Assembly (NCBI RefSeq): GCF_030295955.1
Contig: NZ_AP027363.1
Location: 372,001-436,000, forward strand
Direction of reading: 5' to 3'
DNA from: Thalassotalea agarivorans
GTDB taxonomy: Bacteria > Pseudomonadota > Gammaproteobacteria > Enterobacterales > Alteromonadaceae
DNA length: 64,000 nt
Below the pieces are notes generated by a model that was not told the origin of the DNA, did no database searches, and saw only the letters and a list, made by a program, of their open reading frames with translations. Shown one piece after another: positions 1 to 64,000 of the stretch. A program made the position numbers and the translations under genes. The first letter of the stretch is position 1, and each line of letters begins with the position of its first letter.

Positions 1-395
1 CAGGCGCGTTGCACGGCACTTAATTGAGCAACCGCCCATTCCAAGTCTCGTTTTTCAGTCATTTGACTGACATTGTCACTTGCCTCTTCATTGCCTGACA
101 GTTCGTCAACCGGCTTTTGCTTTCTTAATAATTGCAAAAACTCGAAATAAGCTATGCGAAACAACCATCCTTGGAACTTTCCTTTGCCTTGGAACATGGA
201 AAGCTTTTGATAAACCTGAATAAACGTATTTTGTGCGACATCATCTGCCAATGAAAAATCATTGCTACAAAGCCTGCGACAATACTGTCTCAAGCTTTGT
301 TGGTAGTGCGTAATAAGTTGAGCAAACGCATTTTCACATTGTGTTGCTAATACTTTTGCAATCAACTCATTTTCATTGGACAGAGGTTGCACCAT
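1..395 (-). CDS. ECF-type RNA polymerase sigma factor (3' end outside window)
   Basis: Reading the minus strand from an ATG at 395 gives an open frame to the window edge (about 131 residues). It begins MVQPLSNENELIAKVL. It contains a sigma-70 region 2 pattern, with LADDVAQNTFIQVYQKLSMFQG followed by GWLFRIAYFEFLQLLRKQ written here only as landmarks of the core- and -10-binding helices. The region 4 helix-turn-helix would lie beyond the edge. The gene starts 3 bp after the stop of the upstream DUF6249 gene, so the two are probably co-transcribed. It differs from the second ECF gene at 6395. The family is clear; the target regulon is unknown. Confidence 0.8.
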   Translation of the reverse strand, partial: MVQPLSNENELIAKVLATQCENAFAQLITHYQQSLRQYCRRLCSNDFSLADDVAQNTFIQVYQKLSMFQGKGKFQGWLFRIAYFEFLQLLRKQKPVDELSGNEEASDNVSQMTEKRDLEWAVAQLSAVQRA

Positions 396-398
396 AAA

Positions 399-758
399 TT
401 ATGACTGCGTTGGTTTAAACTTATGAATAAGTAAGAATGCTATACCTAAACATAGTGGAAACACGCCAATACTGACAATATCTAAGTCTCCGCCTGGTGT
501 AATCCAACCAAATAAAAAGAAGGCAATAGCGATGCTGACAAAAATAATGCCTCTTGTTAAATCCTTAGTGCCTGTATCTTTCTTAACTGTTGCTAAGCTA
601 TCAAGTAACTCAGGAGACAATTGTTGGCCACTTTCTATTAATTTGTGGATAGTCTCATGTTGCATCTGTTTGCTTTGACTACTGTGCTTTAGAATTAAGT
701 AAACGGTAAAGCATACGGCAATAAAAAAGCCGCTTGGTATAATGATATCTGGTCCCAT
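399..758 (-). CDS. DUF6249-like inner-membrane protein
   Basis: 119 residues. There is one N-terminal membrane segment (about 9-24), a polar middle carrying a conserved-looking stretch (HKLIESGQQLSPELLDSL, about 38-55), and two more hydrophobic segments (about 70-87 and 93-112). This matches the DUF6249 layout as I know it. It is directly upstream of the ECF sigma gene and has the same strand, so it may be a membrane partner or sensor for that sigma factor. That role is inference from position; no anti-sigma (ZAS) motif is visible. Confidence 0.6.
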   Translation of the reverse strand: MGPDIIIPSGFFIAVCFTVYLILKHSSQSKQMQHETIHKLIESGQQLSPELLDSLATVKKDTGTKDLTRGIIFVSIAIAFFLFGWITPGGDLDIVSIGVFPLCLGIAFLLIHKFKPTQS

Positions 759-818
759 TATTATTCTCCTTTAATGTCTTTATCTCTATAGATGCGGCAA
801 GTTTGCAAAAAGATGCAA

Positions 819-1319
819 CTAGTTTAAAAAAGTTTGATAAATCTCCGCATCGAGCCAGCGCTCAAATTTATAGGCAATTTGTTTCAGCGTGCCGCAATAG
901 CTAAAGCCACATATCTTGTGAAGTTTCTTGCTGGCGAGATTGTCACTATCGATAACCGCGACCATGGTGTGAAAGCCTTGTTCACCGGCTTTTTGTTTTA
1001 GTGCTTTAAGTAGCATTCTGCCTAGCCCTTTTCCTTGTTCATTAGGGTCAACATATATTGCACATTCACAACTTTTTGCATTGGCTGGGTAGGGGCGAAA
1101 ATAACCATAGCTAGCAAAGGCAAGTAATTCGCCCTGTTCATTCTCAATCCCCAGAATAGGTAATTGGTTCGTTTGCTTATCCTCAAACCATTTTTCAATG
1201 TCTGCTTTTGATCGCTGTTTATATTCATATAAGGCGGTGGTATGCACAATTGCATGGTTAAAAAGTGCACTAATTTTTTCTTGGTGCTGAGCGAAATTGC
1301 AGTTTATGATGGTAGCCAT
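819..1319 (-). CDS. GNAT-family N-acetyltransferase, phosphinothricin/methionine-sulfoximine type
   Basis: 166 residues, a standard single GNAT domain. The acetyl-CoA loop is the Q-x-x-G-x-G type (NEQGKGLGRMLLKAL, about 92-106). The upstream strand AECAIYVDP-like segment and downstream D-N-x-A-S-x-K-L-H-x-x-x-G-F signature (about 123-137) are typical of the Pat/YncA subgroup, which acetylates amino-group substrates such as methionine sulfoximine or phosphinothricin. It stands alone. The divergent DUF481 gene starts about 70 bp away. The substrate cannot be read from the sequence. Confidence 0.75.
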   Translation of the reverse strand: MATIINCNFAQHQEKISALFNHAIVHTTALYEYKQRSKADIEKWFEDKQTNQLPILGIENEQGELLAFASYGYFRPYPANAKSCECAIYVDPNEQGKGLGRMLLKALKQKAGEQGFHTMVAVIDSDNLASKKLHKICGFSYCGTLKQIAYKFERWLDAEIYQTFLN

Positions 1320-1388
1320 AAAATCATTAAGGTTTTCAATATAATGGCAATATCTTGGCGCAGAGCGAACAAAGACTCAAATATTTTG

Positions 1389-2483
1389 ATGGCTTTTCGC
1401 GTTCTGTTCATCGCTTTTTTGTCTATTTCGTATTCGGTAGCCGTTGCACAAGAACAGCAATGGCAAACGCCGGCGCCTGTTATTCAACAAAACTTTGATT
1501 GGTTAAAGACAAGTTCCGGGGAATGGCTTAAAGGTGACATTGTAGCCATGTATGACGAAGAGCTTGAATTTGACAGCGATGAATTTGGCTTGGTCACCGT
1601 TGATTGGGAAGATGTCGCTGAATTATATAGTAAAGAAGAGCAAAGTATTCGTTTGTCTCGCGGCAGAATTGTTGTTGGTCGACTAACTTACAAAGCGGGC
1701 AATATCTCCATCAGTACGGCGAGTGGTGTAAAGCAATATAGCAATCGAGAGTTAGTCTCTGTCGCATCCTCTAAATCGAATAGGTGGGATCTATGGGACG
1801 GCAAAATAAGCCTTGGCGCTGATTTGAAAAAAGGCAACTCGATTCAGAGCGATTTAACCATAGATATTGAGTTTAAACGACGCACATCTAGTAGTCGCTT
1901 CGAGACAACTTATGTATCAAGCTACAGTGAAACCGAAGATGCAAAAACAGGCAATACTTTTGTTACCACCGAAAACATTAGGCTGAATAGTTTTATTGAT
2001 TTGTTTGTCAGTCAGAAGCTGTTTTTACGAATTGCCGAATTTGAATACTTTAGAGATGAGTTTCAAAATATCGATTATCGTATTACCGGCGGTGTCGCTG
2101 TTGGTTATCAAGTGGTCGACACCTCCAAAGTTGACCTAGAATTTACTGCGGGTCCGAGTTATCAGGAAACAAAATATATCGAGGTTGATAGTGGCGAAGA
2201 AATAGAAGATTCCGGCGTTATGACATTAGGAAGTAATTTTGATTGGGAAATCACTAGTAACATTGATTATTTCTTTGACTACCAATTGCAACTTGTGTCT
2301 GAACAAGCAGGTAACCAATTGCACCATATAGAAACTGGATTCGAATTCGAAGTAGTGAATGACTTTGATATCAACTTTACTTTTTACATGGATAGAACGG
2401 ACAAGCCGAGAACAGACTCAGACGGTTTTACACCTGAAAAGGATGACTTTAGATATGTCGTCAGTATTGGCTATGAATTTTAG
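1389..2483 (+). CDS. DUF481-family outer-membrane beta-barrel protein
   Basis: The frame is open from 1242, but the part before codon 50 overlaps the divergent GNAT gene and looks non-coding. The ATG at 1389 begins a good signal peptide (MAFRVLFIAFLSISYSVAVA, cleavage near AQEQ). The mature protein has an N-terminal section rich in short beta strands (GEWLKGDIVAMYDEELEFDSDE) and a C-terminal half of alternating amphipathic strands ending in ...VVSIGYEF. A terminal aromatic residue is typical of outer-membrane barrels. DUF481 proteins are often salt- or envelope-related, but no function is established here. A strong bidirectional terminator follows. Confidence 0.7.
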   Translation: MAFRVLFIAFLSISYSVAVAQEQQWQTPAPVIQQNFDWLKTSSGEWLKGDIVAMYDEELEFDSDEFGLVTVDWEDVAELYSKEEQSIRLSRGRIVVGRLTYKAGNISISTASGVKQYSNRELVSVASSKSNRWDLWDGKISLGADLKKGNSIQSDLTIDIEFKRRTSSSRFETTYVSSYSETEDAKTGNTFVTTENIRLNSFIDLFVSQKLFLRIAEFEYFRDEFQNIDYRITGGVAVGYQVVDTSKVDLEFTAGPSYQETKYIEVDSGEEIEDSGVMTLGSNFDWEITSNIDYFFDYQLQLVSEQAGNQLHHIETGFEFEVVNDFDINFTFYMDRTDKPRTDSDGFTPEKDDFRYVVSIGYEF

Positions 2484-2500
2484 CGAATGTAAGTAGTAAC

Positions 2501-2528
2501 AAAAAAAGCGGCTGTTGCCGCTTTTTTT
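2501..2528. terminator. Bidirectional rho-independent terminator
   Basis: Twelve-base perfect inverted repeat (arms AAAAAAAGCGGC and GCCGCTTTTTTT) around a TGTT loop. It serves the DUF481 gene on the plus strand and rraA on the minus strand; the rraA stop codon overlaps its right edge. Confidence 0.9.
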
Positions 2529-3012
2529 ATTCTATATCAAGTGGGTCGGGTGACAGAATAATGCCCGTATTGTCCACATAAATATGATCTTCAGGTAAGA
2601 AGGTTACGCCACCAAAATTAATAGCAACGTCAACTTCGCCAATGTCGTCGTCAGATGCACCTACTGGAATAGGGACTAATCCTTGAATGCCTATTTCAAC
2701 GTCTTCTAACGCATCTACATCACGCACACTGCCATAGCAAACAATACCTTCCCAACCATTTTTGGCTGCGGCCTCCGCAATATAAACATCAATCAGAGCG
2801 CGGCGTGTTGAACCGCCACCATCGATCACCAAGACTTTACCGCTACCGTCATTTTCAACGACCTGCTGAATAAGTCCATTGTTTTCAAAACATTTTATGG
2901 TGACAACTTGCCCTCCAAAAGAGCTTCTACCACCATAATTGCTAAATATCGGATCTACAACGTCAATTAAATCTGCATATAAGTTACATAATTCAGAGGT
3001 GTTATATTCCAT
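2527..3012 (-). CDS. rraA: Ribonuclease E activity regulator RraA
   Basis: 161 residues, the family's usual length. RraA binds RNase E and inhibits mRNA decay; relatives are aldolases or demethylmenaquinone-methyltransferase-like folds. The central [15 protein letters not shown] (about 81-95) and the [14 protein letters not shown] stretch (about 108-121) match the RraA fold, where the aldolase relatives bind metal and pyruvate. It lies downstream of hslVU and DUF971 on the same strand. In E. coli rraA is also in the hslVU neighbourhood. The 80-bp gap to DUF971 allows its own promoter. Confidence 0.92.
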
Positions 3013-3091
3013 AGCACAGCCTTACGGGTTTGTTCTTTGCTAATCAGTATATAACGAAGCGAAGAGGGAACAAATGAATTTTTTGAAATAG

Positions 3092-3442
3092 CTACAAGGA
3101 TTTAAAATTGATCAATGCTTCTCTGGAAACACCGTGCTGTTGAATATCGGATAAATATTTTTGCCATAGCACTTGCTGTCGTTGGCTTAACGAGAATAAT
3201 TGGTCGGCGGTAATTATTGTCGCATGTTGGTCGTCAAAGATAATGCGAAATCCATGGATTGCTACCGATTCAATCGCCAAAATAGCGACCGTTTTTTTAT
3301 GGCCTATTGGGGTGTTTTTTTCTTTATCGGAGGGGGTCATCACGCGCAAGAACTCAGCACTCAATGAACATGCAGGCTGACCATCAAACTTGATGGTCAA
3401 ACTGTTTGTCGCTGTGCAAAGTTCAAACGCGTTAATGTGCAT
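3092..3442 (-). CDS. DUF971 / gamma-butyrobetaine hydroxylase-like N-terminal domain protein
   Basis: 116 residues. The sequence carries the DUF971 pattern: an N-terminal strand with LTIKFDGQPACSLSAEFLRV (about 15-34), where the leucine-S-A-E-x-L-R-V core is diagnostic, and a central strand SVAIHGFRIIFDDQH. In other proteobacteria this gene often follows hslU and is linked to iron-sulfur or metabolic functions, without proven role. It begins 1 bp after the hslU stop (3444), so it is part of the hslVU operon. Confidence 0.85.
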   Translation of the reverse strand: MHINAFELCTATNSLTIKFDGQPACSLSAEFLRVMTPSDKEKNTPIGHKKTVAILAIESVAIHGFRIIFDDQHATIITADQLFSLSQRQQVLWQKYLSDIQQHGVSREALINFKSL

Positions 3443-3443
3443 A

Positions 3444-4772
3444 CTAAAGAATAAACCTACTTAAATCTTCATCTTTAACGATTTCAGTAAAGACGCCATC
3501 TACATATGCTTTATCGATAGTGATCTGTTCACCACTTCGATCATTGGCGTTGTAAGACAATTCTTCCATCAATCGTTCCATCATTGTATGCAAGCGGCGA
3601 GCACCAATGTTTTCTGTGCTCTCATTTACTTGCCAAGCAGCGGCGGCTATTGCTTGGATGCCATCTGGTGTGAATGAAACGTCAACACCTTCTGTTTTCA
3701 TTAAAGCCGAGTACTGTTCAGTAAGTGAAGCATGTGGCTCAGTTAAAATGCGCACAAAATCTTCTGTAGTTAACGCACTAAGCTCAACTCGAATCGGTAA
3801 ACGCCCTTGTAGCTCTGGAATCAAATCAGATGGTTTCGCCATCTGGAAAGCACCTGAAGCAACAAATAAAATATGGTCTGTCTTTACCATGCCGTGTTTT
3901 GTGCTTACTGTAGAACCTTCAACTAACGGCAGTAAGTCACGTTGCACGCCTTCACGCGATACATCTGGACCAGAGGTATCTCCACGCTTACAAATCTTGT
4001 CGATTTCATCAACAAATACAATGCCGTTTTGTTCAACCGCATCTAGCGCTTTTTGTTTAATATCGTCTTGGTTAACGATTTTAGCGGCTTCTTCTTCCGC
4101 TAAGGCCTTCATCGCGTCTTTAATTTTCAACTTACGCTTTTTAGTTTTGTCTTGAGACAAATTTTGAAACATTGAAGACAGCTGCGACGTCATATCTTCC
4201 ATACCCGGAGGAGCCATAATTTCGACGCCCATTTGTGGTACTTGCAGATCGAGCTCTACTTCTTTGTCGTCTAATTTACCTTCACGTAATTTTTTACGAA
4301 AAACTTGGCGAGTCGAGGCGTTATCGCTCTCTTGCTCATTGCCCCAATTGTCGCGAGGATTCGGTAACAAAATATCGAGAATGCGTTCTTCAGCAGCTTC
4401 TTCTGCTTTAAACTTTACTCGCTCCATTTCCTGTTCTTTGGTCATCTTTACTGCAATATCAGCGAGATCTCTGATAATGGTTTCAACTTCCTTGCCGACA
4501 TAACCTACTTCTGTAAACTTGGTCGCTTCTACTTTAATAAAAGGTGCATTAGCAAGCTTAGCTAATCTGCGTGCGATTTCGGTTTTACCTACACCGGTTG
4601 GACCGATCATTAAAATATTTTTGGGCGTAACTTCAGCGCGCAGCTCGTCATTAAGCTGCATGCGGCGCCAGCGATTTCGCAATGCGATGGCCACAGCGCG
4701 TTTTGCTGATTGTTGACCAACAATATGGCTGTCTAATTCGGAAACAATTTCTCGGGGAGTCATGTTAGACAT
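3444..4772 (-). CDS. hslU: ATP-dependent protease ATPase subunit HslU
   Basis: 442 residues, full family length. It is a AAA+ unfoldase that feeds proteins into the HslV peptidase. Visible motifs are the N-terminal [16 protein letters not shown], Walker A GPTGVGKT (57-64), the pore GYVG motif shortly after (about 90), Walker B IVFVDEID (about 250), sensor 1, and the C-terminal ...EDLSRFIL tail that docks into HslV. The gene starts 24 bp after the hslV stop on the same strand. Long antisense frames inside it are shadows of its codon pattern. Confidence 0.98.
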
Positions 4773-4796
4773 GTAAATTCCTTAACTTTTACTGCG

Positions 4797-5315
4797 TTAA
4801 AGTTCATCTATAGTGTGGCTATGATTGGTGAATACGCAAATATCACCTGCAATCGTAAGTGATTTCTCTACGATATCTTTAGCCGACAATTCTGTGTTTT
4901 CTAGCAGGGCAATCGCCGCAGATTGTGCGAAGTTACCGCCACTACCAATGGCGATCAGGTCATGCTCTGGTTGCACCACATCACCGTTACCAGTGATAAT
5001 TAACGATGTTTCTTCATCGGCAACAGCAAGCAGCGCTTCTAAACGTCTCAATGCTCTGTCACTGCGCCAATCTTTTGCTAACTCTACTGCGGCTTTCGTT
5101 AAATGCCCTTGGTGCATTTCGAGTTTGCTTTCAAATCGTTCAAATAAAGTGAATGCATCGGCAGTGCCACCGGCAAAACCAGCGAGCACCTTGTCGTTAT
5201 ACAAACGACGTACTTTCTTGGCATTACCTTTCATTACTGTATTTCCAAGTGAAACTTGGCCGTCACCACCTATGGCGACTTTACCATTGCGCCTTACTGA
5301 GACTATTGTTGTCAT
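4797..5315 (-). CDS. hslV: ATP-dependent protease peptidase subunit HslV
   Basis: 172 residues. It is a proteasome-beta-like Ntn hydrolase. After removal of Met1 the N-terminal Thr2 ([13 protein letters not shown]) is the nucleophile. The G-G-D-G-Q-V-S-L-G segment (about 17-25) and the AIGSGG turn (about 121-126) are family hallmarks. It is the first gene of hslV-hslU-DUF971. A sigma-32-like element sits 37-68 bp upstream, consistent with heat induction. Confidence 0.98.
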
Positions 5316-5351
5316 CGCAAGTCCTCTATTTATTAACTCTATGATTATTGA

Positions 5352-5383
5352 TAAAAGGTGAGGGTGAACTCAGAATTTTCAAG
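5352..5383 (-). promoter_or_regulatory. Sigma-32 (heat-shock)-like promoter of hslVU
   Basis: On the minus strand a perfect CTTGAAA -35 element (5383-5377) is followed after 13-14 bases by a C-rich -10-like CCCTCACCT (5365-5357). The known RpoH consensus is CTTGAAA, 11-16 bases, CCCCATnT. The -10 is only partial. Confidence 0.55.
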
Positions 5384-5411
5384 GGAATGGGTGAATTATT
5401 TAAATGGCGAC

Positions 5412-5438
5412 GAAAAAAAAGCTGCCATTGGCAGCTTT
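5412..5438 (-). terminator. Terminator of the PEP-CTERM gene
   Basis: Inverted repeat AAAGCTGCC / GGCAGCTTT with ATT loop; on the minus strand it is followed by a run of T. It lies 22 bp past the PEP-CTERM stop and insulates hslVU. Confidence 0.85.
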
Positions 5439-5459
5439 CTAAAGATTCAAAGTGTGCAA

Positions 5460-6158
5460 TTACACAAGACTTTTGCGACTCGCTAGTCCTAATAAACCAA
5501 GTGCAAATATAGCGAGCGTACTTGGCTCTGGCACACTTGCATCAGGGCGAGGTGCACTTGCCGGAAGCGGGATATAGCTAGTTTGCAACGTACTTACACC
5601 AAAACAACAACGCTCGGCAAAAAACAAATCTACTGTGACGATTTCGTCGCTAGGTAATTGGTACGCAACATTGAACACATCATTGTGCCCCCAATTGACG
5701 CGCCACCATAAATCAGTTGCTTGATCGGGACTATCGCTGCCAAACATTAGGGATGCTGCATGACTTACGTGAACTTCTGCACCAAAACCCGCATCTAAAC
5801 CTAAATCGAGATTAAGAATGCCACCGAACCCCGCATCGACATCAAACGATACATGAGTAATGGTTGCATAATCACAATTATATCGACCTTTATATCCACA
5901 GTTAGCCTGATCCCAAGCTGATGTGTAATTGGTTAAATCTGAAATTGGGGCTAGCGCACGCAGTATAGCGCCACTTTCAAAAAGAGACTTTAAATCTAGG
6001 TCAATGTCATCTTCTGGTGCTCTATTGTCGGTGTGGACAAGGCCTGAGATATCCACAGAACGGTCTTCGACAGTCATCGAAATGATACCAGCATTAGCCG
6101 CTGGCATTAATATCACTAACAAACAAGCTATTATTTTTCTTAAATGTAGCTTACACAT
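5460..6158 (-). CDS. PEP-CTERM sorting domain protein
   Basis: 232 residues. There is a signal peptide (about 1-23, IIACLLVILMPAANAG). The end is a canonical PEP-CTERM tripartite tail: VPEPSTLAIFALGLLGLASRKSLV, that is, PEP motif, hydrophobic segment and basic end. Such proteins are cut by an exosortase and exported to the surface or matrix. The body has no recognised enzyme motif; it contains Cys pairs (ANCGYKGRYNC and ERCCFG) that could form disulfides. It is monocistronic. A short CTTCTA triplicate microsatellite lies just upstream of its start (about 6177-6196). Confidence 0.85.
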   Translation of the reverse strand: MCKLHLRKIIACLLVILMPAANAGIISMTVEDRSVDISGLVHTDNRAPEDDIDLDLKSLFESGAILRALAPISDLTNYTSAWDQANCGYKGRYNCDYATITHVSFDVDAGFGGILNLDLGLDAGFGAEVHVSHAASLMFGSDSPDQATDLWWRVNWGHNDVFNVAYQLPSDEIVTVDLFFAERCCFGVSTLQTSYIPLPASAPRPDASVPEPSTLAIFALGLLGLASRKSLV

Positions 6159-6394
6159 AGTTTCTTCCTTTTTGTCACTTCTACTTCTACTTCTACGTCT
6201 ACATCACAACTCAAAACTTTCATTTGCAATTTACATGCCTTTGCTGCAAGTTGTTGTTTTATATTGATTTAAATATTCTTGTAGGAATGTAAAGTCGCTA
6301 GTTGTAAAAAAATCCGACACTTTTAAAATTAATTTAAACCTTTTATTGTTTAGCGGTAACTAACTAAATATCGAATGGAAATAAAGGCAACATT

Positions 6395-6955
6395 TTGGAA
6401 GACAGTAGCGTTATAGACGCACAGAGTAAATTCAGATTAGCGCAAGAAGATGAACTAATCGCATTGACTAAAAATGGTGATACTAAAGCTTTTAATCAGC
6501 TTTATATGACTCATCATGCCCGAATTTACGCGCTCTGTTTACGAATGTTAGCCGATGCGCATAGTGCGGAAGATGTCTGCCAAGAAGTGTTTGTGCAGGT
6601 GTGGCAGAAAATTATCAACTTTCGAGGAGAAAGTAAGTTTTCAACATGGCTACACAGTGTCGCGACAAACGTTGTTTTAGGGCACATGAGAAAGCAAAAA
6701 AATTGGCTACAAAAAGTCTTCAGCATTGAAGAAAAGCCGGTTGAGCAAGCAATCGAAATGCTACCTGAGATACATGGTTTAGATAAAAAAATAGTGAGGT
6801 TGCCAGAAAGAGCTCGAGTTGTTTTTGTATTGTTCGCTGTAGAAGGTTATCGCCATGAAGAAATTGCCCAGATGATGGGCATGGCAGTAGGGTCTAGTAA
6901 AGCGCAATATCACCGAGCACGGCAATTGTTGAAAGAGTGGGTAAATGATGAATAA
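6395..6955 (+). CDS. ECF-type RNA polymerase sigma factor
   Basis: 186 residues. It starts with TTG at 6395; no ATG fits before the conserved region. Region 2 includes GDTKAFNQLYMTHHARIYALCLRM and AEDVCQEVFVQVW (about 28-74); region 4 is the ERARVVFVLFAVEGYRHEEIAQMMG helix-turn-helix (about 132-162). Its last bases overlap the next gene, an anti-sigma-like membrane protein, in the usual sigma/anti-sigma arrangement. The third gene encodes a DUF4097 protein, probably the regulated output. The inducing signal is unknown. Confidence 0.9.
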   Translation: MEDSSVIDAQSKFRLAQEDELIALTKNGDTKAFNQLYMTHHARIYALCLRMLADAHSAEDVCQEVFVQVWQKIINFRGESKFSTWLHSVATNVVLGHMRKQKNWLQKVFSIEEKPVEQAIEMLPEIHGLDKKIVRLPERARVVFVLFAVEGYRHEEIAQMMGMAVGSSKAQYHRARQLLKEWVNDE

Positions 6956-7448
6956 CAGTATTGATGATAAGACATTGCAACAGCAAGTAGAGTCGTTACC
7001 TGAATCATATCGCCCGAATCGCGATCTATGGCCAGGCATTGAAAAGGCTATTTATCAACGCCAAAACTTGCCACAGCAAGAACAGCCGAAGCAATACGCT
7101 AAAGCGCCTTTGGCTTGGGCTGCTTCTATTGTAGTTGCTGTCATGGTGACATGGCTTGGCGTACAAAATCCACAAACGGACGGCACGGGTATTGTACAGG
7201 TAATGCAAGATAGTTTTGCACAAGAAAAGCAGTTGATGCTGACAAGTTTTGGCAATCCAGAAATTACGGCGCTTCCTGATGATATGCTGGTACAACTAAG
7301 TCAGCTGGCAAGTGCTAGGGCCTCTATAGTTTCAGCTTTGGAGTCAGATCCACAAAATAAAGATTTGATGAATCTGCTGCGCTTTACCCAGCAACAAGAA
7401 TTAGACCTTTTGCAAAAGTTGTATGCAACCAAATGGCAAAGTATTTAG
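6945..7448 (+). CDS. Anti-sigma-factor-like single-pass membrane protein
   Basis: 167 residues, overlapping the sigma gene by 11 bp. The N-terminal cytoplasmic part (about 1-50) contains RPNRDLWPGIEKAI, which resembles the sigma-binding end of small anti-sigma factors. One membrane helix follows (about 53-69, PLAWAASIVVAVMVTWLG). The periplasmic part is helical and Gln-rich. No zinc-binding HxxxCxxC motif is present, so it is not a ZAS-type factor. The role as negative regulator of the 6395 sigma factor is inferred from overlap and topology. Confidence 0.65.
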   Translation: MMNNSIDDKTLQQQVESLPESYRPNRDLWPGIEKAIYQRQNLPQQEQPKQYAKAPLAWAASIVVAVMVTWLGVQNPQTDGTGIVQVMQDSFAQEKQLMLTSFGNPEITALPDDMLVQLSQLASARASIVSALESDPQNKDLMNLLRFTQQQELDLLQKLYATKWQSI

Positions 7449-7463
7449 TGAGTTGAGGATGTT

Positions 7464-8411
7464 ATGAAAAAGAACTTACCTTTAATAGGATTACTGATAG
7501 CTGCATCATTTAATGTGATGGCGGGCGAGAAAGTAGATAAAACGTTGCCAATCAATGATGCATCGGAAATAGATATCAATAATTTACGAGGCATTGTAAA
7601 AATTATTGGAAGCGATAGAAACGATGTCCGTGTTGTTGGCGAGTTAGATGACAAAGCGCAAGCGCTTGAATTCGAACAAGTAGGCTCTCGCATCAATGTA
7701 AAAGTTAAAATGCCGAAGAGCTCGAGCAAAGGGTGGGGTAGTCATCAGGAAACAGAGCTGACCGTATACGTGCCAAGCTCTGTGCGCACCAATTTCAACG
7801 GTGTTAGCAGTGACGTAGAGGCAGATAATTTACTCGCAGGCTCTAATCTTCGCTCGATAAGCGGTAGCATAATCGCAAATAACTTGGGTCAATATATCGA
7901 GTTGAGTTCAGTCAGCGGCGATATTAAGGCAACAACATTTGATGGAAAAGTTAGTTTATCTAGTGTCAGCGGTAATATTTACGGCAGTGATATTGCAGGA
8001 AGATTGAATGCTCGCACCGTAAGTGGCGACATCGAATTGTCTAGCATTGCGAATGAGGTGTTTTTTAAAACAGTATCGGGTGATATCGACGCGCAATTGG
8101 AAAACATCGATGAAATTGACCTAGGTACAGTGAGTGGAGATATTGAAACTCAGCTAACACTCAATGATGATGCAGCGATGAAAATGTCGAGTGTTAGCGG
8201 CGACTTCGATTTATATTTTTCAGGTAAAGTTAACGCGTCGTTTAATCTGTCTAGTAATGCAGGCGGTAGCTACGTTAATAAGTTAAGCAAAGACAAACCT
8301 GTAAAAGCAAAATATGGACCGAGTTCTAGTTTAGTTTTCGACTTAGGTAACGCCAGCGCAACTGTGCGAGGAACAACCGTCAGCGGTACCTTCACCCTCA
8401 AGCAAAAATAA
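7464..8411 (+). CDS. DUF4097 beta-repeat (adhesin-like) exported protein
   Basis: 315 residues with a signal peptide (about 1-20, ...IAASFNVMAG). The body consists of repeated short beta units with the core S-V-S-G-D-I, seen at least six times (for example LSSVSGDIKA, LSSVSGNIYG, ARTVSGDIEL, FKTVSGDIDA). This is the DUF4097 / DUF2807 right-handed beta-helix-like pattern found in putative surface or polymer-binding proteins. It is 15 bp downstream of the anti-sigma-like gene, third in the operon, so likely controlled by the ECF factor. Confidence 0.8.
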   Translation: MKKNLPLIGLLIAASFNVMAGEKVDKTLPINDASEIDINNLRGIVKIIGSDRNDVRVVGELDDKAQALEFEQVGSRINVKVKMPKSSSKGWGSHQETELTVYVPSSVRTNFNGVSSDVEADNLLAGSNLRSISGSIIANNLGQYIELSSVSGDIKATTFDGKVSLSSVSGNIYGSDIAGRLNARTVSGDIELSSIANEVFFKTVSGDIDAQLENIDEIDLGTVSGDIETQLTLNDDAAMKMSSVSGDFDLYFSGKVNASFNLSSNAGGSYVNKLSKDKPVKAKYGPSSSLVFDLGNASATVRGTTVSGTFTLKQK

Positions 8412-8514
8412 TCGCTTATTTTGGACGCCACAGTGGTCATGTGGCGTCTTTTTATGTAATCTACCTGTCTACATTTTTTTTCATAAATAGTTAAGAATTT
8501 AGGGTAGATCCCAC

Positions 8515-9918
8515 ATGGCTGATATAAAACCAGTGCAGTTCTCTGGTAAAGATAAAAAAGTCGAAGAATTAAAAGTGCCGCCGCATTCCCTCGAAGCAGA
8601 ACAGTCTGTTATCGGCGGTTTGTTGTTGGACAATGAAGCATGGGATCGGGTTGCTGAACGTGTAGTAGCGCAAGACTTTTATACACGCGCTCATCGTATA
8701 ATGTTTGAAACAATTGGCGCCCTAATTGAATTGGGCGATCCTGTCGACCTTGTTACCCTGACCCAGTCGTTAGAAAATGATAAAAAGATTGATGATGTAG
8801 GCGGTTTTGTCTACGTTGCCGAGCTAGTAAAAAACACACCATCTGCTGCAAATATAACAGCCTATGCAGAGATCGTACGCGAACGCGCTGTGACCAGAGA
8901 AATGATCTCTGTTGCCAATGAAATCGCTGAAGCAGGTTACGATGCGCAAGGTCGCAATAGTGCCGATCTTCTCGATTTAGCAGAAACAAAAGTCTTTCAA
9001 ATTGCTGAAAAACGAGCCAATAAATCAGAAGGTCCTGAAAATATTCATACCGTTTTAGAGAAAACGGTCGATAGAATTGAAAAGCTATATCAGCAGCCAC
9101 ATGACGGTGTTACTGGTGTTAGTACTGGCTTTTCCGATTTAGATAAAATGACGGCGGGTTTGCAGCCCTCTGATTTAATCATTGTCGCGGCACGTCCATC
9201 GATGGGTAAAACCACATTTGCGATGAACTTAGCTGAAAATGCCGCCATGACAGAAGATAAACCAGCCCTTATTTTCAGTCTAGAGATGCCGTCAGAACAA
9301 ATCATGATGAGGATGCTGGCGTCACTAGGTCGCATTGACCAAACTAAAATTCGTACCGGTCAATTAGGTGATGAAGATTGGGCTAGGCTTTCGTCAACTA
9401 TGGGGCTTTTGATCGAAAAAGGTAAAATGTTTATCGATGATGCTGCAGGTCTAACCCCAACTGAAGTGCGCTCAAGAGCAAGACGTATTGCACGAGACCA
9501 TGGCGGACTTAGTTTGATTATGGTGGATTATCTTCAGTTAATGCGAGCCCCTCAATTTTCAGATAATCGTACCTTAGAAATTGCAGAAATTTCGCGCTCA
9601 TTAAAAGCATTAGCGAAAGAATTAGAAGTGCCTGTTGTGGCGCTTTCACAGCTAAACCGTAGCTTGGAGCAACGAGCTGATAAACGTCCGGTCAACTCAG
9701 ATCTTCGTGAATCTGGTTCAATCGAGCAAGATGCCGATTTGATCATGTTTATCTATCGCGATGAAGTCTATCATGACGATTCTGAATTTAAAGGCATGGC
9801 TGAAATCATCATCGGTAAACAACGTAACGGCCCTATTGGCCGTGTCCCGTTAACCTTCCAAGGCCAATTTTCTCGATTCGATAACTACGCTGGTACACAT
9901 GTACTTGAAGAAGATTAG
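8515..9918 (+). CDS. dnaB: Replicative DNA helicase DnaB
   Basis: 467 residues, the normal length. The N-terminal domain starts at PPHSLEAEQSVIGGLL (about 22-37). The RecA-like C-terminal domain has Walker A ARPSMGKTT (about 225-233), Walker B LIMVDYLQLM (about 334-343) and the arginine-finger region near the end. There is no intein or insertion. The stop codon overlaps the alr start by one base. The dnaB-alr pairing is standard in gammaproteobacteria. Confidence 0.98.
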   Translation: MADIKPVQFSGKDKKVEELKVPPHSLEAEQSVIGGLLLDNEAWDRVAERVVAQDFYTRAHRIMFETIGALIELGDPVDLVTLTQSLENDKKIDDVGGFVYVAELVKNTPSAANITAYAEIVRERAVTREMISVANEIAEAGYDAQGRNSADLLDLAETKVFQIAEKRANKSEGPENIHTVLEKTVDRIEKLYQQPHDGVTGVSTGFSDLDKMTAGLQPSDLIIVAARPSMGKTTFAMNLAENAAMTEDKPALIFSLEMPSEQIMMRMLASLGRIDQTKIRTGQLGDEDWARLSSTMGLLIEKGKMFIDDAAGLTPTEVRSRARRIARDHGGLSLIMVDYLQLMRAPQFSDNRTLEIAEISRSLKALAKELEVPVVALSQLNRSLEQRADKRPVNSDLRESGSIEQDADLIMFIYRDEVYHDDSEFKGMAEIIIGKQRNGPIGRVPLTFQGQFSRFDNYAGTHVLEED

Positions 9919-11015
9919 TGGAATCACCCTTGGCTAACATAGTAACAGCGACTGTAACAATAGATGCTAGTGCGTTGGCGCATAATATTGCGCAAGTAAA
10001 GCAATGTGCGCCGCACAGCAAGATTGTTACTGTGCTTAAAGCTAATGGTTACGGCCATGGCATTGAGCGCATTGCTAAAATGCTTCCTGAGCAAGCCGAT
10101 ATGATTGGCGTGGCCAGAGCATGTGAAGCAATTCAACTGCGTGAGGCGGGTATTAAACAACCCATTTTGTTGATGGAAGGCTTTTTCACAGAGCAAGATT
10201 TAGCACACGTTGTTACCTATGACTTGCATACGGCGATATCGACGCCTGAACAACTGGAAATGCTGTTGTCAGCTAATCTATCTCAAGCAATCAACGTCTG
10301 GCTTAAAGTCGATACAGGTATGCATCGACTCGGCATAGATGCCACAAATTTTGATGCCGCTTTTACACAGCTTCAACAATCCAATAATGTAGCCGACGAT
10401 ATCGTGGTGATGACGCATTTCGCAAGTGCTGATATTGCCAGTGGAGCGTCAGCTCAGGCGCAGTTGCAACAATTTGAGCATTTAGTTGAAGGTAAGCAAA
10501 CGGCATTATCTTTAGCCAATTCAGCCGCTGTGGTCGCTTGGCCACAGGCTCATCAGGATTGGGTTCGTCCTGGTGTGATGCTATATGGTGTTAACCCAAT
10601 GACAACGGAAAAATCACTATCGCCAACCCTCAGACCGGTCATGACATTGCAAGCAAGTCTGATTTCAAAACGTTTGATATCAGCAGGCGAAACTGTTGGT
10701 TATGGCGATACTTGGACAGCAAAGCAAGATACCTATATCGGCGTTGTCGCGGTAGGCTATGGCGATGGGTATCCTAGACACGCTGAATCTGGCACACCAG
10801 TCCTAATTAATGATCGAATTGTTCCACTAGTTGGGCGCGTTTCAATGGATATGATCACCATAGACCTTGGCCCAGATAGCAGTGACAATGTTGGTGATAT
10901 TGTTACCTTGTGGGGCAATGGCTTGCCCATTGAAGATGTGGCTGAATGTGCGTCTACAATAGCCTATGAGTTATTGTGTAATATTGCGAGTCGAGTGAAA
11001 GTAATCGAACGCTAG
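9918..11015 (+). CDS. alr: Alanine racemase
   Basis: 365 residues. It is a PLP enzyme making D-alanine for peptidoglycan. The PLP lysine is in VLKANGYGHG (K41). The second-domain region GYGDTWTA, the GYGDGYPR motif and the VGRVSMDMITIDLG segment are all typical of Alr, and the last carries the Met/Asp residues around the active site. The GTG at 9918 overlaps the dnaB stop; a TTG at 9932 is a possible alternative start. The 3' end overlaps the convergent zur gene by 4 bp. Confidence 0.97.
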   Translation: MESPLANIVTATVTIDASALAHNIAQVKQCAPHSKIVTVLKANGYGHGIERIAKMLPEQADMIGVARACEAIQLREAGIKQPILLMEGFFTEQDLAHVVTYDLHTAISTPEQLEMLLSANLSQAINVWLKVDTGMHRLGIDATNFDAAFTQLQQSNNVADDIVVMTHFASADIASGASAQAQLQQFEHLVEGKQTALSLANSAAVVAWPQAHQDWVRPGVMLYGVNPMTTEKSLSPTLRPVMTLQASLISKRLISAGETVGYGDTWTAKQDTYIGVVAVGYGDGYPRHAESGTPVLINDRIVPLVGRVSMDMITIDLGPDSSDNVGDIVTLWGNGLPIEDVAECASTIAYELLCNIASRVKVIER

Positions 11016-11449
11016 TTCTGACACTTTTTACAGAGGCCGTGAGCTTCAACGATTTGATGTGAGATTTTAAAACCGCTTGCATCGGCCATCGAACGTATCG
11101 CTAAATCTAAATTCTCTGATTGAATCTCTTCTATATAGCTGCAGTTGTCACAGATCAGTAGTTGTACTGGGTGGCTACAATCACCAAAATGATGACACAG
11201 CACAAATGCGTTTAGCGATTCAATTTTGTGAACAAAGCCTTGTTGGCTGAGAAAATCAAGTGCTCTATAGATAGTTGCTGGCTTAGCACCGCTGTCGATG
11301 GTCTTTAATTGTTCCAATAAATCATAGGCACCAATAGCACCTTCTTGCTTGGATAGTAACTTAAATACTTGTTCACGCGTTGGTGTTAGACGTGCACCGC
11401 GTTTTTCGCATACAGCTTTTGCTTTTTCTAATAGGGCAACTTCAGACAT
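11012..11449 (-). CDS. zur: Fur-family zinc uptake regulator Zur
   Basis: About 145 residues from the ATG at 11449; the frame also allows a GTG at 11461. It has a winged helix (RLTPTREQVFKLL... ATIYRALDFLSQQGFVHKIES) followed by the dimer/metal domain. Metal ligands look like Zur rather than Fur: FVLCHHFGDCSH, LLICDNC and a C-terminal CKKC pair. Fur would show an HHDH motif. It would repress zinc-import genes when zinc is replete. Convergent with alr; no zinc transporter genes are in this window. Confidence 0.85.
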   Translation of the reverse strand: MSEVALLEKAKAVCEKRGARLTPTREQVFKLLSKQEGAIGAYDLLEQLKTIDSGAKPATIYRALDFLSQQGFVHKIESLNAFVLCHHFGDCSHPVQLLICDNCSYIEEIQSENLDLAIRSMADASGFKISHQIVEAHGLCKKCQN

Positions 11450-11529
11450 AAAGTTCAACACTCAATACTTTGACATGAGTTTATCATACTTGTTTGAAAC
11501 TACTACCTTTGTTTGACAGTGTTCGTTGA

Positions 11530-11580
11530 CATATGAAAAAACATATATATACTTTTCCATATATATTGATTTGGCTAGCC
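11530..11580 (+). promoter_or_regulatory. Candidate ArsR operator / promoter region
   Basis: AT-rich stretch upstream of arsR with CATATATATAC (11540s) and CATATATATTG separated by a few bases, forming an imperfect dyad of ATATATA blocks. The position just before the arsR start fits autorepression. It also lies between divergent zur and arsR. Confidence 0.4.
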
Positions 11581-11582
11581 AC

Positions 11583-11906
11583 ATGTTAGATATCCTTACC
11601 TTTTATAAAGTCATGTCGGATGATACTCGACTGAAGATTGTTTTGTTAATCACGCAGCATCAGCAGCTGTGCGTTTGTGATCTCACCGCTGCTTTGTCGC
11701 TAAGTCAGCCCAAAGTTTCAAGGCACTTGGCTCAGTTGCGTGATTCGCAATTATTGATCGGCGAGCGTGAGGGCAAGTGGGTACATTATCGCCTTAACCC
11801 TACTTTACCAGCTTGGATCAAAACCATTATTGAGCAAAGCTTAACCCATAATGAATCATACTTAGCGCAATGTCAGCTGCCTCAGCCAGTGCGCAGTGCA
11901 TGTTAA
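11583..11906 (+). CDS. arsR: ArsR-family arsenic-responsive repressor
   Basis: 107 residues from the ATG at 11583; an upstream TTG extends the frame through the operator-like region and is unlikely. It is a winged-helix ArsR/SmtB protein. The As(III)-binding Cys pair is in QLCVCDLTAAL, and the recognition helix is SQPKVSRHLAQLRDSQLL. It is followed within 12 bp by arsC and then acr3, a typical ars operon. It should derepress the operon on arsenite binding. Confidence 0.9.
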   Translation: MLDILTFYKVMSDDTRLKIVLLITQHQQLCVCDLTAALSLSQPKVSRHLAQLRDSQLLIGEREGKWVHYRLNPTLPAWIKTIIEQSLTHNESYLAQCQLPQPVRSAC

Positions 11907-11917
11907 TTGGAAAACTT

Positions 11918-12388
11918 ATGAAAATTTTATATATCTGTACCCATAATCGTTGTAGAAGCATTCTCTCTGAAGCTGTCACAAATCATATTGCAGGAAGTCG
12001 CATAGTAGCAAAAAGTGCGGGAAGTCAGCCTGCCGGTGAAGTGCACCCTTTGTCATTAAAATACCTCGACAAAGCAGGCTTTCCTATTGATGGATTGCAG
12101 AGTCAATCATGGGACGACTTTGAAGATTTTGCTCCTGATCTTGTCGTTACATTATGCGACTCCGCTGCTGGTGAAGCCTGTCCGGTATGGTTTGGCAATG
12201 CGATAAAACTTCATTGGGGCTTAGAAGACCCGTCTAAACTAGAAGGGAGTGAAGAAGCGTTAGAGCAAGCATTTAATAACACCATTGAACAGATTAGCGA
12301 GCGAGTACGTGCATTGATGTCTTTGACATCAGAACAAATGGAAGTAGAGAACTTAGCGCAAGCAATCGCTTCACTCGATATAAAATAA
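11918..12388 (+). CDS. arsC: Arsenate reductase, low-molecular-weight phosphatase type
   Basis: 156 residues from the ATG at 11918 (KILYICTHN). The P-loop C-x5-R-S is C7-THNRC-R13-S14, the LMW phosphatase/arsenate reductase signature. The resolving Cys region is [14 protein letters not shown], where redox cysteines lie in thioredoxin-coupled ArsC. It reduces arsenate to arsenite for export by the next gene. An earlier in-frame ATG (11870) overlaps arsR and lacks a better context. Confidence 0.92.
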
Positions 12389-12398
12389 AGAGATAAAC

Positions 12399-13415
12399 AT
12401 GGGAATTTTTGAACGTTATTTATCGGTATGGGTTGCCCTTTGCATCGTTGCAGGTGTTGCACTTGGTGTATTGCTGCCAGATGTATTCGCATTAGTAGCC
12501 AGTTGGGAAGTAGCTAACGTAAACCTGGCTGTCGCCATTTTAATTTGGTTGATGATTTATCCAATGATGATTCAAGTGGATTTTTCTGCAATTAAAGATG
12601 TGGGTAAAAAACCAAAGGGGTTGATGTTAACCATCATCATTAACTGGTGTGTTAAGCCTTTCACGATGGCTGCATTAGGTTGGCTATTTTTCGAATACTT
12701 GTTCGCACCATGGGTTGATCCGCAATCGGCAAGTGAATACATCGCAGGTATGATCCTATTGGGTGTGGCCCCTTGTACAGCCATGGTGTTTGTGTGGAGT
12801 CAGCTGACTAAAGGTGATGCGAATTACACCTTAGTGCAGGTATCGGTGAATGACGTCATTATGATATTTGCGTTTGCACCTATTTCTGCTTTTTTGTTGG
12901 GTGTAAGCGATATTGAAGTGCCGTGGGAAACATTGCTTATCTCTGTTGTTCTTTACGTATTGTTGCCACTTATTGCAGGCGCACTAACTCGAAAAGCGCT
13001 AGATAAGAAAAATGACCATACCCAGTTGGATGCCTTTGTAGGCAAGTTAAAACCTTGGTCAATTATCGGATTACTCGCCACCGTTGTGTTGCTGTTTGGC
13101 TTTCAAGCGGAAACCATATTGGACAAACCACAAGTGATTGTCTTGATCGCGATTCCACTGCTGATCCAAACGTACGGCATTTTTGCGATTACCTATTACA
13201 TCGCAAAGAAAATAAAGTTACCCCACAACATTGCCGCACCAGCTTGTATGATTGGTACATCAAACTTCTTTGAATTAGCTGTAGCAGTGGCAATATCATT
13301 GTTTGGCTTACACTCAGGTGCTGCACTCGCAACCGTTGTTGGTGTGCTTGTCGAAGTGCCGGTTATGTTATCGCTTGTTTGGTTTGCCAATAGAACTAGA
13401 CATTGGTTTGCTTAG
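12399..13415 (+). CDS. acr3: ACR3-family arsenite efflux permease
   Basis: 338 residues with about ten hydrophobic segments. ACR3 landmarks are [11 protein letters not shown] (about 51-61), [19 protein letters not shown] (about 124-142) with the conserved Cys needed for transport, and the [22 protein letters not shown] end segment (about 283-304). It is inner-membrane and exports As(III). Third gene of the ars operon, 10 bp after arsC. It overlaps the convergent histidine kinase end by 4 bp. Confidence 0.94.
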
Positions 13416-14632
13416 GGCTCGATAGGGAGATACATTTTAAAGCAAGCACCTGGCAATAAATCGCTGTTGCTTGCTTTAAGTTGCCCTTGATGCCACATAA
13501 TAATTTTGTTGGTTATGGCAAGTCCAAGGCCATAACCCGGTTGTTTTTCATCGGCGCGAGAGTAGGGGAGGAATAGGTCATCTAAGTTCGTCGAATTAAC
13601 CCCTTTGCCATCGTCATCTACCTGAAAAACGAGACTATTGTTTTCTGTGTATAACTGAATATGGATAGCATGCGTGGCATATTTTAATGCGTTATCTATT
13701 AAGTTTTTGATAGCACGCGAAATCGCTCGTTCGTCTACTTTTGTATCTGCTGCGTGAGAAAAATCAACCGAAACACCTTTACCCGCAAATTGCCCTAATC
13801 GTGCAATATGGTATTCAATAATGGGTTTTAGAGATTGCTGTTTAAAATCTAATAGTGGTGTTTCATGTTCTTGCTTAGAAAAGCTAAGATATTCGCTCAC
13901 TAAAGATTCTATTTCGTTAATATCTTCTTTGACCCAACCTTTTATTTTTTCCTGATTGTGCTCGTTAAGCGACGCAAGATTGAATTTTAATCGCGACAGG
14001 CTAGTGCGTAATTCATGAGATAAGGTATCGGATAATTCTTTTTTCAGTGCTGACAAGCGTGCGATCCGGTAAATCATCCAGCTTACGGCGTCGTAAACCG
14101 GTTGAAAATAGGTACTTTGCTTGAGCTTAAATTGGCTTATATCTTTGTGTTTAGTAAAGCTTCTGGCAGCATTTTTAAGCTGAGACATATCTTTGAATAA
14201 TGGCAGTAAGCCAAGCAATAAGGCTAAGCTCACAAGAATATAAAATACAGTAACAACCCAAAAATCATGATTTTTGGCAACATTGACAGGGCCTAATTCG
14301 ATAAAATAACCCGGCTCAATTGAGGCATAAAAATAGGCACCATTTGCGCTACTTACCTGTAATATTTCTCCTTTTAACATTGCATCTAAAGAGGTGCTGG
14401 GGAGCGCAATTTCGTCACTTGCTATTAAGGAGATACCGCTAAATGGCAAAGGTGAATGAATACAATCGTTAACTTCGCAATAATCGTCCACCTGTTGTAG
14501 AACAAATTCGCTATCTAGTAGCGGCGTGGTGTTGTTTTGCAACCATTTACTATAGCCAAAGTCGGCCAATACAATGGCTCCGACAAAACAGATGATAAAT
14601 ATCGCGTAGTATTTTAAAAAGGAGCGTAGCAT
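13412..14632 (-). CDS. Sensor histidine kinase, RstB-like
   Basis: 406 residues. There are two membrane segments (about 7-26 and 127-146) around a periplasmic sensor domain containing two Cys (YCEVNDC). The HisKA box is [16 protein letters not shown] (about 203-218); N, G1 and G2 boxes are [16 protein letters not shown] and GYGLGLAI. It is 2 bp after the response-regulator gene. The operon mipA-DUF3019-RR-HK suggests regulation of the outer-membrane MipA protein. The stimulus is not known. Confidence 0.92.
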
Positions 14633-14633
14633 G

Positions 14634-15326
14634 TTAGTCAGTGCATGCCAGCATGTAGCCTTGTCCCCATTGCGTACTAATACGACAATTAATGTTGGGT
14701 ACAGCTTCTAGTTTTTTTCTTAGTCGGCTAACGCGTCCGTCAACAGTGCGATCTAAACCGTCGTATTCTCTGCCGACGGTATTAATAAAGAGAAATTCAC
14801 GACTGACTTGTGTGCCTTGGTGGCTCGCTAACAACCACAGCAAATCAAATTCATAACGAGATAAAGCAACATCGTCTTGTTCTACCTTAACGATACGAAC
14901 TTGGTTATTGATTGATAAATTGCCCACCGCGATTTCGTTGTTTGACTGTTGGCGTCTATTGCGTTTTAAACAGGCGTTAATACGAGCCAATAGTATTGCT
15001 GGCTCTACTGGTTTCGCTAGATAGTCATCAGCACCCAATTCAAAACCTTTAAGTTGGTCTTCCATATTGCTTAGCGCCGTTAAAAATATAAACGGCCCAT
15101 CAAAGGTGTGCCTGACGCGCTTCGCTATTTTAAAACCGTCGGTACCTGGGAGCATCACATCGCATATAATCAGGTCAATGCTGTTGCTTTCTATTAATAG
15201 ATCGAGATTCTCGCCACTAATAAAGTGTTTAACATGAAAACCTTGTTCGGTTAAAAAATTAGCGACAGATCTGGCTAGTCGATGATCGTCTTCTATCAAT
15301 AAGATGCGATTCTTCATGCTAGTCAT
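14634..15326 (-). CDS. OmpR/PhoB-family response regulator
   Basis: 230 residues from the ATG at 15326, which overlaps the DUF3019 stop as TAATG, with GGAG about 9 bp upstream; an ATG at 15341 is possible but weaker. The receiver has acidic pair EDD, phospho-Asp in LIICDVMLPG, and the K-P lysine DDYLAKPVEP. The C-terminal winged helix includes RYEFDLLWLLASHQG and RTVDGRVSRLRKKLE. Partner of the kinase at 13412. Confidence 0.93.
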   Translation of the reverse strand: MTSMKNRILLIEDDHRLARSVANFLTEQGFHVKHFISGENLDLLIESNSIDLIICDVMLPGTDGFKIAKRVRHTFDGPFIFLTALSNMEDQLKGFELGADDYLAKPVEPAILLARINACLKRNRRQQSNNEIAVGNLSINNQVRIVKVEQDDVALSRYEFDLLWLLASHQGTQVSREFLFINTVGREYDGLDRTVDGRVSRLRKKLEAVPNINCRISTQWGQGYMLACTD

Positions 15327-15721
15327 TAAAAGACACTCCACAGGTGGCGCCTTGATTGTCGTACTTCCTTACCTAGGATTCTAACGTCGATGGTACGCTC
15401 ATCTAAAGCAATATGATCTGCTGTTTTTAATCGAAATGCACTGGTTGCGTCGATATCGATGGCAAGGTCGATTTTGACCTCTTTGGTTTTTTTCGCGCAA
15501 TGCAGGGCTTGTTCTAGCTTTTGTTGATGCAAACAGGTATCAATTTCGCGATCGAGACGCCAATGAAAGGTAAAATATTGGGTGCAACTTTGTCCTTCTT
15601 CAACCACGCATATACTTGGTTTAATGGTAAACAATTCAACTTTCACTTGGTCACTAGCGTTTGTTGTTGGTAATAAGCTACCAAACAGCAAGAGTGAAAA
15701 GTGTGAAAGATATTTACCCAT
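15326..15721 (-). CDS. DUF3019 secreted protein
   Basis: 131 residues with a signal peptide (about 1-22, FSLLLFGSLLPTTNA). Four Cys residues (SICVVEEGQSC, TCLHQQ, LHCAKK) suggest disulfides in the periplasm. The pattern VKVELFTIKPSICV...YFTFHW matches DUF3019, a small family often found beside MipA/OmpV and a two-component pair in Shewanella-Alteromonas relatives. It is between mipA and the regulator with an 8-bp gap and a 1-bp overlap. A role in signal sensing is inference. Confidence 0.75.
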   Translation of the reverse strand: MGKYLSHFSLLLFGSLLPTTNASDQVKVELFTIKPSICVVEEGQSCTQYFTFHWRLDREIDTCLHQQKLEQALHCAKKTKEVKIDLAIDIDATSAFRLKTADHIALDERTIDVRILGKEVRQSRRHLWSVF

Positions 15722-15729
15722 ACTAGCCT

Positions 15730-16575
15730 CTAATAAATGTACTTAACGCCAGTAAAATAAGCCAACGTGTTATCATCTTGCACCATTGGACTGTCGGTTA
15801 TTTGCGATGATAAATGTTCATACTTTAGCGCTGATACAAGATACCAGGTTTCGGCTAACGGGTAACTTAATGTGATACTAGCGTTTACATTAGTGCCTGC
15901 TGCTGCTTGATATAGATTAGCTGCTACTATGGTGTGCTCAACGCTGTAATAGTAGTTGTTTAACTTATCGCTTTTGTAAACGGCGCCAATTTCAACTTCA
16001 CCCAACAAGTTGTATAACGAAAAACCGTATTGTGCACGCAAGTTAACTTCGTATCCATGATGCACGTTGGAAATGTCATGCGCGATAGATGCTAGCCAGT
16101 CAATGGTCCCATAGCGTCTCACTTCTAATCCGGCAAGATAGGATAAAGAGCGATGGATTGGTTTTTGAGGAATTGAAACAATATCGCCGTCAGGTCCAAA
16201 CGGGGCTACTAAGGCCGAACCCGACATGGCCGCAATTGCTCTCCTACCGTTACCAGGAAAGTAAATACCATCAATGTTTTGTTGCCCAATGACTTCAACA
16301 ACCCAATTGGGCTTTTCTATCAGCGCATAGGAAAGGTTTAAGTTTTCCAACGAAAATTTTTCGCCGTAATAACGAATATCAGGCAAGATATAGAGAGGAA
16401 TGTCTTCTTCATAATGCAACGGATTGGCAAATGCCCCCACGCCCAGTGATGCGCCAAACATCCATTCACCTACATTAACAATACGGTCTTTTTCTACAGG
16501 CGCGCTTGCATGTGCTTGGCTAAACGCAAGCATTATTGCAATTAAGAAGACTGTACAACGATTTTGGGAGAACAC
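15730..16575 (-). CDS. MipA/OmpV-family outer-membrane protein
   Basis: 281 residues, signal peptide about 1-24 (ending SQAHASA). The start of the mature part (GEWMFGASLGVGAFANPLHYEEDIPLYILPDIRYYGEKFS) is the usual MipA/OmpV opening. It has alternating beta strands and ends LAYFTGVKYIY with a terminal aromatic residue, as in a barrel. E. coli MipA scaffolds murein enzymes and OmpV relatives are osmotic or drug responsive. First gene of the mipA-DUF3019-RR-HK operon, divergent from the S8 protease. Confidence 0.85.
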   Translation of the reverse strand: MFSQNRCTVFLIAIMLAFSQAHASAPVEKDRIVNVGEWMFGASLGVGAFANPLHYEEDIPLYILPDIRYYGEKFSLENLNLSYALIEKPNWVVEVIGQQNIDGIYFPGNGRRAIAAMSGSALVAPFGPDGDIVSIPQKPIHRSLSYLAGLEVRRYGTIDWLASIAHDISNVHHGYEVNLRAQYGFSLYNLLGEVEIGAVYKSDKLNNYYYSVEHTIVAANLYQAAAGTNVNASITLSYPLAETWYLVSALKYEHLSSQITDSPMVQDDNTLAYFTGVKYIY

Positions 16576-17004
16576 CTGTTTGCCCTGAAAACCTCAAACT
16601 TGGACACAGAATAGCCAACTCTTTAACGCAAAACAATCGACCCAATTGGGTAAAAAGCTTTTTATGTTTGAAATGCTTTAAAATGTTAAGTGTTTGTTTT
16701 TAAATATTTTTAATGGGTTTTTAAGTGGTTTTTTTTATTGTAATTTGTACAAATTTGCACAATTTCGCGAAATTGTTACAACATTGCTAATTCAAAACAA
16801 AACATCTTCTTCCCGCTCCTTTATTTTTCTATGTAATACAAATTGTTGCTGTCATTAGCTGACACATCGTTTATTTATGAAAAACACATTTGTGTACAGC
16901 ATTTGTACAAATTCCGACAATATCTCGCTTAGCCCTGTGGTTATCTGTATAGCGCTAATTTAGCAAATAAAAATGATTATAAAATTCCATAGGGAGTGTA
17001 AAAG
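16576..17004. promoter_or_regulatory. Divergent intergenic region with repeated palindromes
   Basis: About 430 bp between mipA and the S8 protease. It contains perfect palindromes: AATTTGTACAAATT at 16742-16755, CAATTTCGCGAAATTG at 16760-16775 and ATTTGTACAAAT at 16901-16912. The repeated TTTGTACAAA core suggests binding sites of one dimeric regulator. No gene is visible in either strand. A GGGAG ribosome binding site precedes the protease start. Confidence 0.5.
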
Positions 17005-20000
17005 ATGAAGTTGAAGTCTTTAACAATCGCAACCTTGTCAGCAATATACGCAGCAGGCGCAGCCGCTTCTGCAAATGCGATGGACAACGAAGGTGGCTGG
17101 AAAAATATCCAGATTACACCTGAACAGTTGTCGCAGCGACAAGAGAATGTGCGAAACAAAAGAGGTCAGTATGAGCACTTAAGCCCACGTTCAAGATTTG
17201 GTGCAACCAATCGTATAATGCAACGTAAAAGTGCTGAAGATAAATTTAAGTTAGAACCTGATGTTGTTGGTGAACATGTATACATCATTCAACTTAAGGA
17301 CCAACCAGTAGCCACCTATCAAGGTGGTATCAAAGGTTTACCAGCCACCGCTATTTCCGGACCACAAAGTTGGAATGGGGCGACGACTAGAGCGGCTAAA
17401 CCATCTAAATTGTTTTCGCAGCATGCAACAGTTAATGCCAATGTTGATGCCTATCGTCATCACTTAGTCAATCAACAAAATGCGTTTGCAAGCGAAGCAC
17501 AGTCGATGGGTGTACCACTAAACATTGGTCAGCACTTTACTGTGACATTGAACGCTATCACCGCGACATTAACGCAAGAACAAGCGCAACAACTTGCTCG
17601 TTCAAACAATGTTGTTAGCATTCAACGCTCAATACTTCACAAACTTGATAGTGACGTAGGTCCACAAGCCATTGCTGCAGACAGTATATGGTCTGGTGAG
17701 GGCTCGCATGACGGCATGCCTTATAAAGGTGAAGGTCAAATTGTAGGTGTTATCGACACTGGTATAAACACCGATCATGTTTCATTTGCTGATATTGGCG
17801 ACGATGGATATGACCACACTAACCCACTAGGTTCAGGTAACTACCTTGGTGAGTGTCAACTTGAAGAGTTTCAAGAGCGCTGTAATGACAAACTTATAGG
17901 TGTTTATACGTGGGACAAGATTACAGAAATGTACTCAAGTATTTATTACCAACCAGGTTATCCAGAGAATCCACCACAATGGGAATGGGACTTTGTACAA
18001 GTTCGTCCTAACTTTGGTGAAGATTACAACGGCCATGGTTCTCATACAGCTGGTACCGCTGCAGGTAACGTTGTAATGGAGGCGCCATTGCAGTTGCCAA
18101 GTTATGATTTTGATCCAGAAGTTGTTGGTAACTCTGGCGACGGTCGTGACACGGGCTTAACGCGTAAGGTATCTGGTGTTGCACCACATGCTAACGTTGT
18201 AATGTACCAAGCGTGTTACGGTGGTGACGGTGGTGCAAGCCCATATTGGGGTTGTCCAACGGAAGCAACTTTAGCCTCAATTGAGCAAGCTGTACTTGAT
18301 GGCGTTGACGTTATCAACTATTCAATTAGTGGTTGGGGTTTCCCGTGGGATGATGTCATTGAGCAAGCATTCTATTCAGCGTTTGCTGCAGGTATTAACG
18401 TAGCTGCCTCAGCAGGTAACGGTGGTTTTGGTTCACCAGCTAACCATAACTCACCTTGGTTGTTATCAGTAGCAGCAACGCATCATGGCAGAACGTTCAA
18501 TGTCGATCCAAACATGGTTTCTGGGTTTGCCGGTGGTGACACGCAACCAATGGACATTGAAGGTGCGGGTATTTCAGAAGAATTCACAGGCTACGTTGTA
18601 TCAGGTGAAGCTTTTGGTGATCGCACGTGTGATACAGGCTTTGCTGAAAATACGTTTACTGCTGACCAAATCGTTATGTGTGAACGCTCGGATCAAGCAC
18701 GTGTCGATAAAGTTGAGAACGCGAAGGCTGCTGGTGCAGGCGCTGTAATCATTTACAACCGTGATAGCTGGGGAACCTATGGGTCTCTTGTACAGGACAA
18801 GTTCTCGTTACCTTCTGTTCACATCAGTAGAAACGATGGCGAGACCTTACTAAATTGGTTAAGCACTGGCACGGGCCATATGGCAACAATTGAGGGTTCA
18901 GAGGCTTATGCTGCAATGGATGAGTCGATGGCAAATCGTATTGCTGCGTTTACCTCAGCTGCCGAAAACCCAACATTTGATGGTACGTTAACGCCAAGTA
19001 TTGCCGCTCCTGGAGTAGATGTAATTGCCGCTTGGGCTGATGACTTGCCGTTTAGTGCTGCACCTAATGCGATGGATTGGTCAGCAATTAGTGGTACTTC
19101 AATGTCTTCTCCACATATTGCTGGTGCTATGGCGTTAGTGCGTCAAGCTCATCCGGATTGGTCAGTTGCACAAGTGCAATCAGCGCTACAAATGACAGCT
19201 ATCAATAACCTTGATGATGGCAGTGGTGACGACCCATTCTTTAGAGGTGGTTCAGGTTTAGCCAATGTTGCTGCAGCAATAAACACAGGTTTATTGATGG
19301 ACGAAACAGCTGAAAATATGGCGATGGCTAACCCACAAAACGGTGGTAACCCAACGACATTAAACTTACCAGCATTAGTTGATACAGCATGTCAAACGCG
19401 CTGTAGCTGGATTCGTACGGTTACTGCGACAAAAGATGGTACTTGGTCTGTAACAGCTGGTCCAAATCACGATCCTGTTTCGATTAACATTGAAGCACAC
19501 CCAGCACAGTTCTCACTAAAAGCGGGCGACAGCCAAGCGGTTATCGTGACAGCTGAAATCTTAGATGCGAGCGCTCGTACAAGTAATACGGAAGATCCGT
19601 ATTTGTTTGGTGACGTGATGTTAACAGCCGAAGAAGCGGATATTCCAGACGTACATTGGCCAGTTAAGATGCGCTTTAGCCGCAATGAGCTGCCAAATTT
19701 ACTTCGCATAGAAGCACATGCGAACAAAGGTAAATATACGCTACGTAATGTGCCTGCTGAAAAAGTAAAAGACTTTTCTGCACAAGCATTCGTTGCAAAA
19801 TCGCCAGAAATCAACGTGATTGCTTTAGAGCAAGATGATGACTACACGTCACCGTTTTGGGATGAAGACATGAATGGTACGCAAACTTTCTGGATTGATG
19901 TTCCTATGGGCGCGAAACGTGTATATGCAGAAACGCTAGCACGTGTTGCGACAACGGCGGAGACTCAGTGGCTTGCTGGTGACGCTGACATTTTAGTTGG

Positions 20001-22083
20001 TATTGACGCCAACAATGATGGTGAAATCAACTTCCAAGATGAAACCATTTGTTGGTCATACTCTGAAGCTGAAAAAGATTTCTGTAGTGTCAATGACCCA
20101 GCGCCAGGCAAATACTGGATTGTTTATCACGCGTATAAAGGTTCATTCGATCCAGGTGTAATAGACACTTATAAATTTGCTCATGGTTATGTGTCAGACG
20201 ATATTGCAACAGATATTGTTGTTTCAACGCCAACAAGTGTAGATGCTTCAACGCAATCTGTTGATGTAGAAATCGAGTGGAACATTGATGACTTGATGCA
20301 CGGCGACGCGTTATTCACTGCAATTCAGCTTGGTACATCTGATATGGATGCAGGTAACTTAGGTCTTATTCCCGTCAATATTTACCGTGGCGATGACAAT
20401 GTTTCTATGAAAATGTCGCAGTCGCAAGTAAAACCAGGTGATACAGTTCAAGTTGAAATGACCGTATTAGCGAACATGTCGGGTGCTGATCGCAATGTTG
20501 ATCTAACTACAACGTTACCAAATGGATTAACGCTTGTTGAAGATTCAGTGCGTATCGACAACCACAAGTATGCAGACAACACAGTAACTGTAGACGGTCA
20601 AATGCTAACGATTGCTGCCATGCAACACGATACGTCTGCATTAAATCGTTATTACAACATCACTACTAATGCTGATGATGAAATGTGTCGCATGCCTTGG
20701 AGCGCTGATGGCGGATATTTAGATTTATTCTCTGAATACGGCTTCCAACCGTCTTTCGGTGGTACATGGGAGCAAAGCGTACGTTTTGATTTCCGTGATT
20801 TCTTCCAAGCAGAAGAAACATCGTTTGCACTGTATGAAAACCGCGATGAAGTTTATGGGTCAGTCAATATTAGCCCACAAGGCTATTTGCAATTTGATGA
20901 AATGCCTAAGTTCTTCTCGGATCACTACCCATTAACTCCTGAAACGATCTACTTTGGTGGTAACCCAGATACTATGGTTGCGCCATTCTTTAGAGGTGGA
21001 GCGTTCGACGGTGCCTTAGGTACACCATATCATTTAGCACCTTTCTGGGATCCATCAGCTGAATCAACGGGTATTACTGTTGCTTATAACGATGAGCCTA
21101 AAGCGATTCTAGTTGAGTGGGATAACGCAACGACTGAAACTTATGTTTGGACGCCAGAAGGTGGTGAAACAACCTCATGGGGTGATAGCTATGACTTCCA
21201 AGCTTATGTATCGTTAGGCTACAACTATGGCGATAATCAACATGAAATCGTTATGGCGTATGACAACATCACTTTTGTTGACGAAATGAATATGCCAATT
21301 CAACCATGGTTCATGGGTCCACATGATGCAAGTATTGGTTTATATGGTTTCCATGGTCCGCGCGCGCCATTTGCGCCGGTATATGGTGCTCTAGCTGATT
21401 CATTCCATTTTGGTGATGTACGTGACGTATTATCAGACGGCTTAGTGGTTTGTTATGACTACGTTGGTCCAGAATCAAGTAAGTTTGTTGTCAGCTTTGA
21501 CGTATTCGTTACAAACGAAGCTACAGGTAATGACTTGATGATCATGACCGAAGCTAAAGTTGCTGGTTTAGATAACAATACCATTATGTCTAAACTTGCT
21601 TCGCCAAGTAACATTACGTTGGTTGCTATCGATGACCAAATGGTTGAAGAAAATGAAACGCTTGCGGGTATCGAAGTGATGTATCACGACACTGACCACG
21701 TATCTAATGTAATCACTGTAAGTGGTGACAATGTGACAGCGACAGTAAATGGTCATGAGAGTGGTTCTACATTTGACTTAACGCCAGATGAAAACTTCTA
21801 TGGCGACACTGAAATTACAGTGACTGTAGCTGATGCTAACTTCCCGAATGATGCTCAAAAAGTAACGTTTACCTTATCTGTAATGAGTGATGGTATTGAG
21901 TATGGTTGTACCGATAGTGGCGCAACTAACTACGATGCTAATGCAAACACAGATGATGGAAGCTGCCAATATCCAGCACCGGCGCCGACGCCAGAGGTTG
22001 AAGAACCTCAGTCTAACTCGTCTGGTACCATGTATTGGATTTTCTTGACGCTACTTTGTTTACTTCAAAGAAGAAGACGCTAG
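17005..22083 (+). CDS. Large secreted S8 (subtilisin-like) serine protease with C-terminal membrane/sorting tail
   Basis: 1692 residues. In order: signal peptide (1-25); an I9-type propeptide inhibitor region (about 88-210, VYIIQLKDQP...VVSIQRS); and an S8 catalytic domain with Asp251 (VIDTGIN), His344 (GHGSHTAGT) and Ser699 (GTSMSSPH). A PA-like insert (about 530-630) lies between His and Ser. Fibronectin/immunoglobulin-like regions follow. A TSP3-like Cys pair region is near 1634-1656. The extreme C-terminus is SGTMYWIFLTLLCLLQRRRR, a hydrophobic helix plus basic end resembling a GlyGly-CTERM/rhombosortase tail but without the glycine run. Likely an exported, cell-attached or released protease for protein feeding. 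Monocistronic. Confidence 0.9.
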   Translation: MKLKSLTIATLSAIYAAGAAASANAMDNEGGWKNIQITPEQLSQRQENVRNKRGQYEHLSPRSRFGATNRIMQRKSAEDKFKLEPDVVGEHVYIIQLKDQPVATYQGGIKGLPATAISGPQSWNGATTRAAKPSKLFSQHATVNANVDAYRHHLVNQQNAFASEAQSMGVPLNIGQHFTVTLNAITATLTQEQAQQLARSNNVVSIQRSILHKLDSDVGPQAIAADSIWSGEGSHDGMPYKGEGQIVGVIDTGINTDHVSFADIGDDGYDHTNPLGSGNYLGECQLEEFQERCNDKLIGVYTWDKITEMYSSIYYQPGYPENPPQWEWDFVQVRPNFGEDYNGHGSHTAGTAAGNVVMEAPLQLPSYDFDPEVVGNSGDGRDTGLTRKVSGVAPHANVVMYQACYGGDGGASPYWGCPTEATLASIEQAVLDGVDVINYSISGWGFPWDDVIEQAFYSAFAAGINVAASAGNGGFGSPANHNSPWLLSVAATHHGRTFNVDPNMVSGFAGGDTQPMDIEGAGISEEFTGYVVSGEAFGDRTCDTGFAENTFTADQIVMCERSDQARVDKVENAKAAGAGAVIIYNRDSWGTYGSLVQDKFSLPSVHISRNDGETLLNWLSTGTGHMATIEGSEAYAAMDESMANRIAAFTSAAENPTFDGTLTPSIAAPGVDVIAAWADDLPFSAAPNAMDWSAISGTSMSSPHIAGAMALVRQAHPDWSVAQVQSALQMTAINNLDDGSGDDPFFRGGSGLANVAAAINTGLLMDETAENMAMANPQNGGNPTTLNLPALVDTACQTRCSWIRTVTATKDGTWSVTAGPNHDPVSINIEAHPAQFSLKAGDSQAVIVTAEILDASARTSNTEDPYLFGDVMLTAEEADIPDVHWPVKMRFSRNELPNLLRIEAHANKGKYTLRNVPAEKVKDFSAQAFVAKSPEINVIALEQDDDYTSPFWDEDMNGTQTFWIDVPMGAKRVYAETLARVATTAETQWLAGDADILVGIDANNDGEINFQDETICWSYSEAEKDFCSVNDPAPGKYWIVYHAYKGSFDPGVIDTYKFAHGYVSDDIATDIVVSTPTSVDASTQSVDVEIEWNIDDLMHGDALFTAIQLGTSDMDAGNLGLIPVNIYRGDDNVSMKMSQSQVKPGDTVQVEMTVLANMSGADRNVDLTTTLPNGLTLVEDSVRIDNHKYADNTVTVDGQMLTIAAMQHDTSALNRYYNITTNADDEMCRMPWSADGGYLDLFSEYGFQPSFGGTWEQSVRFDFRDFFQAEETSFALYENRDEVYGSVNISPQGYLQFDEMPKFFSDHYPLTPETIYFGGNPDTMVAPFFRGGAFDGALGTPYHLAPFWDPSAESTGITVAYNDEPKAILVEWDNATTETYVWTPEGGETTSWGDSYDFQAYVSLGYNYGDNQHEIVMAYDNITFVDEMNMPIQPWFMGPHDASIGLYGFHGPRAPFAPVYGALADSFHFGDVRDVLSDGLVVCYDYVGPESSKFVVSFDVFVTNEATGNDLMIMTEAKVAGLDNNTIMSKLASPSNITLVAIDDQMVEENETLAGIEVMYHDTDHVSNVITVSGDNVTATVNGHESGSTFDLTPDENFYGDTEITVTVADANFPNDAQKVTFTLSVMSDGIEYGCTDSGATNYDANANTDDGSCQYPAPAPTPEVEEPQSNSSGTMYWIFLTLLCLLQRRRR

Positions 22084-22101
22084 TACTCCCTAGTGACACG
22101 T

Positions 22102-22131
22102 AAAAAGGGCTCTTTGTAGAGCCCTTTTTTT
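22102..22131 (+). terminator. Terminator of the S8 protease gene
   Basis: Arms AAAAAGGGCTC / GAGCCCTTTTT with loop TTTGTA and T tail, 19 bp after the stop. Confidence 0.9.
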
Positions 22132-22154
22132 ATGTCTTATGAATTGCGCAAAGC

Positions 22155-22183
22155 TTGCTAGAATTTGGTAGATCGCTTAAAAT
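22155..22183 (+). promoter_or_regulatory. Ancestral dusA promoter, now cut off from dusA
   Basis: Sigma-70-like TTGCTA, 17-bp spacer, TAAAAT, followed by a GAGGAAG ribosome binding site and the 5' fragment of dusA. The integrated element separates this promoter from the functional gene at 40666. Confidence 0.6.
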
Positions 22184-22211
22184 TCGCCCCCCGTTTTTCA
22201 GAGGAAGCCAC

Positions 22212-22271
22212 ATGACGATTTCACATAAACTCTCCATAGCACCCATGCTAGATTGGACATATAGATTATAA
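22212..22271 (+). pseudogene. dusA: 5' remnant of host dusA (19 codons)
   Basis: ATG at 22212 with a good ribosome binding site reads MTISHKLSIAPMLDWT, then YRL and stop. The IAPMLDWT end matches the N-terminus of the complete dusA at 40666 (FCVAPMLDWT). This is the chromosomal start of dusA left at the left junction after site-specific integration. The last three codons belong to the element. Confidence 0.88.
22245..22260 (+). other. Left attachment site (attL) in dusA
   Basis: ATGCTAGATTGGACA at 22245-22259 matches ATGCTGGATTGGACA at 40705-40719 with one mismatch; the identical core is GATTGGACA. The 5' end of dusA is a known integration hotspot for tyrosine-recombinase elements. Confidence 0.85.
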
Positions 22272-22300
22272 TAGTTGATGTAAAACAGTGGTTTATGTTT

Positions 22301-22332
22301 TTACCCTTTGTTGGTAGGGTACAAAAGGGTAC
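22301..22332. repeat. Left-end TACCC / GGGTACAAAA motif cluster
   Basis: TACCC at 22302-22306, GGGTACAAAA at 22317-22326 and a further GGGTAC at 22327-22332, only about 45-80 bp from attL. The same GGGTACAAAA occurs near the right end (40559-40568). Likely integrase arm-type or directionality-factor sites. Confidence 0.5.
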
Positions 22333-22389
22333 TATTTTGCTAAGGAAAAGGAGGCACAACCTTATGCCTCCTCAGTAGTCCCTTAAATA

Positions 22390-22671
22390 CTAAAAATCTT
22401 GTAGTTTGTTCCACTCAATTCTCGCAGTATTACATCGTCCCTCGATATAGTTAGCTAAATCGTTAATACTTACGAGATAAGGAGCCTTCTGACTATCGTT
22501 AAGCTTAACGGTTGGAAAGGGCAATTCGCAGCTCTTTGCTCTCCGTTTCGCAACATTAATACTCAAGCCAAGAACTGATTGAGCAAGTTCCTCAAGTGGT
22601 ATCATCATTCGAGAACCGAACTCAGCCATTAACAAATATAAGATTGTTGAAGTACCATTTTGATTAGCCAT
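22390..22671 (-). CDS. PrtN-like (pyocin activator family) regulator, copy 1
   Basis: 93 residues. The pattern L-L-M-A-E-F-G, I-P-L-E-E-L-A, LPFPTVKLNDSQKAPYLVSINDLANYIEGR (in parts) matches the pyocin activator PrtN family, a small DNA-binding protein that turns on phage-tail or mobile-element genes. A close paralogue is at 32160-32444 in the same element; about two thirds of residues agree by eye. This copy is transcribed away from the type IIG operon and lies just inside the left end, so it could control excision or the divergent defence operon. Both are inference. Confidence 0.7.
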   Translation of the reverse strand: MANQNGTSTILYLLMAEFGSRMMIPLEELAQSVLGLSINVAKRRAKSCELPFPTVKLNDSQKAPYLVSINDLANYIEGRCNTARIEWNKLQDF

Positions 22672-22897
22672 TAGACCATCCTTCTTTTGTTAAAGTGGCA
22701 CGTTTACCCAATGGTCTGCGGTTGTTAAAAATCAACTCGCCATATCCTTATCGAATCCTTTCACTAATAACAATCAAACTTAATCTTAACAGTAACTTAC
22801 GTTGTTGTTAACTTAGCTTTTTTAAATGGCTCTCTTGTGGTTATTTAAAATGGGTTCAGATATTATGTTCCCAAAGATATAAAGAATTTTCATAAAT

Positions 22898-25882
22898 ATG
22901 GATATAACTGCACTTGTAGAAAAGTTTGAAAAAGGGAAGCAAGAATATTTATCTCCTTCCTATAACGAAACACAGCTTCGTACAGATTTCTTAGACCCTC
23001 TTTTTTCTTTATTAGGATGGGATATTACTAATGCCAACGGAAACCCAACGAATGAACGGGAGGTTTTAGTTGAAGAAGGTTTAAAAGCTAAAAAGGGCGC
23101 AAATACAAAAAAGCCAGATTATACGTTTCGTTTATTTTCTGAACGGAAGTTTTTTTTAGAGGCTAAAAAGCCTGCTGTAGATATTAGCTCAGACTCCTCT
23201 CCTGCCAAACAAGTAAGAAGGTATGGATTTACAGGTAAACTTAAAATTTCTGTCTTATCAAACTTCGAATACTTAGCCATTTATGATTGTTCTTCTCAAG
23301 TCAACGAAGAAGAGCTTGTTAATCACTCAAGAATTAAGCTTTATCACTATACTGAGTACGCTGAAAAATTTGACGAGCTGAATTCACTGCTTGGACGAGC
23401 AAATGTATATAACGGTAAGTTTGATGAAGAATGGAGTCACATTGAGGATAAAATCAGTAGGTTTAGTATTGATACCCTATTTCTCAATCAAATTAATGAA
23501 TGGCGAGTTAATTTAGGCAAGAAATTTGTTGAAATTAAGCCTAATATTTCAGACCTAGAATTAAATGACCTAACGCAGTTATACATCAATAGTATTGTTT
23601 TTCTGAGGGTCTGTGAGGATAGGGACTTAGAAGAATACGAGACGCTATTCTCATTTGCCGAGAAAGAAGATTATGCATCTTTGATAAATAAGCTAAAAGA
23701 AGCTGATAAAAAATACAATTCAGGACTATTTTCACTAAATCATATAGATGAATTTATTAGTGATAAGAACTCCTATATTTGGACTATTATTAATCAGCTT
23801 TATTACCCTGAAAGTACATACTCATTTTCTGTTTTTTCTTCTGATATTCTTGGAAATATTTATGAAATTTTCTTGGGTGAAAAAATTGTCAGCTCAGAAG
23901 GACAATTAAAATTAGTACCTAAAGAAGAGAATGAAGATAGGGACATAGTAACAACGCCTACTCACATTATTAAAGATATTCTTAGAAAAACTGTTGTAGA
24001 CTATTGTAGAAACAAATCAGATACCGAAATCCTATCTTCGAAATTTGCGGATATCGCTTGCGGATCAGGAGCTTTTCTTTTAGAGCTTTTCCAGACACTC
24101 CAAGACATACTAATTGATTATTATATTAATAATGATCAATCTCAGTTGCAGAAGATTACTCATAATACATTTAAACTTAAATACGGAATAAAACAGCAAT
24201 TATTAACTTCATGTATCTTTGGTGTAGATAAAGATTTAAACGCTACTAAAGCTGCTGAATTTGGATTATTACTTAAGCTATTGGAAGGGGAAGATAACGA
24301 AACTATTTCTATTCCAGCATTACCAAAGTTAAGTAATAATATTTTCTTTGGTAATAGCTTAGTTGAAAGCTCTGATGTTAAGAACTCTGCGGATTTTGAG
24401 GTAATTAACCCTTTCGATTTTGGTTCATTGACTTTTGATGTTGTAGTTGGAAACCCTCCTTATTTAGCAACTGAAAATATTAAGCAAGTAACTCCAAAAG
24501 AGCTTGTAATTTATAATAAAAAATATAACTCCGCATATAAGCAGTTTGATAAATATTTCGTTTTTGTAGAGCGAGCAATAGGTTTGTTAAATGATGGTGG
24601 GTACTTTGGATATATTCTGCCTTCAAAATTTATGAAAGTTGGTGCAGGTAAAAATTTAAGAGCATTTCTTTCCAAAAACAAACTCGTATCTGAAATAGTA
24701 TCTTTTGGTGCTAATCAGGTATTCAAAAACAAAACTACTTATACATGTCTGTTATTTGTGAGAAAACAAGAAAACGAAAATTTTCATTTCGTTGAAGTTT
24801 CTAATTTGGATGATTGGAAAGTTAGATCAGATGAAGAGGATCAGGTAGACACTGTAGATAATGATTCTTTGACATCTGATACTTGGATTTTAGAGAAAAA
24901 CACTCAAAAATTGTTAGATATATTTGAGCAAAAAACCGTGCCACTCCTAGATATTTTGGGAAACAAAACTATTGAAAATGGCATACAAACAAGTGCTAAT
25001 TCTGTTTATATCCATAAAGCACTGAGTGAAGATGAAAATTTCATTTATTTTGAATACGATGGAAATAATTACAATGTAGAAAAGGAATTAACTAGACCTT
25101 ATTTTAGAACGGGACGAGGTGACGAAACTTTATATACTTATAGAGATGTTCAGCCAAATACGTTTGTTATTTATCCATATCGTAAAGTTGATAATCGTGT
25201 TGTTTTAGTCGAATACGATGACCTTAAACGCAATTTTCCAAATTTATTCGATTTTTTACAAGTTATCCGTAATAAGCTTGATAATGATACTAGGAGTATT
25301 AAACCAGATCCTATATCGCCTAACGAATGGTATAGGTATGGTAGAAGTCAAGGCTTGGAAAACTGTGATGTGCCAATAAAAATAGCAGTGGGTGTGCTTT
25401 CAAACGGATTTAAATATTCGATAGATAGAAAAAGAACCTTTCTTTCATCGGGTGGTACGGCAGGCTATTGCCTCATAAATGTTCCACCTGAATCATCATA
25501 TTCTATCTATTATATACAAGCTCTATTGTCTTCAAAATACCTTGAGTGGTTTGCATCGATTTATGGCGAAGTATTTAGAGGCGGTTTTGTAGCAAGGGGG
25601 ACAAAGGTACTTAAGAGGATGCCAATTATCCCAATTGACTTTCAAAATGAAACACAAAAACTTCTGCATGATAGCATCGCCTCAAACCAAGAAAATTTAA
25701 ATCATCTATTTCAACAAATAGAAGATAATAAAGACAACGAGCGAATAGGAACTCCGTTAAAAAGGCAGTTTGATATTATTCATCTGGAGCTAGAAAAGCA
25801 GCTAGTTAAACTGTTTGATCTTGGAGAATTTGATCAGTTAGTTCCAACTATTTCGCAAATTTACAATAAAGATACAGATTAA
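22898..25882 (+). CDS. Type IIG restriction enzyme/N6-adenine methyltransferase fusion
   Basis: 994 residues. The N-terminal PD-(D/E)xK nuclease is visible as D74 (KPDYTFRLF) and E88-A-K90 (FFLEAKKP). A helical linker follows. The class gamma-type methyltransferase has motif I DIACGSGAF (from 385) and motif IV NPPY (519-522). The C-terminal half is a TaqI/Eco57I-like target recognition domain. One protein can therefore cut and methylate, with specificity set by the C-terminus. It begins a three-gene operon: the DUF262 gene starts 8 bp after its stop. The upstream 226 bp separates it from the divergent PrtN-like gene. Full length, no frameshift. Confidence 0.88.
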   Translation: MDITALVEKFEKGKQEYLSPSYNETQLRTDFLDPLFSLLGWDITNANGNPTNEREVLVEEGLKAKKGANTKKPDYTFRLFSERKFFLEAKKPAVDISSDSSPAKQVRRYGFTGKLKISVLSNFEYLAIYDCSSQVNEEELVNHSRIKLYHYTEYAEKFDELNSLLGRANVYNGKFDEEWSHIEDKISRFSIDTLFLNQINEWRVNLGKKFVEIKPNISDLELNDLTQLYINSIVFLRVCEDRDLEEYETLFSFAEKEDYASLINKLKEADKKYNSGLFSLNHIDEFISDKNSYIWTIINQLYYPESTYSFSVFSSDILGNIYEIFLGEKIVSSEGQLKLVPKEENEDRDIVTTPTHIIKDILRKTVVDYCRNKSDTEILSSKFADIACGSGAFLLELFQTLQDILIDYYINNDQSQLQKITHNTFKLKYGIKQQLLTSCIFGVDKDLNATKAAEFGLLLKLLEGEDNETISIPALPKLSNNIFFGNSLVESSDVKNSADFEVINPFDFGSLTFDVVVGNPPYLATENIKQVTPKELVIYNKKYNSAYKQFDKYFVFVERAIGLLNDGGYFGYILPSKFMKVGAGKNLRAFLSKNKLVSEIVSFGANQVFKNKTTYTCLLFVRKQENENFHFVEVSNLDDWKVRSDEEDQVDTVDNDSLTSDTWILEKNTQKLLDIFEQKTVPLLDILGNKTIENGIQTSANSVYIHKALSEDENFIYFEYDGNNYNVEKELTRPYFRTGRGDETLYTYRDVQPNTFVIYPYRKVDNRVVLVEYDDLKRNFPNLFDFLQVIRNKLDNDTRSIKPDPISPNEWYRYGRSQGLENCDVPIKIAVGVLSNGFKYSIDRKRTFLSSGGTAGYCLINVPPESSYSIYYIQALLSSKYLEWFASIYGEVFRGGFVARGTKVLKRMPIIPIDFQNETQKLLHDSIASNQENLNHLFQQIEDNKDNERIGTPLKRQFDIIHLELEKQLVKLFDLGEFDQLVPTISQIYNKDTD

Positions 25883-25890
25883 AGAAAAAT

Positions 25891-27012
25891 ATGGAAAATT
25901 TACAGTCACAGATTGAAACTGCAAGAATGCAGGTACATACAGATTCATATCCAATGTCAATTGGCGAATTAGTAAACCTTTATGATGATGATGAGTTAGA
26001 TATTCACCCTGAATTTCAAAGGGTATTTAGATGGACAGAAGATCAGAAAAGCAAGTTAATTGAATCAATCTTATTGGGGATTCCATTACCATCTATTTTC
26101 GTAGCTCAACGCAAAGATGGTATTTGGGATGTTGTGGACGGACTTCAACGCATATCAACTATTTTGTCTTTCCTTGGTAAGTTGAAAAACGAAACGGGCG
26201 AGGTTTTGCCTCCTTTAGAATTAAGTGCAACTAAATATTTACCCGCACTAGCAGGGAAAGTGTGGGAATCAGAAGATAAAAGCAAAGAGATTGATATTGA
26301 GATTAAACGAGTTTTCAAACGGGAAAAGCTCGATATAAAGATTATCAAGAAAGAAAGTGAAGGTGATACAAAATACGAATTGTTTCAGCGGTTGAATACG
26401 GGCGGAACAAAATTATCAGATCAGGAAGTACGAAACTGTATGCTACTGATGCTAAATTCAAAGGCGTATCACTGGCTAAAAGAATTAGCTAATTCTGATA
26501 ATTTTAGCATCACCACACCAATATCCGAAAAGCAGATAGAGGAATGCTATGGTCAAGAATTGTGCTTACGATTTTTCGCATTGAGACATACTAATGTAGA
26601 TGCTCGAAGGTCACATTCTGATGTTCGCCCTTATTTAGACTCAGAAGTTTCTAGGTTATTTTCAGAAGACAGTGATTTTGATTACGAAAGTGAAAAATTG
26701 ATATTTGAAGAGAGTTTCTCAATATTGAGTGAAGTTTTGGGCGATAACGCATTTAGGAAATTTAATACCGAAAAAGGCAAATATGAGGGTGCTATTTCGG
26801 TACTTGTTTTTGAAGCGTTGGCCTCAGCACTATCAGTGGCCGTAGAGAAAAAAGAAAAAACACGGGGCGAGCTACTCGAATTAGTTAAGGCCTCTTCAAT
26901 AGCGTTGCCTGTGCATCCCAAATTTATTGATACATTAGATAGAAGAGTGCGTCCTATGGACAGGATGGTTATTATGAAGGAGCTAGGCATGGAGTTGCTT
27001 GGTGAAGATTAG
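25891..27012 (+). CDS. DUF262 (GmrS/ParB-like nucleotide-binding) protein without HNH domain
   Basis: 373 residues. The N-terminal DUF262 domain is clear: YPMSIGELVNLYDDDELDIHPEFQRVFRW in parts, LIESILLGIPLPSIF, and the DGLQR motif (83-87; the usual form is DGQQR). In GmrSD-type modification-dependent systems DUF262 is the NTP-using sensor and DUF1524 the HNH nuclease. Here the C-terminal half is helical with no HNH motif. Its last 14 bases overlap the HEPN gene, so the HEPN protein may supply the toxic nuclease instead. That pairing is inference. Confidence 0.85.
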   Translation: MENLQSQIETARMQVHTDSYPMSIGELVNLYDDDELDIHPEFQRVFRWTEDQKSKLIESILLGIPLPSIFVAQRKDGIWDVVDGLQRISTILSFLGKLKNETGEVLPPLELSATKYLPALAGKVWESEDKSKEIDIEIKRVFKREKLDIKIIKKESEGDTKYELFQRLNTGGTKLSDQEVRNCMLLMLNSKAYHWLKELANSDNFSITTPISEKQIEECYGQELCLRFFALRHTNVDARRSHSDVRPYLDSEVSRLFSEDSDFDYESEKLIFEESFSILSEVLGDNAFRKFNTEKGKYEGAISVLVFEALASALSVAVEKKEKTRGELLELVKASSIALPVHPKFIDTLDRRVRPMDRMVIMKELGMELLGED

Positions 27013-27676
27013 AAGTGCATCGGAACTGGAAGATTTACTTGATAAAGATTTAGCTTGGAGAAAGCGGGAATTTACCACCATTAAATTTCTCATCGCAGAT
27101 GCAAGAAATCACGAAAAAATAGTATTGATCAGAGCTGGTGTAGCATTGATGTACTCACATTGGGAAGGACATGTAAAAAAAGCTTCTCAAGGATATTTAG
27201 CGTATCTAAATTCTCAAGCACATAATTATTGTGATATGAAAGATAACTTTACTCAGCTTAGTTTGGGTGAGAAATTCTCACAAGGCTTTTCCATCCGCCG
27301 CTATGAATCTCAAGAAAAAATATTCAAATATTTGACAGGTGAATTAAAAGAAGCTTTTAAGTTAGATGAAAAGGCGGCAATCGATACTGAATCAAACCTA
27401 AAGTATCCAGTTTTATTGAATATAATGAATCAACTTGGGTTAGATGTTAGTCAGTTTGAACTAAGGGAAAATTTTATCAACAACACATTATTAGAGAATA
27501 GAAACAAAATTGCTCATGGTGAGAGGTTGAATGACCAAGTAATCCAAGGGGCGTATAACTCCTTAGAGAAAGAGCTATTAGATTTGATCGTTTTATATCA
27601 GAACTTGATAAGAAATGCTGTTACAGAAAAAAGCTATTTGAAAGTAAATAGCTATGAAAATGTAACAGCATCATAA
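26999..27676 (+). CDS. HEPN-domain protein, MAE_28990/MAE_18760 type
   Basis: 225 residues starting at TTG 26999 (or GTG 27002), overlapping the DUF262 gene. The N-terminal AGVALMYSHWEGHVKKASQGYL (in parts, about 57-78) is characteristic of the MAE_28990/MAE_18760-like HEPN families. The catalytic RNase motif R-x4-H is R168-NKIA-H173 in LLENRNKIAHGE. HEPN proteins of this kind are predicted RNases in abortive-infection and toxin systems. Third gene of the type IIG-DUF262-HEPN operon. A weak plus-strand terminator follows at 27816. Confidence 0.85.
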   Translation: MVKIRSASELEDLLDKDLAWRKREFTTIKFLIADARNHEKIVLIRAGVALMYSHWEGHVKKASQGYLAYLNSQAHNYCDMKDNFTQLSLGEKFSQGFSIRRYESQEKIFKYLTGELKEAFKLDEKAAIDTESNLKYPVLLNIMNQLGLDVSQFELRENFINNTLLENRNKIAHGERLNDQVIQGAYNSLEKELLDLIVLYQNLIRNAVTEKSYLKVNSYENVTAS

Positions 27677-27815
27677 ATCAGGTGAACTGCACTAATGTGA
27701 ATAAGTCTCAACTTGATCTGTCAGATTCAATTAATAGAACTCAATCAAATCTGACGGTGGCACATGTGCCAATAGAAGCCATTCATTTTAATGCCTGTTT
27801 ATGAAAGTTGATCAT

Positions 27816-27842
27816 AAAAAAGGCACCTTTGCGGTGCCTTTA
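27816..27842. terminator. Terminator between HEPN operon and GNAT gene
   Basis: Arms AAAGGCACC / GGTGCCTTT around TTTGC; longest T run is on the minus strand, so it mainly ends the GNAT transcript. Confidence 0.8.
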
Positions 27843-27853
27843 AGTAATAGTAT

Positions 27854-28327
27854 TTAAGTTAGTGATTTCCAAAACACAATTTTGTCATCGCCTTTATCAT
27901 AATACTCAGGGATAACTGCGACTTGTATATAGCCGCACTTGGGATAGAATTCACGAGTTAACTTATATTCTGGAAGACCTGACGTTTCAACCAGTAAAAC
28001 TCGAACGTTTTTACTATAGAGAGTAAACTCAACATATTGCATAAGTTGTTTACCTATACCAATACCTTGATGCGTTTTAAGTACCGCAATCAAAAGTAGA
28101 TTCCAAGTTCCTTCTGTCATCTTTTCAGGCGAGCAATAGGCACATCCCACAACTTGCTTTTCAGAATCTTCAGTTACAAACCACTTTTCTTCTGATTCTT
28201 GAGCGAAAAATGCTTGAGTCATTTCATCTATAAATTCAGATGGGAACATTTGGTTATCGTCAATAATTAGCTTTACTGCTGGCAAATCAGACGGGATCAT
28301 TTCACGTATATATGTATTTGTTTTCAA
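27854..28327 (-). CDS. GNAT-family N-acetyltransferase (element cargo)
   Basis: 157 residues. The acetyl-CoA site is THQGIGIGKQLMQYVE (about 86-101), and EFYPKCGY near 130 is the usual C-terminal signature (here F-Y-x-K-x-G-Y). The closing strand includes DYYDKG-like residues before the C-terminus (PEYYDKGDDKIVFWK), common in GNATs acting on small molecules. It lies alone between the defence operon and the methyltransferase gene. Possible toxin-type or metabolite acetyltransferase; no antitoxin partner is adjacent, so metabolite modification is more likely. Confidence 0.75.
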   Translation of the reverse strand: MKTNTYIREMIPSDLPAVKLIIDDNQMFPSEFIDEMTQAFFAQESEEKWFVTEDSEKQVVGCAYCSPEKMTEGTWNLLLIAVLKTHQGIGIGKQLMQYVEFTLYSKNVRVLLVETSGLPEYKLTREFYPKCGYIQVAVIPEYYDKGDDKIVFWKSLT

Positions 28328-28684
28328 TTGTATTTACTCATATTTTGATAATAGAAAGCCGCTCAAAAACATCACTGTTTTCGAGGGAATAAGTTCTAGC
28401 AATCGAATGTTGCTAGGCTTGAATTACAATCGTGTTCAAAAAATTACCAGATAAAATTAAATTAGGGTGCCCTAAGGCAGGCATATGATAGCATTTTTAT
28501 GCGTTTAAACAACAAGAGGACTAGTAAAAAAATATCGCATCGAGGTTTATTAGGTAGATATGTTATAGAATTTAGTAATCTTCACCAGTTTCATTTTAAT
28601 GTTCGTTTTTCGCTCATAGCTGTCTGTCAGATGAGATATGAACCTATTCAGCAACATTGTAAGATCAGATATGAGCTACTACAA
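28328..28684. other. Intergenic region without recognised gene
   Basis: About 355 bp between the GNAT start and the methyltransferase stop. A 72-codon frame at 28499 has no ribosome binding site and unusual composition. No clear repeat or RNA was recognised. Confidence 0.5.
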
Positions 28685-30316
28685 CTAATGGTCTTTTCTT
28701 TGTCGCCTATGTTTTAATTTTTCCCAAATTAACACTAAAAGATCAGACTCTTCCTGAGTAAATCCAAGTGCTCCAAAAATTAACCTTCCTTGAGCTTGGA
28801 GCACTTCTCTAATATTTCCATTTCTAATTTGCTGGTCGATATTTCTAATATCAAATTCAATATTTTCTGGTAATGGTATATATAACTTTTCAATTTCTGA
28901 GGGGACGAGTTCGAGAACACCGCCACCATAATATCTCCCTTCTAATTCAGCAAAAATTGCTGTTAGAGGGTTTAAAAAACTACAAGCTAAAAGCGATGGT
29001 TCAGTACCCAAAGATGTGATTCTATAAGCTGTATCTGTTGTATATGCTTCGATTTCGTTAAATATTAACCTAGGGGTATCGTGTGATCGTTTCAACATTC
29101 CCAAGCTTCTACTATATACGGAAGGTACTTTATACCACGGCTTTCGAATTCGGCATTTATATCTTTCGTGAAGCCCTTCTGACTCACCTAGTTTTATATA
29201 TTCTTGAACATTTGAAGGTAATGTATCAAATTCGTCCTCTATGTATAAAAAGTTGGTTGGAAGCTTATTTTCTTCATTAGAAGTATGTTGTTGCTGATCG
29301 TAGACAATCCCTTTGCAATGTTGGCTTTTTCCAAACATAGGGTGAGCGTAGTCATGCAAACCATATTGATCGACAATTGAGTGTTCAACTAAAAAAAACT
29401 TATTTGCTCCAGTAACTATTCCAACGTCAACATCAGCAACTTCCGTGAACTTATATACATTAGGGTGGCTTTTTATTTTATTTATTAAATCAAGTTCACT
29501 TTTGTCCAATAAGGCTTTAGTCCATTTACCTGAAACTGTTTCTCCATTGATTCCTGACGTTTCATCAAAAATTGTTTCAGGATCTGTTTTTAGAAATTCA
29601 AACCCCTTTACGTGCTTAATACCAACACCTTGTGAGACTTCGTTAATATCATTTTTCTTTTGTGCGAATAAAATTACAGCACCCTGAAGAGTATCTTTAA
29701 ACCAAATTTCTTGAGGATCAATAATTACTAATTTGGAGCATTGTTCACCTAAGAATGTTCGTAAGGATTGAGCATGCATTACGTGAATAATCTCTGAAGG
29801 TATTACCATGCCGAATCTTCCACCTGCTTCAAGTAGTTTTATAGAAGCTAAAATAAACGGAACCCAAGCATTTGTATGTTTAGTAAATTTAAGATTTAAT
29901 TGTTTAAAAATTAATTCAGCTTGTTCTTGAAAGTCTTTTTCTAGGAATTGGTATCTAATAAAAGGGGGGTTTCCAAGTATCCCTGAAAACGTAGTGTTAT
30001 TTTCCCTAATAGCACTATTCGCCCAAGTTAAAAAATCACCTTCATGGACATCATAGTTTTCAAAACCATATTTTGAACATTTTTTTAATGATTTTTTGGC
30101 TTCTGTATCAAAAAGCTCAAATGCTTTAATGTTGATATCTTTTCTTTCAGTATTAACTGAGATTGAATCAATGAATGTTCCATCACCGCAACTAGGTTCT
30201 AAAATTGAGTTTGTTTTAGAAGTAATAACCCACTTTGTAACATAATCAGCCAAGTTTTGAGGAGTGTAGTAGCCACCTCTTAATTTCTGAGTTGTCTGAT
30301 CTGCCTTAAATTTCAT
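28685..30316 (-). CDS. Eco57I/TaqI-like DNA adenine methyltransferase, apparently without restriction partner
   Basis: 543 residues. It opens with a typical [16 protein letters not shown] (14-29) and motif [11 protein letters not shown] (39-48); motif IV is NPPF (116-119), so it should methylate adenine at N6. The C-terminal half resembles a target recognition domain, including the [20 protein letters not shown] block common in this group. It overlaps the small upstream gene by 11 bp. No endonuclease gene is adjacent, so it is either orphan or a self-protection methylase for the element. Confidence 0.85.
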
Positions 30317-30494
30317 TGTCTTGTTGCTCTAATGATTTTAATAATTCTTTCTTCTGGTTTTTGATATGTTTTTCAGCGCAATCGATAAACCAGTCTTTTA
30401 AGGTTTTTTGTTCAAGTGCCAGCATGGAATAGAGTGATTTTTTAAGGTTAGGGTCAACTTCAAGTACAATTCTTCCTGATTCACCTTTAGCCAT
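30306..30494 (-). CDS. Small ribbon-helix-helix-like regulator paired with methyltransferase
   Basis: 62 residues: [38 protein letters not shown] (in parts) reads as one beta strand followed by two helices, the RHH/CopG layout. It is directly upstream of and overlaps the methyltransferase gene. Similar small proteins precede restriction-modification methylases in other bacteria. The inverted and direct repeats upstream (30545-30602) would suit a dimeric RHH autoregulator. The fold is inferred from pattern. Confidence 0.6.
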
Positions 30495-30544
30495 TTATAA
30501 TTCCCATTTAAATAGTAGTTCTATTTACTCTATGTTACATATGT

Positions 30545-30602
30545 ACTTAATGTGATACAAGTTACTTATGTGATTTATATAACTTATGTAATATAAGTTA
30601 TA
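30545..30602. promoter_or_regulatory. Iterated operator upstream of the RHH-methyltransferase operon
   Basis: Perfect inverted repeat TATAACTTAT (30578-30587), GTAAT, ATAAGTTATA (30593-30602), plus ACTTAATGTGAT (30545-) and ACTTATGTGAT (30564-) spaced about 19 bp. Three phased copies of an ACTTATGTRAT core suggest cooperative binding by the adjacent regulator. Confidence 0.55.
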
Positions 30603-30768
30603 TATGCCTCATGTGAAGGTTAGGTTTTCGTTGGGGTAATTTTTAAAAAGCATCTAATGACTTTAGCCTGAATTAATCCGAATTACGGACTAAACACAAA
30701 TATGCGGAGTAAAAAGCAGTCCAATAATCGGAGTTAATTGCTTTTGACCTTCATTGTTATTGCTAAAT

Positions 30769-31110
30769 TTATCCACCCTGTAGCAAACTTTTAAAATCTT
30801 CATAATTATTAAGGTCACTACGTGATTCAGTTCTATAAAACTCAGCCAGTTCATAGTTAATTTCATTCATTACTTCTTTGTAATCTTTCGCATAATATTC
30901 TATTTGCTCTTCTGCTAATTTCTCTGTAACCAAATAGAACTTATGTCCCTCAAGTTGCCTCCAAGCACTGAAAGAATCATGTCGTTTTTTCTTCCATGTA
31001 TCTCTGAAATAATTGGTCATTGCTAGTTTATAAGCACCAAGTATCTGACCTTTCGCTTCAGCCACTATTAGCATTCTCATCACTTCTATTTCATCAAATG
31101 TTTTTCTCAT
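30769..31110 (-). CDS. Hypothetical element protein
   Basis: 113 residues, not recognised. It is helical and highly charged, with motifs KKKRHDSFSAWRQLEGHKF and YYAKDYKEVMNEINYELAEFY. No membrane segment and no signal peptide. It is the last gene of a minus-strand run (32002 to 30769) with 50-bp spacers, all apparently accessory genes of the element. About 275 bp on its downstream side hold only the operator for the methyltransferase operon. Confidence 0.55.
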   Translation of the reverse strand: MRKTFDEIEVMRMLIVAEAKGQILGAYKLAMTNYFRDTWKKKRHDSFSAWRQLEGHKFYLVTEKLAEEQIEYYAKDYKEVMNEINYELAEFYRTESRSDLNNYEDFKSLLQGG

Positions 31111-31160
31111 TTTTCACCTGTATTGTTAATTAGTTAGTTAGATTGGATTTCTTTTAGTTC

Positions 31161-31439
31161 TTAGTATCGGTATTCATCATTTTTCATGTCTTCTTCAGTG
31201 ATTTTTTTAAAACAATCAAGACAAATAAAATCGTAAAAACTGTGATACAGAATTACATCAAGTTTTTCTTTTGATTTTCCACAGTTGCCACAATCACAAA
31301 ATGTATTCTCAAATTTAGTAATTAAGCTGTCGTGAAATGTACGTTTAACTTCAACTTCATTCCCATCAATTGTCTCAACTAATAACATCCCCCCTACAAT
31401 ATGTTCATTGTAAAAATCTATTAATTTATTCATTTTCAA
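31161..31439 (-). CDS. Hypothetical protein with zinc-ribbon-like CxC...CxxC pairs
   Basis: 92 residues. It contains C-D-C-G-N-C-G (CDCGNCGKSKEKLD) and, about 25 residues later, C-L-D-C (FICLDCFKK), which together look like a small zinc ribbon. The N-terminus (MNKLIDFYNEHIVGGMLLV) is hydrophobic but not a signal peptide. Start and ribosome binding (GAGGTTG) are plausible. Probably a DNA- or protein-binding accessory of the element; function unknown. Confidence 0.6.
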   Translation of the reverse strand: MKMNKLIDFYNEHIVGGMLLVETIDGNEVEVKRTFHDSLITKFENTFCDCGNCGKSKEKLDVILYHSFYDFICLDCFKKITEEDMKNDEYRY

Positions 31440-31459
31440 CCTCTTCTCTTTTTTAATGT

Positions 31460-32002
31460 TTAGTTGATTGTGATATCAAGAACGCTCAAGGCAGTTATCA
31501 AACCAGCGGATATGAGTGAAAATAAAGCTACTGGTTTTATAATTTTCCACATACCTAAGGGCTGTTCTACTCCACCTTCTTCGGACGGGGTTTTAATGTC
31601 AGCTAACTTTTGCTTTAAGTCTTTGATTGTGAGTTTGTTGTCATTAAGCTGATTGATATATGAAATAGCCTCATCTTTATCTTGATTAATTTTATAAATC
31701 TGAGAAATTGGATATAGGCCTGACGGTTTACTAGGCTCAATCTCGATGTTTGAAAAATTGATAGATTCTAGAAATTTGGCAACTGATAAGCTTTCCCAAA
31801 GAAATGTTCTTTTCTTATCTGAGGTCTTTAGATAGTGATTTAGCCAAGCTGTGAAGCTTGTAAAATTAGATTGCTTGTAGATTTTGTTTCGCTGAATCAG
31901 TAAAAGCTTTTTACCGAATTGAATTGATATCTTATCTAAACCTTTTTCCATTGAAAGAAGTTCAGCTTCGATTGTTGAGAGTGAAATAGTAGTTTCTGTC
32001 AT
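31460..32002 (-). CDS. Hypothetical protein with C-terminal membrane anchor
   Basis: 180 residues. The first 135 residues are soluble and helical (for example TSFTAWLNHYLKTSDKKRTFLWESLSVAKFL in parts), with coiled-coil potential around 110-135. The last helix (about 157-176, ALFSLISAGLITALSVLDI) is a single membrane segment, making it a tail-anchored protein. It is first of a minus-strand run with 31161 and 30769. Its leader is part of a duplicated 128-bp block. No family recognised. Confidence 0.55.
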   Translation of the reverse strand: MTETTISLSTIEAELLSMEKGLDKISIQFGKKLLLIQRNKIYKQSNFTSFTAWLNHYLKTSDKKRTFLWESLSVAKFLESINFSNIEIEPSKPSGLYPISQIYKINQDKDEAISYINQLNDNKLTIKDLKQKLADIKTPSEEGGVEQPLGMWKIIKPVALFSLISAGLITALSVLDITIN

Positions 32003-32030
32003 TTTTATAAGTCCTCTTAATTTTGGGGTA

Positions 32031-32158
32031 ATAAGAGGCCTATAACATGAGATTAATCTAATGCCTCCTGTAAACCGAATTTTAAAAATACGTTGATGTA
32101 TTTCATTTTTTTGTCCAAAAGTTGAACGTTAATTAAAGGTATTTTCATACCAAATTAG
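32031..32158 (-). repeat. Duplicated leader block, copy 1
   Basis: About 128 bp, roughly 90% identical by eye to 32868-32995. It lies directly upstream of the 32002 gene start (and abuts the end of the PrtN-like copy 2). Shared landmarks: GATTAATCTAATGCCTCC, AAAATACGTTG, CATTTTTTTGTCCAA, GTTGAACGTTAATTAAAGG. Confidence 0.8.
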
Positions 32159-32159
32159 T

Positions 32160-32444
32160 TTAAAGGTCATGCACCTCATTCCACTCTATTCGTGCAGTTG
32201 AGCAGCGGCTTTCAATATATTCTGCTAAGTCATTAATACTTACTAAATATGGAGCTTTTTGACTACCATTTAACTTAACAACTGGAAATGGCAACTCATA
32301 CTTCTTAGCTTTTCTTTTGGCTGAATTTTTACTTAGTCCTAGTACAGGTTGTGCCAACTCCTCTAGAGGTATTAATTGTCTAACCCCAAATTCAGCCATT
32401 AATAAGCACATTACAATAGAACTGCTTGGATTCGTCATTATCAT
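32160..32444 (-). CDS. PrtN-like (pyocin activator family) regulator, copy 2
   Basis: 94 residues, paralogue of 22390-22671. It keeps the LLMAEFG, IPLEELAQPVLGLS and SQKAPYLVSINDLAEYIE blocks. It is 11 bp downstream of the hypothetical gene at 32456 on the same strand. The duplicated leader starts right after its stop codon, so one scenario is tandem duplication of a leader plus gene cassette. Likely activates element promoters; the direct targets may be the duplicated leaders. Confidence 0.72.
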   Translation of the reverse strand: MIMTNPSSSIVMCLLMAEFGVRQLIPLEELAQPVLGLSKNSAKRKAKKYELPFPVVKLNGSQKAPYLVSINDLAEYIESRCSTARIEWNEVHDL

Positions 32445-32455
32445 TCGCAGCCCTC

Positions 32456-32839
32456 CTAGTGATCATTCGCTTGATTCAATGAAATACCGTGCATGAAACG
32501 CAGTAGTATATTTTTCATGATAAAGTGAAATATTAACCAATAATTGTATAAATTCTTTTCAGGTGCTGATTTTTCTTTTTGTACAAATAGTATTTTCAGA
32601 GCGTCCGCAAAACCTAAAACCATGCATGAAACTTCGAATAATTCATCAGCTTGCTCTCTATCTATTTTCTTTGTTTCTAAAATATTACTTAAAGTGACTT
32701 TGGTATCTACAGAAATAAAATAAAAGCCTAAATCAACTTTATTCTCATAATATGAATATAGATTTTCAATTATTCCAATCAATTTATCAGGGACATCAAT
32801 TTTTATAATTGAAGGGGGGGAATTTGTCTGTATTGTCAT
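32456..32839 (-). CDS. Hypothetical protein upstream of PrtN-like gene
   Basis: 127 residues, not recognised. It is mostly helical, acidic in the middle, with three Cys/Met-rich hydrophobic patches (ELFEVSCMVLGFADALKILFV) and a C-terminal hydrophobic region (YWLIFHFIMKNILLRFMHG), possibly membrane-peripheral. It opens a two-gene unit with the PrtN-like copy 2. The second duplicated leader lies in front of it. Confidence 0.5.
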   Translation of the reverse strand: MTIQTNSPPSIIKIDVPDKLIGIIENLYSYYENKVDLGFYFISVDTKVTLSNILETKKIDREQADELFEVSCMVLGFADALKILFVQKEKSAPEKNLYNYWLIFHFIMKNILLRFMHGISLNQANDH

Positions 32840-32867
32840 AGTAACTCTCCTAATTTAGGTTATAGGA

Positions 32868-32995
32868 GGCTTATGACATGAGATTAATCTAATGCCTCCC
32901 GTAAACCATGATTTAAAAATACGTTGTTGTATTTCATTTTTTTGTCCAATAGTTGAACGTTAATTAAAGGTATTTGCATACCAAACTAGTTTAAA
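32868..32995 (-). repeat. Duplicated leader block, copy 2
   Basis: Second copy of the block at 32031-32158, about 30 bp upstream of the 32839 start codon, in the same orientation relative to the downstream gene. It probably holds a promoter and operator shared by the two minus-strand operons. Confidence 0.8.
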
Positions 32996-33001
32996 GCTAG
33001 A

Positions 33002-33292
33002 AAGTCCCTTTCCAGTATTCCAACTAATAAAAGCTGGCAGTGCCCTTCTACATTTTTAAAAACTATCTATGTGATAGCAAAATTAAGTCCTTTTACGGTT
33101 CTCCAACTAATCTAAGTTGGCAGTTTCCTTTTTCATCTTTCAAAGCTATCTGTGTGATAGTGAGTTAAGTCCTTTTACGGTTTTCCAACTAAACTAAGTT
33201 GGCAGTTTCCTTTTTCATCTTTCAAAGCTATCTATGTGATAGTGTGTTAAGTCCATTTATATTTTTCAAAGCTATCTATGTGATAGCAAGTT
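33002..33292. repeat. Four tandem ~82-bp repeats, each with two dyads
   Basis: Units start with AAGTCC at 33002, 33085, 33167 and 33249; spacing is 83, 82 and 82 bp, and the last unit is shortened to about 44 bp. Full units hold a CCAACT ... AGTTGG dyad and a CTATC-TRTGT-GATAG dyad. The units, including the sequence between dyads, are conserved, so this is not a CRISPR array. It is followed by an AT-rich tract. Candidate replication origin (iteron-like) or multi-operator region. Confidence 0.75.
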
Positions 33293-33651
33293 AGCCAAAT
33301 TTATCTACCTGTCAGTTTTGAGTAGAAGCCCTCGACTTGCTGCATATTATGTCAAAAAACAGAGTGCAAGTCAATGGTGTTTCATAGTTTTAATTCAAAG
33401 TCAACCACTTTTTAATGTTTTTAAATCATTGTAACTTATTGAAATTATTGAATTATTTATGGTGTTTTTCTTGACATACTGAATTTAATTAAAATTAAAA
33501 TAATTTTAAAAGTAAGGAAAAAGAATATAATAATAAAAAATATTGTTTATATTTTGAGCTTGTATATGGTGGTATTTGACTACGAAATTCAAATTTAGGG
33601 AGGTTATAAAAAGCTAAGGGCTGATATGGTTTTTATAAAATATGATTTGAT
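33293..33651. other. AT-rich tract next to tandem repeats
   Basis: No gene. GACTTGC at 33334-33340 and GCAAGTC at 33366-33372 form a spaced dyad. From about 33470 to 33560 the sequence is almost pure A/T, as in a DNA-unwinding element. Confidence 0.5.
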
Positions 33652-33873
33652 TTAAGCTTTAAAAAACTCTTCAATATTAACGTTTAAGCTATTTGCGATT
33701 ACACGTAATTGAGCAGCAGAGATCCTGTTTTTATTTTTCTCGAATAATGATATTTGTTGATTCGACACTTCGATAAAGTCTGCAACCTTTTGTAATGAAA
33801 GACCTTTTTCAGCTCTGATTCTAGCTAAGTTCTTACTTATTAAAGCGTTAATTTGGTCTTCTTTTTCAGACAT
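33652..33873 (-). CDS. XRE-family helix-turn-helix repressor
   Basis: 73 residues, a single lambda-repressor-like [54 protein letters not shown] (in parts). Its size and shape resemble restriction C-proteins and small phage-type regulators. It is divergent from the lipoprotein operon; two identical-core dyads lie in the shared 167-bp gap. It is likely an autoregulator that also controls the lipoprotein-PEP-CTERM genes. Confidence 0.85.
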
Positions 33874-33933
33874 TTATCAATAATTTCTTAATTCAACATA
33901 TTGATAAATTTTAAGTAACTTGCTAATTTATAG

Positions 33934-33952
33934 CTCCAAGTCACACTTGGAG
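33934..33952. promoter_or_regulatory. XRE operator site 1
   Basis: Perfect dyad CTCCAAGT (33934-33941), CAC, ACTTGGAG (33945-33952). Confidence 0.65.
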
Positions 33953-33993
33953 TTATTCCAATTTCAAATCTGTGACTTTTTTAATATGTTTTA

Positions 33994-34012
33994 TTCCAAG
34001 TAATACTTGGAA
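33994..34012. promoter_or_regulatory. XRE operator site 2
   Basis: Perfect dyad TTCCAAGT (33994-34001), AAT, ACTTGGAA (34005-34012). It is exactly 60 bp centre-to-centre from site 1; shared core TCCAAGT-n3-ACTTGGA. Confidence 0.65.
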
Positions 34013-34040
34013 GATTTAAGCTGTGGTAGCGAGGTGCTAT

Positions 34041-34433
34041 ATGAAATTATTAAAGGTTACAGGGTTAGTTAGTTTTGGTTTATTGAGTCTTTCTGCTTGT
34101 GGAGAAAGCACTAAAACGAAAGATGAACTTAGCAAACTTTCTATTGATGAATACGCTGTCAATGTTTGCCAAGCATTTGTTGATGGCAACATCGATCAAT
34201 TAAGACTGATGTACGATGCAAAACTATTTGAAAGAGTAGAGAAAAAGATCACTCCTGATCTGAAATGGTATGTAAAACGTCAGGAAAAATTAGGCGAATG
34301 CGTAATCACCAAAAGCAAAAAATATAGCCGACTTGAAGGCCACCCTCAAAAATATGGTATTGAAATTAATGGAGTCAAAATTTTAATCCAAGAAGCTGAC
34401 AACGGTCATTTTACAGTAACTAAATTAGGGTAA
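34041..34433 (+). CDS. Small lipoprotein 1 of mobile element
   Basis: 130 residues from the ATG at 34041 (ribosome binding site GAGGTG); an upstream GTG at 34023 adds six residues. Signal peptide ends in the lipobox LSAC. The mature part is charged and has two more Cys (NVCQAFVDG and GECVITK). Its layout, an acidic helix with C-x-A-(F/Y), then G/A-E-C, is shared with the next gene, so the two are divergent paralogues. Probably exported and membrane anchored. Function unknown. Confidence 0.75.
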   Translation: MKLLKVTGLVSFGLLSLSACGESTKTKDELSKLSIDEYAVNVCQAFVDGNIDQLRLMYDAKLFERVEKKITPDLKWYVKRQEKLGECVITKSKKYSRLEGHPQKYGIEINGVKILIQEADNGHFTVTKLG

Positions 34434-34439
34434 CTGATT

Positions 34440-34775
34440 GTGAATTTAGTCAAATCATCATTCACCATTTTACTAGCCACTGTTCTCGCTGCTTGTGGTT
34501 CACCTGAAGATAGGGCAAATGACGTAATCGCAGATTTCTGTGACGCATATCGAGATAATGATCATGAAGCCCTAAAGGAACTAACCACTTCAAGAGAATT
34601 CAGTAACTTTAATTTAAGTTCTGCCGAAGAGCGTGAAAAAGCAGAGTGTGGTGAGCAAGTCAAAAAAATCAGTGATAAAAAGTTCATTTTTATTCTGAAA
34701 GAGTCAGGATTTGCTGCTCCTGTTAAAGTTGAAGAAGTGAATGGTGTCTTCCAAGTTACTGGCTTTAACATGTAA
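34440..34775 (+). CDS. Small lipoprotein 2 of mobile element
   Basis: 111 residues starting with GTG at 34440, 6 bp after lipoprotein 1. Lipobox VLAAC (about 15-19). The mature part has DFCDAYRDNDHEALKELT and KAECGEQVKKI, resembling the helix-Cys-helix-Cys plan of the upstream lipoprotein. Second gene of a three-gene unit ending in a PEP-CTERM protein, likely under the XRE regulator. Confidence 0.75.
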   Translation: MNLVKSSFTILLATVLAACGSPEDRANDVIADFCDAYRDNDHEALKELTTSREFSNFNLSSAEEREKAECGEQVKKISDKKFIFILKESGFAAPVKVEEVNGVFQVTGFNM

Positions 34776-34793
34776 TTTTAAAAGGAATTTATA

Positions 34794-35414
34794 ATGAAAA
34801 TAGTCAACAAAATATTAGCCAGTGTGTTTGCTCTGGCTATTAGTACACAAGCGTCCGCTGGCATAATCACACTTGATACTGAAACCAATGAAGATTACCT
34901 CAATATTTTGAACGAAGGTACGCTTACCACGTACTCTTTTGAAAACTATGGAGACATGGTTATTGGCTTCAATGACAATCACGTACTTTTCGATTTTCAA
35001 GGTGAAAAAACTAACTTCGCAGTCATTCAATTCGACCCTTTGTTGGTCGATTTTAATGATGTAACCAGCTTTGCTTATGGGGAAAATTTAGGTTACTTTT
35101 TTGATAGCCACATGAATGTAATGGTTGCTCAAAGTGCTGTGGAAAATGATTCTAATTTTAAATTGATGTTAGAGTTTAACGACACTTTTCAAATTGACGC
35201 TATTTCAATTGATGAATCTGGTGGTGACTCACAGAGCGGTATAATGTACAACGATTTCAGTCAAAATGTGCGCTTTGGCAACGTAGGAATTGAATACTCT
35301 GAATATGTATCCAATGCTGTCGATGTGCCAGAACCGTCATCTCTTGCAATATTTGGTCTAAGTATACTTGGATTAGTTTCAAGAAGATTCGGTAAAAATA
35401 ATCAATATATTTAA
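34794..35414 (+). CDS. PEP-CTERM sorting domain protein carried by the element
   Basis: 206 residues. Signal peptide about 1-22 (VFALAISTQASAG). The C-terminus VPEPSSLAIFGLSILGLVSRRFGK... is a full PEP-CTERM signal, so processing needs an exosortase from the host (the host has other PEP-CTERM genes, for example 5460). The body is beta-rich and acidic without recognised motif. It follows the two lipoproteins, 18 bp apart. A terminator-like GC hairpin follows at 35467. Confidence 0.85.
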   Translation: MKIVNKILASVFALAISTQASAGIITLDTETNEDYLNILNEGTLTTYSFENYGDMVIGFNDNHVLFDFQGEKTNFAVIQFDPLLVDFNDVTSFAYGENLGYFFDSHMNVMVAQSAVENDSNFKLMLEFNDTFQIDAISIDESGGDSQSGIMYNDFSQNVRFGNVGIEYSEYVSNAVDVPEPSSLAIFGLSILGLVSRRFGKNNQYI

Positions 35415-35466
35415 ATTAATCTCAGATTTGATATTAATCTAATGCTGAGTTTTTTTGATTTACAAT

Positions 35467-35487
35467 AAGGGGGGATTTTCCCCCTTT
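35467..35487 (+). terminator. Terminator-like hairpin after the PEP-CTERM gene
   Basis: Arms AAGGGGG / CCCCCTT around GATTTT. The T tail is short. A preceding CTCAG ... CTGAG dyad with a T7 run (35421-35457) may be the main terminator. Confidence 0.6.
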
Positions 35488-35544
35488 AATCAAACCTTGG
35501 TTTAACAGCTTATTGTCTTTGCAAGTTAAATATTTACAAAATCG

Positions 35545-36630
35545 TCAGCTGAAATCTTCAAACGGGTCATAGTCTGTGTCGTCATGGCCTTTTAAATGAT
35601 CATCATCAAGATCTTTGTAAATACTTTTTATTAACTTGTATTCTTCAGGATCTCTTTCTTTTAAATGTAAAAGCCAAATATTCTGTAAATATCTATCAAC
35701 GTCAACAATTTCATTTTGTTCTTGCTTATAATCAGTAACTATCCAAAGCATATTCCAATTTCTATTTTGGTTTGGTAAATACCCGGCTACAAATCCTTCT
35801 TTTTTTAATTGTTCTAGTGCTTTTTTAAGCCTCTTTCTACCTTCTTTTTTTACCTCACCGACCTTTTTAGAGCCTGCACTCTTATCAGGTATGGGGTAAT
35901 TTATGATTTGAAGCAGTTGGCTTAAATAAAACTGAACAAACTGTTGTTTTGTTAAGAACTTCATTAACGCTTTAGCGTTCTCTGAGAGCTTCTTAGACGT
36001 TAAGCGGCTAATGTCGATAAATGTACTATCTAAATGTTTTAGATAGGGTAAATCTTCATAGAATAATTGTAGAGTTTCACCTATTTTCACTATGATTCTT
36101 TTTGGGTTGCTCTTATTTTTATAATAGAATTCGGCATCGGCTAAAATTGGAGAAAACTTAGTCATCTTTTTGCCTTTAATTTTGCTTTGCAAAACAACAG
36201 AGCAAGATATTAATCGTTTTAAACTATCCTTGATAACCTGATATCTTTCTTCGTTTTTGGGTTTATGTTTTAAATACTCCTCAAACAACTTGTCTATTTC
36301 TTCTAACTCAATAACCACTTTATCGATATTTGAATTTTCTTTTAATCGTTCATTGAGCCAAAATCGAATAATAATAGCTAACAAGGGATAATCAAATCGA
36401 TGCGATAATCTGCTTTCTTGAACTTCAATTCTATATGAATCATTTTCATATACTACAGATTCGCCACTAGAAATCTTTTGATTTACTTCCTTCTTTTCAA
36501 GAGGAATAAATAGTGGAAGTCTATTAAATATATTAATTATTGGAATTGCATTATTTGAAGCAATTTCACCAATTATATTGTCCTTTACAGTAGAAATGTT
36601 TTTCTCCAAATGTCGTTTTAGCAACACCAA
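35545..36630 (-). CDS. Plasmid-type replication initiator (winged-helix, RepA/TrfA-like)
   Basis: 361 residues. RLPLFIPLEKKE and a helical N-terminal domain are followed by two winged-helix-like segments: LSHRFDYPLLAIIIRFWLN (about 77-95), then STFIDISRLTSKKLSENAKALMKFL (about 206-230). The ISRLTSKKLS...ALMKFLTKQ pattern is like that of TrfA/RepA initiators. The C-terminus is acidic. Assignment is by fold pattern, not close similarity. It supports a replicative phase for the element; the 82-bp repeats (33002) or the upstream 36631-37042 region are origin candidates. Confidence 0.55.
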   Translation of the reverse strand: MVLLKRHLEKNISTVKDNIIGEIASNNAIPIINIFNRLPLFIPLEKKEVNQKISSGESVVYENDSYRIEVQESRLSHRFDYPLLAIIIRFWLNERLKENSNIDKVVIELEEIDKLFEEYLKHKPKNEERYQVIKDSLKRLISCSVVLQSKIKGKKMTKFSPILADAEFYYKNKSNPKRIIVKIGETLQLFYEDLPYLKHLDSTFIDISRLTSKKLSENAKALMKFLTKQQFVQFYLSQLLQIINYPIPDKSAGSKKVGEVKKEGRKRLKKALEQLKKEGFVAGYLPNQNRNWNMLWIVTDYKQEQNEIVDVDRYLQNIWLLHLKERDPEEYKLIKSIYKDLDDDHLKGHDDTDYDPFEDFS

Positions 36631-37042
36631 AATATTAGTTTAGCTACACTTTTATTTCTATTTAAAGCTATGAAAAATATTGATAAATTTGAATCAATGA
36701 CATGCTGCCAGTATATCTTATAGTGTATGTTCATTAGGTTTTCTGAATTGATAAGATACTTTAACTCGAAAACGTTACTTAGATCATTAACATATTAAAA
36801 CTGAAAAACAACAACTTAGTATTTTACATTTAAATGTTATAGGTGTTTAAGAAATGTTTTAATAGCCAGTAATATTTTGTATTAAAGTTGAATATAGAGT
36901 TGCTGTGATGCATGTCTTCGACATGTGACTTAGTTAATCTATGAAACTATAATTTTATGAGCAGAGTACAGGTTTTTAATTCCTGTACCTTTTATTATTT
37001 CTAGCCACAAGTTTGAGCATGGCACTTACTGATAGAATTTTT
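36631..37042. other. Intergenic region with hairpins; possible small RNA
   Basis: About 410 bp, no gene. A CATGTC-TTC-GACATG hairpin (about 36917-36931) and a plus-strand terminator-like dyad GTACAGG ... CCTGTAC followed by TTTTATTATTT (about 36964-36999) point to a short plus-strand transcript ending near 37000. No sure promoter was found. Confidence 0.35.
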
Positions 37043-37783
37043 CTAAGGATTTGGATGATCGAGTAACACCGTATTATTCGTGCCAACTATAAAAAAATCC
37101 GCATCACTTTTATTGATAATTTTATTTTTAATATCATCAATTTTTAACTTTAAATCTGGATATCTCTGCAAATTACATCCTGTAGTTTGTGTCATGAATT
37201 CCAGCACGTTTGGTTTGTTACTATGTTTACTAATAGCGTTTAATACTCCCTCTTCAACGTCATCGTCACTTGTAATAACTTGCTCGATGAATGTATCAAC
37301 TGACATGATAAATCGATGCTCTAACGTATCTTTGTTATAAATATGAACTGAGTTATCTCGAATGAACTTGAAAGGATAAACATCATCAACTCTATGTCTA
37401 ATCATGTTTCCATTATCAAAAACAATGCCCATCGCAAAAGGCCTATCTTTTAAATGGAATAAAACATACAACAACATGCACATTTCTACTATTGAAACAA
37501 AGGATGTTCTATCAACAAGTTGAAATTGCCATTCGAGGTAATCATCATCATTTATCACGGAACATTGGCTACATTGCTTAAGATGCTGAAACACGATGTT
37601 CATCAATTGATCCAAGGTCATGTTTTTTAGGTCTAATTTTTTGAGAAATGGAAACTCCAAAATTAACATTCGTACTAATTTGATAATGTCGTTTCGTCTA
37701 TCTTGTAGTCGAATTGCCGTAATTTCTTCAAAATGATCTATAAAGTTTTGAGCAAATAATCGATCTAATGGTAAGTCGTTCAT
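37043..37783 (-). CDS. Hypothetical protein of the mobilization region
   Basis: 246 residues, not recognised. Mixed alpha/beta, acidic, no signal or membrane segment, and with three clustered Cys (QCSQCSVINDD). It lies between the relaxase (110 bp upstream on the same strand) and the replication gene, so it may be an accessory of mobilization or replication. No catalytic motif was seen. Confidence 0.55.
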   Translation of the reverse strand: MNDLPLDRLFAQNFIDHFEEITAIRLQDRRNDIIKLVRMLILEFPFLKKLDLKNMTLDQLMNIVFQHLKQCSQCSVINDDDYLEWQFQLVDRTSFVSIVEMCMLLYVLFHLKDRPFAMGIVFDNGNMIRHRVDDVYPFKFIRDNSVHIYNKDTLEHRFIMSVDTFIEQVITSDDDVEEGVLNAISKHSNKPNVLEFMTQTTGCNLQRYPDLKLKIDDIKNKIINKSDADFFIVGTNNTVLLDHPNP

Positions 37784-37890
37784 GATTAAATAATTTTGTT
37801 CTATATTTTATTTTTACCATATCTCAAAATTATAAAAACCAAAGTATGGGTTAATAGCTAATTAACTAATAAATAATGAATTATTTTTTA

Positions 37891-38889
37891 TTATTGGCTG
37901 CCGCTATTCTTATTTGTGGGTTTTTGCTTTTTTCTTCTCCTACGTTTTCGTGTTTTCACTTTATTCGAAATTTTTAATGGCTCGGCTAAATCGTGATTAT
38001 TTTCAACTATTTTGGCTGTATCTATAATGATTGATACTTCGCTATTTTTAACATTTTCGAGACTGTTAATATCATTTGAAATTTCTACAGCTAAATCAGC
38101 GACTAGCAGTTTTTGGTTGGCATGAATTGCATTTAGCCACTCTTTAAATTTACTTTTTACCCTTTCAAATATGGCTTTAAATTCCGATGCGTATTTAAAA
38201 TATTTTGGACGAATTTCGACAGGCTTTTTGTCAGTAAAATATTCATCTTCTGGCTTGAAAACAGATGTATTTGGCTGATACTTCATGTGATCTTCATTAA
38301 CCAGTTTTTTCATCGCATAATTAAAACTTTGTTTGATATTAAAAGTTGCGCCTGTTTGAGTGATGGGTTTGATCACTTCGTTATTCATGATGTTACTAAC
38401 GAGGATGTGGAGATGATTCTTTTTATCTGCACTGGCAGATTCATCATGCAAGACAACATGGCAATGCTTAAAAAATTCTTCCTCTGAAATATTTTTTAAT
38501 ACTGGCTGTTTTTTCGTTGTTTTTTTAAGGTTGGCAATTGAGTATTTTTCGTTTTGTTTATCTATCTTATGATTAAGATGTAACAGCAGTTCTTTCAGGA
38601 CATACTTTGACAAAATCGTCCATTGCCTATCGGTCAATTGCGTAATATCTCTTGGAATAGACAGAATGAAAGAAGTAGCTTCATTCTTGACTCTATAAGC
38701 CCCTTTGAGCTTATTTTCTTTCCTGAATTCAGCACGTTTATCATTAGCATTAATTATCGATTTTGCACCGTCCTTAAGAACAACAATTCTTGTTGCATCA
38801 TGTGACTTTGCATTTTGATTCGATAAGTAACTTATGTGTCCATAACTTGTTCTAATTTGAGATGTTTTAACTAACCAATTTTTCAACAT
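37891..38889 (-). CDS. Putative relaxase / mobilization protein
   Basis: 332 residues. An N-terminal Tyr-rich start (TSYGHISYLSNQ, about 15-26) suits a catalytic tyrosine. The metal-binding H-x-H of the HUH fold is KNHLHILVSN (about 164-173), preceded by HCHVVLHDES. The C-terminus is very basic (RKRRRRKKQK). This fits a small MOB relaxase that nicks at an oriT, likely in the 38890-39314 region upstream of it. The usual second HxH context is weak, so the call is moderate. Confidence 0.6.
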   Translation of the reverse strand: MLKNWLVKTSQIRTSYGHISYLSNQNAKSHDATRIVVLKDGAKSIINANDKRAEFRKENKLKGAYRVKNEATSFILSIPRDITQLTDRQWTILSKYVLKELLLHLNHKIDKQNEKYSIANLKKTTKKQPVLKNISEEEFFKHCHVVLHDESASADKKNHLHILVSNIMNNEVIKPITQTGATFNIKQSFNYAMKKLVNEDHMKYQPNTSVFKPEDEYFTDKKPVEIRPKYFKYASEFKAIFERVKSKFKEWLNAIHANQKLLVADLAVEISNDINSLENVKNSEVSIIIDTAKIVENNHDLAEPLKISNKVKTRKRRRRKKQKPTNKNSGSQ

Positions 38890-39314
38890 ACTTTAAACTT
38901 AACATTAGAAATTAAATTTAAATCAATAAAATAAGTCTGTTGGCAGTTTCTCCATTAGCTATTGAAAAATTTGTAGTTTTGCCTTTTTAAATAGCTCTGT
39001 TACATCTTAATTTTGCTGTTATGGGTTAATAAGTAATAGATTAATGGAAAATGCATTTTCATTCGAATCAGAGAGACGTTACAGCTTAAGCAGATAAATG
39101 ATTTCTTTTTTTTGAATAGATAAGTCTATAAGCAAGATAGGGGGGGAATACATCTGTCACGATTTGCAACGGTAAAAAAGTAGGCCGATACACCGTTCCA
39201 AATTTTCTCATATGTCTTCTGATCCCCCCTAATTTCTTGGCATGGGGATAAATCCCCCTACAACCCCAAAATCAAACAAGTTGATTTTCAAAAGAGAGAA
39301 AAAATAGAGAAGTT
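38890..39314. other. Intergenic region with G/C-run palindromes; possible oriT
   Basis: About 425 bp between relaxase and integrase. It includes GGGGAT-AA-ATCCCC (39244-39257), AAAATCAA-ACAAG-TTGATTTT (39268-39288), a G7 run near 39140 and a C6 run near 39222-39228. These GC blocks stand out in an AT-rich element and next to a relaxase gene suggest an origin of transfer. Confidence 0.4.
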
Positions 39315-40469
39315 TTAAACTTCACTATTCTTTTGGGATTGATACTTTTCAAATTCAGATTTAGCAAAATTTTTGACTTCCATCGTTGAATAAATGTCAT
39401 AGAGAATATTAAGATTTTTGTGACCTGTAATTTTAGCTACAGTCCTAATATCATAACCTTGCTCTGCGAGTCTTGATGCACCTTCTCGTCTCAAGTCGTG
39501 ATATCGAAGATCTTCAATACCTAAAGATGATCTAACTCGTTGCCAACCTGCACTAATACTGCGTGGATTATATGGAAAAATTAAGTTTGGGTTATCAGGA
39601 TCTATTCGCTCTTTCTGTTTCAATATAATAGGGTAAGCTTCACCAAGTAGTGGTACTTCCCAATCGTTGTTCTCTTTTCTACGAGGATCTTTTCTATCTC
39701 TAACTATGATGGTTTTATTTTCATGGTCTAAATCAGACCATCTTAATTTTGTTAATTCTCCCACTCGCATTGCTGATAAAATCGAAAATTGTAAGATATC
39801 ATTGAACGGTATTTTTGATGAACGGTTCATCTCTCGTTTTGCTAAACCTTCTTCTAAAAGCCTTAATTCTTCCCGTGTTGGTCTTCGGTTCCGCTTTCCT
39901 GAACGGCCTATTAGCTTCAAAGAAACTAATTCAGGAATAGCCTCTTCATGATAAGACAAATTTGTATTGACCTTAAAAACTTGCTTTGCTCTTTTTATGA
40001 CTGAATGTAAATAAGTCACATCGTGATAAACGGTCTGTGGGGATGGTTTTGTTTCATCTTCTAATCTGAATTGGCAGTGGTTGATCAAATCATTTGCCGT
40101 TAGCTGGCTAACTATTTTTTGTGATATATCATAGTTTAATAGAGCTTCTAAAACGTAACGTTTAGTTCTTCCAAGATCTTTTGAAGTAAGCGGATTTTTA
40201 AGATATTCATTAATCAATTCACCTACTGTAGTTTCTTTAAGTTTCTCTGATGCTTCAGGCGAAAAATAAGTACCATTCTTAATGTCGTCTTGTTTACTCA
40301 ACAACACTTTTTCAGTTTTTTTCGCCCATGCTTGTGCGGCTTCTCTAGTTTTTAGGGTCTTTTCATCTTTATCTATAATTTTGCCAAACTTAGTAATTCT
40401 CACTCTTGCTCTATAAGAGTAACCATTTTTCAATTTACGCTTTTCAATGTTAATTGTTGCCATATTCAA
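39315..40469 (-). CDS. int: Tyrosine recombinase/integrase, dusA-specific type
   Basis: 384 residues. N-terminal arm-binding and SAM-like domains (1-190), then the catalytic domain. Catalytic residues are R235 (AMRVGELTKLRW), H324-x-x-R327 (YHDLRREG), H350 (TGHKN) and a Tyr at 357 or 360 (ILYDIYSTME). It lies next to the right att site and is transcribed inward, the usual place for an integrase. It would recombine the GATTGGACA core in dusA. ATG at 40469 or 40463. Confidence 0.95.
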   Translation of the reverse strand: MNMATINIEKRKLKNGYSYRARVRITKFGKIIDKDEKTLKTREAAQAWAKKTEKVLLSKQDDIKNGTYFSPEASEKLKETTVGELINEYLKNPLTSKDLGRTKRYVLEALLNYDISQKIVSQLTANDLINHCQFRLEDETKPSPQTVYHDVTYLHSVIKRAKQVFKVNTNLSYHEEAIPELVSLKLIGRSGKRNRRPTREELRLLEEGLAKREMNRSSKIPFNDILQFSILSAMRVGELTKLRWSDLDHENKTIIVRDRKDPRRKENNDWEVPLLGEAYPIILKQKERIDPDNPNLIFPYNPRSISAGWQRVRSSLGIEDLRYHDLRREGASRLAEQGYDIRTVAKITGHKNLNILYDIYSTMEVKNFAKSEFEKYQSQKNSEV

Positions 40470-40532
40470 CAGATCCTTTTTTCTAGTATAATCCTGCCTA
40501 CATTCGTTTTATTACGGTCATGCACAATATAT

Positions 40533-40610
40533 GTTTTGTACCCTATTGATGTACCCTAGGGTACAAAACAATAAGGGAATAGTACAAAATGTACAGAAAT
40601 AGTACAAAAT
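40533..40610. repeat. Right-end GTACAAAA repeat array
   Basis: Dyad GTTTTGTACCC (40533-40543) and GGGTACAAAAC (40559-40569), palindrome GTACCCTAGGGTAC (40551-40564), and direct repeats AGTACAAAAT at 40581-40590 and 40601-40610 with GTACAGAAAT between them. Likely integrase arm or directionality-factor sites; it is upstream of both the integrase gene and the new dusA start, so it can also act as operator. Confidence 0.6.
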
Positions 40611-40665
40611 AATTGTATGGTTTTATTGGTGATTATGGCTGCAAGCCCTTATTAAGGAAGGGATT

Positions 40666-41634
40666 ATGAGAAAGAAAATAGATCATAGATTTTGTGTTGC
40701 TCCGATGCTGGATTGGACAGATCGTCATTGTCGTTACTTTTACCGTGCAATGAGTAAGCACACTGTACTTTACACGGAAATGGTGACAACTGGTGCAATT
40801 CTGTATGGAAAATGGGACTACCTGGCGTATAACCAAGAAGAGCATCCAGTGGTATTGCAACTTGGCGGTAGCGATGTAAAAGCAATGACAGAGTGCGCTA
40901 AGATTGCACAAGACCGAGGCTATGATGAAATTAACATTAATGTTGGTTGCCCGTCTGATCGCGTGCAAAATGGTAGATTTGGTGCCTGCTTAATGGCAGA
41001 GCCAGAACTCGTCGCTGACTGTGTAGCTAGTATGCAAGCGCAAGTTGATATTCCTATAACGGTTAAATCACGTATTGGTATTGACGATCAGGACAGTTAT
41101 GAATTTCTGCATACTTTTATCGATACTGTCGCCAAGGCTGATTGTAAGCACTTTATCATTCATGCTCGCAAAGCATGGCTAAGTGGTTTAAGCCCAAAAC
41201 AAAACAGAGAAATACCACCGCTTGATTACTCGCGGGTATATCAAATTAAACAAGAATTTTCAGATCGTTTGATTTCTATCAATGGCGGGATCACCAGTTT
41301 CGAGCAAACGCTTGAGCATCTAAATCATGTCGATGGTGTCATGATTGGCCGTGAGGTTTACTACAACCCATATATTTTAGCGAGTGCGGATCAAACTATA
41401 TACGGTGCAGATACCCCGATCATTACCCGAGAAGCACTAATAGATCATATGTGTGAATACATTGACCAAGTTGTCGCATCAGAGCAAGGTAGGGCATGGC
41501 ATGTGATCCGCCATATGATTTCGATGTGCAATGGTTTACCTGGTGCCAAGAAATTCAGACGCTACCTAAGCGAACAATGCCAAGTTGAAAATAGCAGCCA
41601 AGTATTACGTGACGCGTTTAAACTCGTTGGTTAA
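40666..41634 (+). CDS. dusA: tRNA-dihydrouridine(20/20a) synthase DusA, 5' end rebuilt by element
   Basis: 322 residues. It reduces U20/U20a in tRNA with FMN. Motifs: APMLDWTDRHCRYFYR, the catalytic Cys in INVGCPSDRVQNGRFGACLM, NGGI and HHxR-type sequences (ARKAWLSGLSPKQNREIPPL). The start MRKKIDHRF comes from the element, with ribosome binding site AAGGAAGG; host sequence begins at the att core (40711-40719), so integration preserves a complete enzyme but changes the promoter, leader and first residues. Confidence 0.95.
   Translation: MRKKIDHRFCVAPMLDWTDRHCRYFYRAMSKHTVLYTEMVTTGAILYGKWDYLAYNQEEHPVVLQLGGSDVKAMTECAKIAQDRGYDEININVGCPSDRVQNGRFGACLMAEPELVADCVASMQAQVDIPITVKSRIGIDDQDSYEFLHTFIDTVAKADCKHFIIHARKAWLSGLSPKQNREIPPLDYSRVYQIKQEFSDRLISINGGITSFEQTLEHLNHVDGVMIGREVYYNPYILASADQTIYGADTPIITREALIDHMCEYIDQVVASEQGRAWHVIRHMISMCNGLPGAKKFRRYLSEQCQVENSSQVLRDAFKLVG
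40705..40720 (+). other. Right attachment site (attR)
   Basis: ATGCTGGATTGGACA (40705-40719), pairing with 22245-22259; core GATTGGACA lies within dusA codons for MLDWT. Confidence 0.85.
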
Positions 41635-41764
41635 TCAAATTGGTTAAAAATTGGTCTATTTTGCCAATGTAGGGTGTTTCAGCCGCCGTCGGCTTTTCTA
41701 TCAAAACCATTTCTTAAAATTAAATTATTATAAATTTCAATGATTTATGATTTTTTTACTATTC

Positions 41765-41779
41765 TGGCACAACCTTTGT
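41765..41779 (+). promoter_or_regulatory. Sigma-54-like promoter of small secreted protein 1
   Basis: TGGCACAACCTTTGT: GG at -24 and TTG-T at -12 spacing; consensus is TGGCAC-n5-TTGCW, so one mismatch in the -12 GC. It lies 105 bp upstream of the 41885 start. Confidence 0.55.
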
Positions 41780-41884
41780 AAGTGTTATTGCAACTTAATA
41801 AGTAATCGAATGAGTTAAATCACACGATTATGGCAACCGCTTTTACTTGTAATTACGCAATGGAAGCACCGAAGGAGAGTAACG

Positions 41885-42160
41885 ATGAAAGCATTAAAAA
41901 TAACTGTAGTAGCAGTTGCGATGTTCACATCAGTTACTTCGTTAGCCAATCAAGCTGTACAGGTTAAACAAGTAACTGATCAAATGGTGAGCAAGCAACA
42001 AGCCACTTTTAATCAAACATTAAACGATCAATTACTGTTGGATATTCAAAAAGCTGGTATCGCACTAAAATACGAAATGGCGACTAAAGAGGCGCAAAAA
42101 ACGTTATTAGTTAAAGCGACCAGTGACAAAAATAAGAAAGATAACACGGTAAATAAATAA
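41885..42160 (+). CDS. Small secreted protein 1 near psp genes
   Basis: 91 residues with a signal peptide (about 1-21, ...TSVTSLANQ). The ribosome binding site GAAGGAGAG is strong. The mature part is helical and Gln/Lys rich, ending in a Lys/Asp tail. It resembles the 43463 protein in length, signal peptide, helical periplasmic part and sigma-54-like promoter, but identity is low. No family recognised. Probably part of a PspF/sigma-54 envelope-stress regulon. Confidence 0.65.
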   Translation: MKALKITVVAVAMFTSVTSLANQAVQVKQVTDQMVSKQQATFNQTLNDQLLLDIQKAGIALKYEMATKEAQKTLLVKATSDKNKKDNTVNK

Positions 42161-42173
42161 CGGGTTTATGACA

Positions 42174-42275
42174 ATGTTAAGTACTATTTCACTACTTACT
42201 ATGATGATTCTGCCAAGCATTTGCTTACTAATCACATCGATAGTAGTCAGAGTTTTAGAGATACATTCCGAGTAG
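42174..42275 (+). CDS. 33-residue membrane microprotein
   Basis: ATG at 42174 (or in-frame 42168) reads MLSTISLLTMMILPSICLL, then a few more hydrophobic residues and a polar end RVLEIHSE before TAG at 42273. One membrane helix. It begins 13 bp after the secreted protein 1 stop. Compare the 36-residue microprotein after pspA. The ribosome binding site is weak, so it could be spurious. Confidence 0.4.
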   Translation: MLSTISLLTMMILPSICLLITSIVVRVLEIHSE

Positions 42276-42405
42276 CGGTAGGTTTAACTGCAATAGCAGT
42301 TAGGTGAATGCTTGTTTGAGACAAGTTTCACCGCCTCACCAGCACTTGGGTCTTTTGCTAAAGTTAGCGTAAAGTATATGAAAAGACTCAAGGCAACTAC
42401 CTTAC

Positions 42406-43242
42406 ATGTTCCAATCACCGATCATCTCAGCGAAACAACTTCTCGATAACGTTTCAAACACTTTAGTTAAAGTACTCGATGCGAGCATTCCGCCAATAGG
42501 CATCAATAAACAGCCGCAATATGCTTGGCCGCAGCAGGTGATACCTGGCGCGCTTAAATGTGACATCAATCAAGCCTTTTCCGATCACAACGCAACAACC
42601 GCCCATGCGATGTTATCTCCAGCCGCATTCCAGCAACAGGCACGCCAGTTAGGTATTAATCAAAATGACACGCTAGTGGTTTACGATAATTTGGGTCTGT
42701 TTAGTGCCGCTAGAGTTTGGTACATGTTTAAAAGTATGGGGCATAAACACGTCGTGGTCCTTGATGGCGGCATTGACGCCTGGGTAGCGGCCGGCGGCAA
42801 ATTGGCTAAAGCACAATCAAACTCAAATTCGATTGGAAATTTTGTCTCCCAACCTGTTGCTGGCGCTTTTGCTGATAAACATGATGTATTGGCGGCTATA
42901 AAACATAACTCTCATTGTATTGTTGATGCTCGTTCACCGCAGCGCTTTTTAGGATTGGTTGAAGAACCTAGGGCGGGCGTTCGCAGTGGACATATTCCCA
43001 CATCAATCAATCTATTCTTTAATGATTTGCTTCAAGATGGATATTTATTATCTCAGCCAGCATTAGACGCCTTGTTTGCGCAAGCTAAGGCCTGCGAGCA
43101 AAAAGTCATCTACAGCTGTGGTTCTGGTGTGACCGCATGTATTTTAGCTTTGGCTGGAGAAACCATAGGAATTTCTGACTATACCGTTTACGACGGTTCA
43201 TGGTCAGAATGGGGGGCAGATCACACCTTACCAATTGCCTAA
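42406..43242 (+). CDS. sseA: Two-domain rhodanese sulfurtransferase, SseA-like
   Basis: 278 residues, two tandem rhodanese domains. The N-terminal domain is inactive-like (VVYDNLGLFSAARVWYMFKSMGH). The C-terminal domain has the active-site loop CGSGVTAC (Cys about 240), matching the 3-mercaptopyruvate sulfurtransferase CG-S-G-V-T type. The DARSPQRFLGLVEEPRAGVRSGHIP block is typical of SseA. It sits between the two sigma-54-like units; it may have its own promoter. Whether it belongs to the stress regulon is unclear. Confidence 0.9.
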   Translation: MFQSPIISAKQLLDNVSNTLVKVLDASIPPIGINKQPQYAWPQQVIPGALKCDINQAFSDHNATTAHAMLSPAAFQQQARQLGINQNDTLVVYDNLGLFSAARVWYMFKSMGHKHVVVLDGGIDAWVAAGGKLAKAQSNSNSIGNFVSQPVAGAFADKHDVLAAIKHNSHCIVDARSPQRFLGLVEEPRAGVRSGHIPTSINLFFNDLLQDGYLLSQPALDALFAQAKACEQKVIYSCGSGVTACILALAGETIGISDYTVYDGSWSEWGADHTLPIA

Positions 43243-43381
43243 ACTATTGATTGGTCAAAATGACCAACTAGATAATATTTTGACCACTTGTTCGTTCTTC
43301 TTTCATACCAAATAACTCTATCAAATTTTTCGTTGTCTAAATTTTTATAATTAAAACAGTATCTTAATTATTTTTTAAAAG

Positions 43382-43400
43382 TTGGCACGCCACTTGTAAT
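43382..43400 (+). promoter_or_regulatory. Sigma-54-like promoter of the pspA operon
   Basis: TTGGCACGCCACTTGTAAT: perfect -24 TGGCACG and -12 TTGT (consensus TTGC). About 63 bp upstream of the 43463 start. PspA operons are known sigma-54/PspF targets. Confidence 0.65.
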
Positions 43401-43462
43401 AGTAAGTGTGTAATTAACTAATTTAACAAATAACACAGATAGTGACATTCAAAGGAAAAATC

Positions 43463-43756
43463 ATGAAAACGGTAAAAATGAGTGTTGTATTAACAGGGTT
43501 TTTAGCAGGTATGTTGTCGTTTACAACCTTAGCAAGCAACGAAAAGTTAACCACAGATATTGAACATGCATTAGCAAACCAAAATGCAGCAGTAAAAGCG
43601 AACATTAGCAATCAGTTCAAACGTTCAGTATCAGAGCAATTGTCTCAACTAGCGATTGAGAACGAAGTGCTACTACAAAGTGTTGCATTGGATTCGTTAA
43701 ACAAAAACGAAAACGATGACACAAACAAAACAGAAATTATTGCATCGGCAAAGTAA
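43463..43756 (+). CDS. Small secreted protein 2, first gene of psp operon
   Basis: 97 residues from the ATG at 43463 (AAAGGAAAAATC upstream); a start at 43442 would add seven residues before the signal peptide. Signal peptide about 1-24 (ending FTTLAS). The mature part is helical (LANQNAAVKANISNQFKRSVSEQL). It ends 12 bp before pspA and shares the sigma-54-like promoter, so it is likely induced with PspA. Analogue of the 41885 protein. Function unknown. Confidence 0.7.
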   Translation: MKTVKMSVVLTGFLAGMLSFTTLASNEKLTTDIEHALANQNAAVKANISNQFKRSVSEQLSQLAIENEVLLQSVALDSLNKNENDDTNKTEIIASAK

Positions 43757-43768
43757 TAGGAGTCAATC

Positions 43769-44449
43769 ATGGGAATTTTTTCACGCTTTACAGATATTGT
43801 TAACGCCAATTTAAATAGCTTATTAGACAAGGCTGAACATCCTGAGAAAATGATCCGCATGATCATCCAGGAGATGGAAGAAACCTTAGTTGAAGTACGT
43901 GCCACCGCAGCCAAACAAATCGCTGAGAAAAAACATGTACAACGTCAGTTACGTCAATTAGCAACATCGGTTTCAAATTGGCAAGACAAAGCCGAACTGG
44001 CTATTGCAAAAGGTCGCGAAGATCTAGCTCGCTCTGCACTGACGCAAAAGTTAAAAGCACAAGAAGAGCATGATGAATTGCAAAATGTGCTAACTGAAAT
44101 AGACAAGATGCTGGATGCTATCCAAGAAGATAGCAGCAAGTTACAAGCTAAGCTAACGGAAGCTAAGCGTCGTCAAGAAGCATTATTAATGCGTCAACAA
44201 TCGGCAGAAGTTCGTTTGAAAGCGCGTGAAAAGGCTGTTGTTTACAACATCGACGAAGCAATTGGTAAGTTTGAGCGTTATCAGCAAAAAATTGACCGCA
44301 TCGAGGCAGAAGTAGAGGCGTTTGATGTAACAGCAGAAAACGACTTGGAAAGCCAGTTTAAAGCGCTAGAGCAAGACGAAAAACTTGCCGAAGAATTAGC
44401 TGCTTTAAAAGCGAAGACCGCTAATAAAAAGGCAAATGCTAAGGAATAG
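43769..44449 (+). CDS. pspA: Phage shock protein A
   Basis: 226 residues, full PspA/IM30 length. N-terminal amphipathic membrane-binding helix MGIFSRFTDIVNANLNSLLD and then a long coiled coil with conserved EHPEKMIRMIIQEMEE (about 23-38). It binds stressed inner membrane and, in E. coli, inhibits PspF. Part of the unit 43463-pspA-microprotein-pspC-44809. No pspF is in the window. Confidence 0.95.
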   Translation: MGIFSRFTDIVNANLNSLLDKAEHPEKMIRMIIQEMEETLVEVRATAAKQIAEKKHVQRQLRQLATSVSNWQDKAELAIAKGREDLARSALTQKLKAQEEHDELQNVLTEIDKMLDAIQEDSSKLQAKLTEAKRRQEALLMRQQSAEVRLKAREKAVVYNIDEAIGKFERYQQKIDRIEAEVEAFDVTAENDLESQFKALEQDEKLAEELAALKAKTANKKANAKE

Positions 44450-44451
44450 CA

Positions 44452-44562
44452 ATGATTAACGTGCCATGGATAGCAGTATGTACATTATGTTTAGCGCCAG
44501 CATTCTTGTTTTTATTGCTGGGCTTAACCTTCGCAACATTTAGTTCTCCAAAGCGGAGATAA
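44452..44562 (+). CDS. 36-residue membrane microprotein in psp operon
   Basis: ATG 2 bp after the pspA stop (TAGCAATG) reads MINVPWIAVCTLCLAPAFLF, then a hydrophobic stretch LLLGLTFATF and a basic end SSPKRR, stop at 44560-44562. It fills the pspA-pspC gap exactly, the place of pspB in E. coli, but is only half PspB's length and lacks its cytoplasmic leucine-zipper part. Two-Cys membrane helix; inner-membrane, C-terminus inside by the positive-inside rule. Confidence 0.6.
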   Translation: MINVPWIAVCTLCLAPAFLFLLLGLTFATFSSPKRR

Positions 44563-44571
44563 GGGTTAAAA

Positions 44572-44790
44572 ATGAAATATCAAAGAGACTATGGTTTAGA
44601 AAGAACTTTGTCTAAAGATAACCTAAACAAAAAATTATCAGGAGTATGTGCCGGTATCGCTAGATACTACGACTTAGCGCCCCTTTTTGTGCGAGTGCTA
44701 GCGATATTGGCATTACTAATGTTCCCAATGGCTACAGGTGTTGCATACATAGTAGCTGCAGCATTAATGCCTAATAGCAAACACTATTAG
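44572..44790 (+). CDS. pspC: PspC-domain protein
   Basis: 72 residues, the minimal PspC domain: LSKDNLNKKLSGVCAGIARYYDLAPLFVRVL (in parts, about 14-45) then two hydrophobic segments. E. coli PspC is longer with a C-terminal leucine zipper, absent here. It senses inner-membrane stress with PspB. Follows the microprotein by 9 bp, ribosome binding site GGAGATAAGGG. Confidence 0.9.
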   Translation: MKYQRDYGLERTLSKDNLNKKLSGVCAGIARYYDLAPLFVRVLAILALLMFPMATGVAYIVAAALMPNSKHY

Positions 44791-44808
44791 GCCATTTTGG
44801 AGAGCAAT

Positions 44809-45165
44809 ATGACCTTTTTAAAATCCTTATGCTTAGCGATTTTAGCGACCGTTGTGCTAACCGTATTTTTGGGCTTAGGATTATTGGAAATGTTTGACAT
44901 TGATGTTGTCGTCGATTCACAAATCTTGGAGCCTTTGGCCGCGATAGGCCTTTCAGCATTAGTGGCAGTGTTTTTGGTACTAGTCGCTTTTGCTATTGTG
45001 TTGACCGTATTCGGTTCATTGATATTCGCAGCAGTAGTTGCTGTTGGTGCTATAGCGATGGCGCTAGTTGGCGTGTTTTGGCCAATACTTGTTGCTGCAT
45101 TTATTATATGGCTGCTGTTTAGAGATAAAAAACAGCCACAGCGATATCACCAGTATCAACGTTAA
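44809..45165 (+). CDS. Inner-membrane protein, end of psp operon
   Basis: 118 residues from the ATG at 44809 (GGAG at 44799 decides the start; a TTG at 44797 would lie in the ribosome binding site). Three to four hydrophobic segments, with a Lys/Arg/Gln tail (FRDKKQPQRYHQYQR). Not recognised as a named family; PspD/PspG-like by position only. It overlaps the convergent enoyl-CoA hydratase end by 4 bp. Confidence 0.65.
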   Translation: MTFLKSLCLAILATVVLTVFLGLGLLEMFDIDVVVDSQILEPLAAIGLSALVAVFLVLVAFAIVLTVFGSLIFAAVVAVGAIAMALVGVFWPILVAAFIIWLLFRDKKQPQRYHQYQR

Positions 45166-45893
45166 CGTTTAAAAAATTGGGCTAAGATGGCTTGGCAATC
45201 ATCGCTTGCAAGCAGTGCTTTAAACCATTTAGCCTCTTCATCCATCGCTTCAGCGATATGTTTTGGCCTACTGCGCAAAAGCTCGCGGCTTGCCATAACA
45301 GCTTGATGAGGTAACTTGGCAATTGCAGTGGCACATTCAAGCGCCTTTGATAGTACTTCTGATTCATCAATTTGGTAGTTAATGATACCCAACGCTAATG
45401 CGTCAGCAGTTGAAAAGGTATTGCCTAAAACCAGAAGCTCAAAGGCTTTGTTGTAGCCTAAACGTTCACGTAAAAGCATGCTAGAGCCTGCTTCTGGTGC
45501 TAGCCCTAACTGCGCAAAAGGTAATTTAAATTTGGCATTGGGGGCAGCAAATACCATATCGCAATGCAATAGCATAGTTGTGCCGATACCAACAGCGGCA
45601 CCAGCAACTGCAGCGACTAACGGCTTGTTAAATTGCGCCAGAGTATGAATGAAAGAAAAAGCGACTAGGTCTTCGTCTTGCGCCATAAAATCTGCGAGAT
45701 CATTTCCCGCACAAAAACATTGCTCGTTACCTTGAATTAACACACAATGGATATCCGGCGATTGACTAGCATGGTCAAACGCGTTACAAAGTTGTTGATA
45801 CATATCATTATTTAGCGCATTTTTCTTATCGAAGCGGGCTAAAGTAATGATCAAAACATGTTGTCGTTGTTCGGTTAAAATTAAGTTACTCAT
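45162..45893 (-). CDS. Enoyl-CoA hydratase/isomerase family protein
   Basis: 243 residues, crotonase fold. Oxyanion-hole segments are CFCAGNDLADF (about 59-69) and the AAVAGAAVGIGTTMLL helix (about 93-108). The acidic residue after LAPEAGSS (about 131-138) matches the catalytic Glu position of hydratases/isomerases. Single gene, convergent with the psp operon. The exact acyl-CoA substrate cannot be told; paaG/caiD-like relatives differ little. Confidence 0.88.
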   Translation of the reverse strand: MSNLILTEQRQHVLIITLARFDKKNALNNDMYQQLCNAFDHASQSPDIHCVLIQGNEQCFCAGNDLADFMAQDEDLVAFSFIHTLAQFNKPLVAAVAGAAVGIGTTMLLHCDMVFAAPNAKFKLPFAQLGLAPEAGSSMLLRERLGYNKAFELLVLGNTFSTADALALGIINYQIDESEVLSKALECATAIAKLPHQAVMASRELLRSRPKHIAEAMDEEAKWFKALLASDDCQAILAQFFKR

Positions 45894-45960
45894 CTAGGCT
45901 AACTTGGTTACAATGCCATATACTGACAATAACGTTTCCGATATAGGATGTATAGCGAAC

Positions 45961-46440
45961 ATGAAAAAAATACTATTTACTCTCATCACAGTTACTACAA
46001 CATTGTTCAGTGGCTTTCTCATGGCGGACGAAAGTGAAGATCAGGGGCAAGTGTCAGTAAAAAATCCTTATGTTCGTGAGTCTATTCCTGGTACACAAAT
46101 TACCAGCGCATACATGCAAATAACCAACACTACTGACAAAGATTATCAGTTGGTTGGCGCAACGGCTAACATTAGCCCGCGTATTGAAATTCATGAGCAC
46201 TATCAAGAAAATGATGTGATGAAGATGCGCCAAGTGCTCGCTTTACCATTGCCGGCAAACGGCGAGATTACGATGAAGCAAGGCGGTTTTCACTTAATGA
46301 TATTTGATATCGTTAAGCCAGTTAAGCAAGGACAGAAGATCTTACTTACCTTACATTTTACCGATCACGATGACATCACCATAGAAGTCCCTGTGCAAGG
46401 CATTAAAAAGCAGCACAAAAGTGGACATCATCACCACTAA
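45961..46440 (+). CDS. Periplasmic copper chaperone PCu(A)C
   Basis: 159 residues from the ATG at 45961 with signal peptide (about 1-23, ending SGFLMADE). The PCu(A)C copper motif H-x-n-M-x-n-H-x-M is IEIHEHYQENDVMKMRQV ... GGFHLMIFD, and the C-terminus is His-rich (HKSGHHHH), possibly extra metal binding. It delivers Cu(I) to cytochrome oxidase CuA sites in relatives. An upstream GTG extends the frame without signal logic. Confidence 0.88.
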   Translation: MKKILFTLITVTTTLFSGFLMADESEDQGQVSVKNPYVRESIPGTQITSAYMQITNTTDKDYQLVGATANISPRIEIHEHYQENDVMKMRQVLALPLPANGEITMKQGGFHLMIFDIVKPVKQGQKILLTLHFTDHDDITIEVPVQGIKKQHKSGHHHH

Positions 46441-46455
46441 TTAGAGCAATTCATT

Positions 46456-47448
46456 ATGACCTTTAAACTTTCTCCTAAATTCTTCGCGTGGCTATTTACG
46501 GGATTATTCGTACTTGGTTATTTGATTGGTGTTTATTGGAGCTTTGAGCCCGATATGATTGATATCAGAGCTGAAGTTACCAAGGATGCATCCGCTGAAA
46601 ATGTGGCCCCTGTAATAGGATATACCACAACGACGACACTGATCAGAGTGTCCGAAACGCTGCTAGATAAGCCGGGTGGATATCTTGCCAATGATGCTAT
46701 GCCGCCATCTGTGTTTTTAGACAATATTCCAGCGTGGGAGTTTGGCGTATTAGAGATGGTGCGTGACTTATCGCTTATCATGCGACAAGGCTTTAGCCGC
46801 AGCCAATCTCAGTCGGTAGAGAATGAACACCTTAAAAAAGCACATCCGAAATTCAATATTGACCATAAAAAGTGGGTGTTGCCGAGTGCTGAAGGCGAAT
46901 ATAGAGACGCTATTCACGAATTGTACTTATATCGCCAAGCACTAACTGACGTAAATACCCAAGGTGCGCAATTTTATGCACGTGCAGATAATTTAGTCGA
47001 TTGGTTAAACGAAGTGCAAAAGCGCTTGGGTAGCTATTCGCAGCGCTTGAGTGCCAGTGTTGGTAGAGAGCAACTAAATACAGATTTAGCCGGTGATAGT
47101 GCCGCACAGCAATCGACTTTCGCCGATTCATCCATGGTGTTAAAAACCAGTTGGTGGCAGATTGATGATGTATTTTATGAGGCGCGCGGTGCAAGCTGGG
47201 CATTGCTTCATTTTTTAAAAGCAATTGAAATAGATTTTAACGACGTACTAGAAAAGAAAAATGCTAAGGTGTCGTTACAACAAATCATACGTGAACTGGA
47301 AGCAAGTCAACAAACGGTGTGGAGTCCGATGATTTTAAACGGGGATGGCTTTGGCGTGTTGGCTAATCATTCATTAGTAATGGCTAACTACATTTCTCGC
47401 GCTAATGCCGCGCTAATTGATATAAGTGAATTACTTAACAAGGGGTAA
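46456..47448 (+). CDS. DUF2333 membrane-anchored protein
   Basis: 330 residues. One N-terminal membrane helix (about 9-28, FFAWLFTGLFVLGYLIGVYW) and a helical periplasmic domain containing PGGYLANDAMPPSVFLDNIPAWEFGVL (in parts, about 74-98), the DUF2333 hallmark. Family function is unknown. It lies between the copper chaperone (15 bp) and the TIGR04219 gene (9 bp), so these three probably form an operon. Confidence 0.88.
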   Translation: MTFKLSPKFFAWLFTGLFVLGYLIGVYWSFEPDMIDIRAEVTKDASAENVAPVIGYTTTTTLIRVSETLLDKPGGYLANDAMPPSVFLDNIPAWEFGVLEMVRDLSLIMRQGFSRSQSQSVENEHLKKAHPKFNIDHKKWVLPSAEGEYRDAIHELYLYRQALTDVNTQGAQFYARADNLVDWLNEVQKRLGSYSQRLSASVGREQLNTDLAGDSAAQQSTFADSSMVLKTSWWQIDDVFYEARGASWALLHFLKAIEIDFNDVLEKKNAKVSLQQIIRELEASQQTVWSPMILNGDGFGVLANHSLVMANYISRANAALIDISELLNKG

Positions 47449-47457
47449 AATAATAAG

Positions 47458-48225
47458 ATGAAAAAATCAGCATTAGCCGTAGCACTATCTATGTGTGTTG
47501 CAGTATCAGCACAAGCAGACGTTATTGGTCTGTATATAGGTGGCAATGTTTGGCAAAATCAAGGTTCAGGATCGTTTGGCGATACTGGCGTGGTATCTAC
47601 ACTGAGTTCTAGCGGTGCAGAATTTGATTTCGAAAAAGAAAACAACGCGTCATATTTTGTTGCGTTTGAGCATCCAATTCCAATTATTCCTAACATCAAA
47701 ATCGCTTCTTCTACCCTAGATACAACGGGTATGGGTATGGTTACTGGCGAGTTTGATTTCGGTGGTATCGAGTTTCCAGTGGGGACCAATGTAGATTCAG
47801 TGTTCAATACCAGCTTTATTGATTACACCCTTTACTATGAAGTGTTTTCTAACGACCTTATTGCTTTTGACTTTGGTGTAACAGGTCGTGATATTAGCGG
47901 TGACATAACTGTTTCTGAAGCAACTGCGGGTACCGGTGAGCTTGAGTATGAAGGTATCATTCCAATGGCTTATGTTGCTGCTAAAGTAGGGATCCCTGCA
48001 ACAAGCTTCAACGTCTTTGCCGAAGTAAACTATGTTGGTTGGGCAGATGATGCTATTACTGACTACCAAGTAGGTATTGGTTACGAATTATTAGATAACT
48101 TAGCTGTCGATTTAGATATTACTGTTGGTTATCGTTCAGTGACTTTAGAGCTTGATGATGTTGATGGTCTATATAGTGACCTAACATTTGATGGTGCCTA
48201 TGCTGGCGCAGTAGTACATTTCTAG
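47458..48225 (+). CDS. TIGR04219-family outer-membrane beta-barrel protein
   Basis: 255 residues. Signal peptide about 1-20 (ending VSAQA), followed by DVIGLYIGGNVWQNQGSGSFGD, which matches the TIGR04219 start as I know it. Eight or so strands, ending with YAGAVVHF (C-terminal Phe). Outer membrane; function unknown. Last gene before the terminator at 48251. Confidence 0.85.
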   Translation: MKKSALAVALSMCVAVSAQADVIGLYIGGNVWQNQGSGSFGDTGVVSTLSSSGAEFDFEKENNASYFVAFEHPIPIIPNIKIASSTLDTTGMGMVTGEFDFGGIEFPVGTNVDSVFNTSFIDYTLYYEVFSNDLIAFDFGVTGRDISGDITVSEATAGTGELEYEGIIPMAYVAAKVGIPATSFNVFAEVNYVGWADDAITDYQVGIGYELLDNLAVDLDITVGYRSVTLELDDVDGLYSDLTFDGAYAGAVVHF

Positions 48226-48250
48226 TACGCTGCAACGCACTAATTCAATC

Positions 48251-48282
48251 AAGGCCCAGCAATATATTGCTGGGCCTTTTTT
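48251..48282 (+). terminator. Terminator of the 45961-48225 operon
   Basis: 28-bp perfect palindrome; arms AAGGCCCAGCAATA / TATTGCTGGGCCTT, then T run. Confidence 0.92.
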
Positions 48283-48439
48283 ATTTCTATGCTTTCAATA
48301 TCAATAACTAACGCACCTGATTTTTACTATCAACGATTTTAAATTCTTTTTTAGCATAAAAAATCGTTTTTTATTCTTTTTCATATTGACCTAACCGCAC
48401 TATCCTTTGCACATTGATAGTAATAGGCATAGAAACGCT

Positions 48440-50221
48440 ATGACGGGTAGTCAACAAAATATGAATGCAGCTGCACTGGACGCGAGCCAGTTGTCTCAGT
48501 TGCAACAACTTACGGCGGGTTACTCGCCGTTACAACTTGCATGGGCAAGTGGTTATTTAGCGGCAAAAAGTGAAGGTGGCGATATTAGTATTGCGCCTCA
48601 AGGCCCAAGTGCATCTGTCACGGTGTTGTATTCATCGCAAACCGGTAACGCTAAAGGCGTTGCTACGCAGTTTGCCAAACAAGCAGAAGAAGCTGGTCTT
48701 CCAGTAAGCTTGAAGAACATCGCCGATGTCAAAGCGAAAGCGCTTAAGAACGAAACACATCTAATCATTGTCACCAGTACCAATGGTGAGGGTGAGCCGC
48801 CTGATGATGCATTAGCCTTCCATGAATTTTTACTAGGTAAAAAAGCACCGAAATTAGACAACTTAAATTTCGGTGTTTTAGCCTTAGGTGATACCAGCTA
48901 CGAGTTTTTCTGCCAGACAGGTAAAGATTTTGATGAACGCTTAGCTGCGCTTGGCGCAAGCCGCATATTAGATCGTGTTGATTGCGATCTAGATTATGAT
49001 GAACCTGCCGCACAATGGACATCAGAAGCTATAGCATTACTGAAAGAGCAAGTAAGCACTGCCACTGCTGCAGCGCCTGTAGCAGCTAGTTCAGCTGTTG
49101 CTGCAAGCCAATTCGACAAGCAAAACCCGTATGAAGCAGAACTGTTAGTGAGTCAAAAAATTACTGGTAGAGACTCAAATAAAGATGTTCGTCATGTTGA
49201 GATTGATTTAGCAGAGTCTGGTTTAAGCTATCAAGTTGGTGATGCGCTAGGCGTTTATTTCGAAAACGATAGCGAGCTTGTTAACGAGCTTGTTGATGCA
49301 CTTTCATTTAGCGGTGACGAAGTCGTAACGGTAAAGGGTAATGAATTATCGTTATCACAAGCGTTAACAACTGAACTGGAAATTACTCAAACTGCTCCAG
49401 CGTTTGTGGATTTTTGGGCACAGGCAAGTGCTAGTGAAGCCTTGTTGGCACTTGCAGAAGACAAAAATGCGCTACGCGAATTTGCTGGCCGCCATCAATT
49501 GGTGGATGTGGTTAAACAAGGTAGTGCAGATATCGACGCACAAACCTTCGTTGATACCCTACGCAAAATAACGCCGCGTTTATATTCAATTGCTTCTAGC
49601 CAAACGGAAGTGGAAGAAGAAGTACATTTAACCGTTGGTTTAGTGGCGTATGAACAAGACGGTAAACAACGTTTTGGTGGCGCCTCAGGATTTTTATCTA
49701 ACCGATTGGAAGAAGGTGGCAAAGTAAAAGTATTTGTTGAACACAATGATAACTTCCGCTTACCACAAGACAGTAATACTCCGGTGATCATGATCGGCCC
49801 AGGTACAGGTGTAGCACCTTTTAGAGCGTTTATGCAGGAACGTGAAGCAACTGATGCAACCGGCGACAACTGGATGTTTTTTGGAGACCAAACTTTTACC
49901 CAAGATTTCCTATACCAAGTTGAATGGCAAAACTATTTAAAGTCGGGCTTGCTGACTAAATTGGATGTTGCATTTTCACGTGATCAAGCTGAAAAAGTGT
50001 ATGTACAACATCGAATTAAAGAGCAAGCACAAGAGGTGTTCCAATGGTTGGAACGCGGTGCCCATCTGTATATTTGTGGTGACGCTGATCGTATGGCAAA
50101 AGATGTTCACAATGCACTTGTGGAAGTGGTTGCTGAGCAGGGCGGTCTATCTTTAGACGACGCCGAAGAGTATTTGAAAGAATTAAGACTGAACAAACGT
50201 TATCAGAAGGATGTTTATTAA
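48440..50221 (+). CDS. cysJ: Sulfite reductase (NADPH) flavoprotein alpha subunit
   Basis: 593 residues from the ATG at 48440; the frame extends to a TTG at 48407. Flavodoxin domain with FMN loop [11 protein letters not shown] (about 66-76), then CysJ-type FAD domain ([19 protein letters not shown]) and NADPH domain ([18 protein letters not shown], about 452-469). Ends KDVY like other CysJ. Delivers electrons to CysI. First gene of cysJ-cysI-cysH; its stop overlaps the cysI start (TAATG). Confidence 0.97.
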
Positions 50222-51933
50222 TGAGTGATTCAAGCACAGGTCCATTAATCGTGGAAGGTAAGCTTGCTGATAACGAGCGCCTAAAAGATCAAAGTAACTA
50301 TTTACGCGGTACCATTGAAGCAGATCTTCAAGATCGTATTACCGGCGGTTTTACCGCTGACAATTTTCAATTGATTCGCTTCCATGGCATGTATCAGCAA
50401 GACGATCGCGATATTCGCGCCGAGCGTCAAAAGCAAAAATTAGAACCATTGCATAATGTTATGTTGCGCGCGCGTATGCCGGGCGGAATCATTACACCGA
50501 CACAATGGTTAGCTATCGATAAATTCGCGACTGACCACACCATGTATGGCAGCATTCGCTTAACAACGCGCCAAACGTTTCAATTTCACGGTGTACTTAA
50601 ACCTAACATTAAGTTGATGCACCAAACATTAAACAGTATTGGTATTGATTCGATCGCAACAGCAGGTGACGTCAACCGAAACGTGTTGTGTACATCAAAT
50701 CCAGTTGAATCAGCGTTGCATCAAGAAGCATATCAATGGGCGATTAAAATTAGTGAGCACTTACTCCCTAAGACGAAAGCCTATGCCGAAATTTGGTTAG
50801 ATGGTGAAAAAGTTGAAACAACGGAAGAACCTATTTTAGGTAAAACTTACTTGCCACGTAAGTTTAAAACGACGGTTGTTGTGCCACCTCAAAACGATGT
50901 GGATTGTCATGCCAACGATTTAAACTTCATTGCTATTGCAGAAGACGGTGAGCTTGTTGGTTTTAACGTGCTTGTTGGCGGTGGCCTCGCAATGACGCAT
51001 GGCGACACCTCAACGTATCCACGTAAAGCGGATGACCTTGGCTTTATTCCATTGGATAAAACACTTGATGTTGCAGCTGCTGTTGTTACAACGCAACGAG
51101 ACTGGGGTAATCGTGTCAATCGTAAAAATGCTAAAACCAAGTACACCTTAGATCGTGTAGGTACAGACACGTTCAAAGCGGAAGTTGAAAAGCGTGCCGG
51201 TGTTACCTTTGCAGAAAGCCGCCCATTTGAATTCACAGGTCGTGGTGATAGATTTGGTTGGGTAGAAGGTATCGATGGTAAACACCATTTAACCTTGTTC
51301 ATTGAAAATGGACGTTTGTTAGACTTCCCAGGCAAACCATTAAAAACGGGTGTTGCTGAAATCGCCAAAATACACCAAGGCGACTTCAGAATGACAGCAA
51401 ACCAAAACCTGATTATTGCCGGTGTACCCGAAGCCGATAAAGCTCAAATTGAGCAGCTTGCCATTGAATTTGGTTTATTGGACGGTAAAACCAGCGAGCA
51501 GCGCAAAAACTCTATGGCGTGTGTTGCGTTCCCTACCTGCCCATTAGCCATGGCAGAAGCAGAGCGCTACTTACCGGGACTAGTGACAGACGTTGAAGGC
51601 TTATTGGCCAAACACAACGTGGCAGATGAGCATATTATTTTACGTGTAACAGGCTGTCCAAACGGTTGTGGCCGTGCGATGTTGGCTGAAGTTGGACTCG
51701 TGGGTAAAGGCCCTGGCAAGTACAATATGTATTTAGGCGGTAACCATGAAGGTACCCGCATACCGAAGCTGTACAAAGAAAACATCAACGAACAAGAGAT
51801 CATTGACGTACTTGACGCATTAATCGCTGATTGGAGCGCTTCTCGTCAAGCAGGTGAAGGTATTGGGGATTTTGCCATCCGCACCAAAATTGTTGCTGAA
51901 GTTAAAGTCAGTAAAAGGGATTTTCATGACTAA
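50221..51933 (+). CDS. cysI: Sulfite reductase (NADPH) hemoprotein beta subunit
   Basis: 570 residues. It reduces sulfite to sulfide with siroheme and a 4Fe-4S cluster. Cluster ligands are C-x5-C (CVAFPTC, about 434-440) and C-x3-C (CPNGC, about 479-483). The two sulfite-reductase repeat segments are visible ([13 protein letters not shown] and [14 protein letters not shown]). It overlaps cysJ by 1 bp and cysH by 8 bp, so the three are translated together. Confidence 0.98.
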
Positions 51934-52666
51934 AAACTCCGCGCATAGTCGTTTTCCTGAATCCTTGCCCGAGCCGTGGCTCGCGCAACGAAACGAAGTC
52001 TTAGAAAAGCAATCGCCGATTGAGCGTATTGAGTGGGCAATGCAAAACTTGCCTAGTCAATTTGTATTGTCTTCAAGCTTTGGTATTCAGTCTGCGGTAA
52101 TGTTGCATATGATGACGCAAGTTGATCCCGATATTCCGGTTATTTTAACCGATACCGGGCATTTGTTTCCTGAAACCTATCAGTTTATTGAACAGTTAAC
52201 TGAACGCTTAAAGCTGAATTTGCATGTATACAGTGCCGTTGAAAGTACGGCATGGCAAATGGCTAAATATGGTGAGCAGTGGAACCAAGGTGAAGATGGG
52301 CTTAAGGCTTATAACCAGCGAAATAAAGTTGAGCCGCTAGAGCGAGGATTGGACGAGTTAAATGCCGGTACTTGGTTCTCTGGTATTCGTCGTCAGCAAT
52401 CTAGTCACCGTAAAACCTTGCATGTGGTTGATATACTTCGTGGCCGTTTCAAGGTGCACCCGATTATCGACTGGCACAATAAAGACGTACATCAGTACTT
52501 AACTAAACATGACCTACCTTATCACCCTTTATGGGAAGAAGGTTATGTATCGGTAGGTGACGTGCACAGCACCAAACCACTGACCCTAGGTATGAGTGAA
52601 GAAGACACTCGCTTTGATGGCAATGGCCGCGAATGTGGTCTGCATATTGATGGTGACGGTATTTAA
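51926..52666 (+). CDS. cysH: Phosphoadenylyl-sulfate (PAPS) reductase
   Basis: 246 residues from the ATG at 51926 inside the end of cysI. PP-loop [14 protein letters not shown]; the C-terminal ECGLH Cys is the catalytic thiol. It lacks the CC...CxxC iron-sulfur ligands of APS reductases, so it is the thioredoxin-dependent PAPS type. Completes the sulfate-to-sulfide reduction module with cysJI; cysDN/C are not in the window. Confidence 0.97.
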
Positions 52667-52694
52667 TAAAAAGGCGCTTGTAGCGCCTTTTTTA
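52667..52694. terminator. Terminator between cysH and MFS gene
   Basis: Arms AAAAAGGCGC / GCGCCTTTTT with TTGTA loop; active both ways by symmetry. Confidence 0.9.
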
Positions 52695-53903
52695 ATTCAC
52701 TTCAGCTCGCGTTAAGCGAGTAATATTGTCCTGACTTGGCTGCATAGGCACTAAGGTAGACAACAGTAACGAACACACAGCAAATCCAGCGCCAACAAAA
52801 AACACCAAACTATTATCATAGACCCAAACCAACCCTAGTAATGCTGGAATGAAAACGGCTGCGATATGGTTTATCGTAAAGCTAACACCAGCACTTGCTG
52901 CGATATCTTTTGGATCCGCTATTTTTTGGAAGTAGGTTTTGATAGCAATCGCCAACGCAAACAGCAAATGGTCAATCACATACAGTACTGCTGCCCAAGT
53001 ACCACTTTCCACTAAACCATAGCTAACGAATAAGATTGCTAAACCAATATATTCAAATATTAACGTTCTGCGCTCACCAATGATGCCAATTAACTTGCCA
53101 ATTTTGGCTGCAAACAACCAGTTAAAAACATAGTTTATTAAAAATAGTGCGCTGACTTCGGCAACACTATAACCAAATTTCTCGACCATCAAAAAGCCTG
53201 CAAATACCACAAAAATTTGTCTTCGGGCGCCGCTAAAAAAGGTCAACGAATAAAACAACCAATATCGTTTGCGAAGAATTATTTTCTTATGTTGCTCTTC
53301 TTTTTGTTCAAAGCGAGGAAAGCTTGCAGCTAAAATGATGGTAGCTAATAAGCCAATAGCGCCGAACAGTAGGTAAGTATTTTGATAGTCCCATTGGAAA
53401 TACTCCATGAGTAACCAAATGCTAGAAAAGGCGAGTAAAGAGGCGATAGATTTTGCCGACAATGCGCGCCCTAAGAAGTGAGCGGTGTCTTCTTTTTTAA
53501 TCCATTGTAGTGTCAACGATTGATTAACGGTTTCAAAATAATGAAAGCCGGCAGACATAATAATGGTGGTGATGTATAAGCCAAGCGCAGTTGGGTAGAA
53601 ACCTGTGATCATGACACCAAAGCAGGTGACACCTAAAGAAAGCAGTGCAAGGCGTTGCTCTTTAATAAACAATAAAAGATAAATCACCGTAAACGCTAGA
53701 AAACCAGGAATTTCACGAAGGCTTTGTAGTATGCCAATTTCCTTGCCGGTGAATGCGGCACGTTCAACCACAAAATTGTTTAACAGTACCATCCAAACGG
53801 AAAACACGAGTGGCATTATAAACGCCATGGCGAGTAACATATTTTCTGGCGTACGAGCGAAACGAAACGGCATAGGAAGATTCTTTATATTGTAGTTGAG
53901 CAC
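52692..53903 (-). CDS. Major facilitator superfamily transporter
   Basis: 403 residues with about 12 hydrophobic segments in two halves. Start region FARTPENMLLAMAFIMPLVFSVWM. The loop between helices 2 and 3 is GKEIGILQSLREIPGFLAF, of the LREIPG type seen in an uncharacterised bacterial MFS subgroup. Convergent with cysH. The substrate is unknown; the position does not prove a sulfur role. Confidence 0.8.
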   Translation of the reverse strand: MLNYNIKNLPMPFRFARTPENMLLAMAFIMPLVFSVWMVLLNNFVVERAAFTGKEIGILQSLREIPGFLAFTVIYLLLFIKEQRLALLSLGVTCFGVMITGFYPTALGLYITTIIMSAGFHYFETVNQSLTLQWIKKEDTAHFLGRALSAKSIASLLAFSSIWLLMEYFQWDYQNTYLLFGAIGLLATIILAASFPRFEQKEEQHKKIILRKRYWLFYSLTFFSGARRQIFVVFAGFLMVEKFGYSVAEVSALFLINYVFNWLFAAKIGKLIGIIGERRTLIFEYIGLAILFVSYGLVESGTWAAVLYVIDHLLFALAIAIKTYFQKIADPKDIAASAGVSFTINHIAAVFIPALLGLVWVYDNSLVFFVGAGFAVCSLLLSTLVPMQPSQDNITRLTRAEVN

Positions 53904-54016
53904 CAGTATATCGTGCTTGATGCTTGTTTAACATGGGGTTTTAGTAATTTATCTGATCGCCCACTAATTAGGGTTTGGGCATTTTTATTTACAAAAATTC
54001 AACACTCAAACAATTA

Positions 54017-54036
54017 TTTTAAACAGGTGTTTAAAA
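54017..54036. promoter_or_regulatory. PsrA-like operator upstream of fadBA
   Basis: Perfect 9-bp dyad TTTTAAACA-GG-TGTTTAAAA, 137 bp before the fadB start. PsrA, the TetR-type fatty-acid regulator, is known to use AAAC-n4-GTTT-type dyads in gammaproteobacteria. Confidence 0.5.
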
Positions 54037-54172
54037 AATTTGCTTTCGCTTTGAAGAAAAGGCATAGTTACTGCCACTTTTTCGACTTAAGTCGACTATT
54101 ATTATAACGACATTAACGATTATAGTGATCACAGTCGTTCCACAAATATCGCAACAGGTGAGGAGAGCAGGC

Positions 54173-57512
<3,340 letters not shown>

Positions 57513-57540
57513 AGTTGCGCTTAGCTAAAGAACCATAAAT

Positions 57541-57570
57541 AATAAGGCCAGTATCTACTGGCCTTTTTTA
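57541..57570 (+). terminator. Terminator of fadBA
   Basis: Arms AAGGCCAGTA / TACTGGCCTT followed by T run. Confidence 0.9.
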
Positions 57571-57601
57571 TGGTTAAAAAGCAGTTATCAAGGAAATTAC
57601 T

Positions 57602-57943
57602 ATGCAGATGCCTAACTACGAAGAATACAACAGGGAAGAAATCGAACAAACGTTAAAGTATATCGATAAGGATAGTTATCCTGAGCGGGCAGAGAAGCTA
57701 GCAGAAGAGTTACAAAAGCGTATAGAGCAAGAAGCGCTGGAGGAAGCAGAAGCAACGCGTATACAACAAGAGCAAGCGCAGATGGCTCCAAGCCATCAAG
57801 TTAAATCGAAAAAAGGGATATGGTTATTGCTCGTATTATTGGTTGTGATTGTTGCTGGTATTTTCGTGATGATGAGTCAACCGGCACCAACAGAATCACC
57901 AAGTGCACCTGACACTGAAACGCAGCAACCAACACAAGATTAA
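57602..57943 (+). CDS. Hypothetical single-pass membrane protein
   Basis: 113 residues. The N-terminal 65 residues are a highly charged helix with coiled-coil potential (ERAEKLAEELQKRIEQEALEE). One membrane helix follows (about 74-92, GIWLLLVLLVVIVAGIFVMM), then a short Pro/Thr/Gln-rich tail (SAPDTETQQPTQD) outside the membrane. Start ATG has GGAAATTACT before it. No family recognised. It stands between fadBA and the FtsN-like gene. Confidence 0.65.
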   Translation: MQMPNYEEYNREEIEQTLKYIDKDSYPERAEKLAEELQKRIEQEALEEAEATRIQQEQAQMAPSHQVKSKKGIWLLLVLLVVIVAGIFVMMSQPAPTESPSAPDTETQQPTQD

Positions 57944-58031
57944 CTGCCTTTCGCTAATTTTTTCCTTTGCGCGGTAAAGAGGTTTACTGCGCGTTCATGG
58001 AATATGCTTGAACAAGGTGCTACTTTGCCAA

Positions 58032-58619
58032 TTATCGCCACAACCAAATTTGGCAATGGTTTACATTATTGCTTTTAAGTTTGTGCTTATCTTTTTCAGC
58101 TAAACGCTTACGCTCGTAAGGACCTAAGTAAACTTTAAACCACTTGCCGTTGCTGCCGTTTGATTCACTTACCATAGCTTCTAATCCAACAAACGCGATT
58201 TGAGCGCGCAATCGCTCGGCGTCACTTTGTCGCTTAAAAGAGCCACATTGCATTTTATACGGGCCTTTTTCTGGTACTTCATATTCACCGGCTTCAACTT
58301 CTTTGTTCTTCAAATCGTCGACATAAGACCACTCTTCTTTGGGTGGTTCTGGTAACTCAACACCATTTTTAGTCTCAACAGTAGCGACCGTTTCTACTGG
58401 TTTTTCTTCGGGTTTACTCACTGTTTTCGTAGGCTCTATTTTTGCTAATTGCATCAAGCCATAGACAAAGGCAGGAATAATAACAAGCATGGCAACCGTA
58501 GCGATTTTGGCTTTTAGCGGCATAGCAGGGCTCGCTTTTTTCTTAGTTTGCTTGCGCTGATAAGGGTTGTTCTTTTTATTAGGCTTGCGAGAGCGAGAAA
58601 CGTAATCTTGATGCGCCAT
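58032..58619 (-). CDS. ftsN: SPOR-domain cell-division protein, FtsN-like
   Basis: 195 residues. Basic cytoplasmic tail (1-35, SRSRKPNKKNNPYQRKQTKKK), one membrane helix (about 36-57), Pro/Glu/Val-rich linker, and a C-terminal SPOR domain (about 118-195: YKMQCGSFKRQSDAERLRAQIAFVGLEA; VYLGPYERKRLAEKDKHKL), where GP-Y and C-G-S-F are SPOR markers. Binds denuded glycan at the septum. Downstream of priA as in E. coli. Confidence 0.88.
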   Translation of the reverse strand: MAHQDYVSRSRKPNKKNNPYQRKQTKKKASPAMPLKAKIATVAMLVIIPAFVYGLMQLAKIEPTKTVSKPEEKPVETVATVETKNGVELPEPPKEEWSYVDDLKNKEVEAGEYEVPEKGPYKMQCGSFKRQSDAERLRAQIAFVGLEAMVSESNGSNGKWFKVYLGPYERKRLAEKDKHKLKSNNVNHCQIWLWR

Positions 58620-58746
58620 GAGGAAATACCGAAATCTAAACGTGAAAAATATGCTTTATTGTTATATTGCCATTGTAACTAGGGTCGAATTTTAAAATCA
58701 ATACATCGACCATAAATATCATTATGCAATAAGAAATCGCTACTGT

Positions 58747-60948
58747 TTACCAAGTTAAATCTATCGGGTCTACATCGAGTGTCCATCGCACCCTGCTAGT
58801 TAAACTATGTTGCTGTGCCACCTGCAACAAAGACGATAATGCTCGGTGCAATGTATTTCGCTGTTTGGCCTGAATTAATAGATGGAATCGATATTTACCT
58901 GCTTTCTTTTCTGCGGGCGCAGGCATGGGACCGGCTACCTGACAAGAAGCTATGGGTGTATCTGCTAAAGCGGTTAAAAATTGTTTTGGTAAAGTGTCAT
59001 TGTTAGCCTCCGCGCGAAACAAGGCTTGGAAGCTCGCAGGCGGTAAGCCAGCAAGTTTTCTATCTGTTAGTGCTTGCCGGGCAAAATGGCCGTAGCCATT
59101 TAATACCAGATCTTGTAGCAATGGATGCTGTGGATACTGACTTTGAATTAACACATGTCCAGGTTTACTTGCTCGCCCTGCACGACCAGATACTTGCGTA
59201 ACAAGCTGCGCCATATGCTCGCCCGCGCGAAAATCATAGCTAAACAATGCACCATCTATGTCCAACACTACCACCAAGGTTACATTGGCAAAATGATGCC
59301 CTTTAGCTAACATCTGAGTACCAACTAAAATGTGATGCTTGCCCTGGTGTATGTCATTAAAAAGGGTTTGCATGCTACCTTTTTTGCGCGTGCTGTCTCT
59401 ATCTATTCTGACAATACTGGCTTGTTCAAACTTTTGATTAAGTAACTCTTCTAACTGCTCAGTGCCTTGACCCAAAGGGTGGATGTGCGTTGACCCACAT
59501 TCGGGACATTGCACAGGCACTCTTTTTTGACTGCCACAGTGATGACAAATTAAACGTGCTGGATGCTGATGCAAGGTATAAGGTTTATTGCAACGTTTGC
59601 AGTCTGCTAGCCAAAAACATTCTTGGCAATTGATCGCTGGGGCATAGCCACGACGATTCAAAAACACCATGACTTGCTCTTGTTTGTTTAAGGTCGCCGC
59701 AATTGCGTCGAGTACAGGTTTTGATAGCCCTTGCTCCAATCTGTGCGTACTGGCGTCAATAATGTCGATCTTAGCGACACTGGCGTTGCCGGCGCGTTTG
59801 GTTAATGTTAAGTGAGTAAATTTTCCTAATTGCGCGTTGGCGATTGATTCCAAGGCGGGGGTTGCACTACCTAATACGATGGGAATATTGAGTCCTCGCG
59901 CTCGCAGTACGGCAAGGTCACGCGCTTGATAGCGAAAGGTGTCTTGTTGTTTAAATGAATTGTCATGCTCTTCATCAACAATAATTAAACCCAGCGATTT
60001 GAAGCTCGAAAACAAGGCTGAACGCGTGCCTATAAGTAAAGCTGCATGCCCTGTTTTAGCCATTTGCCACGCTTCATATCGCTCTTTATCATTTAAGCCA
60101 GAATGGTGGATAGCGATTGGGACGTTAAATCGTTGTTCAAAACGAGATAATGTTTGTGGCGTTAAACCAATCTCTGGTACTAAGACTAACACTTGCTGAT
60201 TGCGTTTTAATGTTTCTTCAATCGCTTGCAAGTACACTTCAGTTTTACCGCTACCCGTAATACCTTCAAGTAAAAAGCTTTGAAACGAATCAGCCGCATG
60301 ATTAATCGCTGAAACGGCTAGTGCCTGTTCGGTGTTTAGCTGATGTTTTGCTTCTTCATTAATACAATTTTGTTGCCAGTGAAAAGGAGAAATTTGCTGC
60401 GCTTTGCTCAATATTAGCTGTTTTTCTTCAAGTCCGTTGAGTTGCGCTTTGGTGTATCCAAGGGTTCTTAGTTCTGCCCATGTAAGGCCAGGCTTTTGCG
60501 CGATAGCTTGAAACAACGCTTTTTGTTTTTTAGCGCTTTTTAGCGCAGTTTCAACGACGTCAGGGTTAACATCTTGGCAGTGCCAAACCATCACAGGTTC
60601 GGGCTTTGGTTTGTCTATTTGGCGCAATACAGCGGGCAAGGCAATATTAAGCACTTCGCCTATCGGGTGATGATAATAGTTGGCCGCTTGCGCTAAAAAC
60701 GCCATATGCTGAGGTGAAAAAGTCGCCTCTGCTGACAATACGCTAATAACGGGCTTTACCTTTTCGGCATCATAGGCACAAGATTCAGCGACGGATAGAA
60801 CAAAACCAATGAGTTGTCGGCTGGTAAATTGCACTAAAACTCGTGCACCAATATCCGGCGCATCTTTAAGAGACGCAACTGACAATTTGTAGGTGTAACT
60901 TTGTCGCATGGGCACTGGCAGTGCCACTTCGAGAAACAGATCCGTCAT
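58747..60948 (-). CDS. priA: Primosomal replication restart helicase PriA
   Basis: 733 residues. 3'-5' helicase that reloads DnaB at stalled forks. N-terminal DNA-binding domain (ALPVPMRQSYTY; GARVLVQF). Helicase motif I GITGSGKTEVY (about 229-239), motif II VDEEHDNSFK (about 325-334). The zinc-binding insertion has Cys pairs: NCQEC, DCKRC, CHHC and CPEC. Divergent from rpmE; ftsN is 127 bp downstream. Confidence 0.97.
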   Translation of the reverse strand: MTDLFLEVALPVPMRQSYTYKLSVASLKDAPDIGARVLVQFTSRQLIGFVLSVAESCAYDAEKVKPVISVLSAEATFSPQHMAFLAQAANYYHHPIGEVLNIALPAVLRQIDKPKPEPVMVWHCQDVNPDVVETALKSAKKQKALFQAIAQKPGLTWAELRTLGYTKAQLNGLEEKQLILSKAQQISPFHWQQNCINEEAKHQLNTEQALAVSAINHAADSFQSFLLEGITGSGKTEVYLQAIEETLKRNQQVLVLVPEIGLTPQTLSRFEQRFNVPIAIHHSGLNDKERYEAWQMAKTGHAALLIGTRSALFSSFKSLGLIIVDEEHDNSFKQQDTFRYQARDLAVLRARGLNIPIVLGSATPALESIANAQLGKFTHLTLTKRAGNASVAKIDIIDASTHRLEQGLSKPVLDAIAATLNKQEQVMVFLNRRGYAPAINCQECFWLADCKRCNKPYTLHQHPARLICHHCGSQKRVPVQCPECGSTHIHPLGQGTEQLEELLNQKFEQASIVRIDRDSTRKKGSMQTLFNDIHQGKHHILVGTQMLAKGHHFANVTLVVVLDIDGALFSYDFRAGEHMAQLVTQVSGRAGRASKPGHVLIQSQYPQHPLLQDLVLNGYGHFARQALTDRKLAGLPPASFQALFRAEANNDTLPKQFLTALADTPIASCQVAGPMPAPAEKKAGKYRFHLLIQAKQRNTLHRALSSLLQVAQQHSLTSRVRWTLDVDPIDLTW

Positions 60949-61271
60949 GTGGTTATTCTTGTTTTATCGATAAAGCTATTTTGACCAACTAGTAAAAGAG
61001 GTACAAGAAAAAAGATAGAAAGATGCAAGATTGAAAGAAATAAAGAGCCGCGGGCTGCATGCTGCGGGTTGCGTGAAAACCACTCCACGTCCCTTGTCCC
61101 CAGCAGCATCGCTGCGCGTCCCTCGTCCCGAATAGCTAGAAACTAAAAAAACTCTTGCGCAAAACACGTTGTTCATATATTATTCGCGCCCAATTAATTT
61201 TGTAACATTCGTATGGTGCTTAGCGGTAAAGACTGACTAAGTGGCGATGCGGCCTAATATAGAGGTTTCCC
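60949..61271. other. Divergent priA-rpmE intergenic region with degenerate GC-rich repeats
   Basis: About 320 bp. From 61045 to 61130 there is a GC-rich patch: CTGCATGCTGCGGG, CACGTCCCTTGTCCC (about 61086) and GCGTCCCTCGTCCC (about 61117), a direct repeat CGTCCCTYGTCCC about 30 bp apart. The rpmE promoter probably lies at 61190-61255 (TAATATAG near 61255). Confidence 0.45.
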
Positions 61272-61484
61272 ATGAAAGACGGTATTCATCCTAACTACGT
61301 AGACATCAAGGCAACATGTTCTTGTGGTAACGTTATTAACACACGCTCAACACTTGGCAAAGACATCCACTTAGATGTTTGTTCTGAGTGTCACCCATTC
61401 TACACTGGTAAGCAAAAAGCTGCTGAGACTGGTGGTCGTGTTGATAAGTTCAACAAACGTTTTGCTGTTCTTGGTAAAAAATAA
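61272..61484 (+). CDS. rpmE: 50S ribosomal protein L31, zinc-binding type
   Basis: 70 residues. [20 protein letters not shown] is the standard start; the zinc ligands C16, C18, C37 and C40 (ATCSCG and DVCSECHPF) are all present, so this is the zinc-containing form rather than the Cys-lacking RpmE2. Zur elsewhere in the window could regulate the zinc-free paralogue, which is not seen here. Confidence 0.96.
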
Positions 61485-61500
61485 GCCAGAATTCCAAATA

Positions 61501-61528
61501 AAAAAAGCGCCTTTAGGCGCTTTTTTTA
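61501..61528 (+). terminator. Terminator of rpmE
   Basis: Arms AAAAAAGCGCC / GGCGCTTTTTT, TTTA loop. Confidence 0.92.
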
Positions 61529-61689
61529 TATCCATGGACGGATGGTATCCTTGAGTTGTCTGGAACATTCTCAAGGGCATGCCCAGGGAAGGGCGGTATT
61601 AATATACCCAAATCATCAAGTACCTTTGTGTTCAGTAAACTTTCTATTTATTCATTGTCCGGAACATTCCAAACACAAACGCTACCCTA

Positions 61690-61762
61690 GAAGCACGAAG
61701 CACGAAGCACGAAGCACGAAGCACGAAGCACGAAGCACGAAGCACGAAGCACGAAGCACGAA
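61690..61762. repeat. Heptanucleotide microsatellite (GAAGCAC)10
   Basis: Ten perfect copies of GAAGCAC from 61690 to 61759, followed by GAA. Because 7 is not a multiple of 3, it reads as a 7-residue repeat in all frames; a 100-codon frame through it is not a gene. Confidence 0.95.
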
Positions 61763-61840
61763 AATATCCTTTTCGTTTTGGCTAAATGCTTGTTGTTTAC
61801 GAAAAGATACGAAACGACAACAGATAATCGTAAATATCGC

Positions 61841-61868
61841 TTGAGTATCAACCTTGACTCAGTATAAT
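61841..61868 (+). promoter_or_regulatory. Sigma-70 promoter of tRNA-Trp-secE-nusG
   Basis: TTGAGT (61841-61846), 16-bp spacer, TATAAT (61863-61868), then a GC-rich discriminator AGCGGGC, as for stable RNA promoters. Confidence 0.7.
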
Positions 61869-61985
61869 AGCGGGCTCACTTCTAGAGTATCTCTTAACTT
61901 TCCCAAAAAAACTAAGAAATCACTCGACAAGTGTAACTTGAAAACGGCGTATTGAGGCTACATATAGTCAATACGTCGAAGAATT

Positions 61986-62062
61986 AGGGGTATAGTTCCA
62001 ATTGGTAGAACAGCGGTCTCCAAAACCGACGGTTGGGAGTTCGAATCTCTCTACCCCTGCCA
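61986..62062 (+). tRNA. trpT: tRNA-Trp (anticodon CCA)
   Basis: Acceptor arms AGGGGTA (61986-61992) and TACCCCT (62052-62058), discriminator G and encoded CCA (62060-62062). D stem GTTC/GAAC, anticodon loop CTCCAAA, T stem GGGAG/CTCTC with TTCGAAT loop. Sequence closely follows E. coli tRNA-Trp. The outer anticodon-stem pair is G27-A43, a mismatch where E. coli has C-G. Position before secE is standard. Confidence 0.95.
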
Positions 62063-62136
62063 AATTCCAGCGAAAGCTGACAATAAGTGACAATGATGTT
62101 ACTTATTTAAAATGAAAGTAGTTTACAGGTAGAAAT

Positions 62137-62517
62137 ATGAACGCAAGTACAGAAAACCAAACAGGTGGTTCTCTAGACACAGTAAAATGGTTACTCGTGT
62201 TAATCATTTTAGCTGGTGCCGTTGTTGGCAATTACATGTTTGGTGAAGAATCAGTATTAGTGCGCGCTATCGCAGTTGTAGCGGCTGTTATCGTTGCTGG
62301 TTTAATTGCTATGACCACTGAAAAAGGTAAAGCAGGCGTTGCTTTTGCTAAAGAATCACGTACAGAAGTTCGCAAAGTAGTTTGGCCAACGCGTCAAGAA
62401 GCAATTCAAACGACTGGTATCGTTTTAGTTGCTACAGTAATCATGGCTCTTATTTTATGGGGTCTAGACTCAGTGCTATTCTGGGTTGTTGGTTTCATCA
62501 CTGGCTTACAGGTGTAA
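62137..62517 (+). CDS. secE: Preprotein translocase subunit SecE
   Basis: 126 residues, three membrane helices (about 15-32, 38-56, 92-115) as in E. coli. Signature EVRKVVWPTRQEAIQTT (about 77-93) is the conserved cytoplasmic amphipathic helix. Part of SecYEG. Six bp ahead of nusG. Confidence 0.97.
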   Translation: MNASTENQTGGSLDTVKWLLVLIILAGAVVGNYMFGEESVLVRAIAVVAAVIVAGLIAMTTEKGKAGVAFAKESRTEVRKVVWPTRQEAIQTTGIVLVATVIMALILWGLDSVLFWVVGFITGLQV

Positions 62518-62523
62518 TTAAAG

Positions 62524-63075
62524 ATGACTGAAGAAAATAAACCAAAGTTAAGATGGTATGTTGTACAGGCTTTTTCTGGCTATGAAGCGCGTGTACAAAA
62601 AACATTGCTTGAGCATATCGAAATTCACGGTTTACAAGATAAATTCGGTCAGATCTTAGTACCTACTGAAGAAGTAGTTGAGATGCGTGCTGGCCAAAAA
62701 CGCAAGAGCGCGCGTAAATTCTTCCCAGGCTATGTTCTAGTTGAAATGGCGATGGACGAAGAAGCATGGCACTTAGTTAAAAGTGTACCACGTGTATTAG
62801 GTTTTATTGGTGGTACAAGTGATCGCCCAATGCCAATTACACAGAAAGAAGCTGACCGTATTCTTCAACGCCTTGAAGATTCTACGGACAAGCCAAAGCC
62901 AAAAACAATGTTCGAAGTGGGCGAAGTGGTTCGCGTTATCGATGGTCCATTTGCAGACTTCAATGGTGTGGTTGAAGAGCTTGATTATGAAAAATCACGC
63001 ATTAAGGTATCAGTCCTTATCTTTGGTCGTTCAACACCAGTAGATTTAGAATTCTCACAAGTTGAGAAAAGCTAA
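62524..63075 (+). CDS. nusG: Transcription termination/antitermination protein NusG
   Basis: 183 residues. NGN domain with [15 protein letters not shown] (about 11-25) and [13 protein letters not shown]-terminal KOW domain [20 protein letters not shown] (about 137-156). Links RNA polymerase to Rho or ribosome. Expected neighbour rplK is displaced by the insertion element. Confidence 0.98.
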
Positions 63076-63089
63076 TTCAATACTTAATT

Positions 63090-63110
63090 GAATAAAAAAG
63101 CCCGCAATAG
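63090..63110 (+). terminator. Left arm of an interrupted nusG terminator (inferred)
   Basis: AAAAAAGCCCGC after nusG looks like the first arm of a GC hairpin, but the expected GCGGGCTTTTTT arm is missing; the IS4 element begins within a few bases. The second arm is predicted beyond the right window edge. Confidence 0.4.
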
Positions 63111-63164
63111 CGCAATGCTGATCTATTAAGAATGTGATCAGTTGACCGATCCAAATGATCGTGC

Positions 63165-63198
63165 AAAATCCGTAGTCAGTTTTCTGATTACGGATTTT
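63165..63198 (+). terminator. Hairpin immediately before the transposase start
   Basis: Arms AAAATCCGTAGTCAG (63165-63179) and CTGATTACGGATTTT (63184-63198) with TTTT loop, one G-T wobble, then T run and ATG at 63202. It could stop read-through transcription from nusG and hide the ribosome binding site. Confidence 0.65.
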
Positions 63199-63201
63199 TT
63201 T

Positions 63202-64000
63202 ATGCCTGCCTTCACCCAGTTTCACGATTTTATCGAAGAATCCCCAGTAGATATTGCCAAGTTAACCACCTTTTGTGAGCACATTCCTGACGATTGGGTT
63301 TATCAAGCGACAGGGTTGTCAGCCAAAGCTACAATCCGAAGACGGCGTTTGCCCAGTGATATGGTGCTTTGGTTGGTAGTTGGTATGGCATTTTTTAGAA
63401 ACGAACCGATTGCTGAAGTAGCAAGGCGTATGAACATATGTGCTGAAGGCTTAGCTGATGAAAAACTTTTAGCTAAAAGTGCATTAACCGAAGCGAGAAA
63501 ACGTCTTGGCTCTGAATCGATGGCATGGCTATTTAGGCAATGCAGCAACCAATGGGGATTAGAGCGTTACCCAGGTGACACTTGGCACGGCCTTCAGGTT
63601 TTTGCTGTTGATGGGGCTTTATTTCGCACAAATGATACGCCTGAATTACGTGAGCATTTCGGCTCTGGAAATACGAGCACAAATCGGCAAACGCCATTTC
63701 CTATGTTAAGGCTCGTGACGCTAATGAATGTTCGCTCTCATGTGATTGTTGATGGCGATATAAGCCCTTATCGAAAAGGTGAAATTCCTCTCGCAAAGGG
63801 GTTCATGGATAAGTTGCCAGATAACTCAGTTACCCTACTAGACAAAGGTTTCTATAGCGCAGAGCTACTTCTGGGTATAAACAAACTGGGAGACAACAGT
63901 CATTGGCTTATTCCCGCAAGAAAAGGTTTAAAGTACACGCTGCTCGACAAGCAAGAAAGTAATGACCAATTGGTCGAGATGAAGGTCTCCCCTCAGGCAA
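63202..64000 (+). CDS. IS4-family DDE transposase (3' end outside window)
   Basis: Open frame of 266 codons to the window edge, starting MPAFTQFHDFIEESPVDIAK. The N-terminal IS4-type domain (DWVYQATGLSAKATIRRRRLPSDMVLWLVVGMAFFRN, in parts) is followed by the first catalytic Asp in VFAVDGALFRTNDTPE (about 133-148) and a second Asp in VTLLDKGFYSAELL (about 211-224). The final DDE Glu is beyond the edge. No frameshift so far, so it may be active. Confidence 0.88.
   Translation, partial: MPAFTQFHDFIEESPVDIAKLTTFCEHIPDDWVYQATGLSAKATIRRRRLPSDMVLWLVVGMAFFRNEPIAEVARRMNICAEGLADEKLLAKSALTEARKRLGSESMAWLFRQCSNQWGLERYPGDTWHGLQVFAVDGALFRTNDTPELREHFGSGNTSTNRQTPFPMLRLVTLMNVRSHVIVDGDISPYRKGEIPLAKGFMDKLPDNSVTLLDKGFYSAELLLGINKLGDNSHWLIPARKGLKYTLLDKQESNDQLVEMKVSPQA

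Follow-up and report, generated by a model that had tools for sequence, protein, structure and literature searches.

A second phage-shock locus downstream of dusA in Thalassotalea agarivorans is a likely additional output of the PspF switch

Organization of psp2 and of the canonical psp operon

The window analysed in this work is a 64-kb stretch of DNA of the marine bacterium Thalassotalea agarivorans (NZ_AP027363.1), and coordinates are positions within it unless genome positions are indicated. Directly after dusA, the plus strand carries a group of genes that we designated psp2, for second phage-shock locus (Table 1). The dusA-type gene is followed by UAS1, P1, sec1, mic1, a rhodanese gene, UAS2 and P2, and then by sec2, pspA2, mic2, pspC2 and TM3; the next gene encodes an enoyl-CoA hydratase and lies on the opposite strand. 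A preliminary description of this DNA had each of two sigma-54 boxes followed by a gene for a small exported protein and then by genes for short membrane proteins, and this gene order proved right: sec1 precedes a 35-aa TM ORF, and sec2 precedes pspA2, a 36-aa TM ORF, a 72-aa PspC-domain protein and a 118-aa membrane protein.

Table 1. Features of the psp2 locus, with positions in the 64-kb window.
Feature	Position	Strand	Evidence or remark
dusA-type tRNA-dihydrouridine synthase	40666..41634	+	PF01207, 3.7e-87; 62% identical to E. coli DusA
UAS1, PspF-type enhancer TTGGTCTATTTTGCCAA, -114 from P1	41651..41667	.	matrix rank 2 in the window
Terminator-like hairpin of dusA, between UAS1 and P1	41681..41694	+	single pattern match; overall count of such matches not above shuffles
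P1, sigma-54 promoter TGGCACAACCTTTGT	41765..41779	+	the same 15-mer precedes psp2 in 26 more loci
sec1, 91-aa exported helical protein	41885..42160	+	relatives after P1; profile match to sec2
mic1, 35-aa single-TM microprotein	42168..42275	+	conserved P1-driven family
Two-domain rhodanese, 3-mercaptopyruvate sulfurtransferase-like, between the two units	42406..43242	+	domain profile matches
UAS2, PspF-type enhancer TTGGTCAAAATGACCAA, -132 from P2	43251..43267	.	matrix rank 1 in the window
P2, sigma-54 promoter TGGCACGCCACTTGT	43383..43397	+	counterparts ahead of pspA2 in relatives
sec2, 97-aa exported protein, one long helix at residues 26-83	43463..43756	+	53 loci including the window
pspA2, second PspA	43769..44449	+	PF04012, 2.9e-37; TIGR02977; separate clade
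mic2, 36-aa single-TM microprotein	44452..44562	+	present in 22 loci
pspC2, 72 aa, PspC domain only	44572..44790	+	PF04024, 8e-16; 59 loci
TM3, 118-aa membrane protein with 3 TM segments, conserved ...VFG...FWP...	44809..45165	+	C-terminal part weakly PspG-like

The dusA gene is a conserved upstream neighbour in most relatives and lies outside the regulon; UAS1 falls in the region right behind its end. The rhodanese gene was found at the same place in only 16 of approximately 57 psp2 loci; its membership in the regulon is uncertain, and the idea that it is the equivalent of PspE was dropped because of this inconsistent presence. Immediately upstream of dusA is a gene for a phage-type integrase (PF00589; 39315-40469, minus strand), which suggests that the dusA site harbours an integrative element. 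A second copy of the dusA 5' stretch used as query was not found within the 64-kb window.

The genome also possesses a canonical psp operon at 1.116 Mb, with a divergent pspF and the order pspA-pspB-pspB-pspC, and hence the locus in the window is a second psp locus that adds to the canonical one and does not replace it. The earlier proposal of a variant psp regulon with two sigma-54 promoters is strongly supported by comparison with relatives, through conserved boxes, phased PspF-type enhancers, linkage of a secreted protein to psp in most relatives and a PspA above the TIGR02977 cut-off, with the complete canonical operon as an addition in the same genome. The two pspB genes of the canonical operon are in tandem (L001:2200-2657). 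The PspF protein encoded there is 57% identical to that of E. coli, with a near-identical recognition helix (LTYHQ.R..LKK). With the pspF-pspABCDE systems of E. coli and Yersinia, psp2 shares a sigma-54 promoter with an upstream PspF UAS, PspA and PspC, and, with that of E. coli, a nearby rhodanese (PspE in E. coli). In contrast to these systems, it lacks both the divergent adjacent pspF and the pspB between pspA and pspC, its PspC is devoid of the C-terminal region, it has two promoters, it adds exported helical proteins and TM microproteins, and it coexists with a canonical operon.

Sigma-54 promoters and PspF-type enhancers

Both sigma-54 boxes named in the preliminary description were borne out, TGGCACAACCTTTGT exactly at 41765 and TGGCACGCCACTTGT at 43383, one base from the 43384 given there, and both have the GG-N10-G[CT] pattern of a -24/-12 box. 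Counting of boxes was rejected as evidence in itself, since the window contains six consensus-like boxes with at most one mismatch, which is not above the 4.98 expected by chance; in the 3.35-Mb genome, the pattern TGGCACN5TTGY has 22 exact matches versus 6 for the reversed control pattern. P1 and P2 are judged to be real because they are conserved in relatives and are paired with phased enhancers. The P1 15-mer is identical in all 27 P1 promoters scored, these having been called by 15-mer identity so that divergent P1 boxes would escape. A consensus P2 box is absent in four loci of the Thalassotalea/Colwellia type (L036, L053, L071, and L072).

Upstream of each promoter is a 17-bp palindrome, at 41651 for P1 and 43251 for P2, which is close to TTRGTYAATTTRACYAA and matches the PspF enhancer. 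A first UAS matrix was built from psp2 sites, including both sites of the window, and gave a score of at least 10 in 94.5% of 55 P2 and 78% of 27 P1 promoters compared to 3% of control windows. Nearly all of the enhancers are located at -110 to -114 or -131 to -134, i.e., at about -112 or -132, two fixed phases of the helix that are kept across the family. Since the window sites had been part of the training set, a second matrix was made without them from canonical pspF-pspA regions of other genomes. In the 64-kb window this matrix ranked UAS2 (20.1) and UAS1 (16.7) as the top two sites, with the next at 8.4, although the two matrices are not wholly independent because it was with the psp2 matrix that the canonical training sites had been found. 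The second matrix also recovered the enhancers of E. coli pspA (19.8) and pspG (16.3), which were part of neither training set; this agrees with the reported binding of PspF to UASs at these two promoters (PMC3709507).

The same UAS is present at -113 in the genome's own canonical pspF-pspA promoter and, among relatives, between pspF and pspA in most of the 30 canonical pspA loci, and it is absent from all 20 other consensus sigma-54 boxes of the genome. Taken from these sequence matches, PspF probably controls both P1 and P2. In several relatives (L157, L158, and L160-L162, among others), the canonical pspF-pspA intergenic region carries the UAS and lacks a clear GG-N10-G[CT] box where one would be expected. 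A repeat-rich, toast-rack-like lipoprotein gene (L213:2119-3113; genome approximately 1228118-1229112) also has a PspF-type UAS, at -112 from TGGCAAGCTAATTGT. The lipoprotein gene at genome position 1228285 was rejected as a third target, as the UAS and box are not kept in most orthologs, possibly with the exception of L230.

Conservation and properties of the psp2 gene products

A search for relatives of PspA2 in genome contigs yielded 80 loci, of which roughly the first 57 are psp2 loci. The promoter, the exported protein, pspA, the short pspC and the gene for a protein with three TM segments recur in most of these, far beyond chance, and the surrounding genes are syntenic. The preliminary description had named secreted proteins unconnected with psp in relatives as a ground for its rejection; this was checked and is not the case, the connection being present in most relatives. 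Including the window, 59 PspC2, 58 TM3 and 53 exported protein sequences were extracted. Among the Colwelliaceae loci, nearly all have a sigma-54 box upstream of pspA2, in most cases with the exported protein gene between the two. At the same place in more distant family members, a sigma-54 box with a UAS occurs together with genes for an exported protein (about 90 aa) and a TM microprotein (about 45 aa); one member of the family (L188) contains unit 1 (promoter, exported protein, and TM microprotein) in two tandem copies. In Pleionea and a related MAG (L097, L099, and L106), the gene for another short TM protein overlaps the pspA start. At least two PspA matches were found in 88 of 119 family genomes; among the 15 PspA copies read, 12 were of the psp2 type and three canonical.

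PspA2 scored 263.7 bits against TIGR02977, over the equivalog cut-off of 242.95. Together with its relatives from the family it forms a clade (97/91 support) separate from the canonical PspA proteins, among which E. coli PspA falls; the tree was rooted at the midpoint and so does not fix the order of events. PspC2 reached 51.3 bits against the full-length PspC model TIGR02978, under the cut-off of 104, and lacks the C-terminal region of canonical PspC. Profile-profile comparison of TM3 with PspG gave a weak C-terminal match, at 75% and then, with more members, 84% over 29 columns, with reversed controls at 1-3% (1% for the 84% match). The PspG family PF09583 had no match in the genome and none with the TM3 proteins. 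The possibility that mic1 and mic2 encode truncated PspB was discarded, as hhalign gave only 4% and 2%. Many loci other than the 22 counted in Table 1 yielded no mic2 gene. Median pairwise dN/dS was below 1 in every family of small ORFs (0.34 for mic1), these values being rough owing to the exclusion of saturated pairs.

The N-termini of Sec1 and Sec2 resemble signal peptides. The structure model of Sec2 is a single helix with a pLDDT of about 85 in the core; pTM was low in both models made (0.34 for Sec2, and 0.39). Comparison of the Sec1 and Sec2 profiles gave 94.6% with the signal peptides and 65% without them, and the two proteins are probably homologous. No family of Pfam or NCBIfam matched the exported proteins over its cut-off, and PDB sequences gave no meaningful match either. 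A single-sequence search with Sec2 found no relative in 59 other genomes because the family evolves fast (the median dN/dS of approximately 0.55 is the highest among the small ORF families), and it was synteny that revealed the relatives. The proposal of a membrane-binding amphipathic helix was rejected, for the hydrophobic moment was not above that of shuffled versions, which counts against simple binding to the membrane surface.

Proposed function and relation to pspG

We consider it very probable, on the strength of the sequence data, that psp2 is a second phage-shock locus and an extra output of the PspF switch, and we infer that PspF would act on it in vivo and induce it together with canonical psp. 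From known Psp biology, PspA would inhibit PspF at rest, and stress at the inner membrane would pull PspA to the membrane and free PspF. The freed activator would then bind the enhancers and turn on P1, P2 and the canonical operon at the same time. PspA2, PspC2 and the PspG-like protein would strengthen the membrane from the cytoplasmic side and from within, the exported helices would act in the periplasm, and PspA2 may feed back on PspF. Our guess, put forward with less than even confidence, is that the exported helices could be effectors kept near the inner membrane by the co-transcribed microproteins.

It is unlikely that the exported helices are instead sensors on the outer face of the inner membrane, whose removal by stress would signal through PspC2/PspA2 and free PspF. 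Their genetic linkage to pspA2 and pspC2 in most relatives and the presence of similar exported proteins at the head of both units would suit a sensor, but they are themselves outputs of the switch that they would sense. Moreover, some loci have no exported protein at P2 (L037, L042, L045, L055, and L087), and in Cognaticolwellia unit 1 retains its promoter and mic1 with sec1 gone. The view of the exported helix as a detached C-terminal domain of PspC, the region that PspC2 lacks, was rejected as well, since the helices show no profile similarity to it. Because they are PspF outputs and are missing from some units, the exported proteins seem to fit an effector or feedback role better than that of a primary sensor, as far as sequence can tell.

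Still less probable is that psp2 is an old psp duplication with no distinct role in which the small ORFs are incidental. The fast evolution of the exported proteins and the single PspA of some family members would fit such a history; against it, the Colwelliaceae loci read have retained pspC2 and TM3, most of them also have the promoters and enhancers, and the pair of exported protein and TM microprotein recurs behind P1 in distant members of the family. The least probable reading is that P1 and P2 depend on sigma-54 with an enhancer-binding protein other than PspF: many gammaproteobacteria have several sigma-54 activators and our assignment is based on the enhancer match, but the palindrome equals the one found in the genome's own canonical promoter, in relatives and at E. 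coli pspA and pspG, and none of the psp2 genes was recognized as encoding an activator.

PspA paralogs and diverse gene contexts have been described in many phyla (Ravi et al., 2024, PMC11237479; Popp et al., 2022, PMC9239133). By keyword, a dusA-linked second psp locus with exported helices does not appear in the main texts of these two papers or in the open full-text literature, and within this scope it is provisionally new.

PspG is known as an 'orphan' PspF target. Like psp2, E. coli pspG adjoins dusA, and dusA lies beside pspG in 12 of 19 pspG loci of the order; several families besides that of E. coli also have an orphan pspG after dusA. In the E. coli dusA-pspG region (L218), a G+C-rich inverted stretch separates the UAS (2222) from the box (2290), an order identical to that of UAS1, hairpin and P1. 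Both loci thus combine dusA, a PspF UAS, a sigma-54 box and a gene for a small membrane protein, with psp2 being a PspF target as predicted from sequence. Unlike the single gene of E. coli, psp2 comprises two units with pspA2, pspC2 and exported proteins, and TM3 is longer than E. coli PspG and weakly PspG-like. Based on the common dusA neighbour, the enhancer, the order of the promoter elements and the weak likeness of the last membrane protein, E. coli pspG may be the counterpart, perhaps a remnant, of a fuller locus. In a wider and rather speculative form, the dusA-pspG of enterobacteria and related families could correspond, in reduced form, to a complete and ancient second Psp system retained by the Alteromonadaceae together with its periplasmic arm.

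A second psp locus at the place of pspG, with its own PspA, PspC and PspG-like protein, provides a concrete context for PspG. The exported helices and microproteins would extend the PspF regulon into the periplasm beyond PspE and would be, to our knowledge, its first periplasmic components besides PspE. If the wider proposal is true, PspF would govern the repair of the inner membrane from both of its faces, with the exported helices and TM microproteins forming the periplasmic arm.
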